Assembly (NCBI RefSeq): GCF_021412625.1 | Contig: NZ_JAKCFI010000006.1 | Span: 124,001-188,000, forward strand | Direction of reading: 5' to 3' | Source of the DNA: Myxococcus stipitatus | GTDB lineage: Bacteria; Myxococcota; Myxococcia; Myxococcales; Myxococcaceae | Length of the DNA stretch: 64,000 bases | Part shown: positions 1 through 64,000 of the stretch, one piece after another | Position numbering within the stretch: the first letter of the stretch is position 1 | How the letters are laid out: each line of letters opens with the position of its first letter | Translations under genes and position numbers: made by a program | The notes under the pieces: generated by a model | What the model was told of the DNA's origin: nothing | The model's database searches: none | The model's input: the letters and a program-made list of their open reading frames with translations, nothing else

Positions 1-320
1 ATCGCGCGCCCACGACGGGCCTGCTCTATCACTGGGAGCTGGAGCGCGGGCGACGGGAGGTCCGAATCCCCGTGAAGGGACCGCTCGTCTCCGACAACGC
101 CCAGTTCATGATGCGCATGGCGGCGGCGGGCCTCGGCCTGGTCTACGCGGCGGAGGTCGAGGCCGCGCCCTTCCTGCGCGCCGGCACGCTCCAGCCCGTG
201 CTGGAGGACTGGGCCCCGACCGTTCCAGGGGGCTTCATCTACTACCCTCACCGCGCTCGCGCCTCGCCGCCGCTGCGCGCCTTCATCGACGTGGCGAGGA
301 AGGTCCTCTCCGCGAGCTGA
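1..320 (+). CDS. LysR-family transcriptional regulator, C-terminal part (5' end outside window)
   Basis: The reading frame is open from the first bases and ends at TGA 318-320, so only about the last 105 residues of the effector-binding domain are present. The stretch FMMRMAAAGLGLVYAAE, followed by an L..G.L..VLEDW segment and a P.R...PPLRAFID end, is the usual C-terminus of LysR-type co-inducer domains (periplasmic-binding-protein fold). The DNA-binding helix-turn-helix must lie upstream of the window. The frame reads back through the GTG at 72, so that GTG is internal and not the start. LysR proteins usually control a divergent neighbour, which is not visible here. Confidence 0.85.
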   Translation, partial: RAPTTGLLYHWELERGRREVRIPVKGPLVSDNAQFMMRMAAAGLGLVYAAEVEAAPFLRAGTLQPVLEDWAPTVPGGFIYYPHRARASPPLRAFIDVARKVLSAS

Positions 321-328
321 GCACGCCG

Positions 329-909
329 CTATCGCACCGCCGCGGACGACTCCGCGCAAGAGGCGGGCCGCTTCCTTCCGGGCGGGAGCGCCTCGCAGAG
401 CACCGAACCCGTGGCGTCGGGCATCGTGACCCCCAACCACGTGGCGAGCGTGGGCGCGAGGTCGAGCGGGGTGACCGCCCGCCCCTGCCGGACCGCGGGC
501 ACCCCCTGCCCGAAGAGCACGAGCGGCACATGGGTGTCGTACTCGTACGGAGTCCCATGCGTGCTCGCATGGTCGTCATCGGGCGCCAGCAGCACATGGG
601 GCTGGGGGATGAGGACGAAGTCGCCGGAGCGCGCGGGCACGTACTCACCTCGCACCGCCCGGCCGAAGCCCTGGCTTCCTCCGTCCTCCAGGGCGCAAGG
701 AGGTCGTCAATCGCATCCATGCCTTGCGCCGGGCGAACGCGCCGGAGCACCCCACCGCGCTCCGACTCATCGAGCCGTTGCGCGTCGCGAGTGAACAAGG
801 GGCGAACAAGCCCCCAGGGAAAGGGAGGCGCCGCGCCAGGAACCCGAGCCGCTGACTCCGCGAAACGCGGCACCGTGGCCACGAGGACGGGCCCGTGGCC
901 TCCGTCCAC
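329..909 (-). pseudogene. Decayed 3' remnant of an alkaline-phosphatase-family (PafA-like) gene
   Basis: Reading leftward, residues coded at about 329-655 contain HGTPYEYDTHVPLVLFG and a following L-D-L-A-P-T-L motif. This is the metal-binding C-terminal signature of alkaline phosphatases of the type I phosphodiesterase superfamily. No good start lies in that frame. The preceding part (about 655-909) continues in a different frame with plausible protein (a stretch ending DAIDDLLAPW), which points to a frameshift near 650-660. The rest of a gene that is normally about 500 codons is missing, because the hydrolase gene stop lies at 925. It is most simply a truncated, frameshifted relic. A sequencing error could explain the frameshift but not the missing 5' two-thirds. 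Confidence 0.6.
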
Positions 910-924
910 ACGAGCGGAGCCCCG

Positions 925-1689
925 CTACGCGGCCCCGAGGAACTCGCGCGACATGCGCGCGAACGCCTCGCGGTGCTTCAGGAAGATGGGAACGTGTCCC
1001 GCGTCGGGGACCACCCACAGGCGCGCATCCGGCAGGGCGCGGTACAGCTCGAGCGTCAGCTCCACGGGATAGAGCGGGTCCCTGTCTCCCTGCACGAGCA
1101 ACGTCGGAGCCTTCACCTGCGCGAGCCAGGGCGGCGTGAAGCCCATGTCATCGAAGCGACCCGCGAAGCCGCGCCCATGCCGCCACAACTCGCGAATCTG
1201 GTCGTCCCCTCGAACATGCTTCGCGCGCAGCTCCGCCCACTCGGCTTCGGTGCGGGACTCCTCGGTCAGCGCCGCCATGATGCGGCGGGCCGACTCCGGG
1301 TAGTACGGAGTGCTGGAGACCAGGACCATGCGCTCCACGCGCTCCGGCGCGCGCGTCCCCACGTGCAGGAGCGTGTTCGCGCCCAGGCTCATCCCCATGG
1401 CGCGGAACCGGTCGATGCCCAGCGCGTCCACCAGCGCGAGCACGTCCGTCGCGCACTGCCCCGTGGAGAAGGTCCCCGAGGGGTTGTCGCTGCGACCATG
1501 CCCCCGCAGGTCGGGGAGGATGAGCTGGTACTCGCGCGCGAGCGCCTCCAGGTCGAAGACATGCGCCCAATCCGCGCCCACGCCGGTGAAGCCGTGCAGC
1601 AACACGAGCGGCGGCCCCTCGCCCACCACCTCGCAGTGCATCCGCAGGTTCTCGATGGAAACGACGTGCGTCCGTCGCGTCGTGCTCAT
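925..1689 (-). CDS. Alpha/beta-fold hydrolase
   Basis: 254 residues with the ordered motifs of the alpha/beta hydrolase fold: oxyanion loop LLHGFTG (about 31-36), LPDLRGHGRSD (about 59-68), nucleophile elbow GMSLGA with Ser101, acid residue Asp204 in GDRDPLYP and His232 in DAGHVPIF. The substrate cannot be told; small esters, lactones or C-C hydrolase substrates are all possible. The start is the ATG at 1687-1689, because a GAGGAG ribosome-binding site sits 7 bases before it. An upstream in-frame ATG at 1719 lacks one. It is a cytoplasmic, probably single-gene unit next to the phosphatase relic. Confidence 0.88.
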   Translation of the reverse strand: MSTTRRTHVVSIENLRMHCEVVGEGPPLVLLHGFTGVGADWAHVFDLEALAREYQLILPDLRGHGRSDNPSGTFSTGQCATDVLALVDALGIDRFRAMGMSLGANTLLHVGTRAPERVERMVLVSSTPYYPESARRIMAALTEESRTEAEWAELRAKHVRGDDQIRELWRHGRGFAGRFDDMGFTPPWLAQVKAPTLLVQGDRDPLYPVELTLELYRALPDARLWVVPDAGHVPIFLKHREAFARMSREFLGAA

Positions 1690-1834
1690 GACGTGGCTCC
1701 TCGGGAATACCGGAGACACGCCTCCGGTCGAACCGTTGGAGTACGGAATGCCGCCGCGACTTGATAGCTTCGTTCTTCCTTGCCAGACTGCTTCACGGCA
1801 TCACGGCGAGAGCAACTTCCCCGCGCTTCCAACC

Positions 1835-2398
1835 TCAGTCGAGCGCCCCGTCGATGACCTTCTTCGCGACACCGAATGGGAAGCCCGCGCGGGCCAGCGC
1901 CGCGAGGTCTCGCTGACGGTTCTCCACTCGGGTCGCGGGGTCTCGACGGAAGGGCCCCAGCCGCTTCTTGCGCGCCCAGATGCGCGCGGCGGCCTCGTCG
2001 GAGACCTCGGCGGTGGCCAGGGCGAGCTTGCGCTGGACCAGGTCCACGTCGACGCCCTTGAGCCGGAGCTTCTGCGCAATCACCCGCGAGCTGCGCCCCG
2101 AGGCGCGCAGCGACTGGGCCTTCATGCCCGCGTAGGCGTCATCGTTGATGAGCCCGTTGCGCATGAGCTTCTGCACGAGCACGTCGATCCACCCGAGCGC
2201 CTCCGCGCGGTCCCCGCCATGCTCCTTCACCGAACGGTCCACCCGGCGCACCAGCACGCGACGGAGCTGGCTCACCGTGGAGGCATAGCGCTTCAGGTAG
2301 TGGAGCGCCGCGTTCTCCAGATAGCGGGGTGACACCTTCCGTGGACGCTTCTGCTTCCTCGGGGGCCTGCTGTCCTGTCCGGTCCTGTCCTCGTCCAC
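1835..2398 (-). CDS. recX: Regulatory protein RecX
   Basis: 187 residues starting at GTG 2396-2398. The protein is basic and helical, with a lysine/arginine-rich N-terminal 25 residues followed by the three-helix repeats of the RecX family: ALHYLKRYASTVSQLRRVLVRR early, LVQKLMRNGLINDDAYA in the middle, and SSRVIAQKLRLKGVD in the second repeat. RecX binds RecA filaments and limits recombinase activity. recA is not next door, which is common in delta-proteobacteria. The C-terminal part (after about residue 130) holds a third repeat ending GFPFGVAKKVIDG. Length is within the family range (150-270). Confidence 0.87.
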   Translation of the reverse strand: MDEDRTGQDSRPPRKQKRPRKVSPRYLENAALHYLKRYASTVSQLRRVLVRRVDRSVKEHGGDRAEALGWIDVLVQKLMRNGLINDDAYAGMKAQSLRASGRSSRVIAQKLRLKGVDVDLVQRKLALATAEVSDEAAARIWARKKRLGPFRRDPATRVENRQRDLAALARAGFPFGVAKKVIDGALD

Positions 2399-2709
2399 GC
2401 GACGCCCTATCTACCAGGGCGCCCTGACACGGTTGGGGACAAGACGCGCGAGCAGGGCAGCAGGCAGGCAGGAACCCGCGAGGACCTGGTCCGGAGTCAG
2501 CCGTTCTCCAGGCCCCGCGCTCGACGGCCGTGCGGCCACGACGGAGGAGCCCCCCCCGAGCAGGGCGGTGGAAACCCCACCGGGAAGGACGCGCGGGTCA
2601 TCCCGCTTCGTACCTCGACGTTCTCCCAGTGCGACCTCCAGCCACGTGGGAGGGGCACACCGAGGGCGTATCGCGGCTTCGTCGCTGACGCCCCGAATAT
2701 GGGTGGCGC
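2399..2709. other. Intergenic region upstream of recX
   Basis: Gene-free stretch of 311 bases between the recX start and the 3' end of the toxin-partner gene. It holds a perfect 12-base palindrome, CAGGGCGCCCTG, at 2415-2426, about 17 bases before the recX start codon, where it could act as an operator or mRNA hairpin. No LexA-type (SOS) box was recognised by eye. The remainder is GC-rich and looks non-coding; a long plus-strand open frame here has no recognisable protein character. Confidence 0.5.
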
Positions 2710-3180
2710 TCAGGCGTCGTCGTCCGGCAAGAGGGTCCGAAGCAGCTCGTCGTCAGGTCCGAGCGGGCGCCAGCCGGCAGGGGGCGGGCTCGCGCGAAGT
2801 GCCGCCCTGGCTTGCTTCACGCGCTCCTCATGCGTCTCTGGGGTGTAGCTACTCCACCTGGCGAGCGCTTGGGCAACATCGAATCGATTCGTGTCGTCCA
2901 GTACGGCAGGCCACCCATTCGGGAGGCTCGCGTGCAGTTCGCGCACAAACTGGCCACGTACCAAGCGAGTGACCCGATGACTTCGCTCCGCCTCGGCTAC
3001 GAGTCCACTGAATACCTGCACCCCAGCAATATCGTCGGGGCCAAGCTCCTCGGCTAGCGCAACCAACGATGCAGTGGGACGGGCCTCGGCAAAGGCCGTG
3101 AGTGAGTCGTAGCCGCGCTCACGGACGCGCTCATACAGGCGGACCTTCCAATTCCCCTGCCACGACCGACCATCAGTCAT
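2710..3180 (-). CDS. Putative immunity (SitI-like) partner of the upstream lipoprotein toxin
   Basis: 156 residues, no signal peptide and no membrane segment, so cytoplasmic. Its ATG (3178-3180) overlaps the TGA of the preceding lipoprotein gene as ATGA, so the two are translationally coupled, toxin first and partner second. That is the arrangement described for sitA-sitI pairs in Myxococcus. The protein is mainly helical and acidic at the C-terminus (ends LLPDDDA), with a short segment VQVFSGLVAEAERSHRVTR in the middle. No family was recognised from the sequence, so the immunity role is inferred from gene order only. Longer in-frame starts would lie inside the upstream gene. Confidence 0.6.
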   Translation of the reverse strand: MTDGRSWQGNWKVRLYERVRERGYDSLTAFAEARPTASLVALAEELGPDDIAGVQVFSGLVAEAERSHRVTRLVRGQFVRELHASLPNGWPAVLDDTNRFDVAQALARWSSYTPETHEERVKQARAALRASPPPAGWRPLGPDDELLRTLLPDDDA

Positions 3181-4712
3181 CGGCTCGCCCCCTTGGTGAA
3201 CTTCATCGGGATGTCGTACTCCTTCAGATACCCTGCGACGAGCCTCAAAATCTCGTTCCGCGTCAGCCGCTGGCCGTTTTCCCCCTCGGCTGCTCGCAGC
3301 ACTTTCATGATCATCTGGTTCCACTCTCCTGGCCATGTACGCCCGAGGCGCCAGTTACCCCCTCCATGAATCGCCTCGTGGTGCGCCCGCTCCAGCCGGA
3401 CACAGAACTGGTCGATGTCCAGGTCGCCCTTGAAGCCGCGCTGCTCGAACCACTCGCGGTGCTCCTTCGGCAGGACATGGTGCTTGGGGGCCTCTGACAT
3501 GCCCGCTCCCGCCTTGCCCGTCACGCGCATGCCTCGCACCTCGGGACTGTCCCCCAGGGCTTCACGGACGCCCTCGGGCAGGTCCTGGTGCGCTTGCGCC
3601 ATCATCACCTGCCCACCGTGGATGCGGACCGCCGCGCTCACTACGGGGACGGAGAGGACGCCCGCCTGCACCAGTCGCCGCATCATCTCCACCCACTCCG
3701 CGGAGACGACGAGCTGAGAGCCCACCATGACGCCGCCTGAGCGCATGACGAGCCCCATGCCGAGCGTCGCGGGCGCGGCAGGGGGCAGCCTGGGCGGCCC
3801 GAGCTTCAGCGTGGAAATCATGGCGAGCATCTCCAGCACCTGCACCGCCACCATGATTTTGCCCCCCTGCGCCATGGCGGCTCGGGCATCCGCGTGCATC
3901 CTGTTGAACTCGTGCGTCAGCTTCCCCATCAGCTCGGGCATCGCAACGGCCGCCGCCTCGACTCGCTCGGGGTCGCGCGAAGCGAGGTCCGCGAGCGAGG
4001 GCTCCATCAAGTCCTGGACGCCGGCAAGGTCCATGAACAGCTTCTCGTCGCCGCACATCGGGCACTCGCGCAGCAGGACGTCGGAGAGCTGGAGGAAGTC
4101 CACCCAGGTGGCGAACAGCAGGGCGCCGAACATCGCGGACTGGAGCCGTGGGCCCGCCATGCGCAGGAGGGCCAGCTCCATCTCCGAGTCCTCCACCTCC
4201 GACACGCCCCCCGCCAGCATCGTCGCGCTTCCGAGGGCGCCGCGAATCCACGCCACTTCATTGGTGCCGTGGTCGAGATAGCGCGTGAACGCTCCCGCAC
4301 TGAGAGCCCTGCCACTGAACACGGGAGCGCGCTTCGCGAGTTTGGAGAGCGTGGCTTCGGACTCCTTCAGCGAGTCCCTCACCTCGTCGAGGGAGTCGAG
4401 GAAGGCTTGCCGCGCCTCTTGGGTGCCTGGCCCGCGGCCCCCGGTGGCTGCCGCGCCAGGTCCCGCGAGCGTCACGGCTTCGCGTGGAGTCCCCTGTCGC
4501 CACCGCCGCTGTTCCGCGTCGGAGCCCGCGAACGAGGACGGCAGGTCGACCGGAACGCGTGAGGGCTGGTCGCTCGGCGCGTCGTCCCACACGGAAGCAG
4601 GGGCCAGGAGGAGCCCATCTCGCAACGTTCCACCCTCGCCAGGGGACCGCGTCACCGAGGCGCATCCCGAGGACAGCACGGCCACCACCAAGAGCAGTGC
4701 GTCAGCGCGCAT
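3177..4712 (-). CDS. Sit-like lipoprotein toxin (DUF2380/TIGR02269-type C-terminus)
   Basis: 511 residues. An N-terminal type II signal peptide ends at Cys17 (VLSSGC), so the protein should be lipidated. Residues about 95-390 are a helical/hydrophobic middle region with several alanine- and valine-rich segments and a CPMCG pair near residue 218. The last 100 residues carry a compact His-rich module: KHHVLPKEH (His411-412), ERAHHEAIH (His444, 445, 449) and WRLGRTWPGEWN. This resembles the C-terminal domain of the myxobacterial lipoprotein families DUF2380/TIGR02269, which include SitA toxins passed between kin by outer membrane exchange. The pattern suggests an HNH/GHH-like nuclease, an inference not demonstrated here. 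It is followed at once by its putative immunity gene. Confidence 0.72.
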   Translation of the reverse strand: MRADALLLVVAVLSSGCASVTRSPGEGGTLRDGLLLAPASVWDDAPSDQPSRVPVDLPSSFAGSDAEQRRWRQGTPREAVTLAGPGAAATGGRGPGTQEARQAFLDSLDEVRDSLKESEATLSKLAKRAPVFSGRALSAGAFTRYLDHGTNEVAWIRGALGSATMLAGGVSEVEDSEMELALLRMAGPRLQSAMFGALLFATWVDFLQLSDVLLRECPMCGDEKLFMDLAGVQDLMEPSLADLASRDPERVEAAAVAMPELMGKLTHEFNRMHADARAAMAQGGKIMVAVQVLEMLAMISTLKLGPPRLPPAAPATLGMGLVMRSGGVMVGSQLVVSAEWVEMMRRLVQAGVLSVPVVSAAVRIHGGQVMMAQAHQDLPEGVREALGDSPEVRGMRVTGKAGAGMSEAPKHHVLPKEHREWFEQRGFKGDLDIDQFCVRLERAHHEAIHGGGNWRLGRTWPGEWNQMIMKVLRAAEGENGQRLTRNEILRLVAGYLKEYDIPMKFTKGASR

Positions 4713-5084
4713 GGTCTACCCCAGGCCCACCGAGGCGAACGCCCCTGGGCGCGGCCTCCCTTCCTCCAGGGAGAGCTCGTAGGAGGTGTCGCCATTCGTG
4801 AAAAGGACGACGCTCCCGGCAGGCCGAAAGCCAGACGGATGGGACATGGGCACGTAGCTCCAAGCGCCCGCGCGAGAGGGATTCGCGCAAAGGCAGACTC
4901 AAGGTACTTCCACCGCCACCAGACTTGAACGACGTGCCAGGTCAAAAGAGCCCGAATGACACCTCATCTCTGGGGAACAGGATGAGGCGCATTCCGCGAA
5001 GCCGGGTTGCTATCAGCCAGGTCCATCGACGGCGTGCGCACCGTCGGAGCGCCCTCCCGGGCACTGGCGCGCCCCGTGACGCCC
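4713..5084. other. Intergenic region between the ECF42 operon and the toxin locus
   Basis: 372 bases without a convincing full gene. It must hold the promoter of the minus-strand toxin gene unless transcription reads through from the sigma-factor gene. Its toxin-proximal half is the possible 43-codon frame described separately. The distal half (about 4900-5080) is locally lower in GC than its surroundings, with a run around 4930-4990 rich in A/T for this genome. That would fit a promoter or an insertion scar. No clear -35/-10 pair was assigned. Confidence 0.4.
4716..4847 (-). CDS. Possible small ORF or gene remnant ahead of the toxin gene
   Basis: A 43-codon frame starts at ATG 4845-4847 and ends at TAG 4716-4718, three bases before the toxin gene's ATG. 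Its translation looks protein-like (PSGFRPAGSVVLFTNGDTSY, then ELSLEEG) rather than the arginine-rich noise typical of shadow frames here. The frame stays open upstream to about 4893 without an ATG. It may be the last part of an eroded upstream gene, such as another toxin-locus cassette, or a tiny leader gene. No family was recognised. Confidence 0.25.
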   Translation of the reverse strand: MSHPSGFRPAGSVVLFTNGDTSYELSLEEGRPRPGAFASVGLG

Positions 5085-6350
5085 TCACGCCCTCCCGCCG
5101 TCCGCCAGCCGCGCGGCCCGGGTCAGCAGGTGGTTGCGCTCGGGGATGCTCGCGGTCCGGCCCGCCGCTCGGCGGTAGTACGTCACGGCGTCCTCGTGCC
5201 TCCCCGCCTGCTCCAGCAGGTGCGCGCGAACCACGTCGAGGCGATGGTGCTCCGACAGGCGAGGGTCCGCCTCGAGCGGCCCGAGCAGCGCCAGCCCCGC
5301 CTCCGCGCCCTCCACCATCGCCACGGCCACCGCGCGGTTGAGCGCCACCATGGGGTTGTCCGACAAGCGCATCAACACGTCATAGAGCCCGAGAATCTGC
5401 GGCCAGTCCGTGTCCTCGGCGCGCTTCGCCTCGTCATGCACGGCGGCGATGGCCGCCTGCACCTGGTACTCGCCCACCGAGCCCCGCGACAGCGCCTCCG
5501 TCACCAGCGCCACACCCTCCGCGATGGCCTCCGCGTCCCACAGACTCCGGTCCTGTTCGGGGAGCGGAATCGCCTCGCCCGAGGGCCCCGTCCGCGCGGC
5601 GCGGCGCGCGTCGGTCAACAACATCAACGCGAGCAGCCCCGTCACCTCTCCGTCCTCCGGAAGCCGCGCGTGGAGCAGCCGCGTCAGCCGCAGCGCCTCT
5701 CCCGACAAGTCACAGCGGTGCAGCGCCTCCCCCGAGCTCGCCGTGTAGCCCTCGCTGAAGACGAGGTAGAGCACGTGCAGCACCGCGCCGAGCCGCCGCG
5801 CGCGCTCCTCCACGGACGGGAGCTCGAACGCGACCCCGGAGGCCTTGATGCCCTGCTTGGCCCGGCTGATGCGCTGGGCCATCGTCGCCTCCGGGACGAG
5901 GAACGCCCTGGCGATCTCCGCCGTCGTCAGCCCGCCCACCGCCCGCAGGGTCAGCGCGACGGCGGACGCCGTGGACAACGCCGGGTGACAGCACATGAAG
6001 AGCAGGACGAGCGCATCGTCCCGCCCCGTCATCTCGTCGTCGTCCGGGCTCGACACGAGCTGCAACTCCGGCGGCACCAGGCTGACCACCAGCTCCTCCC
6101 GACGGCGACGGGCCGACTCCGCCCGCGCCTGGTCGGTGATGCGCCGAGCCGCCACCTGGAGGAGCCAGCCATGCGGGTTGTCGGGCAACCCCTCGCGCGG
6201 CCATTGCTCGGCCGCGGCCATCAACGCCTCCTGGACCGCGTCCTCCGACGCGGCGAAGTCATGGAAGCGGCGGATGACCGAGCCGAGCACCCGCGGCGCC
6301 AGTTCGCGCAGCAGGTGCTCGATTCGCGAGCCCGGAGACGACGACCTCAC
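5085..6350 (-). CDS. ECF42-type RNA polymerase sigma factor with long C-terminal domain
   Basis: 421 residues, about twice a normal ECF factor. Region 2 lies at about 10-80 (FHDFAASEDAVQEALMAA). The region 4 helix-turn-helix lies at about 135-170 (GLTTAEIARAFLVPEATMAQRISRAKQGI). The remaining 250 residues are the DUF6596/TPR-like extension (DVLMRLSDNPMVALNRAVAVAM, then EQAGRHEDAVTYYRRA), the hallmark of group ECF42. These factors have no anti-sigma; the extension is thought to control activity. The GTG start (6348-6350) overlaps the TGA of the YCII/DGPF gene as GTGA, the expected ECF42 partner. Targets are usually the DGPF gene itself. Confidence 0.9.
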   Translation of the reverse strand: MRSSSPGSRIEHLLRELAPRVLGSVIRRFHDFAASEDAVQEALMAAAEQWPREGLPDNPHGWLLQVAARRITDQARAESARRRREELVVSLVPPELQLVSSPDDDEMTGRDDALVLLFMCCHPALSTASAVALTLRAVGGLTTAEIARAFLVPEATMAQRISRAKQGIKASGVAFELPSVEERARRLGAVLHVLYLVFSEGYTASSGEALHRCDLSGEALRLTRLLHARLPEDGEVTGLLALMLLTDARRAARTGPSGEAIPLPEQDRSLWDAEAIAEGVALVTEALSRGSVGEYQVQAAIAAVHDEAKRAEDTDWPQILGLYDVLMRLSDNPMVALNRAVAVAMVEGAEAGLALLGPLEADPRLSEHHRLDVVRAHLLEQAGRHEDAVTYYRRAAGRTASIPERNHLLTRAARLADGGRA

Positions 6351-6754
6351 GGCATCAGGTCGGGCGGAGGCGCGCTCATCACCTGGCGCACCTCGATGGG
6401 CATGTTGAGCGGCACCCCGTCCCTGCCCGGCGCGGCCGACGCCTCGGCGGCGATTTCATACGCGCGCTCGGGGCTCTCCACGTCCACCATCCAGTAGCCG
6501 ACGAGGAACTCCTTCGTCTCCGCGAACACCCCATCGGTGATGGGCCTCCCATCCGCCCCCGCGCGCACCCGCCGCGCCTGGTCCGGCCCCGCCAGCCCCT
6601 CGGCCGCCACCAGCTCCCCGGAGGCCCCCAGCTTCTTGGCGAAGTTCATCATGAAGGCGATGTGCGCCTGGATGTCCTTCCGCGGCCACGACGCCAGCTC
6701 GTACGACCCCTTCCCAGCGTGGTTCATCATCAGGAGATACTTCACGGTCGGCAT
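6347..6754 (-). CDS. YCII/DGPF-domain protein, partner of the ECF42 sigma factor
   Basis: 135 residues starting MPTVKYLLMMNHAG, the typical opening of YCII-related DGPF proteins. The core then reads LGASGELVAAEGLAGPDQA, followed by TDGVFAETKEFLVGYW, VDVESPERAYEIA and a final IEVRQVM strand. DGPF proteins are small ferredoxin-like-fold proteins of uncertain chemistry that accompany ECF42 factors. Start chosen at ATG 6752-6754: a GGAG lies 8 bases upstream, and the longer in-frame start adds a stretch with no family character. Co-transcribed with, and translationally coupled to, the sigma gene. Confidence 0.88.
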   Translation of the reverse strand: MPTVKYLLMMNHAGKGSYELASWPRKDIQAHIAFMMNFAKKLGASGELVAAEGLAGPDQARRVRAGADGRPITDGVFAETKEFLVGYWMVDVESPERAYEIAAEASAAPGRDGVPLNMPIEVRQVMSAPPPDLMP

Positions 6755-7012
6755 CCTCTCGACTCCGGCCACCCGTCCATTCGGGGGCGCGGTCATGAGC
6801 AGGTCGGAGCCGAGCGCGACTTCTCGACATCCGCGCCGAAGATATTCGCGGTCCCCCTGAGCGAGAAGGACCGTGTGCGAGGCCTGCCCCACAAGCACCT
6901 ACCCAGGCCCTCCATTCCCCGCGAGGCCACGACGCGGCGCATCCCCTCCACCCAGCAACGGGTTTGGCGACGCGAGACGTCACCCGCCTACGCTGAGCGT
7001 CCCGGAGCCCCC

Positions 7013-8374
7013 ATGACGACCGCGCCGTTCCTGGTAACCGAGCCCCCCGCGCCCCCCGAAGCGCCCGCCACGCCCACGGCCGCCCCGCCCGAGCACTCAC
7101 GGTGGCACCTGGGGACACGCATCGCGTTCCGCTTCGTCTGCGTGTTCATCGGCCTCGACAGCGCGGGGTTTCCCCTCTCGCTGATTCCCGGCCTGAACAT
7201 GTACATCCACCGGGCCATCTCGTCCTTCTGGGAGGCCCTGGTGCCCTGGGCGGGACGCCTGGTGGGCTTCGAGGTCCCTCCGCCCCCGACCTTCTCCGGC
7301 AGTGGCGATACCCAGTTCGAGTACGCCCGCCTCGCCCTGCTCGTGACACTCTGCGTGGTGGCGACGGTCCTCTGGTCCATCCTCGACAAGCGGCGGACCC
7401 AGTACGTGAAGGCCCACCACGTCCTGCGCTTCGTCGTCCGCTACGTCCTCGCCAGCACCATGCTGAGCTACGGCTTCGCCAAGGTCTTCCACTCGCAGTT
7501 CCCCTTCCCCTCCGAGGACCGGCTGGTGCAGCCGCTCGGGGAGTTCTCGCCGATGGGGCTGCTGTGGACCTTCATGGGCTACTCCGCCGGCTACAACGTG
7601 CTCACCGGAGGCGCGGAGGTCCTGGGGGGACTGCTGCTGCTCTTCCGCCGGACCACGACGCTGGGCGCGCTGGTCGTCATCGGCGTGATGGTGAACGTGG
7701 TGGCGCTCAACTTCTTCTACGACGTGCCCGTCAAGCTCTACTCCACCCAGCTGCTCCTGTTGGCGGTGTTCCTGACGGCGCCCGACCTGCGACGGCTCGC
7801 GGATGTGCTGGTCTTCAACCGCGCGACCCAGGCCGTGGCGCTCGAGCCTCCCTTCCAGCTGTCCCCGCGCCTGCGCCTGGGCCTCCGCGTGACGAAGCTC
7901 CTGCTCGTCGGCAGCATCGTGTGGCCCAACGCGACGAGGGGCTGGAGCGAGCTCCGACAGGCCCGGGAGGACGCCCCCCCTCCCGCGCTCCAAGGGGTCT
8001 ACGACGTGGAGCGCTTCCTGCGCCAGGGCCAGGAGCTCCCCGCCACCCGGGACGAGCCTCACCGATGGCGCCGCTTCTCCCTCAACCGCCACGGCGTCGG
8101 GGTGGTCCGGGGAATGGACGTGGCGTCGAGGAAGACCTTCTTCTCCTCGGAGGAGTCACTGGAGAAGAAGACGCTCACCCTCGTCGAGGGCTGGGGCGAG
8201 GACGCGAAGAAGGTCCCCTTCACCTTCGAGCAGCCGGACCCCACGCGCCTGGTGCTCCGCGGCGACTACGAGGGCGCCCCCATCGAGGTGCACCTGCGCA
8301 AGCACGAGGTCTCCGACTCGCTGCTCCTGAAGCGGGGCTTCAACTGGGTGCAGGAGTATCCCTTCAACCGGTGA
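7013..8374 (+). CDS. DoxX-like integral membrane protein
   Basis: 453 residues. The N-terminal 30 residues are proline/alanine-rich. Hydrophobic helices follow at about 45-65, 105-125 and 145-160, then a DoxX-type block at about 195-265: MLSYGFAKVFHSQFP, VLTGGAEVLGGLLLLFRR, TLGALVVIGVMVNVVALNFF and LLLLAVFLTAPDL. Another hydrophobic segment lies near 300. The last 130 residues are soluble and mixed alpha/beta (RWRRFSLNRHGVGVVRGMD). DoxX relatives are quinone-linked or stress-linked membrane proteins; no reaction can be assigned here. Start at ATG 7013, preceded by CGGAGCCCCC. It diverges from the YCII/ECF42 operon and meets the lipoprotein gene at 8378 tail to tail. Confidence 0.75.
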   Translation: MTTAPFLVTEPPAPPEAPATPTAAPPEHSRWHLGTRIAFRFVCVFIGLDSAGFPLSLIPGLNMYIHRAISSFWEALVPWAGRLVGFEVPPPPTFSGSGDTQFEYARLALLVTLCVVATVLWSILDKRRTQYVKAHHVLRFVVRYVLASTMLSYGFAKVFHSQFPFPSEDRLVQPLGEFSPMGLLWTFMGYSAGYNVLTGGAEVLGGLLLLFRRTTTLGALVVIGVMVNVVALNFFYDVPVKLYSTQLLLLAVFLTAPDLRRLADVLVFNRATQAVALEPPFQLSPRLRLGLRVTKLLLVGSIVWPNATRGWSELRQAREDAPPPALQGVYDVERFLRQGQELPATRDEPHRWRRFSLNRHGVGVVRGMDVASRKTFFSSEESLEKKTLTLVEGWGEDAKKVPFTFEQPDPTRLVLRGDYEGAPIEVHLRKHEVSDSLLLKRGFNWVQEYPFNR

Positions 8375-8377
8375 GCC

Positions 8378-9478
8378 TCAGTCGCCGCGGGCGGCGGCGT
8401 CCGCGCCCTCGGCGCCGGGCGGCAGCGCGGGGACCTCGCGCCCCTCCCCGAAGCCGAGCGCCCAGAAGCGGGGGCGCACCGGCTCGCGCGCCAGCAGGCG
8501 CAGCAGCAGGAACTTCGCCTCGTCCTGCCCGTCGAAGGCCATGGGGAAGGTGTTGTAGTGCATCGCGACCGACGTCGAGGAGCGCAGCACCCGGTGCGCG
8601 TCGAGGGCCTCGCGAGGCCCCATGTGGACGGTGTGGAGGACGCGGGGACGGTACGCGCCGATGGGCAGCACCGACAGGCGCATGGGGCCGAAGCGCTCGG
8701 CCACCATCGCGAAGTGCGGACCGAAGCCCGTGTCTCCCGCGAAGAGCACCGGCCCTCCGCGCGTCGAGACGACGTAGCCGGCCCACAGCGTCTCCTCCAC
8801 GTCCGTCAGCCCCCGGTTGGAGCGGTGCTGCGCGGGCACGGCCGTCACCCGCACCTCCGGCGTCACCTCCGTGGCCTGCCACCAGTCCAGCTCCACCACG
8901 TCGCGGAAGCCCTCCGCGTCCAGCAGGGCCTTGTTGCCCAGGCCCACGACGAAGCGCGGATGGTGCGCCGCCTCCAGCCGCCGCAACGTGGGCAGGTCCA
9001 TGTGGTCATAGTGGTTGTGGCTCACCACCACGACGTCGATGGGCGGCAGGTCCTCGAAGCGGATGCCGGGCGGATGCACGCGCCTGGGGCCGATGAACGG
9101 CACCGGGCTGGCCCGGTCCGAATAGATGGGGTCCGTCAACACGTTGACGCCGTCCGCCTGGATGAGGACGGTGGCGTGGTTGATGACCGTCACCCGCAGC
9201 TTCCCGGGCGCCACGCGCTCCGGCGGCGGACGCCCCGGGGGCAGGTCCTCGTAGTCGCGCCACTCGCCGCGCCTCTCCTTCAGCGCCGCCGAGAGCAGCT
9301 GCCCCACCCCGAGCCGGGGCGCGTCCCCCAGGTTCTGGAACTTCTCGCCGTCGAAGTGCGCCGTCACCGGGCCACGGTGGCTCGGCCCGGCGAACAGGCA
9401 ACCTCCGAGCAGCGGCACGCACAGCAGGAGGAGGGGCGACAGAGGCCGCGTCGTGGCGGGGAGAGGGCGGTGAGGCAT
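8378..9478 (-). CDS. Metallo-beta-lactamase-fold lipoprotein (NAPE-PLD/UlaG-like)
   Basis: 366 residues. The signal peptide ends in a lipobox LLGGC (Cys27), so it is an exported lipoprotein. Metal ligands of the MBL fold are in order: HNHYDH (His154, His156, Asp158, His159), His218 in PAQHRSNRG, Asp249 in FAGDTGFG and His307 in AMHYNTF. The long N-terminal strand before the MBL domain, the phrase LTDPIYSDRASPVPFIGPRR and the late HMGPREA motif are characteristic of the NAPE-hydrolysing phospholipase D branch. It may therefore act on envelope N-acyl-phosphatidylethanolamine or a related lipid; that substrate is inferred. Its stop codon lies three bases beyond the convergent DoxX-like gene. Confidence 0.85.
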   Translation of the reverse strand: MPHRPLPATTRPLSPLLLLCVPLLGGCLFAGPSHRGPVTAHFDGEKFQNLGDAPRLGVGQLLSAALKERRGEWRDYEDLPPGRPPPERVAPGKLRVTVINHATVLIQADGVNVLTDPIYSDRASPVPFIGPRRVHPPGIRFEDLPPIDVVVVSHNHYDHMDLPTLRRLEAAHHPRFVVGLGNKALLDAEGFRDVVELDWWQATEVTPEVRVTAVPAQHRSNRGLTDVEETLWAGYVVSTRGGPVLFAGDTGFGPHFAMVAERFGPMRLSVLPIGAYRPRVLHTVHMGPREALDAHRVLRSSTSVAMHYNTFPMAFDGQDEAKFLLLRLLAREPVRPRFWALGFGEGREVPALPPGAEGADAAARGD

Positions 9479-9574
9479 GGCGGAAGACGCTCCGTCGGCG
9501 TGGAGGCGGGCCCACGGGCCCGGGCCCGGGTCGGGTCCGGATGTTAATGAGCGGCCCCGAATGCCGCAGCGCCA

Positions 9575-10618
9575 TCACGAGGAGACGGCGACGGAGGTCT
9601 TCTCCGGGACGGCGGCGGGGGCCTCCCGGCGCTCGCGCAGCCACGCCACGGTGTCACGCAGCGTCTCCTCCAAGGGGCGGAAGGTGACGCCCAGCTCCCG
9701 GCGGGCCTTGCCCGAGTCCACGCACAGCTTCGCGTGCATGACGCGCACCCCCTCCACCGTCAGGGAGGTGGGGCCCCCCGTCAGCCGGGCCCAGGTCTGC
9801 GACAGGGCCCCCAGCGTCACCGCCACCGCGTGCGGCAGGATGCGGCGAGGGGCCCGCACGCCCGTCAGCGTCTCCAACACCCGCGCCACGTCCTTCAGGT
9901 GGGCGAACTCGCCGCCGACCAGGTAGCGCTCCCCGGAGCGGCCCTTCTGCGCCGCCACCACCGTCGCGGCGGCCACGTCGCGCGCGTCCACCAGCGACGA
10001 GCCCCCGTCCAGCATCGCGGGCAGCTTGCCGCCCAGGAAGTCGAGCACGAACTGGCCGGCGCCGGTGGGACCTGTGTCCCAGGGGCCGAACATCCACCCC
10101 GGCAGGATGAACACCACCGACATGCCCGTGCGGGCGCTGAAGGCGTTCAGCTCCCGCTCCGACTCCACCTTGCTCTTGAAGTACAGGTTGTCGGTGACCA
10201 GCGGCGCGGGAGGCGTGGACTCGTCGCCCGGCGAGCCGTCCGGCTTCAGCCCCACCGTGCCGCTGGAGCTGATGTCCACGAAGCGCTTCACGCCCCGGCG
10301 GTGCGCCTCCTCGGCCAGCGCCACCGTGCCCTTCACGTTGATGGCATGCAGCTTCGGCCAGTGGTCGCCAGCGGCGTAGTATTCCCGGAAGTAGGCCGCC
10401 GTGTGGATGACCACGTCACACCCGTCCAGCGCCGCGGCGAACCCCTGGACGTCCTCCATGTCTCCCTCCACCACCTCCACCCCCGTCAACCCGCCCAGCA
10501 CCTGGCGCGCCTTGGCCTGTGAGCGCGCCAGCGCCCGCACCGTGTGCCCCCCAGCCACCAACGCCCGCACCACGTTGTTGCCCAACAGCCCCGTGCTGCC
10601 CGTCACGAACGCGCGCAT
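9575..10618 (-). CDS. NAD-dependent epimerase/dehydratase (extended SDR)
   Basis: 347 residues. Rossmann motif TGSTGLLG at 7-14, acidic strand end VVEGDMED near 53, SSSG near 117-120, and the catalytic Tyr146-x-x-x-Lys150 in NLYFKSK. The overall pattern (INVKGTVALAEEAHRRGVKRF, then GPWDTGPTGAGQFV) resembles dihydroflavonol-reductase-like and hopanoid-associated epimerases acting on a sugar nucleotide or a ketone/alcohol. The substrate is unknown. Start ATG at 10616-10618 with GGGAGG 6 bases upstream. It diverges from the TetR gene at 10709; the intervening 90 bases carry a consensus-like promoter overlapped by repeated TGAACA elements, so TetR repression of this gene is likely. Confidence 0.87.
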   Translation of the reverse strand: MRAFVTGSTGLLGNNVVRALVAGGHTVRALARSQAKARQVLGGLTGVEVVEGDMEDVQGFAAALDGCDVVIHTAAYFREYYAAGDHWPKLHAINVKGTVALAEEAHRRGVKRFVDISSSGTVGLKPDGSPGDESTPPAPLVTDNLYFKSKVESERELNAFSARTGMSVVFILPGWMFGPWDTGPTGAGQFVLDFLGGKLPAMLDGGSSLVDARDVAAATVVAAQKGRSGERYLVGGEFAHLKDVARVLETLTGVRAPRRILPHAVAVTLGALSQTWARLTGGPTSLTVEGVRVMHAKLCVDSGKARRELGVTFRPLEETLRDTVAWLRERREAPAAVPEKTSVAVSS

Positions 10619-10638
10619 CTGGCGCCTCCCAGGAAATG

Positions 10639-10686
10639 TGAACAGTATTCAGATAAGAGCTGGTCTGAACAGTGTCAAGATGAACA
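10639..10686. promoter_or_regulatory. Promoter for the epimerase gene overlapped by TGAACAGT operator repeats
   Basis: On the minus strand, TTGACA (10678-10673) and TATCTG (10655-10650) are separated by 17 bases, a sigma-70-like promoter placed about 30 bases before the epimerase start. Two related semi-palindromes overlap it: TGAACAGTATTCA (10639-10651) and TGAACAGTGTCA (10666-10677). A further TGAACA half-site starts at 10681. The repeats are 27 bases apart and sit between the epimerase and a divergent TetR gene, which is what a TetR-family operator region looks like. Confidence 0.6.
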
Positions 10687-10708
10687 CCGGAAATGAAGGG
10701 GTGGGGTC

Positions 10709-11353
10709 GTGACGACACGGGGTGGCGGGAAGGCGGCGGCGCCGCGCAAGCGCCGCACGTATCACCATGGGGATTTGCGGCAGGCGCTGGTGGACGCGAC
10801 GCTGGCGCTCATCGCGAAGGAGGACGTGGGGGCGGTGTCGCTGCGCGAGGTGGCGCGACGGGCGGGGGTGACGGCGGCGGCGCCGTATCACCACTTCCGG
10901 GACAAGAACGCGCTGCTGGCGGCGGTGGCGGAGGAGGGCTACCGGGCGCTCAACCAGCGGATGGACGAGGCGATGGCGCGGACGCGGGCGCCGGAGCTCG
11001 CCGGGCGGGTGAAGGCGATGGCGCGCTGCTACGTGTCCTTCGCGGTGGAGCACCCGGCGCACTACCGCGTCATGTTCCGCGAGGAGTGGGGCGACGAGGA
11101 GAAGTACGCGGCGGTGCACGCCGAGGGGATGCGCGCCTTCCAGCGGCTCCTGGACCTGACGGCGGAGGCGAGCGCCGCGTCCGGAGGGAGGCTCGACCCG
11201 GAGACGCTGGCGTTCAACGTCTGGGCGTGGGTGCACGGGCTCGCGTCGCTGTGGAACGAGGGGCCGCTGCGCAAGAAGAGCGGCGGCGACTCCATCGCCC
11301 CGTTGCTGGAGCGCTCGCTGGACCTGGTCGTCGCGCTGGTCGCCCGGAAGTGA
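10709..11353 (+). CDS. TetR/AcrR-family transcriptional regulator (WHG-type C-terminus)
   Basis: 214 residues starting at GTG 10709. A basic N-terminus (RKRRTYHHGDLRQALVDATLALI) leads into the helix-turn-helix VSLREVARRAGVTAAAPYHHFRDKNALLAAV at about 48-78. The ligand domain contains HYRVMFREEW and the WVHGLASLW (W-H-G) signature found in a large TetR subgroup. It is expected to repress itself and the divergent epimerase through the TGAACA repeats. The ligand is unknown. Its 3' end faces the FAD oxidoreductase gene, with 7 bases between the stop codons. Confidence 0.9.
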   Translation: MTTRGGGKAAAPRKRRTYHHGDLRQALVDATLALIAKEDVGAVSLREVARRAGVTAAAPYHHFRDKNALLAAVAEEGYRALNQRMDEAMARTRAPELAGRVKAMARCYVSFAVEHPAHYRVMFREEWGDEEKYAAVHAEGMRAFQRLLDLTAEASAASGGRLDPETLAFNVWAWVHGLASLWNEGPLRKKSGGDSIAPLLERSLDLVVALVARK

Positions 11354-11360
11354 GGCGCCG

Positions 11361-12458
11361 TCACGCCACCACGGTGCGCAGCAGGCGCTCGAACAGCCAG
11401 GGGCTTTTCTCCAGCGCCTTCACCACGGGGCGACGCAGGCGGGGCCTGCGCGCCAGGGTGAGCAGCGCGCGCGTCGTCCAGGAGTACTTGCGGAACACGC
11501 GCTGGAAGGCGCGCTCGTAGGGACGCAGCGTCTCCACGCCCGCGCCCCTCGCCAGGGCGTCCGGCAGCAACGTGCCCAGCGACTCCGCGCAGGCGAAGGC
11601 CAGGGACAGCCCCTCGCCCGTCAGCGCGTCCACGTACCCCGCCGCGTCGCCCACCAGCGCGAAGCGGTCCGCCACCCGCGCGCGCGCCACCCGCGCCAGG
11701 GGGCCCGCGCCGCGCACCTGGGAGTCCGGCGTCATGCCGCGCAGGCGCGCCTCCAGGCGGGGGAAGCGCGACAGCAGCGTGTCGAAGCCCACGCGCCCCG
11801 CCACCCCGCCGTCCTCCCACAGGAAGGCCAGCCCCACGCGCCGCGCGCCCGCGGGCGTCACGTACGCCTCCACCCCGCTGGCGAAGTGGACCTCCACGAA
11901 GGGCGACCACGGCGCCATCCGGAAGTGCTGCCGCAGCCCGAAGCGCCGAGGCCCGTCCGCGTCCACCTCCAGCCCCTCGGCGCGCCGCAACGGCGAACCC
12001 AGCCCGTCCGCCGCCACCAGCATCCGCGCCTCCACGGGCGCGTCCGCGGTCTCCAGCGCCATCCCCTCCACCGTCCGGCGGTGTGACAGCACCTGCGTGC
12101 GCTCGCGCAGCTCCACCCCCACCGCCCGCGCCCGCGCCGCCAGCGCCGAGGCCAGCGCCACGCGCCGCACGCCCAGCCCTCCCGGCTCCGGCAGGCGCCC
12201 CTCCACCGTGCCGCCGTCCTCCTGCACGTAGCGGATGCCCACGAAGGGCGCGCTCTCGTCGCGGTCCAGGTGCGTGAGCACGCCCAGCCGCTCGAGCACC
12301 GCCAGCCCCGGGGGCATCAGCCCCTCGCCGCACGCCTTGTCGGCGGGCAGCGCCGAGCGCTCCAGCACCACCGTGTTCAAGCCGCGCGTGGCGGCCTGGA
12401 TGGCCACCGCCAGCCCCGCGGGGCCGGCCCCCACCACCGCCACGTCGTACCGCTTCAC
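11361..12458 (-). CDS. FAD-dependent oxidoreductase (geranylgeranyl-reductase/PHBH-like) of the type III PKS cluster
   Basis: 365 residues. N-terminal dinucleotide motif VVGAGPAGLA (8-17) with ERS at the end of strand 2, a CGEGLMPPGLAVL motif near 43-55 typical of the geranylgeranyl-reductase branch, and the FAD-binding ALVGDAAGYVDALTGEGLSLAF near 265-285. It probably hydroxylates or reduces the polyketide or its acyl chain. It is the last gene of a five-gene operon and overlaps the stop of the acyl-AMP ligase as ATGA. No signal peptide; cytoplasmic or membrane-peripheral. The C-terminal 35 residues are basic (RRPRLRRPVVKAL), suggesting membrane contact. Confidence 0.87.
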   Translation of the reverse strand: MKRYDVAVVGAGPAGLAVAIQAATRGLNTVVLERSALPADKACGEGLMPPGLAVLERLGVLTHLDRDESAPFVGIRYVQEDGGTVEGRLPEPGGLGVRRVALASALAARARAVGVELRERTQVLSHRRTVEGMALETADAPVEARMLVAADGLGSPLRRAEGLEVDADGPRRFGLRQHFRMAPWSPFVEVHFASGVEAYVTPAGARRVGLAFLWEDGGVAGRVGFDTLLSRFPRLEARLRGMTPDSQVRGAGPLARVARARVADRFALVGDAAGYVDALTGEGLSLAFACAESLGTLLPDALARGAGVETLRPYERAFQRVFRKYSWTTRALLTLARRPRLRRPVVKALEKSPWLFERLLRTVVA

Positions 12459-14209
12459 GGCTCCTGCTCCGCCCGGGCCATGGCCAGCGCGCTCTTCGCC
12501 ATCTCCACCGCCATGCGCACCATGCCCACCTTCTTCGGGGGTGACAGCGTGCCCGCCTGGAAGCGCTGGAGCGCCTCGCGCCGGCGCAGCTTGCCGCTCG
12601 ACGTGCGAGGCAGCGTCCCTGGCTCCAGCACCCGCACCGTGTGCGCGCGCACGCCCGTCGCCGCCAGCACCACCGCGCGGATGCGCTCCTCCAGGGCCTC
12701 CGGCGCCTCCAGGCCCGAGCGCTCGGCGAGGATGAGCAGCGCCTCGTCCGTCTCTCCCTCGGGGACGAAGCCCAGCGCCACCGCGCAGCCGACGCGCACC
12801 CCCTCCACGCCGAGCAGCGGGTCCTCGAACGTCTGCGGGGCGTGGTTGGCGCCCCGGATGATGACCACGTCCTTCGCGCGGCCCGTCAGGTACAGCTCTC
12901 CGTCATCGATGAAGCCCAGGTCCCCCGTGTCCAGCCACCCCTCCGGCGTCAGCGCCCGCCGCGTGGCCGCCTCGTCGCCGAAGTAGCCCGACATCAACGA
13001 GGGCCCCCGCGCGAACACGCGCCCCACGCGCCGCTCCGGCAGCACCGCGCCGTCCGCGTCGCGCACCTCGACCTCGAAGCCCGGCACGGGCGAGCCCACG
13101 CTCACCAGCTCCCGCGAGCCCTCCACCACCACGCCCTCGCGCGCCAGCCGCTCCGGGTCCACCCCCAGCGCGCGAGGCCCCCGCGAGGCCGGCGGGAAGG
13201 TCACCGCGAGCGACGCCTCGGACAGGCCGTAGACGGGGCGCAGCGCGCGCGCCGAGAAGCCCCACTTCTCGAAGCGGTCCGCGAAGCGCCGCAGCGTCTG
13301 GATGGACACCGGCTCCGCGCCGTTGAGCGCGTGCACCCACGACGACAGGTCCACCCCCGCCATCTCCGCGTCCTTCACCCGCTTGAGGCACAGGCCGTAC
13401 GCGAAGTTGGGCGCGGGGGAGATGAAGCCCCGGTGCCGGGACAGCGCGCGCAGCCACAGCGCGGGCCGGGCGAGGAAGGCCTCTGGCGGAATCAACACCA
13501 GGCTGCCCGGGTAGTTGAGCGCGGACATCAGGCAGCCGACCAGCCCCATGTCGTGGTACAGCGGCAGCCAGCTGACGCCCACGCGCGGCGACGTCTCGTC
13601 CAGCGGCATGAGCGCGTGGAGCGCGGCCACCTGCGCCATCAGCGCCGCGTGCGTCAGCGCCACCGGCTTGGGCGCCACCGTCGAACCCGAGGAGAACTGG
13701 ATGAGGCCCAGCGCGTCCGGGCGCACCCGCACCTCGTGCGAGTCGTCCCCTCGCGACACCTCCTCCACCGTGTGACAGCCCAGCCGGGGCCGGGCGCGCT
13801 CCACGCTCGGCCCCAGCAGCAGCCTCACGCGCGCGTCCGTCAACACCACCGCGGCCGTCGTCACCTGGAGCATCCGCGACGTCGCCTGGTGGTACTCCTC
13901 CAGCCGCCCCAGCCGCACCGGCGGATACAACGGCACGGGCACCGCGCCCGCCAGCAGCGCGCCGAAGAACGCGTCCATGAAGCCCGGCGAGGTGGGCAGC
14001 AGCAGCGCCACCCGCTCGCCCGCGCGCACGCCCAGCCGCGCGAGCCCCGCCGCCGTGCGCCGCGCGCGGCGGTACACCTCCGCCCAGGGGAGCACCTCCT
14101 CGCGCTCCGCGGCGTCCACGAACGTCAGCTGGTAGGGGGTGGCGCTCGTCGAGGCGAGCGCCTCGTTCAACGTGGGGTGGAGTACCCGCTGGAGCCTGGG
14201 TCCCTTCAC
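12455..14209 (-). CDS. Fatty-acyl-AMP ligase (FAAL-like), loading enzyme of the type III PKS cluster
   Basis: 584 residues starting at GTG 14207-14209, which overlaps the ACP stop as GTGA; a longer in-frame start would run through the ACP gene and is rejected. Adenylate-forming motifs in order: A3 FSSGSTVAPKP (about 190-200), A4/A5 region WLPLYHDMGLVG and PVYGLSEASLAVTF, TGDLGFIDDGELYLTGR (A7/A8) and the C-terminal lysine motif LPRTSSGKLRRR. WLPLYHDMGL and the overall order match fatty-acyl-AMP ligases, which activate a fatty acid and pass it to an ACP rather than CoA. Here the ACP is the adjacent gene. The last 25 residues (VEMAKSALAMARAEQ) are an extra helix. Confidence 0.88.
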   Translation of the reverse strand: MKGPRLQRVLHPTLNEALASTSATPYQLTFVDAAEREEVLPWAEVYRRARRTAAGLARLGVRAGERVALLLPTSPGFMDAFFGALLAGAVPVPLYPPVRLGRLEEYHQATSRMLQVTTAAVVLTDARVRLLLGPSVERARPRLGCHTVEEVSRGDDSHEVRVRPDALGLIQFSSGSTVAPKPVALTHAALMAQVAALHALMPLDETSPRVGVSWLPLYHDMGLVGCLMSALNYPGSLVLIPPEAFLARPALWLRALSRHRGFISPAPNFAYGLCLKRVKDAEMAGVDLSSWVHALNGAEPVSIQTLRRFADRFEKWGFSARALRPVYGLSEASLAVTFPPASRGPRALGVDPERLAREGVVVEGSRELVSVGSPVPGFEVEVRDADGAVLPERRVGRVFARGPSLMSGYFGDEAATRRALTPEGWLDTGDLGFIDDGELYLTGRAKDVVIIRGANHAPQTFEDPLLGVEGVRVGCAVALGFVPEGETDEALLILAERSGLEAPEALEERIRAVVLAATGVRAHTVRVLEPGTLPRTSSGKLRRREALQRFQAGTLSPPKKVGMVRMAVEMAKSALAMARAEQEP

Positions 14210-14484
14210 GAGCGGGCCTCGGCCGGGACGCGGGCGGACTCCCCCACGCGGCTGGCCACCAGCCGGGTCAGGTCCGCCACCGTCTTCAGCTCCTGCGCGT
14301 CCTCCTCCGACAGGCGGATGCGGAAGCGGTTCTCGAGCCCCACCGCCAGCACCGTCAACCCGAGGCTGTCGAGCTGCAGGTCGCGGAAGAGGTCCTGCTG
14401 GGGGTCCACCGTGCCCTTCCACTCCAGCTCCTCGGTGGCGATGCGACGAATCTCGGCCAGGACCTCCTGCTCGAGCTCAACCAT
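14206..14484 (-). CDS. Acyl carrier protein
   Basis: 92 residues starting MVELEQEVL at ATG 14482-14484. The phosphopantetheine attachment motif LQLDSLGL places Ser40. The rest (LAVGLENRFRIRLSEEDAQELKTVADL) is the standard helix II-IV region of an ACP. Its stop overlaps the ligase start and its start lies inside the 3' end of the methyltransferase gene, so it is translated as part of the coupled operon. It likely carries the fatty acyl starter made by the ligase and delivers it to the type III PKS. A 19-residue N-terminal extension from an upstream ATG is not supported. Confidence 0.92.
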   Translation of the reverse strand: MVELEQEVLAEIRRIATEELEWKGTVDPQQDLFRDLQLDSLGLTVLAVGLENRFRIRLSEEDAQELKTVADLTRLVASRVGESARVPAEARS

Positions 14485-15052
14485 GGGGCACCTCCGGGAT
14501 GAAGCGAGGACGACGGGAGAAGGCGCGCGAGTAGGCCGCACCCAGCGCCGCCTCCTCCGCGCGGATGCGCACGAAGAGCAGCGCCGCGTTGCCCAACGAG
14601 AAGACGACGGCGGTCCACCAGGCGCCGTGGATGAGGGGGACCGCGGCCAGCTCCAGCACCACGGCGACGTAGTTGGGGTGACGCAGGAAGCGGTAGGGGC
14701 CGTGCGTCACCGGCGCCAGGTCCGGCACCACGATGATGCGCGAGTTCCACCGGTCGCCCAGCGTGGCGATGGCCCAGTAGCGCAGCCCCTGCGCCACCAC
14801 CGCCAGGGCCAGGGCCGCCCAGCCCCACGCGCCCGGGAAGGCGCGCTCCAGGAGGAAGACCTCGCCCACGCACGCGACCAGGAAGAGCGTGTGGAAGGCC
14901 ACCATGAAGCGGTAGTGCGCCTGCCCCGACTCCACGCCTCCCCTGGCGAACGCGCGCGCCGCGTTGCGCCGGGAGAGCGCCAGCTCCACCAGGCGCTCCA
15001 GCACCAGCAGGAGCATGTAGCCCAGGAAGACGGCCTGCGTGAGCGTCACCAT
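14477..15052 (-). CDS. ICMT-family (isoprenylcysteine carboxyl methyltransferase-like) membrane methyltransferase
   Basis: 191 residues, four to five hydrophobic segments (about 5-22, 52-70, 75-92, 125-150). The cytosolic methyltransferase signature GPYRFLRHPNYVAVVLE lies near 118-134 and a conserved EEAALGAAY motif near the end. Bacterial ICMT relatives sit beside type III PKS genes (for example bpsB beside bpsA in Bacillus) and O-methylate alkylpyrones or alkylresorcinols. That role fits here by context. It overlaps the PKS gene by 7 bases and the ACP gene by 8, so the operon is translationally coupled. Confidence 0.86.
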   Translation of the reverse strand: MVTLTQAVFLGYMLLLVLERLVELALSRRNAARAFARGGVESGQAHYRFMVAFHTLFLVACVGEVFLLERAFPGAWGWAALALAVVAQGLRYWAIATLGDRWNSRIIVVPDLAPVTHGPYRFLRHPNYVAVVLELAAVPLIHGAWWTAVVFSLGNAALLFVRIRAEEAALGAAYSRAFSRRPRFIPEVPHG

Positions 15053-16131
15053 CGCAGGAGCACCATCTCCGCGCAGAAGCCCGGCCCCAGGGCCATCATC
15101 AGCCCCCAGTCCCCGGGCCGCGCGTTGGCCTTCTCCAGCGTCTCGCCCAGCACGAACAGCACCGACGCCGACGACAGGTTGCCCACCTCCCGCAGCGACT
15201 CCCAGGAGCGCGCCAGCGCCTCCCCCTCCAGCTCCAGCGCCTCCTCGAAGGCCTGCAGCACCCGGGGCCCGCCGGTGTGCGCCACCCAGTGGCGGATGTC
15301 ACTGCGACGCAGGCCGTGCTCCGTCAGGAAGCCCTCCACGTCGCGCAGGATGTGGTCCTTCACCAGCTGCGGCACCTTGGCGGAGAGAATCACCTTGAAG
15401 CCCGAGTCCACCACGTCCCAGCCCATGATGCGCTCGGTGTCCGGGTAGAACACCGACCGGGACGCCATCACCCGCGGCCCCCGGGCGCCGGCCGCCTCCG
15501 CGCCCCGGACCACCGCGCACGCCGCGCCGTCGCCGAAGAGGCCGGAGGCGATGATGTTGGGGATGGACAGGTCCTCGCGCTGCAACGTCAGCGAGCACAG
15601 CTCCGCGGCGACGAGCAGCGCGGTGTGCGTGGGGAACGCGCGCAGGTAGTCCGCCGCGCGCGCCAGCCCCGCCACGCCCGCCACGCACCCCAGCCCGAAG
15701 ATGGGCGTGCGCTTGACGTCCCCGCGCAGGCCCAGCCGGTTCACCAGCCGCGCGTCGATGCTGGGCGTCGCGATGCCCGTCACCGAGACGAAGAAGACAT
15801 GGTCCACGTCCCGCGGCGTCAGCTCCGCCCGCTCCAGCGCCTGGCGCGCCACCTGCTCGCTCAGCGCGGTGGCCTCCCGAATCCAGGCGTCGTTGCGCGC
15901 CTGGAACGTGACCAGCTTGGCGTAGGAGTCGAGCGGCACCGCCAGGTAGCGACCCCTCACCCGGACGCTGCGGTGCAGTTCCTCCAGGCGCTCCACGTTG
16001 AAGTGGCGCGTCGCCCACAGCCCGCGAAAGGCCTCGATGAGCTGTTCCTGGGTGGCGTAGTGGGATGGCAACGCCCGTCCCACCGCGCGGATGAAGGGCA
16101 AGCTTGGGTCCTGGCCAGGGGAACTGTGCAT
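15046..16131 (-). CDS. Type III polyketide synthase (chalcone/stilbene synthase family)
   Basis: 361 residues with the full Cys-His-Asn triad: Cys149 in FGLGCVAGVAG, His285 in WVAHTGGP and Asn318 in GNLSSASVLFVL. The C-terminus ends in the family's GPGFCAEMVLL strand. It would condense an acyl starter with malonyl-CoA units to an alkylpyrone or alkylresorcinol. The neighbouring ligase and ACP suggest that the starter arrives as acyl-ACP instead of acyl-CoA. It is the first gene of the five-gene operon. The ATG at 16129-16131 lacks a strong ribosome-binding site, but the next in-frame starts would remove conserved N-terminal residues. Confidence 0.92.
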   Translation of the reverse strand: MHSSPGQDPSLPFIRAVGRALPSHYATQEQLIEAFRGLWATRHFNVERLEELHRSVRVRGRYLAVPLDSYAKLVTFQARNDAWIREATALSEQVARQALERAELTPRDVDHVFFVSVTGIATPSIDARLVNRLGLRGDVKRTPIFGLGCVAGVAGLARAADYLRAFPTHTALLVAAELCSLTLQREDLSIPNIIASGLFGDGAACAVVRGAEAAGARGPRVMASRSVFYPDTERIMGWDVVDSGFKVILSAKVPQLVKDHILRDVEGFLTEHGLRRSDIRHWVAHTGGPRVLQAFEEALELEGEALARSWESLREVGNLSSASVLFVLGETLEKANARPGDWGLMMALGPGFCAEMVLLRW

Positions 16132-16322
16132 GGGGTCTCGGTCCGTGCAGCGAGCAGGAAACCACGCTTAGCCGGAACCAGGCGAGGACGCGACACTCAC
16201 ACGTCGACTTGAGGACCCCTGGCGGCCTCTCCGAGCATCAGTGTCACACGGTCGACGCCGCCCCCCGGCCGGAGCCCAGGCGGGTCCCCCGGCTGTCACA
16301 CGCCAGACACCCTGGGCCCGGC

Positions 16323-17837
16323 TCAAAGCCTGGACATGCCTTGTGCAAGGCCAGCGCGCTCCGCCCGCTCGCGGACGCGCCGCCGCTCCCGCGCGACGAG
16401 CAGCCACGCCAGCAGCAGACTTCCCGGACCACCCGGCGCGGCGGCGCATCCCCCGTCGTCTCCGGGGGGCTCGGGTTGCTCGGGGGAGCCCTGAACGCAG
16501 GGCTCGCCCTTCGCGTCGGCGGTGATGCACAGCCGTCCATAGCGCCCCACGCCCTCGTGGCGGCCATCCACCACCGCGACGATGACGCGCGTGGCGCCCC
16601 GGGCGTCCACGGTGGCGGTGAGGGAGTTCGAGTCCTCCGCGTGGGCCACGTGGAGCACGGCGGTGTCCGTCACGGCGGCCACGAGCAGGTGCAGCTTCGT
16701 GAGGTCCTCCCCGGCATTGGGCTCGTAGCGGGCGAGCACCGCCTCGGCGCCGCCGTCGACCTCGAAGTAGCGCGTGGAGGCGGCCGTCACGCGGACCTCC
16801 GGCTCCTGGGTGGGGAGTGCGCGCGCGGACGTCAACGGCTGCGCGAGGCCACCGGCGCCCGTGTAGCCCTCGCCAGCCTTCGCGCGCGCGCCCGTGTAGA
16901 AGTTCCACCGCGTGAACTCCGCGAAGGCGGTGTCGAAGTCCGCGCCTCGCTGGCGCAGCACGGTGTCCAGCAGCAGGGGCCAGCGCGCCTCCGGGGCGCG
17001 GAGGCTCTCTTCCCACAGGCTGACGAGGGCCGCGTCGCCGAAGCGTTCGGCCAGGAAGAGGAAGAACACGCCCGCGCCGTAGGAGAAGGTCGCGGCGGGG
17101 CTGTCCGCGTCCAGCACGAGGGTGCGGTCGGGGCGGTTGAAGTAGCTGACGGCGAAGTGCTCCAGGTCGTCGAGTTCCGGATTGAAGCGCTCGCTCGCCC
17201 AGACGGCCGTGCCCTCGGAGACGACGCCGCCGAGCCCCGGCCGGTACGCGGCCTGGACGGCGTGGAAGAGCTCGTGGCTGGCGAGGATGTCCACCGCCTC
17301 CTCGTAGGAGGCGTAGCCGTAGCCCGCGAAGTCGTTCTCCTGGACCATGTGCCCGGCGCAGCGGGTGCCATCGGGCTCGCAGGCGTCGAGCCGGAAGGCG
17401 CCGTCGGCGCGGCCTCCGAAGTCGACGAGGTACACGTCGAACAGCCCATCCCCGCCGTTGTCCCCGGCCACCGCCGCGTCCTCCACCGGACGCCGGAAGC
17501 CCAGCTGGGTGTAGAAATCCTCGACGCGGTCATAGGCGCGCGCGACGACCTCCACGGCGTCGGGGACGCCATCACCATCCACGTCGGCCGCGGGCACCGC
17601 GTTTGCCCCCACGCGGGTGAAGTGGACGCGGAAGTGCCCCTCGGGGGACACCACCGACTCCACCACGTCGCCCGGGTCGTAGCGCGGTATCGGCGACGTC
17701 GGCGAGGTCGGACGCCCCTCCGATTGCAGCCCTTCCTCCATCGTCATCGACGACTCGGGAAGCTCGTGTGGCCCGCGCGGGGAGGCGACGGGAGCACAGC
17801 CCAGGGGAAGCAACAGGAGGAGCGTCCGGAGGCTCAT
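16323..17837 (-). CDS. Surface zinc metalloprotease (MXAN_6640-like) with MYXO-CTERM-like tail
   Basis: 504 residues. A short export signal with Cys14 (LLLPLGC) may be a lipobox. After a VDGDGVPDAVE calcium-type loop (about 86-96) comes the zinc site: His188-Glu189-x-x-His192 in SHELFHAV, with Glu208 in SEGTAVWASE as the probable third ligand, a gluzincin-like layout. Residues about 340-450 form a beta-rich domain. The C-terminus (GGCAAAPGGPGSLLL, then RERRR) looks like a MYXO-CTERM anchor: Cys, hydrophobic stretch, arginine cluster. A further 15 residues trail it, which is unusual. Its ATG overlaps the stop of the HmuY-like gene (ATGA), so the two are one unit. Confidence 0.82.
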   Translation of the reverse strand: MSLRTLLLLLPLGCAPVASPRGPHELPESSMTMEEGLQSEGRPTSPTSPIPRYDPGDVVESVVSPEGHFRVHFTRVGANAVPAADVDGDGVPDAVEVVARAYDRVEDFYTQLGFRRPVEDAAVAGDNGGDGLFDVYLVDFGGRADGAFRLDACEPDGTRCAGHMVQENDFAGYGYASYEEAVDILASHELFHAVQAAYRPGLGGVVSEGTAVWASERFNPELDDLEHFAVSYFNRPDRTLVLDADSPAATFSYGAGVFFLFLAERFGDAALVSLWEESLRAPEARWPLLLDTVLRQRGADFDTAFAEFTRWNFYTGARAKAGEGYTGAGGLAQPLTSARALPTQEPEVRVTAASTRYFEVDGGAEAVLARYEPNAGEDLTKLHLLVAAVTDTAVLHVAHAEDSNSLTATVDARGATRVIVAVVDGRHEGVGRYGRLCITADAKGEPCVQGSPEQPEPPGDDGGCAAAPGGPGSLLLAWLLVARERRRVRERAERAGLAQGMSRL

Positions 17838-18688
17838 GGCAGGAACGCCCACTTCACCCGGAACTGGCCGGAGCCGCTGGGCGTCCCCGCCGGGAGCTCG
17901 CCCTCCGTGTTGCAGTGCGTCTGCACCGCGGGCTCGTAGTACGAGACGACCTCCAGCTTCACGTGTCGGCCGTCCGCCAGCTGGAGGATGAACACCTGGC
18001 CCGTCATCGTCAGGCAGCCCTCGTACTGGAAGTAGCCGCCCAACCGCGTGAGCGGCCCGCCCAGGAGGCCATCGTCGATGAAGGTGCACGCGTCGTCGAA
18101 CCAGGCCTCCTTCTCGAACGTCCAGGCGCCGTCGATCGACGTCACCGAGGCGAACGTCGCGCCCTCGGCGGCCTTCGCCACGGAGACGCAGGAGGGGCCG
18201 GAGGTGCCGCTGTTGACGCGCAGCGAGTAGCGACGGAACGCGAGGTCCCACGCCGTGGAGGCGAGCGCCGCCTGGTCATCCACCTGCACCTGCTGGAGGC
18301 CCTGCGACGTGAAGCGCACGTAGGTATAGGACATCGTTGGCGACTGGCCGCCAGCGCGCGCGTCCACGTACGAGAGGAACTCGCCGCTGGTCGTGCCCTC
18401 CTCGCGCATGGTGCCCGTGGACACCACCGTCAGCAGGTCGAGCGTGTCGATGCCCTGCTCCTTGCAAGTGACGTCGACGGGGTCACACGTCCGCGCGCCG
18501 GCGTCCGGCTCCGTCCCCGCGTCCGTCCCGCCATCCGTCTGCGTCCCGGAGTCCGGAATCGGGTCGGTGGGCTCGTCATCGTCCCCACAGGCCGCCAGCA
18601 GCGCCAGCGACATGGCCACCGCGGCCAGGACCCACAGGCCCTGGTGCCCCGCGCGCCTCGGCATCGTCTCGTCGGACTGAATCATCAT
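17834..18688 (-). CDS. HmuY-family heme-binding lipoprotein
   Basis: 284 residues. The signal peptide ends at lipobox ALLAACG (Cys34), followed by an Asp/Gly/Thr-rich linker and then a beta-rich domain. The domain carries HmuY hallmarks: SYTYVRFTSQG, STAWDLAFRRYSLRVNSGTSG and FILQLADGRHVKLEVVSYY. HmuY proteins are surface heme-binding lipoproteins; that of Porphyromonas takes heme released by proteases. Start ATG 18686-18688 has a GGGAG 8 bases upstream. About 150 bases upstream lies a Fur-box-like element, and downstream it is coupled to a metalloprotease gene. No TonB-dependent receptor gene lies in the window. Confidence 0.82.
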   Translation of the reverse strand: MMIQSDETMPRRAGHQGLWVLAAVAMSLALLAACGDDDEPTDPIPDSGTQTDGGTDAGTEPDAGARTCDPVDVTCKEQGIDTLDLLTVVSTGTMREEGTTSGEFLSYVDARAGGQSPTMSYTYVRFTSQGLQQVQVDDQAALASTAWDLAFRRYSLRVNSGTSGPSCVSVAKAAEGATFASVTSIDGAWTFEKEAWFDDACTFIDDGLLGGPLTRLGGYFQYEGCLTMTGQVFILQLADGRHVKLEVVSYYEPAVQTHCNTEGELPAGTPSGSGQFRVKWAFLP

Positions 18689-18838
18689 CGTTTCCGCTCC
18701 CTCTCCCTGGGTGGATTGCGTGACTCGGTGCCCGGGCTCACGTCCGGGCGGCGCGGCGGGGATGACGGCCGGGCGCTCGTCGACATGGGGACCTCGCTCC
18801 CGGACACGTCCCTCGCCCGATGAGAGGGCAACTTACTT

Positions 18839-18874
18839 GATAACGATTCTCATTTTCAATATTGAATCATTCTC
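18839..18874 (-). promoter_or_regulatory. Fur box(es) upstream of the HmuY/metalloprotease operon
   Basis: GATAACGATTCTCATTTTC at 18839-18857 matches 15 of 19 positions of the classical Fur consensus. A second, weaker overlapping copy, read on the minus strand as GAGAATGATTCAATATTGA, spans 18856-18874. The AT-rich island stands out sharply from the surrounding DNA. A TTGAAA hexamer between the two on the minus strand could be the -35. The only gene that this region can serve downstream is the HmuY-like gene, so iron repression of the operon is the natural reading. Confidence 0.72.
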
Positions 18875-19048
18875 GTCGGTTGCGCGGAGGAGGAGCGCGT
18901 TGAGGCGGATGCGCGCGGCGCTCGTGAACGCGATGGATGGAGCTCTGGTTCGTGAAGTTGTCGCGGGCGACGCGGGTGGATGCGCCGCGTGACGTCGGCG
19001 GGGGTTGCGCGAGGACCCGCTGGAGCGACACGACGTGCCCCGGCGGCG

Positions 19049-19077
19049 CGTCCGCCCCAGGGCCCACGGGGCGGACG
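19049..19077 (-). terminator. Intrinsic terminator-like hairpin after glgC
   Basis: CGTCCGCCCC (19049-19058) pairs perfectly with GGGGCGGACG (19068-19077) around a 9-base loop, about 20 bases past the glgC stop codon. There is no U-tract, as is common in very GC-rich genomes. Confidence 0.6.
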
Positions 19078-19098
19078 GCGCTCGGGAGGGCGTGGGGG

Positions 19099-20346
19099 CT
19101 ACTCGAAGCGATAGCCCTTGGGCACCACGACGATGCCGCTGTCGGTGACGGTGAAGCCCCGGGCCTTGTCGGCCTCCAGGTCGAAGCCGATCTTCGCGTT
19201 GGGCGGAACGCGCACGCCCTTGTCGATGATGGCGTTCTTCACCTGGGCGTGCCGGCCGATGTCCACCTCGTCGAAGACGATGGAGCGCTGCACGTTGGCG
19301 TAGCTGTTCACGCGGGCGCGGCGGAAGAGGATGCTCTCGCGCACGACGCCGCCGGAGATGATGCAGCCGCCGGCCACCATGGAGTTGAGGGCGCGGCCCA
19401 CGCGCTCGCCGGATTCGTGGACGAACTTGGCCGGCGGGCTGTACTCGCTGGCGGTGCGCAGCGGCCACTCAGCGTTGAAGATGTCGAACTCCGGGTTCAC
19501 CGACACCAGGTCCATGGACGCCTCGTGGTACGCGTCCAGCGTGCCCACGTCGCGCCAGTAGGTGTTGGGGCCCGTCTGGCCCGGGATGGGGTTCTTGGCG
19601 AAGTCGTAGGTCTGGATGTGGTAGCCGTCGCGCAGCGCGCGGGGCAGCACGTCCTTGCCGAAGTCGTGCTGCGAGCCCTCCGTCTTCGCGTCGATTTCGA
19701 GCAACTCCGCCAGCACCTTGCTGCGGAAGATGTAGTTGCCCATGCTGGCCAGCGCCGTGTCGGGGCGGCCGGGGATGGCCTTGGGGTCCTTGGGCTTCTC
19801 CTGGAACTCCGTCACCCGGCCGCGCTCGTCCACCTGCATGATGCCGAAGCGGTGCGCGTCCGCCAGCGGCGTGGGGTACGCGGCGATGGTGATGTCCGCG
19901 CGCTGGGCCTCGTGCTGCTCCAGCATGTGCGCCACGTTCATCTTGTAGATGTGGTCGCCGGAGAAGATGGCCAGGTGTTCGGGGCGGTGGTTCTCCACCA
20001 GGTGCATGTTCTGGTAGATGGCGTCCGCCGTGCCCCGGTACCACACGGGCCCCAGCTCCTCGTACAGGTACATCTGCGCCGGCACGAGCGTGATGAAGTA
20101 GTCCGACAGCAGCACCGACCCGAAGCGCCAACCCCGCTGGATGTGCTCCGTCAACGACTGCGCCTTGAACTGCGTCAGGACGTAGATGGAGTAGATGCCG
20201 GAGTTGATGAAGTTGTTGAGCGCGAAGTCGATGATGCGGAACTTCGAGCCGAAGGGGACCGCCGGCTTCGAGCGCCGCTGCGTCAGCGGCGACAGACGGG
20301 TTCCCTGGCCTCCGGCCAGAATCATTCCCAGGATGCGCGTGCCCAT
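19099..20346 (-). CDS. glgC: Glucose-1-phosphate adenylyltransferase (ADP-glucose pyrophosphorylase)
   Basis: 415 residues. Makes ADP-glucose from ATP and glucose-1-phosphate for glycogen synthesis. The nucleotidyltransferase motif [12 protein letters not shown] (11-22) and the following SKPAVPFG lead into [16 protein letters not shown]. The central block SGDHIYKM holds the catalytic Asp, and FQEKPKDP plus [15 protein letters not shown] mark the sugar-phosphate site. The C-terminal third is the left-handed beta-helix ([21 protein letters not shown]) carrying regulatory contacts. Start ATG 20344-20346; the frame extends far upstream but without homology. No other glycogen gene is adjacent. Confidence 0.95.
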
Positions 20347-20673
20347 GTGTCGGAAGGACTCCCTTTGCTGGCGCGCAGTATAGGGCCCGCGCGCGCCTTG
20401 TCCGGTTCCACGCCATGACGCCTGGAACCGACCGGGCGCGTCAGCGGCGTGGAGCATCGGACCGGCGGGACACGCGCGCCCCACGCTGTGCAGGGCCCTG
20501 CACGCGAGGCAAGCCCTGGACGGGCCTGGGCCACGGATACCTTTCACGGACTTCCGAGGGAACCCCTGGCGACCGGGGGGGTCCGTCCATGAGGCATGCG
20601 GCTTGCTCTTCCCGCGGAGCATGGTCCCGCCCCTTCCCCCGGTGGCTCCCACCCCGGAGTGGAGACTCTTCAC
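20347..20673. other. Divergent intergenic region, glgC / exported paralog 1
   Basis: 327 bases. The glgC side must hold its promoter, but no clear element was assigned. The plus-strand side carries the inverted repeat and sigma-54-like promoter of the first exported paralog (see 20550-20607). The rest shows nothing recognisable. Confidence 0.5.
20550..20607 (+). promoter_or_regulatory. Sigma-54-like -24/-12 promoter with upstream inverted repeat, copy 1
   Basis: AGGCATGCGGCTTGCT carries GG (20593-20594) and GC (20605-20606) separated by exactly 10 bases, with GGCA and TTGC as in the RpoN consensus. About 36 bases further upstream is TTCC-GAG-GGAA (20552-20562) inside a 16-base block, ACTTCCGAGGGAACCC, which may bind an activator. 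Both elements recur with the same spacing before the second paralog, which is the strongest support for function. The predicted transcript start lies near 20618, 55 bases before the ATG. Confidence 0.65.
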
Positions 20674-21270
20674 ATGAATCGACGTGTCTTCGCGCTGTTC
20701 GCGGTCCTGTTGTTCCTCGGAGCCCCCGGTGTCGTCCGAGCGGAGAGTCGCGCCTTCGAGTTCTCGTCCCGGCGCTCCTCCATGCGACTGCTGGGAGCAC
20801 AGCCCCTGGCGAGGAAGGAGTGGACGACGGCGGACCGCATCCGTGCCTTCGACGCCATGAGACATGCCACCGTCACGAGCACCTCCACCGACCCGGAGAT
20901 CCACACGGATGAATGGCTCGTCCCGCTCATCCTCACCGGCCTGGGCCTCATCGGCGGCGTCTCCCTTTGCGCGGTGATCAACGGGAATGAGAGTGAGTGC
21001 GGAACCATGGTCCTGGCGGGGATAGGGGCCGGGCTGGTCCTGAGCCTGGGCTATCTGTACGTGGCCCATTGCGTGCGGACTTCGGGCTGCGACACCGGCG
21101 ACGAGGTCGACGAGGACTCCGACGCTGGCGCACGCCAGGCTCGCGCGAAGCGCTCCAGGGCCATCAGCGCCCAGCGCTTCCCCCGAGGACCGCGCCTCCC
21201 CCTGGGCCTCGCCCCTTCCATGAGCATCGTCAACGACCAGGCCGTCTTCGGGCTCGGCAGGAGGTTCTGA
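20674..21270 (+). CDS. Exported two-helix protein of unknown function, paralog 1
   Basis: 198 residues starting MNRRVFALF at ATG 20674 (GGAG 9 bases upstream). A cleavable signal peptide ends about residue 23 (GVVRA-ES). The mature part begins [16 protein letters not shown], followed by a [13 protein letters not shown] helix. Two strongly hydrophobic segments follow ([18 protein letters not shown] and a second glycine/leucine-rich one), then a charged Asp/Glu stretch and a basic end finishing [14 protein letters not shown]. No known family was recognised. The next gene is a close paralog in the same orientation. Expression is probably sigma-54 dependent. Confidence 0.7.
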
Positions 21271-21423
21271 AGCGGAGGGAGGGGCACGTTTCACCCCACC
21301 AGGACGCCAGCGCCGCCCGTGCTCGCGGCAATGACATCCATGCCCTGGTGCGAGCACCCGGGCCGCTCCGGGAGTGACATTCCTGTCCGAGTCCAGCGCC
21401 GCGCGCGCACGCGTCGCGTGGAG

Positions 21424-21480
21424 ACTTCCGAGGGAACCCGCTCCCGCCCGCGTTTCCGGCCCCGAGGCATGCGACTTGCT
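21424..21480 (+). promoter_or_regulatory. Sigma-54-like -24/-12 promoter with upstream inverted repeat, copy 2
   Basis: AGGCATGCGACTTGCT has GG at 21466-21467 and GC at 21478-21479, again 10 bases apart. The identical 16-base block ACTTCCGAGGGAACCC (21424-21439) lies upstream at the same distance as in copy 1 (40 versus 41 bases between block starts). Sequence between the two blocks is not conserved, so selection on the two elements is likely. Confidence 0.65.
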
Positions 21481-21556
21481 TTGCCCGTCGCATCCCAGTC
21501 GACGCCACGCTCACCCAGAGGTGGCTCGACGGGGCCCGCACGTGGGGAACCTTCAC

Positions 21557-22156
21557 ATGAATCGACGTGTCTTCGCCCTGGTCGCCGTCCTGCTGTGGCT
21601 CGGAGCGCCCGGCGTCGTCCGGGCGGAGAGTCGCGCCTTCGAGTTCTCGTCCCGGTCCGCGTCCATGCGGCTGTTGGGGAAGCGGTCGGCGAAGCGGCAG
21701 CCCTGGACGACGGCGGACCGCATCCGCGCGCTCGCCTCCACGCGCCACGCCACCACCGTGAGCGACTCCTCCGACACGGAGATACCGGCGCACATCTGGC
21801 TCGTCCCGCTCATCCTCACCGGCGCGGGGCTGGTCACGGGCATCACCGTGTGCGTATCGGGCATGGACGACGGTGACTGTGGCCGTTCGGTGCTGGGCGG
21901 GCTGGCCCTGGGGATGGCGCTGGGCCTGGGCTACCTGCGGCTGGTGGCGTGCCTGGACGCGAACTCGGACGACTCGCTCTGCGAGGACGACGAGGAGGAG
22001 GACTACGGTGCCCGCAAGGCCCGCGCCCGCGCGAAGCTCGCCAAGGCCACGGGCCTCCAGAAGCGCGCCAAGGGACTGCGCCTGCCCATGGGGCTCGCGC
22101 CATCCATGGGGGTCGTCAACGACCAGGCCGTCATCGGGCTCGGCCGGAGCTTCTGA
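21557..22156 (+). CDS. Exported two-helix protein of unknown function, paralog 2
   Basis: 199 residues, start ATG 21557. Its first 40 residues nearly repeat paralog 1 ([20 protein letters not shown], then [10 protein letters not shown]), and both share [25 protein letters not shown] and the C-terminal GLAPSMGVVNDQAVIGLGR. Between the hydrophobic segments the cysteines and an acidic run (DDEEEDY) are kept in style but not in sequence. Clearly a tandem duplication followed by divergence. Function unknown; probably periplasmic or membrane-associated. Ends one base before the convergent modC stop. Confidence 0.7.
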   Translation: MNRRVFALVAVLLWLGAPGVVRAESRAFEFSSRSASMRLLGKRSAKRQPWTTADRIRALASTRHATTVSDSSDTEIPAHIWLVPLILTGAGLVTGITVCVSGMDDGDCGRSVLGGLALGMALGLGYLRLVACLDANSDDSLCEDDEEEDYGARKARARAKLAKATGLQKRAKGLRLPMGLAPSMGVVNDQAVIGLGRSF

Positions 22157-22157
22157 C

Positions 22158-23228
22158 CTACCGGAGCCTGCGACACGCGGCCGTCTTCACGGCCAGGTAC
22201 ACCCGCTGCCCGCGGGCCACGCCCAGCTCCCGCACCGAGGCGGCCGTGAGCCGCACCACCCAGGCCACGCCCGCCACCTCCACCGTCGCGGCCAGCTCGC
22301 CCGCGCTCGCGGGCTCCACCGACACCACCGCGCCCGCCAGCACGTTGCGCGCGGAGACGCCCGTCAGCGGGCCCGTGGACAACAGGATGTCCTGGGCCGG
22401 GACGGCGTAGGCCGCGCGCGAACCCTCCGGCACCTCCGGCGCGTCGGGCACCCAGAGCGACAGGCCCTGGGTGACGCGCAGCCGCGTGCCTCCCTCGGGC
22501 GCGCGCTCCAGCACGCCCTCCAGGATGTTCTCCTCGCCGTCGGCCTCCCCCGCGAGCAGGCTCCGCGCGGACGCGCCCAGCACCTCCGAGGCCGCGCCCA
22601 CCGCGCGCACCCGCCCCGCCTCCAGCAGCAGCGCCTCGCGCGCCAGCACGCGCGCCTCGCCCAGCTGGTGCGTCACGTACAGCATGGGCACCCGCGCCTC
22701 GTCGCGCACCCGCAGCAGGTACGGCAGCACGCGCTCCTTCAGCGCGACGTCCAACGCGGCCAGCGGCTCGTCGAGCAGCAGCAGCGCCGGGTCCGTGGCC
22801 AGCGCCCGCGCCAGCGCCACGCGCTGCTTCTCGCCGCCGGACAGCGTCGCGGGATAGCGCTCCAACAAGGGCTCCAGCTCCAGCAGCGCCACCGCCTCGT
22901 CCACGCGAGAAGGCCGTCCCGCCCGCGCGCCGTAGCGCACGTTCTGTCCCGCGGTGAGGTGCGGGAACAGGAGCGCGTCCTGGGGCACGTACCCCATGCG
23001 ACGTGCCTCCGGCGGCACGTCCACGCGCGCCTCGCCGTCGAGCAGCACCCGGCCATCGAACACGATGCGCCCGCGCGCCCCGCGCCGCAGGCCCGCGAGC
23101 ACCTCCAGCAGCGACGTCTTCCCGGAGCCCGAGCGCCCCAGCACCGCCACGGACGCGCCCGCGAGGCGCGCGTCCACCGTCAGCGTGAAGCGCGCCAGCG
23201 GCAGGCGGATGGACAGCTCCAGGCTCAC
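22158..23228 (-). CDS. modC: Molybdate ABC transporter ATP-binding protein
   Basis: 356 residues, GTG start overlapping the modB stop as GTGA. Walker A GRSGSGKTS (31-39), Q-loop in YVPQDALLFPHL, signature LSGGEKQRVALARAL, Walker B LLLLDEP and the switch histidine in LYVTHQ. The C-terminal 130 residues form the MOP-type molybdate-sensing domain (LSTGPLTGVSARNVLAG and a following VEVAGVAWVVRLT). It powers high-affinity molybdate uptake with ModB and ModA. Last gene of the modABC operon. Confidence 0.93.
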   Translation of the reverse strand: MSLELSIRLPLARFTLTVDARLAGASVAVLGRSGSGKTSLLEVLAGLRRGARGRIVFDGRVLLDGEARVDVPPEARRMGYVPQDALLFPHLTAGQNVRYGARAGRPSRVDEAVALLELEPLLERYPATLSGGEKQRVALARALATDPALLLLDEPLAALDVALKERVLPYLLRVRDEARVPMLYVTHQLGEARVLAREALLLEAGRVRAVGAASEVLGASARSLLAGEADGEENILEGVLERAPEGGTRLRVTQGLSLWVPDAPEVPEGSRAAYAVPAQDILLSTGPLTGVSARNVLAGAVVSVEPASAGELAATVEVAGVAWVVRLTAASVRELGVARGQRVYLAVKTAACRRLR

Positions 23229-23899
23229 GCGCGCGCCCGCCTTCCCCGTCGCCACGTCACCCACTCCGTCGCGTACACCGCGGCGAAGGCCAGCGCCGCC
23301 GCCACGCCCGCCAGTCGCAACGCGTCCGCGTCCTGCCCCAGTTGCGTGCGCTGGAAGATGGCCAGCGACAACGTCTGCGTGTAGCCGGGGATGTTGCCCG
23401 CCACGAGCACCGTCGCGCCGAACTCCCCCAGCGCGCGGGAGAACGCCAGGAGCGCGCCCACCGCCACGCCCCGCCACGCGAGCGGCAGCGTCACGCGGAA
23501 GAAGGCCCGCGCGCGCGAGTCGCCCAGCGTACGCGCCACGGCCACCAGCCGCGGGTCCACCTCCTCGAAGCCCGAGCGCGCCGAGCGCACCAGCAGGGGG
23601 AACGCCATCACCGCGCTCGCGAGCACCACCGCCCGGGGCGTGAACACCACCTCGACGCCCACCGCGTCCAACATCCTCCCGAGGAGTCCCTCGCGCCCGA
23701 GCAATTCCAGCAGCACCAGCCCCACCGCCGTGGGCGGCAGCACGAGCGGCAGCGACAACACCGTGTCCACCACGCCCCTGCCCGGCCCCGACCAGCGCGC
23801 CAGCGCGTACGCCACCGCCACTCCCGGCGGGAGGATGACGAGCGTGGCCACCGCCGCCACCGTCAGCGTGAAGAGGACCAACCCCGGGGTGCCTTCCAT
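23225..23899 (-). CDS. modB: Molybdate ABC transporter permease
   Basis: 224 residues, five to six membrane helices and the ABC-permease EAA loop (FEEVDPRLVAVARTLGDSRA, then VTLPLAWRGVAVG), which docks on ModC. Motif LPPTAVGLVLLELLG and the ending AVYATEWVTWRRGRRA are typical of ModB. Start ATG 23897-23899 shares one base with the modA stop (TGATG). The longer in-frame extension overlaps modA and lacks hydrophobic character. Confidence 0.93.
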   Translation of the reverse strand: MEGTPGLVLFTLTVAAVATLVILPPGVAVAYALARWSGPGRGVVDTVLSLPLVLPPTAVGLVLLELLGREGLLGRMLDAVGVEVVFTPRAVVLASAVMAFPLLVRSARSGFEEVDPRLVAVARTLGDSRARAFFRVTLPLAWRGVAVGALLAFSRALGEFGATVLVAGNIPGYTQTLSLAIFQRTQLGQDADALRLAGVAAALAFAAVYATEWVTWRRGRRARA

Positions 23900-24669
23900 C
23901 ACGGCGCGGGCGGCTCCCGCTTCGCGTCCACCGCGCCGAAGCCATGTCGCGCGAACACCGCGCGCGCCCCGTCCGTCCGCAGGAACGCCACGAAGGCCCG
24001 GCCCACCTCGGGCGCCTTCCCCTTCGTCAACGCCGCCGCCGGGTAGACGATGCGCGGCGCGTCCGCCTCCGGCACCGTGAAGGCCACGCGGACCTTCTTC
24101 GACTGCGCCGCGTCCGTCGCGTACACCACGCCCGCGTCCACGCGCCCCGCCTCCACCGCCGCCAGCGCCGCGCGCACGTCCAGCGCGGGCACCACCTTCG
24201 GCCCCAGTCGCTCCCACTGCCCCGCCTTCTCCAGCCACCCCTTCGCGTACACGCCGGCCGGCACCATCGCCGGGTCCGCCAACGCCAGCCGGCGCAGCGA
24301 CTTCAGGTCCCCGGCGTTCCTCGGCGCCTGCTTCGCGTCCAGGGGCACCACCACCACCAGCCGGTTCGACAGCAGGTCCACCCGGCTCCCCTTCTGCACC
24401 AGCCCGGCGCGCTCCACCGCGTCCATCCGCGCCTCGTCCGCCGAGAGGAAGGCATCCGCCGGCGCCCCGGCGAGGGCTTGACGCGCCAGGTCACTGGAGG
24501 CGCCGAAGGCGAACTTCACCGTGTGGCCGGTGGCCTGGGTGAAGGCGGGCTGGAGCTCCTGGAGCACGTCCGTGGTGCTCGCCGCCGCGAACACCAGCCC
24601 CTCCGCCGCCCGCACCGGAGAGGCCCCGAGCCCCACGAGGCTCACACACAGCAGAATCAGGGCTCGCAT
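23899..24669 (-). CDS. modA: Periplasmic molybdate-binding protein
   Basis: 256 residues. Signal peptide to about residue 21 (PVRA-AEG). Family motifs: LVFAAASTTDVLQELQPAF, FGASSDLARQALAGAPAD, DLLSNRLVVVVP, LALADPAMVPAGVYAKGWL and the YATDAAQSKKVRV that contributes the second binding lobe. It captures molybdate (or tungstate) and delivers it to ModB. Strong GAGGAG ribosome-binding site 9 bases before ATG 24667-24669. First gene of the operon, divergent from a MarR regulator. Confidence 0.93.
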   Translation of the reverse strand: MRALILLCVSLVGLGASPVRAAEGLVFAAASTTDVLQELQPAFTQATGHTVKFAFGASSDLARQALAGAPADAFLSADEARMDAVERAGLVQKGSRVDLLSNRLVVVVPLDAKQAPRNAGDLKSLRRLALADPAMVPAGVYAKGWLEKAGQWERLGPKVVPALDVRAALAAVEAGRVDAGVVYATDAAQSKKVRVAFTVPEADAPRIVYPAAALTKGKAPEVGRAFVAFLRTDGARAVFARHGFGAVDAKREPPAP

Positions 24670-24734
24670 GCCAGGTCGCTCCTCGGGAAGTCACCGCAAG
24701 GGGGCGCATTGTCCGCACGTCAGCCCCACGCGTG

Positions 24735-24748
24735 ACAACCGGTTGACC
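24735..24748. promoter_or_regulatory. Palindrome CAACCGGTTG between modA and the MarR gene
   Basis: A perfect 10-base palindrome at 24736-24745 overlaps TTGACC (24743-24748), which would be the -35 of the MarR gene; a weak TAAGCC 17 bases on could be the -10. The position, between divergent genes and on a putative promoter, fits a MarR operator. If the -10 is right, transcription would start almost on the GTG start codon, giving a leaderless mRNA. Confidence 0.4.
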
Positions 24749-24778
24749 CCCGGCGACTCGCCCGCTAAGCCATACTCT

Positions 24779-25282
24779 GTGTCGCGGAATATCCACCCTA
24801 AAGAAGATGAGGACCTGTCGGCGGACGTCCTGAGGCTCCAGCAGCTGCTGCTGGCGCTGGGGCGTCGGCGTTCCCTTCGCGACCCCATCGCCAGCACCTG
24901 CGAGCAGCTCCAGTTCACGCCGCCGCAGGTGCATGCGCTGCTGTGGCTCGGACAGGACGGCTCGCTCACCATGGGCGAGCTCGCCCGGCGGCTGGGCGTC
25001 ACGGAGAAGACCGTCACCGGCGTCGTCGACCGGCTGGAGCGCGAGGGCCACCTGCTGCGCGAGCGCAGCGCGTCCGACCGGCGCGTCGTGCGCTGTCGCC
25101 TGACGACCGAGGGCCTGCAGACCTTCCAGCGGCTCGAGCGCTTCGTCAACCAGGGCATGTTCCAGGTGATGGGCATCCTCGACGCCAGTGACCGCAAGGC
25201 GCTCTTCCGCATCCTCGAGAAGCTCCTGCGGCGCATCGACACGTTGGGCGCCGCCGCCAGTTCGCGCGAGCGCTCGGCCTGA
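24779..25282 (+). CDS. MarR-family transcriptional regulator
   Basis: 167 residues starting at GTG 24779, the only plausible start after the promoter region; no Shine-Dalgarno is visible. The winged helix-turn-helix is clear: LQFTPPQVHALLWLG, SLTMGELARRLGVTEKTVTGVVDRLEREGHLLRERSASDRRVVR. Flanking helices form the dimer interface (FVNQGMFQVMGIL). MarR proteins usually repress themselves and a neighbour in response to phenolics or oxidants. The divergent modABC operon makes molybdate-linked control possible, but ModE rather than MarR is the usual molybdate regulator, so a link is speculative. Confidence 0.88.
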   Translation: MSRNIHPKEDEDLSADVLRLQQLLLALGRRRSLRDPIASTCEQLQFTPPQVHALLWLGQDGSLTMGELARRLGVTEKTVTGVVDRLEREGHLLRERSASDRRVVRCRLTTEGLQTFQRLERFVNQGMFQVMGILDASDRKALFRILEKLLRRIDTLGAAASSRERSA

Positions 25283-25411
25283 AGGCCGCCCTCCGAGGCA
25301 GGGGGCACGCGCCCCCGTGCCATGGCGACGAGGGGGCACCACCTCAAGTGGCGCGCGACCGCGGGCCGTGAGCCCCGACGCGCTGGCGTCCCGACCGGAG
25401 GGGAGCACGCG

Positions 25412-26980
<1,569 letters not shown>

Positions 26981-26987
26981 CCCGCCG

Positions 26988-27650
26988 TCAGTCGGTCCGG
27001 GGCGCCGTCCCCGCGTCCACGTCCTCGGGCGCTCGCGCCAGCAACACGCGCGGGTGCAGCAGCAGCGCCACCGCCTCCCGCACCGTCCAGTAGGCGCGGT
27101 CCAACGCGTTCAGGTTGCGCTCGGCCCGCAGCGCGGGGCTCGTCGCCACCTCGAAGCCCTGGAGGCGGAAGTACTGCCGCGCGCGCAGCAGGTGATACGG
27201 GTCCGACACCACCACCACGCGCCGCGCGCCCAGCCGCCGCAGCACGCCCGCGGTCAGGCGCGCGTTGTCCTCGGTGGAGTGGCTGCCCTCCTCCAGCGAG
27301 CAGACCTCCGCGGGGACCCCCAGCGTCGTCGCCACCGCCAGCATCACGCTCGCCTCCGACGGAGGGTGCACGCCCACGCCTCCGGAGAACACGAGGCGGG
27401 GCGCCACGCCCTGGCGGTACAGCGCCACCGCCTTCTCCGTGCGCGCCCGCAGCGTCGCGGACGGCACGCCGCCCTCCAGCACCCGCGCGCCCAGCACCAC
27501 CACGGCGTCGGCCGGCGCCACGCGCTCGCGCTGGCCGAAGCGGTCCACCACGAACGCCAGGCCGAACACGCCACACGTCAGCGCGCCCGCCGACGCGAGC
27601 AGCAACCGCTGGACGCGCCCGGGACGGGCCTTGAGCGACACGGGAGGCAC
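26988..27650 (-). CDS. YdcF/SanA-like (DUF218) membrane-anchored protein
   Basis: 220 residues. One N-terminal hydrophobic helix (about 15-37), then the DUF218 domain: ADAVVVLGARVLEGGVPSATLRART, LVFSGGVG, STEDNARLTAGVL, VVVVSDPYHLLRA. These are the conserved strands and acidic/histidine residues of the ElyC/SanA/YdcF family, linked to envelope or murein precursor metabolism. The exact reaction is not known. The GTG/ATG choice is not critical, since the first helix fixes the N-terminus. Convergent with the protease gene. Confidence 0.85.
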   Translation of the reverse strand: MPPVSLKARPGRVQRLLLASAGALTCGVFGLAFVVDRFGQRERVAPADAVVVLGARVLEGGVPSATLRARTEKAVALYRQGVAPRLVFSGGVGVHPPSEASVMLAVATTLGVPAEVCSLEEGSHSTEDNARLTAGVLRRLGARRVVVVSDPYHLLRARQYFRLQGFEVATSPALRAERNLNALDRAYWTVREAVALLLHPRVLLARAPEDVDAGTAPRTD

Positions 27651-27680
27651 GCGCCCCAGGTTACCCCAGGCCGCCGCGAC

Positions 27681-29048
27681 TCAGGGCTCGAAGCCTCCGA
27701 GGAACAGCTCGCGCCCGCCGCCCTCCAGCTCGCCCAGCGGCCCGGTGCCGAAGTCCACCGGCGCCAGCCGCGCGCCCAGCAGGGCGCTCTCGCCCTTGCG
27801 GCCGGAGGCGACGAAGAAGCGGTCCTGGTGGCCCGCGTCCCCGTCCTTCGCCGGCCCCATGGGGAAGCCGTGGCTCCACGACACGGCCCCGTCCGCGCGG
27901 TCCAGCTTCACCAGGAAGAGGTTGTGGGTGCTGCCCGGCACGCCGGCCCGCGGCCCCTCGCCCAGGTCGTCCCCGTCCGCGTACCGCCCGGCGATGACGA
28001 CCCCGTCCCGCGTGTCCATGGAGACGCCCAGCGCCTGTCGCCCCAGCATCCGCGACCAGCGGGGCCGGCCCTCGCGGTCGAAGCCCGCCACGAAGCCACG
28101 CCCCTCGCCGCCCTTCGCCTCGTGGACCTGGTCCCGGAAGGTGAGCGATTGGGCGAACGTCCCCACCACCAGCACGCGGTCGCCCTGCACGGCGACGCCC
28201 GTCGCGCGTCCCAGGGGCGTGCCCAGCTCCTGCTCCCACACGCGCCGGCCCCGGACGTCGAGCTTGAGCAGGAAGGGGACGGCGTCGCGCCGCGACGGCC
28301 GCAGCAGCCCCGCGAGGTAGGTGTTGCCCTGGACGTCCACCGCCGCGCCCAGCCCCTCGCCGGGCACGTCGTGCAGGTACGTCCAGAGAAGCGCGCCCTG
28401 GGCATCCACCTTCGCGAGCAGGGGGACGCTCGCCGCGGTGTCGTCCAGCCGCGTGCCGGCCAGCACCACGTTGCCCAGCGCGTCCACCTCCGCGCGCCGC
28501 ACCTGGAGCCGGGGCGTCAGCCCCATCGCCTCCAGGCCGCGCGACCAGGCGATGTCGCCGTCCTTGTCCAGCCTCAGCAGCACACGCCCCTCGCGCAGGG
28601 CGCCATCGCCATAGTCCACGCCCGCCGGGTTGCGCCCCGCGACGAACACCTGCCCCCGCGAGCCCACCGCGAGGGCCTCCGCGAAGCCGGGCACCGACAG
28701 CGACCACATCCGCTCGCCGCCCGTGCCGTACTTGGCCACCACGAAGCGCCCCGGCCCCGGCGCGCGCAGCGGACCGAAGGCGTCCTCCAATGCATCGTCC
28801 GAGTTGAGCGCCAGCACCATGTTGCCGCGCGCGTCGTACGCCAGCCCCGCCGCGAACTCGCGCCCCTGGCCCTTCAACGTGCGCAGCCAGCGCGCCCTGC
28901 CCGACGACACGCGCTCCGCCGGCGGGGGCCGCGCCTGCTCCCGCGACGCCTCGCTGACGTCCTCCGGCGGCGCCTCCGCCGGCCTCATGCAGCCCACCAC
29001 CAGTGCGAGCACCACTCCGGCACCCCATCCCCTGAACCCATGAAGCAT
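27681..29048 (-). CDS. Beta-propeller-type surface lipoprotein of unknown function
   Basis: 455 residues from ATG 29046-29048. Signal peptide with lipobox LVVGC (Cys20) and a Pro/Glu-rich linker. Then six to seven repeats of about 45-50 residues follow, with the pattern W-x-x-x-L...VDALGNVVLAG...LLAKVDAQGALLWTYL, ending in short G-rich turns. This is the SBBP-like (seven-bladed) beta-propeller style common in myxobacterial secreted proteins. No enzymatic motif seen. Longer in-frame starts extend into the divergent gene's promoter and are not favoured. Confidence 0.72.
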   Translation of the reverse strand: MLHGFRGWGAGVVLALVVGCMRPAEAPPEDVSEASREQARPPPAERVSSGRARWLRTLKGQGREFAAGLAYDARGNMVLALNSDDALEDAFGPLRAPGPGRFVVAKYGTGGERMWSLSVPGFAEALAVGSRGQVFVAGRNPAGVDYGDGALREGRVLLRLDKDGDIAWSRGLEAMGLTPRLQVRRAEVDALGNVVLAGTRLDDTAASVPLLAKVDAQGALLWTYLHDVPGEGLGAAVDVQGNTYLAGLLRPSRRDAVPFLLKLDVRGRRVWEQELGTPLGRATGVAVQGDRVLVVGTFAQSLTFRDQVHEAKGGEGRGFVAGFDREGRPRWSRMLGRQALGVSMDTRDGVVIAGRYADGDDLGEGPRAGVPGSTHNLFLVKLDRADGAVSWSHGFPMGPAKDGDAGHQDRFFVASGRKGESALLGARLAPVDFGTGPLGELEGGGRELFLGGFEP

Positions 29049-29207
29049 TGCGTCATGTCCTCGTGTTCCGCCTGGAACCCGAGGGCACCGGACGGAGCGA
29101 CTCCGAGGGTGGGAACGGTGGCTCGGTCGCGCGAGGAGCCCCCGGGTCGGATGACACGGCCCGCCCCTGGACGTGGGGGCGCTTCGTCGGCTCCAATCCA
29201 CCGGGTG

Positions 29208-29591
29208 ATGACTCCCGAAGACGCGACGAAGGCCCTGTCCGACGCGGAACTGGTGCCCTGCGCGGAGATGGCGTTGGCGGATGCACGACGTCTGGTGGAC
29301 GCGTGTCTGGACGCGGACGTCCCGGCGCTCGTGCACCGCGAGGCGTGCGCGAAGGTCGGGTGCACGCCGAAGTTCCAGGTGCTGGTGCGGCCGGAGGACG
29401 GCCCCCGGGTGGCGTCGCTGCTCCAGGAGCGTTGGCTGGACAGCATCCGGCGCGAGGGCACCCTGGCGGACGGCGCCTCGGCGTTCGCCCTGGCGGCGAC
29501 GGAGGACGGCGAGCCGCCGTGCCCCGCCTGCGGCACGGTGGCGCCGCTGGTGGAGGGGGCCTGCGCGGACTGCGGACTCCAGCTCGAGTAG
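29208..29591 (+). CDS. Small zinc-ribbon protein of unknown function
   Basis: 127 residues starting MTPEDATKALSDAELVPC. An N-terminal helical part with Cys residues (EACAKVGC) leads to a strand-like FQVLVRPEDGPRVASLL, similar in shape to DUF2007-type signal-transducing domains. A C-terminal CPACG...CADCG zinc ribbon follows (about 104-123). Cytoplasmic. Function unknown. Divergent from the propeller lipoprotein gene by 159 bases; no operon partner downstream. Confidence 0.65.
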   Translation: MTPEDATKALSDAELVPCAEMALADARRLVDACLDADVPALVHREACAKVGCTPKFQVLVRPEDGPRVASLLQERWLDSIRREGTLADGASAFALAATEDGEPPCPACGTVAPLVEGACADCGLQLE

Positions 29592-29731
29592 CGAGGGGGC
29601 GAGTGCCGTCGCCCCTCTACCCGCGCGTCGGTCGCACCCGACGCGGGGGCCCCCCCCCTTCCCGGAAGAGGCACCGGGAGAGACTCCCTCGCGCGCGGCC
29701 CCGCGCGGGGCACGCAGTGGGAGGACCTTGG

Positions 29732-30283
29732 ATGGAAGTCAAAGGCGTCGCGTTCCTGGCACGACAACAGATGACGGTGCAGACCCACGGCGAGCAGGCC
29801 TGGAAGGACTTCGTCGCGGAGTTCAAGAAGAAGGAGCCCGTCTTCGGACAGCCCATCCTCCCCGTGACGCGAATCCCCGTGGACGCGTTCCTGCGCTTCA
29901 ACGAGGAGCTGCTCAACCGCTTCTACGGCGGGGACCGAAACGCGTGGTGGCACTTCGGCGTCAAGTCCGCCGAGTACGCGCTGGGCCAGGGGCAGCTCAA
30001 GAGCATGTTCGCCCCGGGCGACTTCCGGCGCTTCCTCTACTTCACGCCCGGAATCTGGAAGGGCTACTTCACCGCGGGGGAGATGGAGGTGATGCCCGGT
30101 CAGGGCTACACCGACCTGCACATCCTCAAGGTGCCCAAGCCCCACGTGTACTTCGAAATGTCGGTGATGGGGTTCGGCTTCGGCGGGCTGTCGTCGCTGG
30201 GCGCCAGGGACCTCCAGTACGAGGTCATCAAGAGCTTCAGCAAGGGCGACCCGGACGTCATCTACCGCTTCAACGTGGCCTGA
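29732..30283 (+). CDS. Myxobacterial paralog-family protein (TIGR02265/DUF2378-like)
   Basis: 183 residues, start ATG 29732 with GGGAGGA 7 bases before it. Pattern: KGVAFLARQQMTV, then AWKDFVAEF, VDAFLRFNEELLNRFYGGD, WWHFGVKSAEYAL, RRFLYFTPGIWKGYFTAGEMEV. This order resembles the Myxococcus-expanded TIGR02265/DUF2378 proteins (about 180-200 residues, possibly heme-NO-binding-like in fold). Family assignment is from memory of the pattern, and no function is established. Cytoplasmic, monocistronic, ended by a strong hairpin at 30304. Confidence 0.6.
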   Translation: MEVKGVAFLARQQMTVQTHGEQAWKDFVAEFKKKEPVFGQPILPVTRIPVDAFLRFNEELLNRFYGGDRNAWWHFGVKSAEYALGQGQLKSMFAPGDFRRFLYFTPGIWKGYFTAGEMEVMPGQGYTDLHILKVPKPHVYFEMSVMGFGFGGLSSLGARDLQYEVIKSFSKGDPDVIYRFNVA

Positions 30284-30303
30284 GCCGTCCTCCGCGCGAC
30301 GGC

Positions 30304-30327
30304 GGCCGCTCGTCGCCGCGAGCGGCC
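30304..30327. terminator. Bidirectional terminator-like hairpin
   Basis: GGCCGCTCG (30304-30312) and CGAGCGGCC (30319-30327) form a perfect 9-bp stem with a 6-base loop, between the convergent genes ending at 30283 and 30411. Confidence 0.6.
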
Positions 30328-30410
30328 CCGACGCACGGGCCCACGGGGCGAGGCGGCGCGGAGACCCGGAGTCGCCTCGCCGCCTCGAGCCCCTCCAACG
30401 AGGGGCCCGA

Positions 30411-31031
30411 CTACGCGTCGCGACGGCGCGCGCGCACGCCCAGCAGCATCAGCGCCGCGCCGAGCAGCGGCACGCCGCCGGCCGCCGCGCAGCCCCCGCC
30501 GTCGTCCTCGCCGCCACCCTCGCCGCCCGTGACGTTCACGACGAGCTTCGCCGCCGCCGCCGCGTCGCCGCTCTCCGCGCCGTTGCCGTTCACCGAGTTG
30601 CCGGCGCCGAACAGGGTGATGGACCCACCCGACGACGGCGCGACGAGCGAGAAGTCGAAGCGGGCCTCGCCGCCGGAGAAGTCCTTGGGCATGGTGTGCG
30701 TCAGCTCGCCGTTGAGCTTCTTGGAGCCGGCGCCCGCGGAGAGCGAGCCGCCGTTGCCGTCCACCGCCACGTTGAAGCCCGCGCGGACGCCGGGGCCGCC
30801 CTTGATGACGAGCGTGTAGTTGCCAGTCTTGCCGGCCTCGAGGGTCGCGGGCCCCTCGATGCTCACGGTGGGCGTGCTCGAGCCGCCGGAGTGGCAGCCC
30901 GAGGCCATGCAGGTCTGCCCGCTCTTGTTGCTGTAGCCAATCTGTCCGGCGGCAGAGGCGAGAGCGGAACCGGAGACGAGGCACGCCGTCACCGCGCTGG
31001 CGACGCCGAGGGACTGGAGAAACGACCGCAT
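30411..31031 (-). CDS. MXAN_6652-like MYXO-CTERM surface protein with C-x4-C-H motif
   Basis: 206 residues. Signal peptide to about residue 28 (ALASAAG). The mature N-terminus carries CMASGCHSGG (Cys41, Cys46, His47), a C-x4-CH arrangement like a non-canonical heme c site. Then comes a beta-sandwich (choice-of-anchor V/reeler-like) region with VSIEGPATLEAGKTGNYTLV. The C-terminus EGGGEDDGGGCAAAGGVPLL, then an alanine/leucine helix and RARRRDA, is a textbook MYXO-CTERM (Cys, transmembrane helix, Arg cluster). It is thus sorted by a myxosortase to the cell surface. The exact role is unknown; heme attachment is only suggested by the motif. Confidence 0.82.
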   Translation of the reverse strand: MRSFLQSLGVASAVTACLVSGSALASAAGQIGYSNKSGQTCMASGCHSGGSSTPTVSIEGPATLEAGKTGNYTLVIKGGPGVRAGFNVAVDGNGGSLSAGAGSKKLNGELTHTMPKDFSGGEARFDFSLVAPSSGGSITLFGAGNSVNGNGAESGDAAAAAKLVVNVTGGEGGGEDDGGGCAAAGGVPLLGAALMLLGVRARRRDA

Positions 31032-31104
31032 GAAGCCTCCTGGGGGGAAACAGGATGGAAGGGAGGCCCCTTCTTAGCGCGGCGCACCATGGCTTCCCAG
31101 CACC

Positions 31105-31824
31105 TCATCGGGTGCCCGCGCGCGCGAGCAACGCGCAGGCCTCGTCGCGCAGTTGTGACACCGTGTGGCGCGTATTCCCCCCGGCATTTTCCATTCCGGC
31201 CACCACCGACAGCAGGCCATGCGCCACCGTCCAGGCGACGTTGGCCAACCTCCGGGGTTGCAGCCCCTGCCCCAGGCGTCCGGCCTTCAGGTCCGCTTGC
31301 AGGCGCGCCTCCAGCGCGTCGTTGAGCCGCGCGCTCAACGCGTAGAGCCGCTCGCGCCACGCCGCGCCCGGCCCGCCCAGGAACTGCGGCCACAGGTACA
31401 CCACCCGGAACGACTCCAGGTCCTCCGCGTAGAGGTCCACCTTGACCCGGACCAGCGTCACCAGGGCCTCCACGCCGGACGTCGCCTGGGCGATGGCGGC
31501 CTCGAGGGCCTCCACCTCGCGCGCGAGCCCGTCCACGGCCAGCTCGCCCACCAGCTCCTCCTTGGAGCGGAAGTAGTAGAAGAGCGACGGCTTGCTCAGG
31601 TCCGCCTCGGCGGCCACGGCTTCCAGGGTGAAGCCGAGCACGCCCTCGCGCACGAGCACCGCGCGCGCCGCGACGAGGATGGCCTTGCGCCGCCCCTCCT
31701 GGCGCCGGGCCTTGCGCGCCTGGCGCTCGGCGTCCGGGGCCTCCGGGGGCGCGGTGGGCGTCACGGCGCGGCGGCGCGCGCCGCCCGGCCTGCGCCCGCC
31801 ACCGCTAGAGCCGCTCGAGGGCAT
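31105..31824 (-). CDS. TetR-family transcriptional regulator
   Basis: 239 residues. The first 40 residues are basic and disordered. The DNA-binding domain reads RKAILVAARAVLVREGVLGFTLEAVAAEADLSKPSLFYYFRSKEELVGE. The C-terminal ligand domain contains VVYLWPQFLGG and TVAHGLLSVVAGM. Start ATG 31822-31824 has a GGAGG 8 bases upstream and lies inside the 3' end of the DUF4336 gene (20-base overlap), so the two are one operon and are translationally linked. The palindrome before that operon (32503-32515) is a candidate operator. Confidence 0.87.
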   Translation of the reverse strand: MPSSGSSGGGRRPGGARRRAVTPTAPPEAPDAERQARKARRQEGRRKAILVAARAVLVREGVLGFTLEAVAAEADLSKPSLFYYFRSKEELVGELAVDGLAREVEALEAAIAQATSGVEALVTLVRVKVDLYAEDLESFRVVYLWPQFLGGPGAAWRERLYALSARLNDALEARLQADLKAGRLGQGLQPRRLANVAWTVAHGLLSVVAGMENAGGNTRHTVSQLRDEACALLARAGTR

Positions 31825-32482
31825 CGCGCAGCGCCTCCTTCGCGCCCGTCTCCAGCACGTCGCCGTGACACACCACCACCCGGCGCGTGTCCCACGCCAG
31901 CGCGGGCGGCAGCGACGCGCGCACCTGGGCCCGGTCCTTCACCGCGTGCCGCGTCACCAGCGTGGGACGCAGCCGCCCCCACGCGCCGCACAGCTTCAGG
32001 TACACGCGGGTGGTCCACGAACCCGTCCGGTGGATGTTGAAGGCCAGGTCGGTGACGAGCACCGTGCCGCTGGGCCGGTGGAAGAAGAGGAACTCGTCCA
32101 CCTGCGGCATGCCCCGCACCAGCGCCTGGTCGATGACACCCGCCCAGGCCGCGTCCGGCGCGTCCCCCAGCTCCCGGTCGATGCGCAGGTCCGGTCGTTT
32201 GAGCTTCAACCCCGCGGGCGCCACCACCTTCGCCTCCGGGTAGGCCCGGGCCCAGTCCCCCAGCTGGAGGTGGTGCATGAGGTTGGGCGCCACCAGGAAG
32301 CGCACCGGGCCCAGCGCGTCCACCGCCGCGCGCGCCTCCTGTGTGCAGCGGACGGGCGAGTGCACCCACAACCCGCCGTCCGGCAGGCGGATGACCGTCA
32401 TCCTCCCGCCCAGGTCCAGCAACCCACCCACCTCGAAGGACACCGTCAAGCTGTGCACGTCCGTCGCGACCGTCTGGAGCAC
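31805..32482 (-). CDS. DUF4336-domain protein (MBL-fold-like)
   Basis: 225 residues. The frame is open far upstream, but a GGAGAGG five bases before GTG 32480-32482 fixes the start (VLQTVATDVHSLTVSFEV). The sequence shows GRMTVIRLPDGGLWVHSPVRC, VRFLVAPNLMHHLQLGDW, GTVLVTDLAFNI and VVVCHGDVLETG, the DUF4336 layout. This is a metallo-beta-lactamase-like fold in which most classic metal ligands are reduced (NLMHHL and CHGD remain). Activity unknown. It is co-transcribed with the TetR gene that follows. Confidence 0.78.
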   Translation of the reverse strand: MLQTVATDVHSLTVSFEVGGLLDLGGRMTVIRLPDGGLWVHSPVRCTQEARAAVDALGPVRFLVAPNLMHHLQLGDWARAYPEAKVVAPAGLKLKRPDLRIDRELGDAPDAAWAGVIDQALVRGMPQVDEFLFFHRPSGTVLVTDLAFNIHRTGSWTTRVYLKLCGAWGRLRPTLVTRHAVKDRAQVRASLPPALAWDTRRVVVCHGDVLETGAKEALRDALERL

Positions 32483-32502
32483 GTCGACCTCTCCGGGAAG
32501 AA

Positions 32503-32515
32503 AACAACCGTTGTT
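32503..32515. promoter_or_regulatory. Inverted repeat AACAAC-C-GTTGTT upstream of the DUF4336/tetR operon
   Basis: A perfect 6-bp inverted repeat around one base, 21 bases before the GTG start of the DUF4336 gene. On the minus strand a possible TTGCGA (32548-32543) and AGAATA-like pair would put the transcription start close to this repeat. It is a natural candidate for autoregulation by the TetR protein coded in the same operon. It could equally serve the divergent proS promoter. Confidence 0.45.
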
Positions 32516-32668
32516 CGGTATTCTGACCGTGGGTCGAAAATCTCGCAAGTTCCGGGGACGGGCGAGGTGGCGCGCGGGCGACGGGAGGGGCGACTGGGGC
32601 GTTGATTTCCGGGTGGGCCCGGCGTAGGCAACCGTCCTCTTTCCACGACTGAAAAAAGGTTCCCTGCA

Positions 32669-34102
32669 ATGGCCGAGAAGCTCACGCCCCGCGAGAAGGG
32701 CTTTTCCGAGTGGTACGTCGACCTGGTCCAGAAGGCGAAGCTCGCCGACTACTCGGACGTGAAGGGCTGCATGGTCATCCGGCCCAACGGCTATGCCATC
32801 TGGGAGAACATGCAGCGGGTCCTGGACAAGATGTTCAAGGACCTGGGGCACAAGAACGCCTACTTCCCGCTGCTCATCCCCGAGAGCTACCTGAAGAAGG
32901 AGGCCGAGCACGTCGAGGGCTTCAACCCGCAGCTGGCCGTCGTCACGCACGCGGGCGGCGCGAAGCTGGAGGAGCCGTACGTCATCCGGCCCACGTCGGA
33001 GACCATCATCAACCGCAGCTTCTCCAAGTGGATCCAGAGCTACCGGGACCTGCCGCTGCTCCTGAACCAGTGGGCGAACGTGATGCGCTGGGAGATGCGC
33101 ACGCGCCTGTTCCTGCGCACCACGGAGTTCCTCTGGCAGGAGGGCCACACCTGCCACGAGACGGAGGAGGACGCGGAGAAGGAGACGCGGCAGATGCTGG
33201 AGGTCTACCGCACGTTCGCCGAGGACTACATGGCGATGCCGGTGTTGCCGGGGCAGAAGTCGGAGTCGGAGCGGTTCGCCGGCGCCCTGCGCACCTACAG
33301 CATCGAGGCGATGATGCAGGACAAGAAGGCGCTGCAGGCGGGCACCAGCCACAACCTGGGGCAGAACTTCGCCAAGGCGTTCGACACGAAGTTCCAGGGC
33401 CGTGACGGCCGCGAGCACTTCGTGTGGCAGACGTCGTGGGGCGTGTCCACGCGCCTCATCGGCGGCCTCATCATGACGCACTCGGATGACGCGGGCCTCA
33501 TCGTCCCGCCGAGGCTGGCGGCGACGCACGTGGTCATCATCCCCATCACCGGCAAGGCGTCCGACGCGGAGAAGACGCAGGTGCTGGAGAAGACGCACGC
33601 GCTCGCCGCGGACCTGCGCAAGGCGGGCCTGGGCGTGGTGGTGGACGACGACGACACCAAGGGCCCGGGCTTCAAGTATTTCGAGCACGAGCTGGTGGGC
33701 ACGTGTCTGCGCATCGAGCTGGGCCCCAAGGACCTGGCGAAGGACTCGTGCGTCATGGTCCGCCGCGACGTGCGCCAGAAGGAGTTCGTGGCGCTGGGCG
33801 AGGCGGTCTCCAAGGCGCAGGCCATGCTGGACGCCATGCAGAAGGACCTGTTCCAGAAGGCGAAGTCCTTCCGCGACGCGAACACCTTCGAGGTCAACAC
33901 CTACGAGGAGATGAAGGAGAAGGCGGACGCGGGCTTCCTGCTGGCGCACTGGAACCTCGACCCCAAGGTGGAGGCGCGCATCAAGGAGGAGACGGGCCTG
34001 ACGACCCGCTGCCGTCCGTTCGCGCTCGAGCAGAAGCCGGGCAAGTGCATCGTCACGGGCGATCCCTCGCCGGGCCGCATCGTGTTCTCCAAGGCGTACT
34101 GA
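32669..34102 (+). CDS. proS: Prolyl-tRNA synthetase (short, type 3)
   Basis: 477 residues. Class II synthetase motifs: motif 1 [19 protein letters not shown], motif 2 with RPTSETIIN and [23 protein letters not shown], and motif 3 near [14 protein letters not shown]...[17 protein letters not shown]. The anticodon-binding domain follows (VVIIPITGK to [12 protein letters not shown]), then the C-terminal domain ending in KAY, the terminal tyrosine typical of archaeal/eukaryote-type ProS. There is no INS editing domain. This type is common in myxobacteria. Monocistronic, followed by a hairpin at 34116. Confidence 0.96.
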
Positions 34103-34115
34103 ACCGCCACCGGGT

Positions 34116-34134
34116 CCGGGCACGCCGTGCCCGG
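34116..34134 (+). terminator. Terminator-like hairpin after proS
   Basis: CCGGGCACG (34116-34124) is the reverse complement of CGTGCCCGG (34126-34134); with a realistic loop the stem is CCGGGCA/TGCCCGG. It starts 14 bases after the proS stop. Confidence 0.55.
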
Positions 34135-34246
34135 GCCGTATGAAGTGCCCACGAGGGCCGCGAGGAAGGGCGAGGTCGCCCACCTCCGGCCCTCGTGCCA
34201 TCTCCGGGAGGGGAGTGCGCCGGCGCTGCTCGCGGCGCGAGGCGCC

Positions 34247-34354
34247 AAGGCGTGGCCGGCGACAGCGCGGCGAGGAGTCAGCCTCGTGGCGCGAGACACC
34301 AAGGCGTGGCCGGCGACGGCGCAGCGAGGAGTCAGCCTCGTGGCGCGAGGCATG
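34247..34354. repeat. Two tandem copies of a 54-base repeat in the proS-cyclase gap
   Basis: The 54-base unit beginning AAGGCGTGGCCGGCGAC runs 34247-34300 and again 34301-34354 with few changes. A partial unit flanks on each side (GGCGCGAGGC before, GGCGCGAGGCATGG after). The length is a multiple of three, but no gene with proper start or family covers it. It lies between convergent genes, so it is probably a neutral or structural repeat. Confidence 0.75.
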
Positions 34355-34386
34355 GCTCGCGACACATCAGGCGTGACATCCGTCCC

Positions 34387-35631
34387 TCAGCTCGCGGCGC
34401 GCAGCGCGGGGCGGCTCGGGATGAACGTGGCCACCGGCTCCGTCTTGCCCGCGACGGGCAGCGGGTCCGCGGCGATGAAGCCCAGGGTGGCGTCGTCCGC
34501 GCAACGCTGGCGCGTGACCTCGGACACCAGCATGGGGACGCCGACCTTCTTCGTGAGCCCCTCGATGCGGCTCGCCAGGTTCACCGCGTCCCCAATCACC
34601 GTGTACTCGCGCCGCTGCGCGCTGCCCACGTCCCCCACCACCACCCGCCCCGTGTGGATTCCAATGCCGATGCTCAGCGCCTCCTCCCCCCGCGCCACCC
34701 GCTCCGCGTTGAGCGTCTCCAGCGCCTCCAGCATCGCGAGCCCACACGCCACCGCGGAGCGGGGATGCTCGGGCAGGTCCAGCGGGGCGCCGAAGTAGGC
34801 CAGGATGCCGTCGCCGATGAACTTGTCGAGCGTCCCTCCGTGGCGGAACACCACCTCCACCATTCGTGACAGGTACTCGTTGAGCAGCGCCACCACCCGT
34901 GGGCTGTCCATCCGCTCCGACATCGACGTAAAGCCACGGATGTCCGAGAACAGCAGCGTCACCTCCCGGTGCTGTCCTCCCGCCGCGCCCGTCCCGTCCT
35001 GCGCGATCTGCCGGGCCACCTCCGGCGAGAAGTAGCGCCCCAGCCGCTCGCGCTGCATCTCCTCGTGGGCCACCTCCGTGACGAGCCCGAGCACCTGCCG
35101 GCTGATGAACGCCGCCGCCAGCGCGCCCAGCGTCACCACCAGGACCATCCCCGGAAGGAACAGGTCCCACGGCACGCCGGCCCGGAAGACGAGGTGCGAC
35201 TCCAGCGCGACGGCCAGCGCCGTGGCCACCACGACGATGGCGCGCGAGAGCGTCACCAGCGACACGAGCACCACCAGCACGATGTAGACGCCGAGCGTCA
35301 GCAGCGCGGTGGGCACCGCGTTGTCGTTGTCCACCGCGCCGATGGCCAGCAACTGGAGCGCGTAGATGGCGGGCATGTCGAGGAACACGAGCCCCAGCGC
35401 GGGCCTGCGCCCCACCGGCGAGACGGTCCGGGCGCCGAACCACAGCGCCACCGCGAGCGCGCCGTAGCCGCCGAGCACCGCCAGCGGCACGCGCCAGTCG
35501 AGCAGCCAGGCCATGGTGAGCCACACGGCCACGCCGGTGGCGCGCACCCGGTTGAGCCACTCGCCCACCTGCGCGCGCCAGGCCACCAGCCGCAGCCGGA
35601 GCGAGTCCTCGACCTGGGAAGGCGTCCGCAT
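34387..35631 (-). CDS. Membrane-bound class III adenylate/guanylate cyclase, copy 1
   Basis: 414 residues. The N-terminal half carries about six hydrophobic segments (from [13 protein letters not shown] at about 34 to [21 protein letters not shown] at about 170), a small membrane sensor. The catalytic domain begins [14 protein letters not shown]. Metal-binding [33 protein letters not shown] with the purine-selecting Lys, and [18 protein letters not shown] with Asp and Arg all match ATP-type class III cyclases. Product is probably cAMP. The [10 protein letters not shown] insert and core are almost identical in DNA to copy 2 at 36890, although the membrane halves are unrelated. Confidence 0.9.
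34801..35040 (-). repeat. Near-identical cyclase core, copy 1
   Basis: About 240 bases differ from 37311-37550 at only about five positions by eye. The identity continues at a lower level to about 34550 and stops abruptly just after the AGCGCCCCAGCCG block, where the membrane halves begin. Confidence 0.8.
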
Positions 35632-35712
35632 GCCCCCGGCACGCTAGCCCAGGCGTCCTGGCGCCTCCAGGCAACGTGGAGGCAACGCTCGTCGGCTATC
35701 CTGTGGCGCGAC

Positions 35713-36237
35713 ATGGCAAGCATCGGTCACGTGGCGGTGGGCATGGCCCTGGGGCGGTTCGAGGCGGACGGCGCGTCCCGGTGGCGGCTGGCGGGCTCCA
35801 TGGCGCTCCTCGCCCTGCTCGCCCTCGCCCCGGACGCGGACGTGGTGGCCTTCGTGTTCCGCATCCCCTACTCCGCGCCCTGGGGACACCGGGGCGCGTC
35901 GCACTCGCTCGTGTTCGCGACGGCCTGCGCGCTCGTCGTCACGCTCGTGGCGTGGCGGCTGGGCGCGCGCGCCGGGCGCTGGGGCCTCCTGGCCTTCCTC
36001 GCGCTGGCGAGCCACGGCGTGCTGGACGCGCTGACGGACGGCGGCCTGGGCGCGGCGCTGCTGTGGCCCTTCTCGAACGCGCGCCTGTTCGCGCCGGTGC
36101 GCCCGCTGCCCGTGTCCCCCATCGGCGCGGGCATGCTGTCGCCGCGCGGCATGTACGTCGTCGTCGTGGAGCTGCTCGCCTTCATCCCCTTCTGGGCCTA
36201 CGCCTTCTGGCCCCGCAAGGCCCCCCGGGAGTCCTGA
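35713..36237 (+). CDS. YdjM-like membrane metal-dependent hydrolase (LexA-binding/DUF457 family)
   Basis: 174 residues. Motifs of the family: IGHVAVGMALGR near the N-terminus, LAPDADVVAF with the metal-binding Asp, WGHRGASHSL with the paired histidines, and SHGVLDALTDGGLG. Four hydrophobic segments place it in the inner membrane. The family is annotated as putative metal-dependent, phospholipase-like hydrolases; the substrate is unknown. Its stop is three bases before the thpR start, so the two form an operon. Confidence 0.82.
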   Translation: MASIGHVAVGMALGRFEADGASRWRLAGSMALLALLALAPDADVVAFVFRIPYSAPWGHRGASHSLVFATACALVVTLVAWRLGARAGRWGLLAFLALASHGVLDALTDGGLGAALLWPFSNARLFAPVRPLPVSPIGAGMLSPRGMYVVVVELLAFIPFWAYAFWPRKAPRES

Positions 36238-36240
36238 GCC

Positions 36241-36792
36241 ATGCGCCTGTTCACCGCCATCACGCTGGGCAAGACGCTCGAGGCCCGCGTCACCGAGGAG
36301 CTGGAGCGGCTGCGCGCGCTCGCGCCCCGGGCCCGCTGGGTGCGCGTGGAGGGACTGCACCTGACGCTCCTGTTCCTGGGCGAGGTGGACCGGGCGCGCC
36401 TGGGCGAGCTGCGCGCCGCCCTGGCGCCGCTGGGCCCACGACACGCGCCCTTCACCTTGTCCGTGGGCGGCGGCGGGAGCTTCGGCTCACCGTCCCGGCC
36501 CCGCGTGCTCTGGGCGGACGTGCGGGGCGACGTCGCCGCGCTGAAGGCGCTCCAGGCGGACACGGCCGCCGCGCTCCTGCCGCTGGGCTTCAAGTCCGAC
36601 CACGACGACTACGCGCCGCACCTGACGCTCGCGCGGGGCAAGGAGCATGGCGACGCGGACCTCGTCCGGTGCGTCGAGGCGCTCTCGGGCCGCGAGCTGG
36701 GCGAGGGCCGCGTGGACCGGCTCATCCTGTTCGAGAGCCAGGGCGCCAACTACGTGCCCCGCGTGGAGGTGCCGCTCACGCGCGCGCCGTGA
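36241..36792 (+). CDS. thpR: RNA 2',3'-cyclic phosphodiesterase (2H family)
   Basis: 183 residues. The two catalytic H-x-T-x motifs of the 2H superfamily are present: HLTLLFLGEV (about 40-49) and HLTLARGKEH (about 126-135). The opening MRLFTAITLG and the ending VDRLILFESQGANYVP are typical of ThpR/LigT. It hydrolyses 2',3'-cyclic phosphate ends of RNA to 2'-phosphate. It follows the YdjM-like gene by three bases. Confidence 0.92.
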   Translation: MRLFTAITLGKTLEARVTEELERLRALAPRARWVRVEGLHLTLLFLGEVDRARLGELRAALAPLGPRHAPFTLSVGGGGSFGSPSRPRVLWADVRGDVAALKALQADTAAALLPLGFKSDHDDYAPHLTLARGKEHGDADLVRCVEALSGRELGEGRVDRLILFESQGANYVPRVEVPLTRAP

Positions 36793-36889
36793 CGGGCGGG
36801 ACTCGCCTGGGCTCGCGAGCCCGTCAGCGGAACAGCCACCGCGCACGCACGCGCGGGCGCTGCCGCCCGCTCACCGTGACGCCCGCGAC

Positions 36890-38149
36890 TCACGCGCGCA
36901 CCTCGCGGGCGCCCTCCCGCCCTGTCGCGGGGACGAAGGTGAGCACCGGCTCGCGCTTGCCTCTCACCGACACCGGGGGCGCGGGCGCCCAGGTGAAGGT
37001 GTCCCCCGCGTTGGTGCGCGTCGCCTCGGACACGAGCAGCGGCGTCCCCACCTGCTTGGTGAGCCCCTCGATGCGGCTGGCCAGGTTCACCGCGTCCCCA
37101 ATCACCGTGTACTCGCGCCGCCGCGTGCTGCCCACGTCCCCCACCACCACCCGCCCCGTGTGGATGCCGATGCCGATGCTCAGCGCCTCCTCCCCCCTCG
37201 CCACCCGCTCCGCGTTGAGCACGGCGAGCGCGTCGAGCATGTCCAGCCCACACGCCACCGCCGCCCGCGCGTGGTCCGGGTGGTCCAGCGGGGCGCCGAA
37301 GTAGGCCAGGATGCCGTCGCCGATGAACTTGTCGAGCGTCCCTCCGTGGCGGAACACCACCTCCACCATTCGTGACAGGTACTCGTTGAGCAGCGCCACC
37401 ACCTGCGGGCTGTCCATCCGCTCCGACATCGACGTGAAGCCACGGATGTCCGAGAACAGCAGCGTCACCTCCCGGTGCTGCCCTCCCGCCGCTCCCGTCC
37501 CGTCCTGCGCGATCTGCCGGGCCACCTCCGGCGAGAAGTAGCGCCCCAGCCGCGCGAGGCGGGCCTGCTCCCGTGTGATGTCATGCAGCAGCCGACCGAT
37601 GCGATGCGCGGCGTAGCCGAGCGACAGGCCGATGACCCCCAGGATGGTGACGAACACCGGCTCCAGCGCCCACTCCCCCTGCGGCCCCATGCGGAGGATG
37701 CCCACCGTGAAGCCCATGCTCATCACCGTGGCCACCGCCACCGTGCGCGCGTCCAGCGACAGCACGGCCAGGGCGAGCAGCGCGCCGTAGACCGCGCACG
37801 TCATCGGGCCCAGCAACTGCGCTGGCGCACCCGCCTGGACGGTGAAGTATTGCTGGAGGAACACCATGGGCGCGTCGACCAACGCCACCGCCATGGCCGC
37901 GTGCCGGCAGAAGCGGTTGATGAGCCCCGTCAGCGCCCACAACGCCGCCGCGAGCGCGAGGTACGCGCCCAGCGCCACGGAGGACCCGGGCCAGTCCTGC
38001 GTCACGCTCAGCGCGAGCCACGCGAGCACCCCCATGAAGCGCAGGGCGCCGAGGCGCCGGGACACCCGCACCCGCTCGTCCACGAGATTGCGCTCGAACG
38101 CCGCGGACAGGTCCAGCTCGTGTTGCGGAACCTCGTGTTTCGACACCAT
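36890..38149 (-). CDS. Membrane-bound class III adenylate/guanylate cyclase, copy 2
   Basis: 419 residues. The N-terminal half (after 40 charged residues) has about six hydrophobic helices, with [20 protein letters not shown] at the start and [16 protein letters not shown] at the end. It shows no similarity to that of copy 1. The catalytic half is nearly the same protein: [68 protein letters not shown]. Only the last 50 residues diverge again ([17 protein letters not shown]). Predicted to make cAMP. Two cyclases with different sensors and the same output domain sit 1.3 kb apart, around a two-gene plus-strand operon. Confidence 0.9.
37311..37550 (-). repeat. Near-identical cyclase core, copy 2
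   Basis: Counterpart of 34801-35040 in direct orientation; about five differences in 240 bases by eye, several at third codon positions. Confidence 0.8.
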
Positions 38150-38184
38150 GCGTGTCTCACGCTAGCAGAGCCGTCCTGAAACAC

Positions 38185-38200
38185 TGGCATCGCGGCTGCA
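38185..38200 (+). promoter_or_regulatory. Sigma-54-like promoter before the YiiX-like gene
   Basis: TGGCATCGCGGCTGCA has GG (38186-38187) and GC (38198-38199) exactly 10 bases apart and matches TGGCA and TGCA of the RpoN consensus. Start of transcription would be near 38211, 34 bases before the ATG. A single match of this kind can arise by chance in GC-rich DNA. Confidence 0.45.
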
Positions 38201-38244
38201 ATACCCCGCTCCGGACACGCGAAGGCCCGGAAAGGACATGGAAG

Positions 38245-38874
38245 ATGAGGGGGTTGCTGACGTTGTTGCTGTGGCTGGGAGCACACGCCGCGGGCGCGAA
38301 GCCTCGCGACGCGCTGGAAGGCCAGCTCCAGACGGGGGACATCGTCCTGCACACGTCCCGCTCCCGGCAGTCCCAGGCCATCCAGGCGGCCACGCACAGC
38401 CCGCTGTCCCATGTGGGGCTCGTGGAGGTGACGCCGCGGGGCGCGTGGGTGGTGGAGGCGGTGCAGCCCGTGCAGCGGGTGCCCTTCACGAAGTGGCGGG
38501 CCCGTGGCGTCCGGGGACACATCCTGGTGCTGCGTCCGCGAGGGCTCGACGGGGAGCACCGCCAGCGCGCCGTGGAGGCGGCGAAACGCCACCTGGGCAA
38601 GCCCTATGACTGGCTCTTCGGCTGGGGAGACGAGGCGATGTATTGCTCGGAGCTGGTACGCAAGGCCTACACCCTGGGTGCGGGCCTGGAGCTGGGGCGC
38701 ATGGAGCCGCTCGGCTCGCTCGACATCGCGGGCCTGCGCGCCCAGCTGCGCGAACGCTACGGCCGCGACATCCCCCTGGAGCAGCAACTGGTCACTCCCG
38801 CCAGCCTCGCCCTGGATGAGCAACTCACGGTGATTCACTCGGATTTTCCCGAAGTGAGGGGCGTGTCGCTCTGA
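38245..38874 (+). CDS. YiiX/YebB-like NlpC/P60-superfamily cysteine hydrolase, exported
   Basis: 209 residues. Signal peptide to about residue 18 (AHAAGA-KP). Then LQTGDIVLHTSRSRQSQAI, SPLSHVGLVEV with the His, VVEAVQPVQRVPF, and GKPYDWLFGWGDEAMYCSELV with the Cys. The order His before Cys is that of the permuted papain-like (YiiX/YaeF) branch. Members cleave peptide or amide bonds in peptidoglycan or lipids; the substrate here is open. Start ATG 38245 with AAGGA 8 bases upstream. Possibly sigma-54 driven. Confidence 0.82.
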   Translation: MRGLLTLLLWLGAHAAGAKPRDALEGQLQTGDIVLHTSRSRQSQAIQAATHSPLSHVGLVEVTPRGAWVVEAVQPVQRVPFTKWRARGVRGHILVLRPRGLDGEHRQRAVEAAKRHLGKPYDWLFGWGDEAMYCSELVRKAYTLGAGLELGRMEPLGSLDIAGLRAQLRERYGRDIPLEQQLVTPASLALDEQLTVIHSDFPEVRGVSL

Positions 38875-38962
38875 GACGTCCGACCGACACACACCTCGGG
38901 TGACGACAGACCCCACGCGAGGAAGGTGAGCCGGGAGACGCGACACAGGTAGGATTCGCGGC

Positions 38963-41020
38963 ATGCGACGCCTCCTCTGGATATTGCCGCTCCTGGTGTT
39001 GACTCACTGCAAGAAGGACATCACCCAGGGCGCCGCGAAGGTCACGGTGAGCTACACGGGCTTCAAGCCCGGGTGCGTCCAGGTGCTCGCGCGGGACGTG
39101 GCGAGCCAGAAGGAGGTCGCCAACACGTTGCCTGGCAAGGGCGACTTCTCCGGGGGCAGCGTCGTCGTCGCCGTGATTCCCCCGAAGGGCTGGGGCAAGA
39201 CGCTGGACATCACCGCGCGGCTCTACGAGCAGGAGTGCGCGGGGAAGCCGGTGGGCGAGCCCACCGAGCGCGTGACGGTGAAGGACGACGACGTCTCGAC
39301 CGTCACGCTGCACCTGGAGGCGCGGGACGCGGACCAGGACGGCTATGTCGCGGCCAGCCAGGGCGGGAGCGACTGCCAGGACGACGAGCCCTCCATCCAT
39401 CCCGGCGCGGACGAGCGCTGCAACGGCGTGGACGACAACTGCGACGACGTGGACGACCGCCAGGAGTTCAGCCTCGACGAGGACTGCGTGGCGGCCGGCT
39501 GCTCCGGCAAGGTGCGCTGCGGCGACGACGGCGCGCCGTACTGCGACAGCCCCACGGCCATCCTCGCCTACCCGGACAACGACCGGGACGGGCACGGCCT
39601 GGAGAACGCCTTCGCGGAGGCCTTCTGCGACGGCGTCGTCCCCGCCGGCTACACCACCGGCCCCGCGGACGACTGCAACGACGACGACAGCGGCATCCAC
39701 CCGGGCGCCGCGGACGCGTGCGACAAGGTGGACACCGACTGCGACGGCACGCGGGACGAGGACTTCCCCACGGTGGGGAATACGTGCACGACGCTCGACT
39801 CCCAGTGCCCCGGCGAGCTCCAGTGCAACGCCGCGAAGAACGGCGTGGACTGCGTGGCGGTGGCCTCCGTGCCCACGTGGTATCCGGACGCGGACGGCGA
39901 TGGCTACGGCGTCACCGCCGGCGCGGTGCAATCCTGCGTGCGCCCGCCGGGCTCGTACGCGAGCGAGGCCGGGGACTGCAACGACGGGAACGCTGCGACG
40001 CATCCGGGCGCCACGGAGCTGTGCGACGGCGTGGACAACAACTGCGACGGCAACGCCAGCGACGCGCCCGTGTGCCCGGACGGCGCGGCCCCCAAGTGGG
40101 TCGAGAAGACCGTCTCCAGCGGAGGCGACCGCCACTGGCGCACGGTCACCACCTGGACCAGGGGAGGTGTGTGGGCCGGAGGCGAGGACAACCGCCGCGC
40201 GCGCCTGATTCCCAGCAACAACAACTTCACCGTCTACACGAGCACCAGCGTCTGCGGCGCGAGCGACACCTACTGGTACGCGAGCTGGGCGGACCCCGAG
40301 AACAACGGCCGCGTCTGGTTCGGCTCCGACGGCGGCAAGAAGGTCTACCAGGACACGGGAGACGCCAACTGCACCCAGGTCCATGACGACAACATCCACG
40401 TCTACGGCCTGGTCGGCATCCGGGCCAACGGCACCCTCCTCTTCTACGGCGCGACCGAGAGCGGCTCCGCCAGCGAGGGCGCCGCCTTCACCTGGGGCGG
40501 GACCACCACGGCGCCCGTCTACTCCGCGCCGAACAACGCCCCCAGCCCCGTCTTCGACGTCCACGGCATCAGCCCGGACACCGTCTTCCTCGCGGGTGGC
40601 ACGAACGGAGACTCGGGCCGCATCTACCGCTACAGCCCGAGCGACGGGAAGTGGAACTCCGAGGGCGTGGAGAGCCAGGTCTCCGGGCTCAATCGCCTCA
40701 ACGCCGTCTGGGTCGTCAACCCGAAGCTGGCCTTCGCGGTGGGGCGCAACGGCGCGGTGGTCCGCTGGAATGGCACCCAGTGGAGCCGGGTGGTCGCGCC
40801 CTCCAACCACGAGCTGACGTCGGTCATCGCCTTCGGCGCGGGGGCCGCCTACGCCACCTGCGCCAATGGCCACATCTATCGCTACGACGGCACCAGCTGG
40901 ACCACCGTCCACACGATGGAGGGCGGGCGCAGGCTCAGCGACATCACCGGCACCGGCCCGGACGACCTCACCGCCGTCGGAAACAACGGGCGCATCGTCC
41001 GCTGGCCCGCGTGGCCCTGA
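38963..41020 (+). CDS. MopE-like lipoprotein: Asp/Cys metal-binding repeats plus beta-propeller
   Basis: 685 residues. Signal peptide with Cys17 (LVLTHC). Residues about 30-110 form an N-terminal beta domain. Three repeats of the 'putative metal-binding motif' follow (DADQDGY...DCQDDEPSIHPGADERCNGVDDNCD at about 118-155, and similar blocks at about 190-260 and 310-365). These have the DxDxDG loop and Cys spacing of the copper-binding protein MopE. The C-terminal 300 residues (WRTVTTWTRGGVWAGG, VWVVNPKLAFAVGRNGAVVRW, LTAVGNNGRIVRW) look like a beta-propeller. Surface protein; calcium or copper binding is likely, function unknown. Confidence 0.82.
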   Translation: MRRLLWILPLLVLTHCKKDITQGAAKVTVSYTGFKPGCVQVLARDVASQKEVANTLPGKGDFSGGSVVVAVIPPKGWGKTLDITARLYEQECAGKPVGEPTERVTVKDDDVSTVTLHLEARDADQDGYVAASQGGSDCQDDEPSIHPGADERCNGVDDNCDDVDDRQEFSLDEDCVAAGCSGKVRCGDDGAPYCDSPTAILAYPDNDRDGHGLENAFAEAFCDGVVPAGYTTGPADDCNDDDSGIHPGAADACDKVDTDCDGTRDEDFPTVGNTCTTLDSQCPGELQCNAAKNGVDCVAVASVPTWYPDADGDGYGVTAGAVQSCVRPPGSYASEAGDCNDGNAATHPGATELCDGVDNNCDGNASDAPVCPDGAAPKWVEKTVSSGGDRHWRTVTTWTRGGVWAGGEDNRRARLIPSNNNFTVYTSTSVCGASDTYWYASWADPENNGRVWFGSDGGKKVYQDTGDANCTQVHDDNIHVYGLVGIRANGTLLFYGATESGSASEGAAFTWGGTTTAPVYSAPNNAPSPVFDVHGISPDTVFLAGGTNGDSGRIYRYSPSDGKWNSEGVESQVSGLNRLNAVWVVNPKLAFAVGRNGAVVRWNGTQWSRVVAPSNHELTSVIAFGAGAAYATCANGHIYRYDGTSWTTVHTMEGGRRLSDITGTGPDDLTAVGNNGRIVRWPAWP

Positions 41021-41029
41021 GGCCGGCCC

Positions 41030-41794
41030 TCACGCCCGCCGCGCCACCACGAAGCGGCGGGTGAACAGGAACGGCGTGCCCCGCGCGTGCGCCGGGTACG
41101 CCTGACGCAAGCGGGGCCGGAGCGCCTCCACGAAGGCCCGGCCCTCCTCCGGTCCGAGCGCCGCCAGCACCGGGCGCAGCGTCGTGCCCGACAGCCACTG
41201 GAGCACCGCGTCCTCGCCCGGCAGCAGGTGCAGGTACGTGGTGTCCCACGCGTCCACGGAGAACCCCAACGCCGCGAGCCAGGACTCGTACGTCGCCAGC
41301 GGCGCCGCGCGGCCCTTGCGCAACGAGGCCAACGCGGGCGCGAAGCGCGGCAGCTCCCGCACCTCGTCCACGAGCCGGTGCGACGGCGCGTCGAAGTTGG
41401 CGGGCACCTGGAAGGCCAGCACCCCACGCGCGGACAGCTTCCGCGCGAGCCGCTCCATCAGCGCCTCGTGGTCCGTCAGCCAGTGCAGCGCCGCGTTCGA
41501 CACCAGCACGTCGAGCGGCGCGGGGGGCTCCCACGCGGCCAGGTCTCCCACCTCGAAGCGCAGCGTCGGCGGCACCGGGCGTCGCCGCGCCGCCTCCACC
41601 ATCGCCACCGACGCGTCCACGCCATACACGCGCGCCTCCGGCCAGCGCTCCACCAGCACGCGCGTCAGGTCTCCCGTCCCACAGCCCAGGTCCGCCACGT
41701 GCGCGGGCGGCGCCGCCTCCACGCGGGCGAGCAGCTCGAAGAAGGGGCGCTTGCGCTCGTCGCGGAAGAGCGAGTACTGCGTGGGGTCCCACAT
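41030..41794 (-). CDS. tam: Trans-aconitate 2-methyltransferase-like SAM methyltransferase
   Basis: 254 residues. Begins MWDPTQYSLFRDERKRPFFELLARV as Tam proteins do. SAM-binding motif I VADLGCGTGDLT (about 35-45), GVDASVAMVEAAR, FEVGDLAAW and SNAALHWLTDHEAL follow the family order closely. Tam methylates trans-aconitate formed spontaneously from the citric-acid-cycle intermediate cis-aconitate. The C-terminal half keeps WDTTYLHLLPGEDAVLQWLSGTTLRP. Cytoplasmic, single gene, convergent with the MopE-like gene. Confidence 0.88.
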   Translation of the reverse strand: MWDPTQYSLFRDERKRPFFELLARVEAAPPAHVADLGCGTGDLTRVLVERWPEARVYGVDASVAMVEAARRRPVPPTLRFEVGDLAAWEPPAPLDVLVSNAALHWLTDHEALMERLARKLSARGVLAFQVPANFDAPSHRLVDEVRELPRFAPALASLRKGRAAPLATYESWLAALGFSVDAWDTTYLHLLPGEDAVLQWLSGTTLRPVLAALGPEEGRAFVEALRPRLRQAYPAHARGTPFLFTRRFVVARRA

Positions 41795-41850
41795 GCTGGC
41801 CTCCTCGCGGCATCCCAGCGCCGCCCCCGGTGTCTAACCGGGTCGGCGCT

Positions 41851-44058
41851 TCAGCGCTCGATGCGCAGCACCTGGAAGCCCACGCCTCCCGGGCCGAAGC
41901 CCGCGACTCCGTCCAGACGCAGCACCAGCTCCCCCGACGGCAGCGCTCCCCACGCGTCCGCCCGGGCCAGCGCCGCGCCACTCAGCCGCTCGTGGCGAAG
42001 CGCCTCGCGCCACGTCACGCCGTCCGCGCTGGTGAACACGTGCGCGGACACGTCACCGGAGGCGAAGACATCCCCCGCGCTGGACCAGGCCGTCCCGGCC
42101 ATCCAGCCACCCCCCGGCAGCGACTCGAGCGAGTACGCGGGGCCCGGCAGCTCGAACACCGGGTCCACGCCGCCGCCCGCGTCCAACCGCAGGAGCCGGG
42201 GGTGCTCGGGCTCGTACAGGGTCGACAGGCCGAACAACAGCGCGCCGTCCTCCAGCACGGCGCCCGCCACCCCGTTGGCGCCATACCCCTGGAGCATCGT
42301 CGTCCAGCGCTGGCCGCCGTCCGTGGAGCGCAGCACCGCGGCCTCCGAGCCGTTCCCTCCGAAGCTCGCCCACAGCGCCCCCGTCTCCTCGTCCGCGAAT
42401 AGCGCGTGGCCCGTGCGGTGCGCGGTGAGGGTGGAGCGCGCCGTCCACGTCACGCCAGCGTTCGTGCTGGCCCACAACCGCACCGGCACCGTGGAGGCGC
42501 TGGCCGTCTGGTGCTCGAGGAAGAACCAGGTGCTCCCCAGCCTCGCGAAGCTGCGCGGGCCGAGCGCGCGGTACGCGCCCAGCGATTGCACCTCCGTCCA
42601 CGTCGCGCCGTGGTCCGTCGAGCGCGCCAGGAAGTAGCTCCCCGCGCGGCTCACCACCGCCAGCAGCACGCCGCCCGGCATCGCCACCAGCGTGCGGAAG
42701 GCCCCCGCCCGACCGCGCGGGGAGAAGCTCTCCCCGCCGTCCTCGCTCGCCAACAACCGCGTGCGGTCCCCGCCGGCGGCCAACGCGTACAGCGTGCCGT
42801 CCGGGGCCACCGCGAGCAGCTCGTGCGTGGTGTCGGTGCGCACCACCTCCAGGCGCGGCGGCTCGGAGGGCCCCAGCGCCAGCGACACCCGGGACACCGT
42901 GCCCCGGGTGCCCGCGTTCGGCGCCTCGCCGAAGAGACAGGGCACCTCCTCCACGCCCGGGGGCAGCACGTCCACCGCGTTGAGGTACCCCTTGAAGGTG
43001 GCGTCCCCATCGAGCGTCACCGGCGCGCCCACGGTGCCGTCCGGCGCGAGCACGCGGGCGCGCAGCTCGTAGTGCGTGTCGAGGACGCGCACGCGGTTGT
43101 AGAAGACATACAGCGCGTCGCCGATGCGGGTGATGGCCGGCTGCGTGGCCCAGTCCGACTCGCTCTCCAACAGCGTGCGCGGCCCGAAGGACGTCCCGTC
43201 GAAGCGCCGGTGGTAGAGCCGCTCCGCCTCGTCCTTGTAGACCAGGTGCATGCCGCCCCTGCCGTCCGCCACCGCGCTCAACGCGGCGCCGTGGTAGATG
43301 CCGTCCGGGAAGGCGTTCTGCACCGCGCCCCAGGTGTCCACCGGGTCGCCGTCGTCGCGGATGCGCATGCGCGTGGGCTCATACCCGTCATGCATGGCGT
43401 AGACGAAGACGAGCTTCGCGCCCACGCTCAACAGCCGCCCTCCTCCCCGGCGCTTCACGCGGCCCAGCGACATGCGGTTGCCGAAGCTCGCGCCCCCGTC
43501 GGTGGACACCGCCACCATGGCGGTGGAGCCACCATCCGGGTCCACCCGGAAGGCCTGCACCCACAGCCGCCCCAGCGAGTCGCGCGCGAGCAGGGCCCGC
43601 GAGAAGCCGGTGGTGTCGTCCGCGGCGTCGAGCACCCGCACCGCCGGCCGCGGCGCCCACGTGTCGGAGCCGGCCTGATAGCGCCACCACTGGAACCAGA
43701 CGTCATGCCGGCTGGAGGGCGCCAGCTGCGGCCCCTCGTAGGAGTAGACGACGGCCACGTCCTGGCCCACGGCGAGCAGCTCCGCGCGGTCCGTGTGCGT
43801 GGCGTCCGGCTGGATGTCGCCCACGCGGCGCACCGTGCGCAGCGCGTCCTCGGAGCGGTACAGCACCAGCCCCAGCCCGTTGACCCCGCCGTGCTGGATG
43901 GCCACCAGCCACGTCGGCGCGCGCGAACCTTCCTTCTCGATTCGGATGATGTGGCGCTGCGCCGGGAGCGTCAGGGCATTGCCCCCGCTCACCGGAACCA
44001 GCACCGACCCGCCCGCCGCGAGCACCGCGGCGAGCAGAGCCCCAGCCAGCCCCGTCAT
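41851..44058 (-). CDS. Secreted BNR/Asp-box (sialidase-like fold) repeat protein
   Basis: 735 residues with an N-terminal signal segment (to about 28). Bacterial neuraminidase (Asp-box) repeats S-x-D-x-G-x-x-W/F recur: VSTDGGASFG, ASEDGGESFS, RSTDHGATWT, ASTNAGVTWT, RSTDGGQRWT and SADGVTWR. They indicate one or two beta-propellers. The first 400 residues read like surveyed blades without Asp boxes (WATQPAITRIGDALYVFYNR). No sialidase catalytic Arg triad or Tyr/Glu set could be assigned, so an enzymatic role is not claimed. Ends in FQVLRIER. Confidence 0.75.
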   Translation of the reverse strand: MTGLAGALLAAVLAAGGSVLVPVSGGNALTLPAQRHIIRIEKEGSRAPTWLVAIQHGGVNGLGLVLYRSEDALRTVRRVGDIQPDATHTDRAELLAVGQDVAVVYSYEGPQLAPSSRHDVWFQWWRYQAGSDTWAPRPAVRVLDAADDTTGFSRALLARDSLGRLWVQAFRVDPDGGSTAMVAVSTDGGASFGNRMSLGRVKRRGGGRLLSVGAKLVFVYAMHDGYEPTRMRIRDDGDPVDTWGAVQNAFPDGIYHGAALSAVADGRGGMHLVYKDEAERLYHRRFDGTSFGPRTLLESESDWATQPAITRIGDALYVFYNRVRVLDTHYELRARVLAPDGTVGAPVTLDGDATFKGYLNAVDVLPPGVEEVPCLFGEAPNAGTRGTVSRVSLALGPSEPPRLEVVRTDTTHELLAVAPDGTLYALAAGGDRTRLLASEDGGESFSPRGRAGAFRTLVAMPGGVLLAVVSRAGSYFLARSTDHGATWTEVQSLGAYRALGPRSFARLGSTWFFLEHQTASASTVPVRLWASTNAGVTWTARSTLTAHRTGHALFADEETGALWASFGGNGSEAAVLRSTDGGQRWTTMLQGYGANGVAGAVLEDGALLFGLSTLYEPEHPRLLRLDAGGGVDPVFELPGPAYSLESLPGGGWMAGTAWSSAGDVFASGDVSAHVFTSADGVTWREALRHERLSGAALARADAWGALPSGELVLRLDGVAGFGPGGVGFQVLRIER

Positions 44059-44224
44059 GCGTCCCCTCCCCCTTCACGACCGAAGGGGAAGGTAGGGTGA
44101 CGAGGCAGGAAGGGAACCCACCCCGTGACACATGCGGGTTTCATGTGTCACGGATGGACGGACGACCTGCCCAGGGGTGCACACTCCGCGAGGAGGCGCG
44201 CCCCCAGGGGACGACGGCGGAAGG

Positions 44225-45016
44225 CTACTTCGCGCGGCGGCGCTTGGCCGGAGCCGGGGTGCCCGCGTCGGCCGGAGCGGTGCCCGCATCGCCCGCGGTG
44301 ACCTCGGTGGCGCCCGCGTCGGACGCGGTGCCGGCGTCCTCGGAGGTGCCCGCGTCCGCGCCGGCCGCGCCCGCGCGCTGGACCGGGGGCGGCGGGTTCA
44401 CGAGCTGGAGCGAGCCGAGGAACTCATCCGCGCCCGGGGCGCCGATGCTCGGGTTGAAGAGGACCAGCATGGTGTACAGCCGCGGGCCCACCAGGTAGTT
44501 GCGCGCGCGCACCTCGCCGTTGGGCGAGGACACCGTGTAGGACTTGCCGGGGTAGCCGTCGAGCGTGAGCTCCTGCTCGTTGCTCACCGTGCCCTTGAGC
44601 TGGTTGGTGAGGCCGTCGCGGCCCTCGTTGAGGAACGCCTCCGCGGGGCGGCTGGCGACGACCTTCTCCGGATAGTCGGCGATGCTGACGGAGTAGATGA
44701 CGCCCTCGGGCGTCTGCAGCGAGTACGCCGCGGTGGAGACCTCGCCGGCGGGGATGTTGACCTTCTGCCGCTGCACCTGCGGCTGGCCCGGCATCTTCAC
44801 CGCGAAGCCCTCCTCCGCGTTCACCGGGACGAACTGGGACGCGGGCGCGGCGGCGGCGGCGTGCTCGCCACCCTCCCCACCCTCGTTCGGCAGCTCCTCG
44901 ACGGTCGAGGTGGCCTCCGCATTGGAAGAGCTGCCGGTCTTCTGCTGGCCGGCGCAGGCGAGGGCGAGCAGGGAAAGGGTCGCAATCGAGGCGAGGAGGC
45001 GGGACAACGAAGGCAT
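44225..45016 (-). CDS. Lipoprotein of unknown function with repetitive Ala/Gly/Asp tail
   Basis: 263 residues from ATG 45014-45016 (AGGAAG 7 bases upstream). Lipobox SLLALAC (Cys21), then an acidic linker. A compact domain at about 60-195 (FAVKMPGQPQVQRQKVNIPAG, VIYSVSIADYPEKVVASRPAE and GYPGKSYTVSSPNGEVRARNYLVGPRLYTM) resembles the small beta-rich lipoprotein domains tied to envelope proteins. The tail is low-complexity, with DAGT/DAGA repeats and a basic RRRAK end. Cell-envelope location; no function inferred. Confidence 0.72.
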   Translation of the reverse strand: MPSLSRLLASIATLSLLALACAGQQKTGSSSNAEATSTVEELPNEGGEGGEHAAAAAPASQFVPVNAEEGFAVKMPGQPQVQRQKVNIPAGEVSTAAYSLQTPEGVIYSVSIADYPEKVVASRPAEAFLNEGRDGLTNQLKGTVSNEQELTLDGYPGKSYTVSSPNGEVRARNYLVGPRLYTMLVLFNPSIGAPGADEFLGSLQLVNPPPPVQRAGAAGADAGTSEDAGTASDAGATEVTAGDAGTAPADAGTPAPAKRRRAK

Positions 45017-45225
45017 GGGCGCGCTTCCTGGTAGAGGTTGGGGCGTTGAACGCGGTGCGTCGGATGACGCTAGACGAACTGCTCGACTTCTGACTACCCG
45101 AGATTGGACGCCCCGCCAGTTTCCAGGTGTCCCCGGACCCAGGGAGCGTCCGCGGCGCAACGGATGAAACGTCTCCGGCGCCTGAAAATCGGCCCCGGAC
45201 GGACATCCCGGGGTTCGAGGGCCAA

Positions 45226-45981
45226 CTACTCCCCCAGGTAGGCGCGGCGCACCTCGGCGCTCTCCAGCAGCGCCTTGCCCGCGCCCGCCATCACCACCTC
45301 GCCCGTCTCCAGCACGTAACCGTAGTGCGCGGCGTTGAGCGCCAGATGCGCGTTCTGCTCCACGAGCAGCACGCTCACGCCGGTGGCGTTCACCTCGCGC
45401 AGGGTGCGGAAGATGGTCTCCGTCACCTGCGGCGCCAGGCCCAGGGAGGGCTCGTCCAACAAGAGCAGCTGGGGGCGGCTGAGCAGCGCGCGGGCGATGG
45501 CGAGCATCTGCTGCTCGCCGCCGGACAGCGTGCCCGCCATCTGCGAGCGGCGCTCCTTGAGGACGGGGAAGAGGGCGAAGTTCTTCTCCAGGTCCGCGCG
45601 CACCTGCGCCGTGTCCTTGCGCAGGTAGGCGCCCAGCTCCAGGTTCTCCAGCACGGAGAGGTTGGGGAAGATGCCGCGGCCCTCCGGCGCGTGGGCCATG
45701 CCCCGGGGCACCAGCTGGTGCGCCTTGAGGGCGGTGGTGTCCTGGCCGCTGAAGCGGATGCGCCCGGCGCTCGCCTTGAGCATGCCGCTCACCGCGCGCA
45801 GGGTGCTCGTCTTGCCCGCGCCGTTGGCGCCGATGAGGGCCACCATCTCGCCCTTGCCCACCGTCAGGGACACGCCCTTGAGGGCCTGGATGGCGCCGTA
45901 GTGGACCTTGATGTCCTCCACCGCCAGCAGCGGCTCGAACGCACGGCGCTCGCCCAGCGTCTTCACCTGCGCCTCGCTCAC
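45226..45981 (-). CDS. livF: Branched-chain amino-acid ABC transporter ATP-binding protein
   Basis: 251 residues, GTG start overlapping the livG stop (GTGA). Walker A GANGAGKTS, signature LSGGEQQMLAIARAL, Walker B LLLLDEPSLGLAP and the LivF-typical VLLVEQNAHLALNAAHYGYVLETGEV. It pairs with LivG to power LivHM. Last gene of a five-gene operon. Confidence 0.94.
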   Translation of the reverse strand: MSEAQVKTLGERRAFEPLLAVEDIKVHYGAIQALKGVSLTVGKGEMVALIGANGAGKTSTLRAVSGMLKASAGRIRFSGQDTTALKAHQLVPRGMAHAPEGRGIFPNLSVLENLELGAYLRKDTAQVRADLEKNFALFPVLKERRSQMAGTLSGGEQQMLAIARALLSRPQLLLLDEPSLGLAPQVTETIFRTLREVNATGVSVLLVEQNAHLALNAAHYGYVLETGEVVMAGAGKALLESAEVRRAYLGE

Positions 45982-46868
45982 GCCGCGCCTCCGTGGCTCT
46001 CCAGGTAGCTGTCGCCCAGGTACGCCTCGATGACCTTGCGGTCGCCGCGCACGGCGGCCGGCGCGCCCCGGGCAATCGTCTCGCCGTGGTCCAGCACGGT
46101 GATGTGCTCGCAGATGCCCATGACGAGCTTCATGTCGTGCTCGATGACGAGCACGCCCAGCTTGAAGTCGTCGCGCAGCTTGCGGATGAGCACCATGAGG
46201 TCGGCCTTCTCGCGGGTGTTCATGCCCGCGGCGGGCTCGTCCAACAGCAGCACGCGCGGCTGGGTGCCCAGCGCGCGGGCAATCTCCAACCGGCGCTGCT
46301 CGCCGTAGGGGAGGTTGCGCGCCTCCTCGTCGCGGCGGTGCGACAGGCCCATCACCGCCAGGAGGTGCTCGGCCTGCTCCGTCAGCCGCTTCTCCTCGCG
46401 CTGGAAGCCGGGGGTGAACAGGAGCGCCTTCCACCAGTCCGCGTAGTTGTGGCGCGCGGCGGCGAACTTCGCCCCCAGGCCCACGCTCAGCTGGTGCAGC
46501 CCCGTCTGCGCGCGGCAGGCCACCTTCACGTTGTCCAGCGCGGACAGCGCGCGGAACAGGCGGATGTTCTGGAAGGTGCGCGCCACGCCCAGGAGGTTGA
46601 TTTGATGCGGCTTGCGCCCGTTGACCTGCACGCCGCGCACGTGCACGCCGCCCTGGGTGGGCTGGTACACGCCGGTCAGCACGTTGAAGGCCGTGGACTT
46701 GCCCGCGCCGTTGGGACCGATGAGGCCCTGCAGGTCGCCCTCGCGGATGGAGAGGTGGAAGTCCGTCAGCGCCTTGAGGCCGCCAAACTGGATGCCCACC
46801 CCGTCCGCGTGCAGCAGCGGGGGCGCGGAGCCATCCTTGACCGGGACCGCCTGGATGTTCGCGCTCAT
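45978..46868 (-). CDS. livG: Branched-chain amino-acid ABC transporter ATP-binding protein
   Basis: 296 residues, ATG overlapping the livM stop (ATGA). Walker A GPNGAGKST, the LivG-specific VARTFQNIRLF Q-loop, signature LPYGEQRRLEIARAL, Walker B LLLDEPAAGMN and VLVIEHDMKLVMGICEHITVLDHG. Its 30-residue insertion (ARHNYADWWKALLFTPGFQ) is also typical of LivG. Confidence 0.94.
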   Translation of the reverse strand: MSANIQAVPVKDGSAPPLLHADGVGIQFGGLKALTDFHLSIREGDLQGLIGPNGAGKSTAFNVLTGVYQPTQGGVHVRGVQVNGRKPHQINLLGVARTFQNIRLFRALSALDNVKVACRAQTGLHQLSVGLGAKFAAARHNYADWWKALLFTPGFQREEKRLTEQAEHLLAVMGLSHRRDEEARNLPYGEQRRLEIARALGTQPRVLLLDEPAAGMNTREKADLMVLIRKLRDDFKLGVLVIEHDMKLVMGICEHITVLDHGETIARGAPAAVRGDRKVIEAYLGDSYLESHGGAA

Positions 46869-47928
46869 GCCAGCCCCCTGCGCTTGCGCGGCAGCCAGCG
46901 CGGCAGCACGTCCCACAGCTCCTTGGAGCCGAACAGGCCCTGGGGGCGCGCCAGCATCAGCACCACCAGCAGCACGCCGTAGATGGGCATGCGAATCTGG
47001 TCCACTCGCTGCGCCAGGCTGCCCTCGGTGCCCAGCGCGGAGAACAGCGAGCGCATGCCTTCCGGCAGCAGCGTCAGGAAGATGGCCGCGACGATGGCGC
47101 CCGTGGTGGAGCCCAGCCCGCCCAGCACCACCATGACGACGATCTCCATCGACCGCACGAAGGTGAAGGAGCCCGGGTTGATGATGGGCACGAAGTGCGC
47201 GAACAGCGCGCCGGCGATGCCCGCGAAGAAGGACGAGAAGACGAAGGCCCGCACCTTGTAGCCGGTGGTGTCCACACCCATGGCCTCGGCGGCGACCTCG
47301 TCCTCGCGGATGGCCCACAGGCTGCGGCCGTGGCTGGAGCCCGCCAGCCGCCGCGCCGCCAGCACCACCAGGAAGACCCAGAAGTACACCATGGCCGGCG
47401 ACGAGGACTGGGGGATGCCCGACAGGCCCAGCGCGCGACCGAAGGCGTCCGTGTTCTGCACCACCACGCGGATGATTTCGCCGAAGCCCAGCGTGACGAT
47501 GGCCAGGTAGTCCCCGCGCAGGCGCAGGGACGGCAGGCCCACCAGGAAGCCGCACGCCGCCGCCGCCGTGCCGCCGCCCACGAGCGACACCAGGAAGAGC
47601 ACCTGGTCGCTGGCGGCCACCGGCAGGAAGGACAACGCCACGTCCTTGAGCTGCAGCGACAGCACGCCGGAGATGTAGGCCCCCACCGCCATGAAGCCCG
47701 CGTGGCCGATGGAGAACTGGCCCGTCATGCCGTTCACGATGTTGAGGCTGACGGCGAGGATGATGTTCACCCCCATCACGGACAGCAGGTAGGTGGCGAA
47801 GTCCGCCCCGCCCAGGCCCCACTGGAACAGCGCCAGCACGGGCAGCGCGACGAGGACGGGCAGCACGCCGCGCAGGGACGGCGGCACCAGCGGGCGGGAC
47901 TCGGGGACCGGGAGCGCGGGGGGCTCCA

Positions 47929-47929
<1 letters not shown>
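46865..47929 (-). CDS. livM: Branched-chain amino-acid ABC transporter permease
   Basis: 354 residues, eight to nine membrane helices. LivM motifs: NIVNGMTGQFSIGHAGFMAVGAY, LRLRGDYLAIVTLGFGEIIR and the ABC docking loop around RSLWAIREDEVAAEAMGVDT. Starts at ATG 47927-47929, sharing one base with the livH stop (TGATG). Confidence 0.94.
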
Positions 47930-48849
<920 letters not shown>

Positions 48850-50055
48850 TTAGGGATTGATGGTCGTCACGTACTGCGTCTTGCCATCCGCGACCTTCAG
48901 GATGACGGCGGGCTTCACCGCGTTGCGATTGGCGTCGAGCGAGATGGTGCCGGCCACGCCCGGGAAGTCCTTGGTCTGCCCGATGGCGTCACGCACGGAG
49001 GGGCCCGTCAGGTCCTTGGCGCGCTTGAGCGCCTCGATGGCCACCTTCGCCGCGTCGTAGCCCAGCGCCGCCAGCGCGTCCGGCACGGCGCCGTAGTCCG
49101 CCTTGTAGGCCGCGATGAACTTCTGCACGCGCGGGTCCGGGTTGTCCGGCGAGTAGTGGTTGGAGAAGTAGTTGCCCTCCACCGCGCTGCCGCCCAGCTC
49201 GAAGAGCGTCGCGGAGTCCCAGCCGTCGCCGCCCATCAGCGGGACCTTCAGGCCCACCTCGCGCGCCTGACGGGCGATGACGCCCACCTCGCTGTAGTAG
49301 CCCGGCACGTAGATGCCGTCCGGCTGCGTCTTCTTGATGGCGGTCAGCTGCGCGCGGTAGTCCGTGTCGCCCTGGCTGTAGCTCTGCTCGGAGATGATCT
49401 TCCCGCCCATCTCCGCGAACTTCTGCTTGAAGACGTTCGCCAGGTCGATGGAGTAGGCGCTCTTGTTGTCCGTGAGCACCGCCACCTGGTTGAGCTTCAG
49501 GTCGTCGCGGGCGAACTTCGCCATCACGTAGCCCTGGAACGGGTCGATGAAGCAGACGCGGAAGATGTAGTCGCCCTTCTGCGTCACGGTGACGTTGGTG
49601 GACGACGGGGTGATCATGGGCACGCCCGCCGCCTGCGCCTTGTCCGCCATGGCCAGCGAGTTGCTGGACGCCACGTCGCCGAGGATGAGCACCACCTTGT
49701 CCTGGGTGATGAGGCGCGTGACGGCCTGCGCGGCCTCCTCGGGCTTGCTCTGGTTGTCGTAGACGCGGATGGCCAGCTTCTTGCCATTCACGCCGCCGGC
49801 GGCGTTGGCCTCCTTGATGGCCAGCTCGATGCCGTTGCGCTGGGAGTTGCCGAAGGTGGCCTGGCCGCCGGAGAGCGCGCCCACCTGACCGAGCAGGATG
49901 GTGTCCGCGCTGGCGGGGGGCGGCGTGCCCGTGTTCGAGGCCTTCCCCGGGGATTGAGCGCCTCCCTCACCGGACGGAGCGGGCTGCGTCTTCTTCTCGC
50001 AGGCGGCCGCCATGATGGCGAGCGCGGCGAGCAGCATGGGGGCAAGTCGTCGCAT
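48850..50055 (-). CDS. livK: Branched-chain amino-acid binding lipoprotein
   Basis: 401 residues. Lipobox IMAAAC (Cys19), so this is a lipoprotein version of LivJ/LivK, tethered rather than free in the periplasm. The type I periplasmic-binding fold shows ILLGQVGALSGGQATFGNSQRNGIELAIKEANAAGG, VLILGDVASSNSLAMADKAQAAGVPMITPSSTN and FIDPFQGYVMAKFA. First gene of livKHMGF; GGAGG 10 bases before the ATG at 50053-50055. The specific amino acid cannot be read from the sequence. Confidence 0.92.
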   Translation of the reverse strand: MRRLAPMLLAALAIMAAACEKKTQPAPSGEGGAQSPGKASNTGTPPPASADTILLGQVGALSGGQATFGNSQRNGIELAIKEANAAGGVNGKKLAIRVYDNQSKPEEAAQAVTRLITQDKVVLILGDVASSNSLAMADKAQAAGVPMITPSSTNVTVTQKGDYIFRVCFIDPFQGYVMAKFARDDLKLNQVAVLTDNKSAYSIDLANVFKQKFAEMGGKIISEQSYSQGDTDYRAQLTAIKKTQPDGIYVPGYYSEVGVIARQAREVGLKVPLMGGDGWDSATLFELGGSAVEGNYFSNHYSPDNPDPRVQKFIAAYKADYGAVPDALAALGYDAAKVAIEALKRAKDLTGPSVRDAIGQTKDFPGVAGTISLDANRNAVKPAVILKVADGKTQYVTTINP

Positions 50056-50490
50056 TCGGAGCGTTCCTCCAAGGGGGAGACCCTACGACAAAGCCCCGGT
50101 TTTCTAGCGGAGCCCTCTCCATGGGTCAAGCGCGCTGCCAGACAGGCCCTCAGTCACGTACGCCCCGTGCGGTGCGTTATGGAGGCCGCTTCCCAGGACC
50201 GGGGCGGGCGTGGCAGGGGGGCGCCCGGCGTGGGGCCCCCGTTTCGCGGACGCGCCGCGCCGAGCGGGTGGGGTCGGCCTCACGCCGTGCGGGGGCAGGC
50301 GGGCGCGGGGTGAGGGGCGGCCACGGAGCCGAGCCCTGCGCTCGGGTGTTGCCAGGGCCCTGTTCATCCCCGAACGCGCTCCCACCTTCCGCTTGATGGA
50401 GCCTGGAGGCCCCGGGCGCGTCGCCCAGGTGATGGCCTGGCCACGGCCGGCGTCCCGCTCGCTCCATCCAGCCAGGAGGAGGAGCCAGCC
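50056..50490. other. Divergent intergenic region, liv operon / DUF2382 gene
   Basis: 435 bases, very GC-rich, without a plausible gene on either strand. It must carry the liv promoter (an AT-richer patch lies at about 50085-50105) and that of the DUF2382 gene, whose AGGAGGAGG ribosome-binding site is at 50473-50483. No riboswitch, tRNA or operator palindrome was recognised. Confidence 0.5.
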
Positions 50491-51363
50491 ATGTTCCAGC
50501 GCACAGACATCAGGGAAGGAATGGTCGTCCGCAGCAACGACAACGAGAAGCTCGGCAAGGTCTTCGCCATCGGCGATGGCGCGTTCCACATCGAGCGGGG
50601 CCTGTTCTTCCCCAAGGACTACCGGGTCTCGTTCACGGAGGTGAGCGACATCCGGGAGGGAGAGGTCATCCTCAACCGGGGCAAGGACGCGCTCCAGCAG
50701 GTCTCGGAGACCGAGCGCGCGGAGGGCGCCGCGGTGGGCGCGGGCGCCGGGCGGCTGACCGCCGTGGAGACGGAGCGGCGCGCCACCGTCACCCCGCTGG
50801 AGACCACCGAGACGGTGACCACGGCCCGGGTGGACACCCCGGCGGACTACCGCGCGGGCGCCGACTCGCGCCTGGAGCAGGACACGCTGCTGGGCCGGGA
50901 GTCGCGCGCCGACACCCGCCTGGGCTCCGACCTGCGTCAGGCGACCGAGGACGTGACCATCCCCGTACACCGGGAGAAGCTCATGGTCGACAAGCACGAG
51001 ACGCAGGCGGGCGAGGTGCGCGTGCGCAAGGACGTCGTCGAGGAGGAGGAGGTGGTCAAGGTACCGCTGCGCCACGAGCGGGTGCGCGTGGAGCGCCGCG
51101 CCGTGACGACGGACCGGCCCGCGGTGGGCTCCGCGTTCAAGGAGGAGACCATCGTCGTCCCGCTGCACGCGGAGGAGGTGGACGTCAGCAAGCGCTCCGT
51201 GCTGGACGAGGAGGTCGTCATCCACAAGGACATCGTCGAGGAGGAGCGCAGCATCTCCGAGCGCCTGCGCCACGAGAACGTGGACATCCGCACCGAGGGC
51301 GAGGTGGAGTCCCCGCGCACCCTCGAGGCCACGTCCGACGACCCTGCCCTGCGGCGCTCGTGA
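50491..51363 (+). CDS. DUF2382/YsnF-type stress protein with N-terminal DUF2171/PRC-like domain
   Basis: 290 residues. N-terminal barrel-like domain (DIREGMVVRSNDNEKLGKVFAI, then FFPKDYRVSFTEVSDI, 1-65). A Thr/Ala-rich linker follows, with repeats of TVTP/VTTA. The DUF2382 domain (about 150-275) shows the usual internal repetition: VTIPVHREKLMVDK, VVKVPLRHERVRVERRAV, ETIVVPLHAEEVDVSKRSV and VVIHKDIVEEERSISERLR. Such proteins accumulate under general stress in many soil bacteria; biochemistry is unknown. Strong AGGAGGAGG ribosome-binding site. Confidence 0.85.
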   Translation: MFQRTDIREGMVVRSNDNEKLGKVFAIGDGAFHIERGLFFPKDYRVSFTEVSDIREGEVILNRGKDALQQVSETERAEGAAVGAGAGRLTAVETERRATVTPLETTETVTTARVDTPADYRAGADSRLEQDTLLGRESRADTRLGSDLRQATEDVTIPVHREKLMVDKHETQAGEVRVRKDVVEEEEVVKVPLRHERVRVERRAVTTDRPAVGSAFKEETIVVPLHAEEVDVSKRSVLDEEVVIHKDIVEEERSISERLRHENVDIRTEGEVESPRTLEATSDDPALRRS

Positions 51364-51391
51364 GCGCCGCCGCCCCCACGGGCGCGAGGGG

Positions 51392-51416
51392 CCCCGTCCT
51401 TCCTCGTGGGACGGGG
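51392..51416. terminator. Bidirectional terminator-like hairpin
   Basis: CCCCGTCC (51392-51399) pairs with GGACGGGG (51409-51416), 9-base loop, between the convergent DUF2382 and kinase genes. Confidence 0.6.
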
Positions 51417-51429
51417 CGCCTCGGGGGCC

Positions 51430-52938
51430 CTAGCGGGCCGCGTTGCGCTGGGGGGCGGGGGGACGCTTCTGCGTCTCGACGTCCTCCACGCCCGGTCGCG
51501 CCGCGGCCGTGAGGTCCAGGCGGTTGAACTCCCGCATGCGGTCCGGGAACTGCCGCGACATGAGCCTCGACAACTCCGCGTCCTTCATGGGGGCGCAGAC
51601 CTCCACCAGCCGGTCCGCCATCTCCCGCGCGCTGGCGTAGCGCTCCTGGGGGGCCTTGGCCAGCGCCACCTCCATCACCTCCCACACGTCCTGGGGGATG
51701 GTGTCCGGGCGGGTCAGCCGGTCCAGGCAGATGGCGTGCATGGACGCCACCTCGTCGCCCCGGTCGAACGCGCGCCGCCCGGTGAGGGCCTCGTAGAGGA
51801 TGAGGCCCATGGCGAACAGGTCGCTCCTCGCGTCCAGCCGCTGTCCCCGCGCCTGCTCCGGCGACATGTAGAGGGGCTTGCCCTTGACGATGCCGGGCAG
51901 CGTCACCACGCGCTGCGCCCGCGCCTTGGCCACGCCGAAGTCGAGCACCTTCACCCGGCCGTCGAAGCCCACCATGAGGTTGTGCGGGGACATGTCGCGG
52001 TGCACCAGGTTCATGGGCGCGCCGTCCTCGCCCTTGAGCAGGTGGGCCGCGTGCAGCCCGTACAACCCCTGGGACACCACCGCCACCGCCTCCGGAGGGG
52101 TCAGGGGCCGCTTGAGCGCGCGCAGGAGCCGGTCCAGGTCCACGCCCCGCACCAGCTCCATGGCGATGAAGTACGTGCCCTGGGATTCGCCGAAGTCGTA
52201 CACGTGCACCAGGTTGGGGTGCGACAGCCGCAGGCCGATGCGCGCCTCGTCCAGGAACTGCTGGACGATGGCCCGGTCCGCGGACAGGTGCGGGAGGATG
52301 CGCTTGAGCGCCACCAGCCGGCCCAGCCCCTCCGGCCCGCGCGCCCGCGCCACCAGCACCTGCGCCATGCCGCCGGTGCCCAGCGGCGTCACCACCTCGT
52401 ACCGGCCGATGCGGCCCCGGGGCGACAGCGTGTCGTCCACCGCCAGCTCGTCCAGCCGCTCCAGCGCGCCCTGCCCGTCCGTCAGCGCCAGGAAGCTCAG
52501 GACCGCCGTGTCGAGCTGCTCGCCGATGGCCTCCACCAGCTTCATCACCATCTCCCCGCCGTCCGGGAACGCCCCCTCCAACGCCAGCCCCAGCCCGCCC
52601 AGCGTCAGCCGCCCCAGCGTCAGCTGGGTGCAGAACAGCATCCGCCCGTCCTTGAGCCGGCGCGGCCCCGCCCAGCCGGCCGCCTCGAAGACGTCCACCC
52701 CCAGCTCGCCCAGCACCCGCGTCAGCACCGGCCCCTGTGTCCCGCGCAGGGACACGAAGCCCGCCGGCGCATGCACCATGCGCGCGCACTGGGTGAGGAA
52801 GACGTCGAGCCCCGCGTCCAGCGTCAGCCCTCGCGCCAGGCAGTCCTCGAGGATGTCGTCCGACATCCGATGGACGGCCACCAGCCCGCGCAGGAACGCG
52901 ACCTCTGCCTCAAGGGAGGGAAATTCCACGAGGCCCAT
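51430..52938 (-). CDS. Ser/Thr protein kinase with N-terminal GAF-like sensor
   Basis: 502 residues. Residues about 20-165 resemble a GAF-type sensory domain (LDVFLTQCARMVHAPAGFVSLRG to TAVLSFLALTDG). The Hanks-type kinase domain starts IGRYEVVTPLGTGGMAQVLVARARG with the P-loop, then ALKRILPH (ATP Lys), VHRDMSPHNLMV (catalytic HRD), LDFGVAKA (DFG), PLYMSPEQARG and ARSDLFAMGLILYE. All active-site residues are present, so it should be active. No membrane helix, so it is a cytoplasmic sensor kinase. It follows a small membrane-protein gene by 42 bases and may share its transcript. Confidence 0.92.
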   Translation of the reverse strand: MGLVEFPSLEAEVAFLRGLVAVHRMSDDILEDCLARGLTLDAGLDVFLTQCARMVHAPAGFVSLRGTQGPVLTRVLGELGVDVFEAAGWAGPRRLKDGRMLFCTQLTLGRLTLGGLGLALEGAFPDGGEMVMKLVEAIGEQLDTAVLSFLALTDGQGALERLDELAVDDTLSPRGRIGRYEVVTPLGTGGMAQVLVARARGPEGLGRLVALKRILPHLSADRAIVQQFLDEARIGLRLSHPNLVHVYDFGESQGTYFIAMELVRGVDLDRLLRALKRPLTPPEAVAVVSQGLYGLHAAHLLKGEDGAPMNLVHRDMSPHNLMVGFDGRVKVLDFGVAKARAQRVVTLPGIVKGKPLYMSPEQARGQRLDARSDLFAMGLILYEALTGRRAFDRGDEVASMHAICLDRLTRPDTIPQDVWEVMEVALAKAPQERYASAREMADRLVEVCAPMKDAELSRLMSRQFPDRMREFNRLDLTAAARPGVEDVETQKRPPAPQRNAAR

Positions 52939-52980
52939 TCAACCTCGCGCAGAGCCCTCCCTGGAAGACAGGACAACCCC

Positions 52981-53280
52981 CTATACCCGCTCCCTGTCCT
53001 TCAAGCTGACACTCGTCCCCACGGAGCGCTCGGAGCCCGAGGGAAGAGCACGGGGCGGGCGCGACTCCAGCAGGCCGTGGGACTCCAGCACACGCTCCAG
53101 GTAGGCCACGCGCTCGCGCAGCTGGGCCGTCTCCGGGTGGGAGCCGAGCTGGGCCTCGCGCAGGCGGATGAAGGCCTCCAGCGCCGGCTTGAGCGAGAAG
53201 CGCAGGGTGAGGCCGAGCAGGGGGATGCCCGCGACCATGGCCACGACCAGGACCATGACGACGCCTTCGACTGGATCCAC
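52981..53280 (-). CDS. Small membrane protein with coiled-coil tail
   Basis: 99 residues if GTG 53278-53280 is the start (GAGG 5 bases upstream); a longer version from ATG 53313 is possible. One membrane helix (VVMVLVVAMVAGIPLLGLTL, about 8-28). A heptad-like stretch follows (FIRLREAQLGSH, then LRERVAYLERVLESHGLL) predicting a short coiled coil. The basic/serine-rich tail ends LKDRERV. The organisation resembles phage-shock PspB/PspC-like or adaptor membrane proteins, but no family was recognised. It sits between dnaK and the kinase gene. Confidence 0.55.
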   Translation of the reverse strand: MDPVEGVVMVLVVAMVAGIPLLGLTLRFSLKPALEAFIRLREAQLGSHPETAQLRERVAYLERVLESHGLLESRPPRALPSGSERSVGTSVSLKDRERV

Positions 53281-53345
53281 GCGACACCTCGAGACGGACA
53301 GGGGACGCGGCACACTACGCGCGAGCGCGCGGGTGATTGCAATCC

Positions 53346-53372
53346 CCCGTCCGGAGGCGCGGGGCGGACGGG
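53346..53372 (-). terminator. Terminator-like hairpin directly after dnaK
   Basis: CCCGTCCG (53346-53353) and CGGACGGG (53365-53372) form a perfect 8-bp stem with an 11-base loop, immediately past the dnaK stop. On the minus strand it is followed by GGATTG, without a U-tract. Confidence 0.6.
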
Positions 53373-55196
53373 CTAGCTGGCCTGGCCGGTGTAGATGGCG
53401 TCCGCGATGCGGTACGCGCTGCCCTCCAGCCGCTGGAAGGCCTCCTTGAGGGCGGCGGCGTCGGAGGTGTTGAGCAGGCCCTTGAGCCGCTCCAGGTCCG
53501 TCTTGATTTCCTCGCGGTCCTTCTCCGACAGGAGGCTGGCGTACTCCTCCAGGCTCTTCTCCGTCGTGTAGATGAGGCCGTCCGCGTTGTTGCGCAGCTC
53601 CGCCAGCTCCTTCTTCTTCTTGTCGTCGGAGGCGTGCGACTGCGCGTCGGAGATCATCGCCTGGATCTCCGCCTCCGACAGGCCGGAGTTGCTCACCACG
53701 CGCACCTGCTGCACCTTGCCGGTGCCCAGGTCCTTGGCGCTGACGTGGACGATGCCGTTGGCGTCGATGTCGAACGACACCTCGATTTGCGGCACGCCGC
53801 GCGGCGCCGGGGGGATGCCCACCAGCTCGAAGCGGGCCAGCGTCTTGTTGTCCGCCGCCATCTCGCGCTCGCCCTGGAGGACGTGCACGCTCACCAGCGG
53901 CTGGTTGTCCACCGCCGTGGAGAACACCTGGCTCTTCTTGCAGGGGATGGTGGTGTTCTTGTCGATGATCTTCGTGAAGACGCCGCCGGCCGTCTCCACG
54001 CCCAGCGACAGGGGCGTCACGTCCAGCAGGAGGACGTCCTTCACCTCGCCCTTGAGCACGCCGCCCTGGATGGCCGCGCCCACGGCGACGACCTCGTCCG
54101 GGTTGATGCCCTTGTGCGGCTCCTTGCCGAAGAACTCCTTCACCTTCTGCTGCACGCGCGGCATGCGCGTCATGCCGCCCACCAGCAGCACCTGGTTGAC
54201 GTGCTGCGCGCTGATGCCCGCGTCCTTGAGGGCGATCTTGCAGGGCTCGATGGTGCGGTCGACCAGGTCGGACACCAGCGCCTCGAACGTGGCGCGGTCC
54301 ACCGTCTCCGTCAGGTGCTTGGGCCCGGAGGCATCCGCGGTGATGAACGGCAGGTTCACCTCCGTCTCCGGCGCGCTGGACAGCTCGTGCTTGGCGCGCT
54401 CGGCGGCCTCCTTCAGGCGCTGCAGCGCCATGCGGTCACGGCGCAGGTCCAGGCCGTTGTTCTGCTCGGCGAAGCGCTTGGCCAGGTAGTCGATGAGGCG
54501 CTGGTCGAAGTCCTCGCCGCCCAGGAACGTGTCGCCGTTGGTGCTCTTCACCTCGAAGACGCCGGCGGTCAGCTCCAGGATGGAGATATCGAACGTGCCG
54601 CCGCCCAGGTCGTAGACGGCCACGCGTTCGGTGCCGCCGTCCTTCACCTTGTCCAGGCCGTACGCCAGCGCCGCCGCCGTGGGCTCGTTGATGATGCGCA
54701 GGACGTTGAGGCCGGCGATGCGGCCCGCGTCCTTGGTCGCCTGGCGCTGGCTGTCGTTGAAGTACGCGGGGACGGTGATGACCGCCTCGGTGACGGGCTC
54801 GCCGAGGTAGTCCTCCGCCGTCTGCTTCATCTTCATCAGCACGATGGCGGAGACCTCCGGCGGGCTGTGGCCCTTGCCGCGAATCTCCACCCACGCGTCG
54901 CCGTTGGGGCTGGCGGCCACCTTGAACGAGCTGACGCCAATGGCCTTCTTCGCCTCCGGCGAGTCGAACTTGCGGCCGATGAGCCGCTTCACCGCGAAGA
55001 CGGTGTTCTCCGGGTTCGTGATGGCCTGCCGCTTGGCAATCTGGCCCACGAGCCGTTCACCGGAGTCGGTGAAGCCCACCATGGAGGGGGTGGTGCGGCT
55101 GCCCTCGCTGTTGGGGATGACCACCGGCTCGCCGCCTTCCATGACGGCGACACACGAGTTGGTCGTTCCGAGGTCGATTCCAATCACCTTGGCCAT
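53373..55196 (-). CDS. dnaK: Hsp70 chaperone DnaK, short-tailed
   Basis: 607 residues; textbook DnaK is about 638. The ATPase domain is complete ([65 protein letters not shown]), as are the substrate-binding beta domain ([20 protein letters not shown]) and helical lid ([16 protein letters not shown]). It ends [16 protein letters not shown], so the disordered C-terminal tail with its EEVD-like motif is missing. It follows grpE by five bases; no dnaJ is in the operon. Myxobacteria carry many dnaK copies, so this is probably one specialised or secondary paralog. Confidence 0.95.
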
Positions 55197-55201
55197 GACG
55201 C

Positions 55202-56146
55202 TTACTGACTCCCCCCGGACGTGCTGCGCTCGGACTGCTCGGACGCCTCGGCGCGCGGTTCATCTTCCGCCGACGGGGTCGTCGGCGCCGCGGACTCCGG
55301 CGAAGTGGTTGAAGCGGTGGGCTCCACGGGCGCGGCGGCCTGGGGCGCGGCGGCCTCCGGCGCGCGCGCGACGACGACCATGGCCGGACGAACCAGCCGG
55401 TCGTTGAGGAAGAAGCCGCGCACCACCTCGTAGGCCACGTGGCCGGCGGGCGTGTCCGCGGTCTCCACCTGTTGGATGGCCTCGTGGACGCGCGGGTCGA
55501 ACGGCTGGCCCCTGGCGCTGAAGGCCTTCACGCCGTGGCGGGCGAGCGCGTCCTCGAAGGACTTGCGCGTCATGGCCACGCCCTTCTGGAAGCTGTCCAG
55601 GTCGGGGGACTTGGTGGCCGCCTCCAGGGCGCGGTCCAGGTTGTCCATCACCGGGAGCAGGTCCTTGAGCAGCTTCTCGGAGCCGAAGCGCTGGACCTCC
55701 TCCTTCTCCTTCTGCGCGCGCTTGCGGTAGTTCTCCAGGTCGGCGGCGGCGCGGACCATGCGCTCCTGCGCCTCCTTCGCGCGCTCGTGCGCCTCGCGCA
55801 GCCGCTCCATCGTCTCGCGGCCCTTGGCCTGGCTGAACTCCACCTGGGCCTTGAGCGCCTCGACCTCCTGTCGGAGCGCGGCGACCTCCTCCGTCGTGGC
55901 GGCCGGGGCCTCCTCTGGAGTCCCCGTGTCCCCTTCCGCGGGAACGGGCCCTCCTTCGTCGGACGACGAGGCACCGGAGGCTTCCACCTCGATGACGGTC
56001 ACCTCGTCCTCTTCCGCCTGACTGTGACGCTCGACGCTGCGAACCGCCGCGTCGATGACGTCCTGCCCGATTTCCGCCTGGATGCTGTCCTTTTCACTCG
56101 CGCCGGCCACGTCGCGCACTATCTCACGCACCGCACACCGTTCCAA
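55202..56146 (-). CDS. grpE: Nucleotide-exchange factor GrpE with extended acidic ends
   Basis: 314 residues as read from TTG 56144-56146; the true start is uncertain. The conserved core is about 85-255: a long coiled coil ([33 protein letters not shown]) and the GrpE head with [29 protein letters not shown] and the strand [30 protein letters not shown]. Both ends are unusual: about 80 acidic residues before, and a 60-residue Ala/Pro/Ser/Glu tail ([15 protein letters not shown]). GrpE speeds ADP release from DnaK, whose gene follows at once. GrpE is normally about 200 residues. Confidence 0.9.
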
Positions 56147-56214
56147 CTCCGTGGAACGACTGGCGGAACACGGACCCGCCGTGCGGACGGGCCCGGTTCA
56201 GGAGCAACGGAACT

Positions 56215-56733
56215 TCACGTTCCGGCGGTGGGCTTGCGCGGCGAGCGGCCCAGCGTCTTCTTGGGGGCGGTGGCGGCCTTCTTCGCCGCGCGCTTGCCGG
56301 ATCCGGAGGCGGCGCCCTTGGACGCGGCCTTCTTGCGCCCGATGGACTTGGTCCCCGGCTTCTTGGGGGCCCGGGAGGGCGCGGGGGTGGGCGCGGCGTG
56401 CTCGGACGCGGGCTCCGTGGGGCCCTTGCTGGCCTGGGCAGCGCCAGTTGGAGGGGCGCGGTCCTCGTCCCGAGGCGCCTTGAAGGCGCGCTCCACGGCG
56501 CTCTCCACCTGCTGCGCGGCCTGTTCGATCTTCTCCGCCGCCACCTTGGTGGTGCTGGCCGCCCAGCTGCGCAGCTGCTCCAGCCCCTCCTTCACCTTGG
56601 CCTGCTTCTCCGGGTCCTTCACTTCCTTGAGCAGACGCTGCGCCTCGCCGCGAAGGTCGTCGGTCGTGCGCTTGAGCTCGTCCCCGGTGCGCTTCAGGAA
56701 GTCCATGAGCTGCTTGTCCCACTTCTCGGCCAT
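56215..56733 (-). CDS. Phasin-like helical protein with histone-H1-like basic tail
   Basis: 172 residues from ATG 56731-56733 (GAGAGGA 8 bases upstream). The N-terminal 80 residues are amphipathic helices (WDKQLMDFLKRTGDELKRTT, VKEGLEQLRSWAASTTKVAAE, then KIEQAAQQVESAVERAF), like phasins or CsbD-type proteins. The C-terminal 60 residues are Lys/Ala/Pro/Gly-rich with KKAASKGAAS, KRAAKKAATAPKK and SPRKP, the composition of histone H1 tails that bind DNA without sequence preference. It is the first gene of the cluster ahead of grpE-dnaK. Function unknown; DNA or polyphosphate binding is plausible. Confidence 0.68.
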   Translation of the reverse strand: MAEKWDKQLMDFLKRTGDELKRTTDDLRGEAQRLLKEVKDPEKQAKVKEGLEQLRSWAASTTKVAAEKIEQAAQQVESAVERAFKAPRDEDRAPPTGAAQASKGPTEPASEHAAPTPAPSRAPKKPGTKSIGRKKAASKGAASGSGKRAAKKAATAPKKTLGRSPRKPTAGT

Positions 56734-56962
56734 TGCGCGTGTCCTCTCGTCGGGTGGCGGAGAGCCCCCCAGGCTCTGTGGCCCACCCAATATGTCACGC
56801 CCGGCCCCCGCGCTGATTGCCGTTCCACCCGGGGCGAACGCGACTCCCGCCTGGAGGGCCGTGTGACGGATGTCAACGCGGCGTCTCTATGTGGGACACG
56901 AATGTGTCTAGAGTGTGGCAGTTCCAGGGCCCGCCGGCGGGTGCCTGAGGGAGCCTCGCATC

Positions 56963-59218
56963 ATGAACCTGTTCCGACTGACGGCGACGCTCGCCGTCCT
57001 GGTCCTCTCGAGCGCCTGCTCCGGCAGCAACCACCAGGACCCGGGCGGCGGTCCCCGCCTGTCCACCACCCCCGCGCTGACGGACACCACGGTGGGCGCC
57101 ACCTATGAGGAGCGCATCGTCGCCACGGGCGGCACCGCCCCCTTGCGCTATGGCATCCAGGGCGAGCTGCCCCCGGGCTTCTCCTTCTACCCCTCCGACG
57201 GGCGGCTGACGGGGCCGGCCACCGCCTCCGGAGAGTTCTCCGTCACGGTGGACGTCTGGGACGTGGAGAACAGCCGGGACACGCGCACCTTCACCCTGAA
57301 GGTCTGGCCGGCGCCGGTGCTCGCGGCCCAGGTGCCTCCCGTCGGCACGGTGAGCACCGCCTACTCGCACACCTTCGGCGTCACCGGCGGCCGTCCGCCG
57401 GTCACCCTCTCGCTGGTGGCCGGCGCGCTCCCGTCGGGCCTCCAGCTGTCGCAGGAGGGCCAGCTGACGGGAACGCCGGAGGACGTGGGCACCTCCACCT
57501 TCACCCTGCAAGCCAAGGACGCCAGCGGCGTGAAGGTGGAGGGCGCGTTCACCCTGGAGGTGAAGCAGGCCACGGGCCCCGTCACCACCTTCCCGCTGTC
57601 GGTGGGCAACTGGAACATCGAGTGGTTCGGCGACCCGGTGGAGGGCCCGGCGGACGACGCGAGGCAGCTGGCGAACGTGACGACGGTCCTCCGGGACGCG
57701 AACAAGGACCTGTGGGGCCTGGCGGAGGTCGTCAGCACCGACCAGTTCAACACGCTCAAGTCGCAGCTCAGCGGCTACGACGGCTTCCTGGCCAACGACA
57801 GCCGGGTGGTCGACGGCAGCACGTACTACTCCACCAACGAGCAGAAGCTGGGCGTGCTCTACAAGACGGACCTGGCGCAGGTGCTGGGCGCGCGCATCAT
57901 CCTGGGTGAGTACAACTCCGAGTTCGCCGGCCGGCCGCCCCTGCGCGTGGACATGCGCCTCACCCGGGGCACCTCCAAGGTCGACCTCACGCTCATCGTG
58001 GTCCACCTCAAGGCGATGGCCACCGCCCCGGACTACGAGCAGCGCGTGCAGGAGGGCCAGCTGCTCAAGAGCTACCTGGACGCGAACCTGCCCACGCAGC
58101 GGGTGATGGTGGTGGGCGACTGGAACGACGACGTGGACCAGTCCACGACGACCAACACAACGACGGGCACGAAGTACGACACGCCCTTCCGCCCCATCGT
58201 CAACGACACGGCCCGCTACACCTACGTCACCCAGGCCCTGTCGCTGGCGGGCGTGGGCTCCACGGTGGGCCGCAACACCTTCATCGACCACCAGCTCGCC
58301 TCCAACGAGATGTTCGAGGCGTACGTGGCCAACTCGACGGAGGTGATTCACCCGTCCCTCACCAGCTACAGCACCACCACGTCGGACCACTACCCCATCT
58401 TCAGCCGCTACGACTTCGGCCAGGTGGCATCCGGGCCGCTGCGGCTCACCGCGCCCAACGGCGGCGAGGCGCTCGCCGCGGGCTCCGCCTTCGACATCAC
58501 CTGGGTGGCCACGGGCGTCACCAGCGTCAAGCTGGAGTACTCGACGGACGACGGGACGACGTGGAAGGGCATCACCGCCTCCACGCCCGCCGCGTCCGGG
58601 CGCTACACCTGGACGGTGCCCGCGGACGTCAGCACCCAGGCGCGCGTGCGCGTCACCGACACGCAGCGCGCCACCGTCTCCGACACCAGCGACGCCGCCT
58701 TCCAGCTCAACGGCGGGCCGTCCCAGGTGTTCATCAACGAGTACCTGCCGCAGCCCTTCCCTCCGGCCGGGAGCACGACGCCGGACTACGACCAGATGTT
58801 CGTCGAGATCCTCAACACCGGCGCCACGACGGTGGACCTGGGGAGCTGGGAGCTGCACGACGAGGAGTCCAAGAGCGGCGCGAAGCCGCCCCGGCACGTC
58901 TTCCCCGCCGGGACGCTGCTCGGGCCGGGCCAGGTGTACGTGGTGTTCTCCGGCGCGTCCGCGGTGCCCGTGGGCATGCCCCACGCGACGTACGCCAGCA
59001 ACAACGACGGCCTGCGCTTCAACCGCAGCAACGACGGCGTCTACCTGCTGCGCCCGGGGGGCGTGGTGCAGGACCAGGCCACCTACGGCGCCACCACCCA
59101 GGGCACCTCCTTCAACCGCAACCCGGACGGCAGCAACGTCGGCGCCTGGGCGCCCCACACCAACCTGTCCACCCTCCCCGCCTCGCCCGGCACGCGCGTC
59201 GACGGCTCGGCCTTCTGA
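56963..59218 (+). CDS. Secreted endonuclease/exonuclease/phosphatase-family lipoprotein with Ig-like and lamin-tail domains
   Basis: 751 residues. Lipobox LSSAC (Cys19). Two putative Ig (cadherin-like) repeats lie at about 35-205 (TVGATYEERIVATGGTAPLR; STAYSHTFGVTGGRPPVTLS). The EEP domain at about 213-490 has GNWNIEWFG, WGLAEVVS, VVHLKAMATA, VMVVGDWNDD and DHYPIFSRY, matching DNase I-like metal and catalytic positions. A further beta domain follows (LTAPNGGEALAAGSAFDITW), then a lamin-tail domain at about 600-750 (VFINEYLPQP to VEILNTGATTVDLGSWEL). It likely degrades extracellular DNA or phosphoesters at the cell surface. Confidence 0.87.
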   Translation: MNLFRLTATLAVLVLSSACSGSNHQDPGGGPRLSTTPALTDTTVGATYEERIVATGGTAPLRYGIQGELPPGFSFYPSDGRLTGPATASGEFSVTVDVWDVENSRDTRTFTLKVWPAPVLAAQVPPVGTVSTAYSHTFGVTGGRPPVTLSLVAGALPSGLQLSQEGQLTGTPEDVGTSTFTLQAKDASGVKVEGAFTLEVKQATGPVTTFPLSVGNWNIEWFGDPVEGPADDARQLANVTTVLRDANKDLWGLAEVVSTDQFNTLKSQLSGYDGFLANDSRVVDGSTYYSTNEQKLGVLYKTDLAQVLGARIILGEYNSEFAGRPPLRVDMRLTRGTSKVDLTLIVVHLKAMATAPDYEQRVQEGQLLKSYLDANLPTQRVMVVGDWNDDVDQSTTTNTTTGTKYDTPFRPIVNDTARYTYVTQALSLAGVGSTVGRNTFIDHQLASNEMFEAYVANSTEVIHPSLTSYSTTTSDHYPIFSRYDFGQVASGPLRLTAPNGGEALAAGSAFDITWVATGVTSVKLEYSTDDGTTWKGITASTPAASGRYTWTVPADVSTQARVRVTDTQRATVSDTSDAAFQLNGGPSQVFINEYLPQPFPPAGSTTPDYDQMFVEILNTGATTVDLGSWELHDEESKSGAKPPRHVFPAGTLLGPGQVYVVFSGASAVPVGMPHATYASNNDGLRFNRSNDGVYLLRPGGVVQDQATYGATTQGTSFNRNPDGSNVGAWAPHTNLSTLPASPGTRVDGSAF

Positions 59219-59233
59219 CCGCGGCGGGCGTCA

Positions 59234-59249
59234 GGGGGCCCTGGCCCCC
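59234..59249 (+). terminator. GC-rich hairpin after the nuclease-like gene
   Basis: GGGGGCC (59234-59240) and GGCCCCC (59243-59249) are inverted repeats around CT, 15 bases past the stop. Confidence 0.5.
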
Positions 59250-59324
59250 GCGTCCGACCGGTCCTCCCGGCCCCGGAATTCCGCTTCCCGGGCCGGCCGT
59301 TCACGCGACGGAGGACCGACCGCC

Positions 59325-59942
59325 ATGGTGGAGACGCTCACGCTGTACCGCCCCGTGGGCCTGAAGGAGGCGGAGCTCGTCGTGGCCGAGGGCTGCGCGG
59401 GCTTCCCTCCCAGGCTGCCGGACCAGCCCTTCTTCTACCCGGTGCTCGACGCGGACTACGCCCGCCAGATTGCCCGGGACTGGAACGCCCGGGACGCGGG
59501 CTCCGGCCACGTGGGCTTCGTCACCACCTTCGAGGTGCAGGCCCCCCTCGCCGCCCGCTACCCCGTGCGCACCGTGGGAGGGCGGCGGCACCAGGAGCTG
59601 TGGGTCCCCGCCGAGGAGCTGGCGGACTTCAACGCCCACCTGGTGGGCCCCATCCGCTTCACGGAGGTCTGGTACGGGCCCGGCTTCGAGGGCTTCGACA
59701 CGCTCCCGGCCCTGCTGGAGGAGCTGCCACTCACCCTGGGGGTTGGGGACACGGACCTCCCCTTCGTCTCCCTGGTGAGGGACCTGCCGGACGCCGTGCT
59801 CGTCAACCTGCGGTGGTGGGAGCGCGTCCCCGCCCAGGTCCTGGGGCTGGACGAGGACCGCCGCGCCGTCGTGCTGGAGCGGCTGCGCGTGGCCTGGGCC
59901 CGGGTCAATCCCACCTGGCCCCTGCCCGCCGCGGCGCCGTAG
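59325..59942 (+). CDS. Conserved hypothetical protein (family often labelled ADP-ribosylation/crystallin J1)
   Basis: 205 residues. The first 130 residues follow a widespread pattern: LTLYRPVGLKEAELV, FPPRLPDQPFFYPVL, DYARQIARDWN, FEVQAPLAARYPVRTVGG, HQELWVPAEELADFNAHLVG. Proteins with this pattern are often named ADP-ribosylation/crystallin J1, a label without biochemical basis that should not be read as function. The last 75 residues (LPALLEELPLTLGVGDTDLP) are an extension. Cytoplasmic, monocistronic, followed by strong hairpins. Confidence 0.6.
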   Translation: MVETLTLYRPVGLKEAELVVAEGCAGFPPRLPDQPFFYPVLDADYARQIARDWNARDAGSGHVGFVTTFEVQAPLAARYPVRTVGGRRHQELWVPAEELADFNAHLVGPIRFTEVWYGPGFEGFDTLPALLEELPLTLGVGDTDLPFVSLVRDLPDAVLVNLRWWERVPAQVLGLDEDRRAVVLERLRVAWARVNPTWPLPAAAP

Positions 59943-59947
59943 CCCGG

Positions 59948-60008
59948 AGGGGCGGGGGGTGGGCGGCCACCCCCGCCCTCTCGGGAGCTCGGGCCCTTTT
60001 TCCGGCCC
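59948..60008 (+). terminator. Two consecutive hairpins with a T-tract
   Basis: A long imperfect stem (GGGGCGGGGGGTGG against CCACCCCCGCCC, 59949-59980) is followed by GGGCC-CTTTTTCC-GGCCC (59991-60008). The five T residues make it the most canonical terminator in the window. It isolates the sigma-factor operon downstream. Confidence 0.65.
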
Positions 60009-60140
60009 GTGCGCGAGAAACGGACTTCCCTTCGGGCCCCCGGACGACCGAGAAAATGGGCCCGTTGCGTATCCGGCTCGAGCATGCCGGACGGCGGGGC
60101 ATGGGGCCTTCCGTCGACCCGCGTGGGGTCGGAGAGTTTT

Positions 60141-60833
60141 GTGCTGCCTGGCGAAGACCGCTCCGTCATGGAGGCGTTCCGGCGAGGAGACCCGGCGGTG
60201 CTGACCGCGGTGTACCGCGCGTACTCGTCCGAGGTCCTGCGCTACCTGTCCCGCCGCTTCGCAGTGGGCACGGACGCGGCGGGGCGCACGGTGGCGCTGT
60301 CCGCGCTGGACCTGGACGCCGCGCACCAGGAGACCTTCGTGCGCGCGTTCCGGCCGCCCATGCGCCAGGCCTACGACGGGGTGCGGCCCTACCTGGGCTT
60401 CCTGTTGACGGTGGCGCGCTCGACGGCCATCGACCTGATGCGGGCCTCCGGCCGGGTGGCGCGCGAGGCCATTCCCCTGGAGGAGGCGCCGGAGCTGGGC
60501 CGGCTGCCCAACGAGGGGCGCAGCCCGGAGGAGGAGGCGCTGGGCGCGGAGGTGCGCGCGCTGGTGCGGCGCTTCCTGGACGCGCTGCCGGAGGAGGCTC
60601 GCGCGCTGGCGCAGCTGCGGTTCATGGAGGGACTGTCCCAGGAGTCCGCGGCCGAGCGGCTCCGATTGACGCGGGGGGAAGTGCGCGTGCGCGAGCGGAG
60701 GCTGCGCACGCAGTTCACCGAACACCTGAGGTCCTCGGGCTGGCTGGAGACGGCCGCCGACACGGGCCGCCTGGCGCTGGGGGTGCTCCTGGCCACCCTG
60801 GCCCTGTGCCTCCTGCGGAGCATCCCATCATGA
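60141..60833 (+). CDS. ECF-type RNA polymerase sigma factor with C-terminal hydrophobic helix
   Basis: 230 residues from GTG 60141, chosen because GGAGAG lies 4 bases upstream; in-frame ATGs at 60084 and 60168 are less well placed. Region 2: FRRGDPAVLTAVYRAYSSEV to DAAHQETFVRAF and PYLGFLLTVARSTAIDLMR. Region 4: LPEEARALAQLRFMEGLSQESAAERLRLTRGEVRVRERRL. Unusually, the last 25 residues are strongly hydrophobic (LALGVLLATLALCLL), enough for a membrane anchor. Its TGA overlaps the anti-sigma ATG (ATGA). It is expected to drive its own operon. Confidence 0.88.
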   Translation: MLPGEDRSVMEAFRRGDPAVLTAVYRAYSSEVLRYLSRRFAVGTDAAGRTVALSALDLDAAHQETFVRAFRPPMRQAYDGVRPYLGFLLTVARSTAIDLMRASGRVAREAIPLEEAPELGRLPNEGRSPEEEALGAEVRALVRRFLDALPEEARALAQLRFMEGLSQESAAERLRLTRGEVRVRERRLRTQFTEHLRSSGWLETAADTGRLALGVLLATLALCLLRSIPS

Positions 60834-61579
60834 GGTGGTACGAGCGACACATCGACGCCGGCCTGACGCGCTGGTCCGAGGGGACGCTGTCCCCCGCCCA
60901 GTCCGCGCGCCTGCTGCGCCATGCCCACGTCTGCCACCGCTGCGGCCCCCGCTACGAGCGCTGGGCCCGGGCCCACCGCGCGCTGGAGGGCTCGCTGGAC
61001 GCGCCCTCCTCCATGGAGCGCCACGCGTTGACGGAGGCCGGCCTCGCCGCGGCGCTCGAGGCGGCCGCGCCCGCGCCGGCCCCGGCCCGCGTCCCCTGGC
61101 TCACGGTGCTCGGCGGGGCGCTGGCCGCCGTCGTCCTCGCCCTGGTGCTGGCGCCCCGGCTGCCCCCCGACGAGTTCCGCGCGCGCGGCCTGGGGACACC
61201 GCCCCCGGGCGTGGCGCTGCGCGTCTTCTGCGCCGCCCCCGGCCTGCCCCTGCGCGAGCTGCATTCGGGCGAGGCCTGTCCCGCCGGAGCGATGATGGCC
61301 TTCGCGGCGGGGGGCAACGCGCCCTACACCCACGTCGCGGTGCAGGTGCGCGGCGCGGAGCGGCCCCAGGTGCTGGCCGGCGCGTTCCCGTTGATGGGGA
61401 CGCCCGGGAAGGAGGCGCCGCTGGAGCTGACCGTGCCGCTGCCGGAGCACGGGGGTGAGGTGGAAGTGACCGCAGCTTTCGCCAGCAGCCCGTCCGCGGC
61501 GCTGGCGGCCGTGCGTGGAGCGGACGAGGGGGGGGCCGTGGTGCTCGAGCAGGCAGTGAGGGTAGAGGGAGTCCCATGA
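60830..61579 (+). CDS. Membrane anti-sigma factor with zinc (ZAS) motif
   Basis: 249 residues. The N-terminus carries His31-x3-Cys35-x2-Cys38 in RHAHVCHRCG, the zinc-associated anti-sigma (ZAS) signature. One membrane helix lies at about 83-105 (WLTVLGGALAAVVLALVL). About 140 exported residues form a beta-rich region (VALRVFCAAPGLPLRELHS, MMAFAAGGNAPYTHVAVQV). It should hold the adjacent sigma factor inactive until an envelope signal. Start ATG 60830 and stop 61579 both overlap their neighbours (ATGA), giving a tightly coupled three-gene operon. Confidence 0.82.
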   Translation: MRWYERHIDAGLTRWSEGTLSPAQSARLLRHAHVCHRCGPRYERWARAHRALEGSLDAPSSMERHALTEAGLAAALEAAAPAPAPARVPWLTVLGGALAAVVLALVLAPRLPPDEFRARGLGTPPPGVALRVFCAAPGLPLRELHSGEACPAGAMMAFAAGGNAPYTHVAVQVRGAERPQVLAGAFPLMGTPGKEAPLELTVPLPEHGGEVEVTAAFASSPSAALAAVRGADEGGAVVLEQAVRVEGVP

Positions 61580-63300
61580 AAAGATTGGGAGTGCTCCTCG
61601 GGGTCGCCGCGCTGCTCGCCGCTCGCGACGCCTCGGCGGAAGCGCTGGTGCGCCGGGCCCTCGTCATCGCCCACAACGGCAGCGACGACCCGTCGCTGCC
61701 CTCGCTGCGCTTCGCGGACGACGACGGGGTGCTGTGGGCGGAGACGCTCCAGCGGCTGGGCGTGGAGACGACGCTGCTGGTGGATCCGGACGAGGCCACG
61801 CGCGCCAGCCAGCGGCCGGTGCTCGCGGGGGCCCGTCCGCCCACGCCGGACGAGGTGAGGCGCGAGGTGGCGCGGCTGCGCGCCGCCAGCCTCGCCGACG
61901 ACGAGCTGGGCCGCGAGACGGACGTGCTCGTCATCTACGTGGGCCACGGCAACACGGACGAGGCGGGGCGCGCGTACTTCACGCTGGCCGGGGGGCGGCT
62001 GGACAAGGCGAGCCTCTACGCGGACGTGGTGGACCCGCTCGGCGCGGACTACGTGCACCTCATCGTCGACGCGTGCCGCGCGTCCGGCGTGGTGGGCAGC
62101 CGGGGCGGCGCGGCGGAGGCGGCGGTGCTCGCGGAGCTGCGCGGGATGCTCGCGCGCGAGCAGCTGGCCACGCGCCCCACCGTGGGCGCCCTCTTCGCGG
62201 AGAGCGAGGACGGCGAGACGCATGAATGGTCCCGCATCCGCGCGGGCGTCTTCAGCCACGTGGCGCGCTCGGGGTTGCTGGGCGCGGCGGACATCAACGG
62301 CGACGGCCTGGTGGAGTACAGCGAGCTGGGGGCCTTCGTGTCCGCCTCGCTCCAGGGCGTCAAGGGCCTGCCGGCGCGGCTGAGCATCCACGCCTTCGCG
62401 CCCACCCGTTCGCCGCGCCGCGCGCTCGTGGGCCCCGCGCCCGCCGGGCCCAGCCTCACGCTGACCACCGGCTTCGGCCACTCGCGCGTGTCCGTGGAGG
62501 ACGCGGACGGGCGGCGGCTGGCGGACGTGCGGCGCTCGGAGGAACAGTACGTGCTGCTGCGGCTGCCCGAGCGCGAGGAGTACTGGGTCCGCACGCCCAC
62601 CACCGAGACCCGCGTCACGCTGGCGGAGCTGGGCGGCGGCGGGCCGGGCATGACGCCCCGCGAGTTGCAGGAGCGTGGCCCCGCGGAGGAGGCGCTGCGC
62701 CGGGGCCTGTTCGCCGTGCCCCTGGACAAGGACTTCTACGACCAGTACGTGGCCACCTCCGGCCTGGTGCCGGTGGACCTGTCGCGCGCCTTCCCGCCGA
62801 CGCCCGGCGGCCCCCGGCCCTTCCACCTGGGCCCCCCCACCTCCGGCCCCGCGTGGGAGGTGGGCGTGCTGGGCCACGCCGCGCCGCTGGGGCTCGACGG
62901 CCTGTCCACGGGCCTGAGCCTGTCCTGGCGCGGCGCGGAGCTGGAGTCGCTGCCGCTCTACTACGGCGCTCGCGCCGCCTACTCGTTGATGCCGGTGTCG
63001 TTCCAGGGCATCCGCCTGCACCGCGTCACGGTGCAGGGGCTGCTGGGCACGCGCGGCGTGGCGGGCACCCCGCTGTTCGCGGAGGTGGGCGTGGGCTGGG
63101 GCCTGCTGGGCGTGGCGGCGCGTGACGCGCGCATGGGGGACCCCACGCTGTGGACGACCCACGCGGCCGCGGGCGTGGAGGGACGGTTGCTGGGGCTGCG
63201 CATGAGGCTGGCCGCCACCCTGGCCGGGGACCGCGTCACGCTGGATGGGGACGACCGGTGGGACCGGATGTTCGGCTTCGAGCTGGCCTTCCGGCGCTGA
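61576..63300 (+). CDS. Exported caspase-fold (C14-like) protease with C-terminal beta domain
   Basis: 574 residues. Signal peptide to about residue 22 (ASAEA). The caspase-like domain reads RRALVIAHNGSDDP, LRFADDDGVLWAETLQRLGVETTLL, then His124 in YVGHGNTDE and Cys167 in IVDACRASG, the catalytic His-Cys dyad. An EF-hand-like DINGDGLVEYSEL follows near 236-248, suggesting calcium control as in metacaspases. After about 280 comes a beta-rich domain with alternating hydrophobic patterns (ALFAEVGVGWGLLGV, FELAFRR end) that may insert in or contact the outer membrane. Third gene of the sigma/anti-sigma operon. Confidence 0.85.
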   Translation: MKRLGVLLGVAALLAARDASAEALVRRALVIAHNGSDDPSLPSLRFADDDGVLWAETLQRLGVETTLLVDPDEATRASQRPVLAGARPPTPDEVRREVARLRAASLADDELGRETDVLVIYVGHGNTDEAGRAYFTLAGGRLDKASLYADVVDPLGADYVHLIVDACRASGVVGSRGGAAEAAVLAELRGMLAREQLATRPTVGALFAESEDGETHEWSRIRAGVFSHVARSGLLGAADINGDGLVEYSELGAFVSASLQGVKGLPARLSIHAFAPTRSPRRALVGPAPAGPSLTLTTGFGHSRVSVEDADGRRLADVRRSEEQYVLLRLPEREEYWVRTPTTETRVTLAELGGGGPGMTPRELQERGPAEEALRRGLFAVPLDKDFYDQYVATSGLVPVDLSRAFPPTPGGPRPFHLGPPTSGPAWEVGVLGHAAPLGLDGLSTGLSLSWRGAELESLPLYYGARAAYSLMPVSFQGIRLHRVTVQGLLGTRGVAGTPLFAEVGVGWGLLGVAARDARMGDPTLWTTHAAAGVEGRLLGLRMRLAATLAGDRVTLDGDDRWDRMFGFELAFRR

Positions 63301-63344
63301 CGCGCCATCCACCTCGGGCGGGCCGCCCTGAGAGAGACTTCGTG

Positions 63345-64000
63345 ATGCGACGGTTCTGGATGACGGTGCTCGTGCTCGCCACGACGGGCTGCGGCGATAT
63401 CGACCTGGAGCAGCTCGTCCGGCAGCACCCGGCCCTCACCCGCATCCAGGTGGAGCCGCCGGGCGCGCACTGCGAGCATGGCGGACAGGCCGTCCACTCC
63501 GGCCTCGACCTGGACGACGACGGCACGCTGTCCGACGAGGAGGTGAAGCGGACCGAGTTCCTCTGCGCCGCCGCGCCGCGGCCCATCCTCGTCGACACCC
63601 GCACCGTCGCGCCCGGGCTGACGTGTCCCCTGGGCGGCGCGGTGCTCCGCGCCGGCCTGGACACCGACGGTGACGGCGTCCTGTCCGACCTGGAGACCGC
63701 CCGCGAGCTGACCTCGTGCCGGAAGGCGGAGGACGTGCGCTATCGCCTGACGGCCCTCGACACGACCTCCAGCGCGTGCGCGCCGTGGGGGACCCGCGTG
63801 GAGGCGGGGCCGGACCTGGACGGCGATGGGCTGCTCGGCGACGGCGAGCTGCGCACGGAGACCGTCATCTGCGTCAGGTCGGACCTCGCCCGCGTGCGCT
63901 TGCAGGCGGAGCCCGGGGGCGCGCGCTGTCCGGCGGGAGGGACCCGCGTGGACGTGGGCACCGACGCGGACGCGGACGGCATCTTCGAGGACGGCGAGGT
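63345..64000 (+). CDS. Lipoprotein with DUF7151-like calcium-type repeats (3' end outside window)
   Basis: Open to the window end, at least 218 residues. Signal peptide with lipobox ATTGC (Cys16). Then four repeats of about 50 residues follow, each with a Cys-x-x-GG-x-x-V/A motif and an EF-hand-like loop: DLDDDGTLSDEEV, DTDGDGVLSDLET, DLDGDGLLGDGEL and DADADGIFEDGEV. This is the repeat layout of DUF7151 proteins. Surface-exposed calcium-binding protein by inference. It follows the caspase-like gene by 44 bases in the same direction and is likely co-transcribed. Confidence 0.78.
   Translation, partial: MRRFWMTVLVLATTGCGDIDLEQLVRQHPALTRIQVEPPGAHCEHGGQAVHSGLDLDDDGTLSDEEVKRTEFLCAAAPRPILVDTRTVAPGLTCPLGGAVLRAGLDTDGDGVLSDLETARELTSCRKAEDVRYRLTALDTTSSACAPWGTRVEAGPDLDGDGLLGDGELRTETVICVRSDLARVRLQAEPGGARCPAGGTRVDVGTDADADGIFEDGE

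Follow-up and report, generated by a model that had tools for sequence, protein, structure and literature searches.

A conserved gene pair of Myxococcus stipitatus and other Myxococcota, encoding a HmuY-like lipoprotein and an M30-like metalloprotease, as a candidate Fur-controlled iron-acquisition unit

The closest described system is that of Porphyromonas gingivalis, in which, according to excerpts of the cited work, heme is freed by proteases and bound by HmuY (PMC10100897). His134 and His166 of HmuY coordinate the heme iron, and R79, Y80, T124 and Y173 surround the heme; the same source, as excerpted, notes HmuY genes in M. xanthus (PMC2671838). In Bacteroides fragilis, BfrB is described as binding heme without iron coordination, with Y89 and Y165 being required, and BfrC, which has the HmuY fold, binds no heme (PMC12106395, in excerpt). 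For M. xanthus, the excerpted predation work on iron deals with siderophores (PMC9738627, PMC11388931), which are under FurA (PMC3986340, PMC11388931). Tan cells, which sequester iron, are reported to show an increase of more than 5-fold in the hemin transport genes MXAN_1316-1321 (PMC3986340). One of these, MXAN_1316, a putative TBDT gene, is upregulated in predation; in the excerpted text of the latter study, Fur boxes are named for MXAN_5023 and MXAN_6911 and not for MXAN_1316 (PMC11388931).

The locus considered here lies in a window of 64,000 nucleotides, the whole stretch of M. stipitatus DNA that was analysed, which belongs to a genome of 10.1 Mb in 47 contigs. A sequence-only reading had described in it an iron-regulated operon for heme piracy, consisting of a HmuY-like lipoprotein gene that overlaps the gene of a secreted metalloprotease, and the boundaries and the overlap that it gave are correct (Table 1). 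A -4 overlap of the two genes recurs in 46 of 57 loci. The further statement that protease and heme binder are fused in one iron-controlled unit holds in the sense of one presumed operon; a fused protein is not encoded.

Table 1. Features of the gene pair and its promoter, in window coordinates
Feature	Position	Strand	Remarks
-35-like TTGAAA	18854..18859	(-)	conserved across 39 aligned upstream regions
Fur box TGAGAATCGTTATCA inside promoter spacer	18838..18852	(-)	
-10-like TAAGTT	18830..18835	(-)	77-82% of 39 regions retain its T, A and final T
HmuY-like lipoprotein gene	17834..18688	(-)	284 aa, lipobox Cys34
PF14064 HmuY domain	17909..18328	(-)	residues 121-260
ATGA stop/start overlap, HmuY-like gene to protease gene	17834..17837	(-)	
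Secreted M30-like zinc metalloprotease (predicted), MXAN_6640 family	16323..17837	(-)	504 aa
NF045524 domain in protease	16758..17627	(-)	residues 71-360
HELFH zinc motif of protease	17262..17276	(-)	H188-H192
MYXO-CTERM-like surface anchor of protease (putative)	16371..16454	(-)	conserved Cys464; 16.8 bits, cut-off 20

Across 195 genomes, 73 protease loci of ten families were collected, 58 of them in the family and 15 elsewhere in the phylum. HmuY lies directly upstream of the protease on the same strand in 65 of these 73 loci (55 in the family and 10 elsewhere; seven families). Another gene stands between the two in three loci (L106, L131, L143), the contig ends before a call can be made in four (L117, L134, L135, L142), and at a single locus, L104, HmuY is missing from the surroundings of the protease. 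The sequence-only reading had named separation of the two genes in relatives as evidence against itself; this was looked for, and adjacency was found instead. Co-occurrence was counted with the NF045524 cut-off for the protease and with alignment A1 at E 1e-20 for the pair-type HmuY, a search in which many genomes had 31 candidates of a longer list scored. The protease exceeds its cut-off in 58 of 96 family-level genomes, and 72 have some match, which is weaker or partial only in 14. Among the matches listed, pair-type HmuY occurs in 59 of the 96 genomes, namely the same 58 and G048, in which a protease fragment lies at a contig end. The matches listed for the remaining 37 include no protease above its cut-off and no pair-type HmuY; 13 of these genomes have weaker protease relatives, and several are incomplete drafts. 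Among the 37 are members of genera g1, g3, g6 and g8, although other genomes of the same genera carry both genes. Of the pair-type HmuY among the matches listed, 57 of 61 are at a protease locus (56 with a protease over the cut-off, including L106, and the one at the G048 fragment); in G091 and G095 the two genes are on different contigs, and G010 and G012 have second pair-type HmuY copies apart from the protease. The HmuY-protease pair is thus a real, conserved two-gene unit.

The promoter ahead of the pair is sigma70-like, and across 39 upstream regions an arrangement TTGAAA-18-TAnnnT brackets the Fur box, the -10-like element of the window being a weak consensus match. The box TGAGAATCGTTATCA has 2 mismatches over 14 scored positions against TGATAATNATTATCA, and a scan of the whole genome with up to 2 mismatches to TGATAATNATTATCA returned 3 places, one of which is the window box, as against 0 matches for the reversed-pattern control. 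The second strong box precedes an operon of TonB receptor, HmuY, HemS, periplasmic binding protein and FecCD (with an ATPase gene recognised by eye), and the third (G000:C5:302926-302940, L128) heads tonB and the gene of a PepSY membrane protein. Exact copies of TGAGAATCGTTATCA number 25 in the 96 related genomes, 21 of them ahead of a HmuY-protease pair and the four others in G040 (one), G042 (two) and G079 (one); the control pattern for this count gave 0 in all 96. A footprint of the 39 upstream regions shows 96% identity in the box and 53% and 51% in its 50-base flanks, with the limit that these regions, taken from related genomes, are not independent samples. None of the random 600-nt windows of the window's locus matched as well as its Fur box; random windows equalled the box in 4 of 38 boxed loci (L069, L073, L087, L088; 2-9% of windows), in which further box-like sites are present. 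Chance was considered as the origin of the Fur box and is ruled out by how few places the genome scan returned, by the empty reversed control and by the footprint.

The distribution of the box is narrower than that of the pair. A box with up to 3 mismatches was found upstream of HmuY within 600 nt in 38 of 57 family loci and within 950 nt in 39. Among the 18 loci without one, six have a site with 3-4 mismatches at the head of a gene run, the best upstream Fur-like site of L085 has 4 mismatches, and 11 are without any good Fur box (genera g4, g13, g14, g15, g19, g24 and g26), one of these, L119, having just 21 nt of upstream sequence. Outside the family, no Fur box was found upstream in 11 of the 12 loci tested, L131 being the sole exception and L137 having 43 nt of upstream sequence for the search. 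In L077, the pair closest to that of the window (79% and 82% identity), the box is 933 nt ahead of the HmuY domain, compared with 356 in the window. The claimed iron switch is supported for the window and the core genera by the conserved box and promoter, a support that does not extend to the boxless loci. Within this scope, that is, the window and the core genera only, the pair is a predicted member of the Fur regulon by its conserved promoter box.

The lipoprotein scores 46.3 bits against Pfam PF14064 (cut-off 27), and a lipobox LLAAC was read from the sequence at residues 30-34, in agreement with the earlier family call. The best PDB match of its structure model (pLDDT 83.9) is the HmuY-heme complex of P. 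gingivalis, 3h8t (Z 16.0, 145 aligned, rmsd 2.6); eight HmuY-like entries range from Z 11.4 to 16.0, the next row having 3.3, and the modelled protein is one that keeps the HmuY core fold. By sequence, its closest solved relatives are B. fragilis BfrB and BfrC. The heme contacts were mapped via sequence alignments only. R153 and Y154 align with R79 and Y80 of P. gingivalis HmuY, R153 being conserved in 57 of 57 pair-type proteins and the Y154 position being occupied by Tyr in 42, Phe in 11 and Ser in 4; the Tyr aligned to BfrB Y89 is replaced by Phe or Ser in 15 of 57. As the alignment stretch over H166 of P. gingivalis HmuY has 0.3 bits, the ligand span was judged instead from its flanking anchors, R153 (R79) and M228, the latter aligning with L175 in a weak stretch of 8.1 bits. 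Residues 154-227 of the window protein, between these anchors, where the counterparts of H134 and H166 would fall, contain no His and no Met. In the same span, His and Met are absent from 29 of the 57 pair-type proteins and occur in scattered columns in the remaining 28, with at most 10 of 57 per column. Y222 (57 of 57), M228 (56 of 57) and H242 (51 of 57) are kept and remain candidates, and H242 or M228 may still serve as ligand because the alignment of the second anchor is weak. As BfrB binds heme without coordinating its iron, binding of a porphyrin by the window protein is plausible. In some frames elsewhere, two to three PF14064 domains occur (G014, G015, G036, G038, G039, G040, G042, G055), for example in G040:C9:271974-273287.

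The genome's hmu operon encodes its own HmuY, a HemS/ChuX protein and a FecCD permease, from which it follows that heme is likely taken up, and several relatives place such genes beside the pair. In six genomes (L063-L065 in g7; L074, L078 and L083 in g3) a TonB-dependent receptor, two HmuY genes and the protease form one run, with a receptor that shares 52-53% identity with its counterpart in the genome's hmu operon, a first HmuY of hmu-type, the pair in last place, and box-like sites with 3-4 mismatches at the run heads. The run of L078 begins with a DUF6607 gene (PF20311, 245.5 bits; L078:2386-3459), whose position behind a Fur-like box may indicate an iron- or heme-related role of DUF6607, a family of unknown function. 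A hmu operon lies downstream of the pair in L088, L092 and partly in L087, and convergent with it in L073; in L119 a receptor and HmuY come after the pair. The supposed link to heme uptake gains from the six runs. The absence of a His/Met ligand pair from the window protein, together with BfrC as a non-binder of the same fold (PMC12106395, in excerpt), gives some weight to an unlikely alternative, namely an iron unit whose HmuY-like protein binds protoporphyrin IX, cobalamin or a ferrisiderophore and whose protease trims the proteins holding that ligand. The Fur box would suit such a unit. Of the receptors in the six runs, the two tested, from L078 and L063, reach more bits against TonB-B12 (188 and 202) than against TonB-hemin (174 and 169), all beneath the cut-offs, which also counts against a simple heme reading of the pair. 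The genome's heme-uptake genes, however, speak against it, as do the full conservation of R153 and the frequent Tyr at position 154.

At a distance from these questions, the window holds two further features, both noted by eye. Downstream of the pair, at 11361-16131 (-), a type III polyketide synthase, a methyltransferase, a carrier-like protein, an acyl-AMP ligase and an FAD oxidoreductase form a row that looks like a small biosynthetic cluster, and at 20596-22156 (+) two adjacent related small genes have a common 10-residue stretch.

The protease reaches 255.4 bits against NCBIfam NF045524, 'MXAN_6640 family putative metalloprotease' (cut-off 140), in agreement with the earlier call of a secreted HExxH metalloprotease. 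HExxH is found in 58 of 58 family rows of the alignment, and H188, E189, H192, E208 and E216 are invariant, E208 being the likely third zinc ligand. A search of PDB sequences gave zero matches up to E 10. The structure model (pLDDT 85.3), in turn, matches best with lugdulysin 7bb8, an M30 zinc peptidase (Z 21.9, 290 aligned), followed by M1-type enzymes at Z 14.8 and lower, and on this model the protease is a gluzincin with an M30/lugdulysin-like fold. Its C-terminus shows the MYXO-CTERM-type layout of Cys motif, TM helix and Arg-rich tail, and all 58 relatives have a Cys aligned to Cys464. The putative anchor agrees in position and cysteine with the earlier claim, but the tail scores beneath the cut-offs of both TIGR03901 (16.8 bits against 20) and TIGR03382 (10.9 against 15.85); at E values up to 0.05, TIGR03901 matches 15 of the 39 members aligned. 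An N-terminal Cys14, present in 38 of 58 with a gap there in 13, makes a second lipid anchor possible.

Clustering of the open frames round the pair recovered the protease in 73 loci of 10 families and HmuY in 69 loci of 9 families, the L104 member of the latter being a frame without HmuY profile match. Two larger neighbour clusters mix overlapping frames, of which 99 of 179 and 86 of 125 lie across the pair itself; besides these, an S8 subtilase forms the one remaining cluster that spans three or more families: it occurs in 13 of 73 loci and seven families (L101, L102, L113, L117, L129, L130, L131, L135, L138, L139, L140, L141, L143), is confirmed by Pfam for two members, and is on the opposite strand upstream of the pair in 11 of the 13. 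In L117, the subtilase stops 41 nt short of where the aligned protease begins and has, by eye, a MYXO-CTERM-like tail. The subtilase bears on the improbable reading that the protease is a processor of its partner, clipping HmuY or the TonB receptor off the membrane, and that foreign hemoproteins are not its target. The tight co-inheritance of the two genes and their coupling would suit an enzyme and its substrate, and in P. gingivalis Kgp is described as freeing HmuY from its lipid anchor (PMC10100897, in excerpt); a recurring second protease, however, would better fit an attack on outside proteins.

Still harder to credit is a general iron-regulated digestive enzyme for which HmuY would serve as lipoprotein anchor, chaperone or inhibitor. 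The pairing and gene overlap would agree with it, and so would six cysteines that are conserved in pair-type HmuY and mostly missing from the hmu-type rows, but the six runs that place the pair after a TonB receptor and a second HmuY point elsewhere, as does the core fold retained in the model. That the two genes are chance neighbours, for which only L104 and the second copies in G010 and G012, clearly apart, could be adduced, is rejected in view of the adjacency across seven families and the co-occurrence.

A co-expressed iron-acquisition unit is well supported by the promoter and gene order, and we consider it probable that, as a whole, the pair is best explained as such a unit, in which the protease opens proteins and the HmuY-like protein takes porphyrin or heme. 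At low iron, Fur would come off the box that separates the -35 element from the -10 element, and both genes would be transcribed together, with translation of the protease presumably coupled to that of the HmuY-like gene via the ATGA overlap. The HmuY-like product would be exported to become an outer-membrane lipoprotein, and the protease would be exported and anchored at the surface via its MYXO-CTERM-like tail, where the M30-like gluzincin may open proteins outside the cell. The HmuY-like protein could then take up released porphyrin or heme and deliver it to the hmu operon's TonB-dependent receptor, which is encoded separately and behind a Fur box of its own, and the unit may serve predation. 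Heme piracy by the pair can only be inferred, because His and Met are absent from the ligand places and BfrC binds no heme. The near-constant pairing behind one iron switch suggests that myxobacteria cut other proteins open to reach heme or iron. More tentatively, and with somewhat less confidence than a probable claim would demand, we propose a dedicated, near-obligate heme-liberating module of the Myxococcota, made up of an M30-like protease and a HmuY variant without His/Met ligands, which would be Fur-controlled in core genera and elsewhere joined by a subtilase or a TonB receptor, and which would strip heme from lysed prey.

If this is true, predators could use the module to take heme out of the proteins of prey that they have lysed. 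Two genes and a promoter can now be named for testing how a bacterial predator gets iron from its prey, the putative metalloprotease family of MXAN_6640 gains a likely physiological setting, and the pair-type HmuY proteins offer a natural series without the known iron ligands.

As to known systems, the component families are known, and the paired HmuY-protease unit is new to the literature searched, in keeping with the earlier statement that no description of such a pair is known. MXAN_6640 has no mention in the main texts of that literature, MXAN_6639 and MXAN_6641 were not found in it, and an operon of a hemophore or HmuY with a protease, Fur or myxobacteria was not among the matches listed by title and abstract opening. 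BfrB and BfrC (HmuY-Bf-2 and -3) of B. fragilis resemble the window protein in ligand positions without His or Met and differ in that a protease partner is not mentioned in the excerpted report (PMC12106395). Lugdulysin, of M30, differs from the window protease with 11% identity. The genome's own hmu operon (cf. MXAN_1316-1321) is alike in its HmuY, Fur box and heme genes and differs in having a receptor and a transporter, a protease not being seen there. The hemoglobin protease Hbp of Escherichia coli joins proteolysis to heme binding, as proposed for the pair, and is a single autotransporter serine protease with a fold unlike those of the pair. Gingipains are cysteine proteases. With HmuY/HmuR and the gingipains Kgp and RgpA, P. 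gingivalis shares an iron-regulated lipoprotein of the HmuY fold and heme-freeing proteases (PMC2671838, PMC10100897, in excerpt), but its gingipains are coded elsewhere and are, as excerpted, not strictly iron- or heme-dependent (PMC10100897), and its HmuY has the His134/His166 iron ligands. A protease and a HmuY-like protein that are coded apart in P. gingivalis would here stand under one switch.
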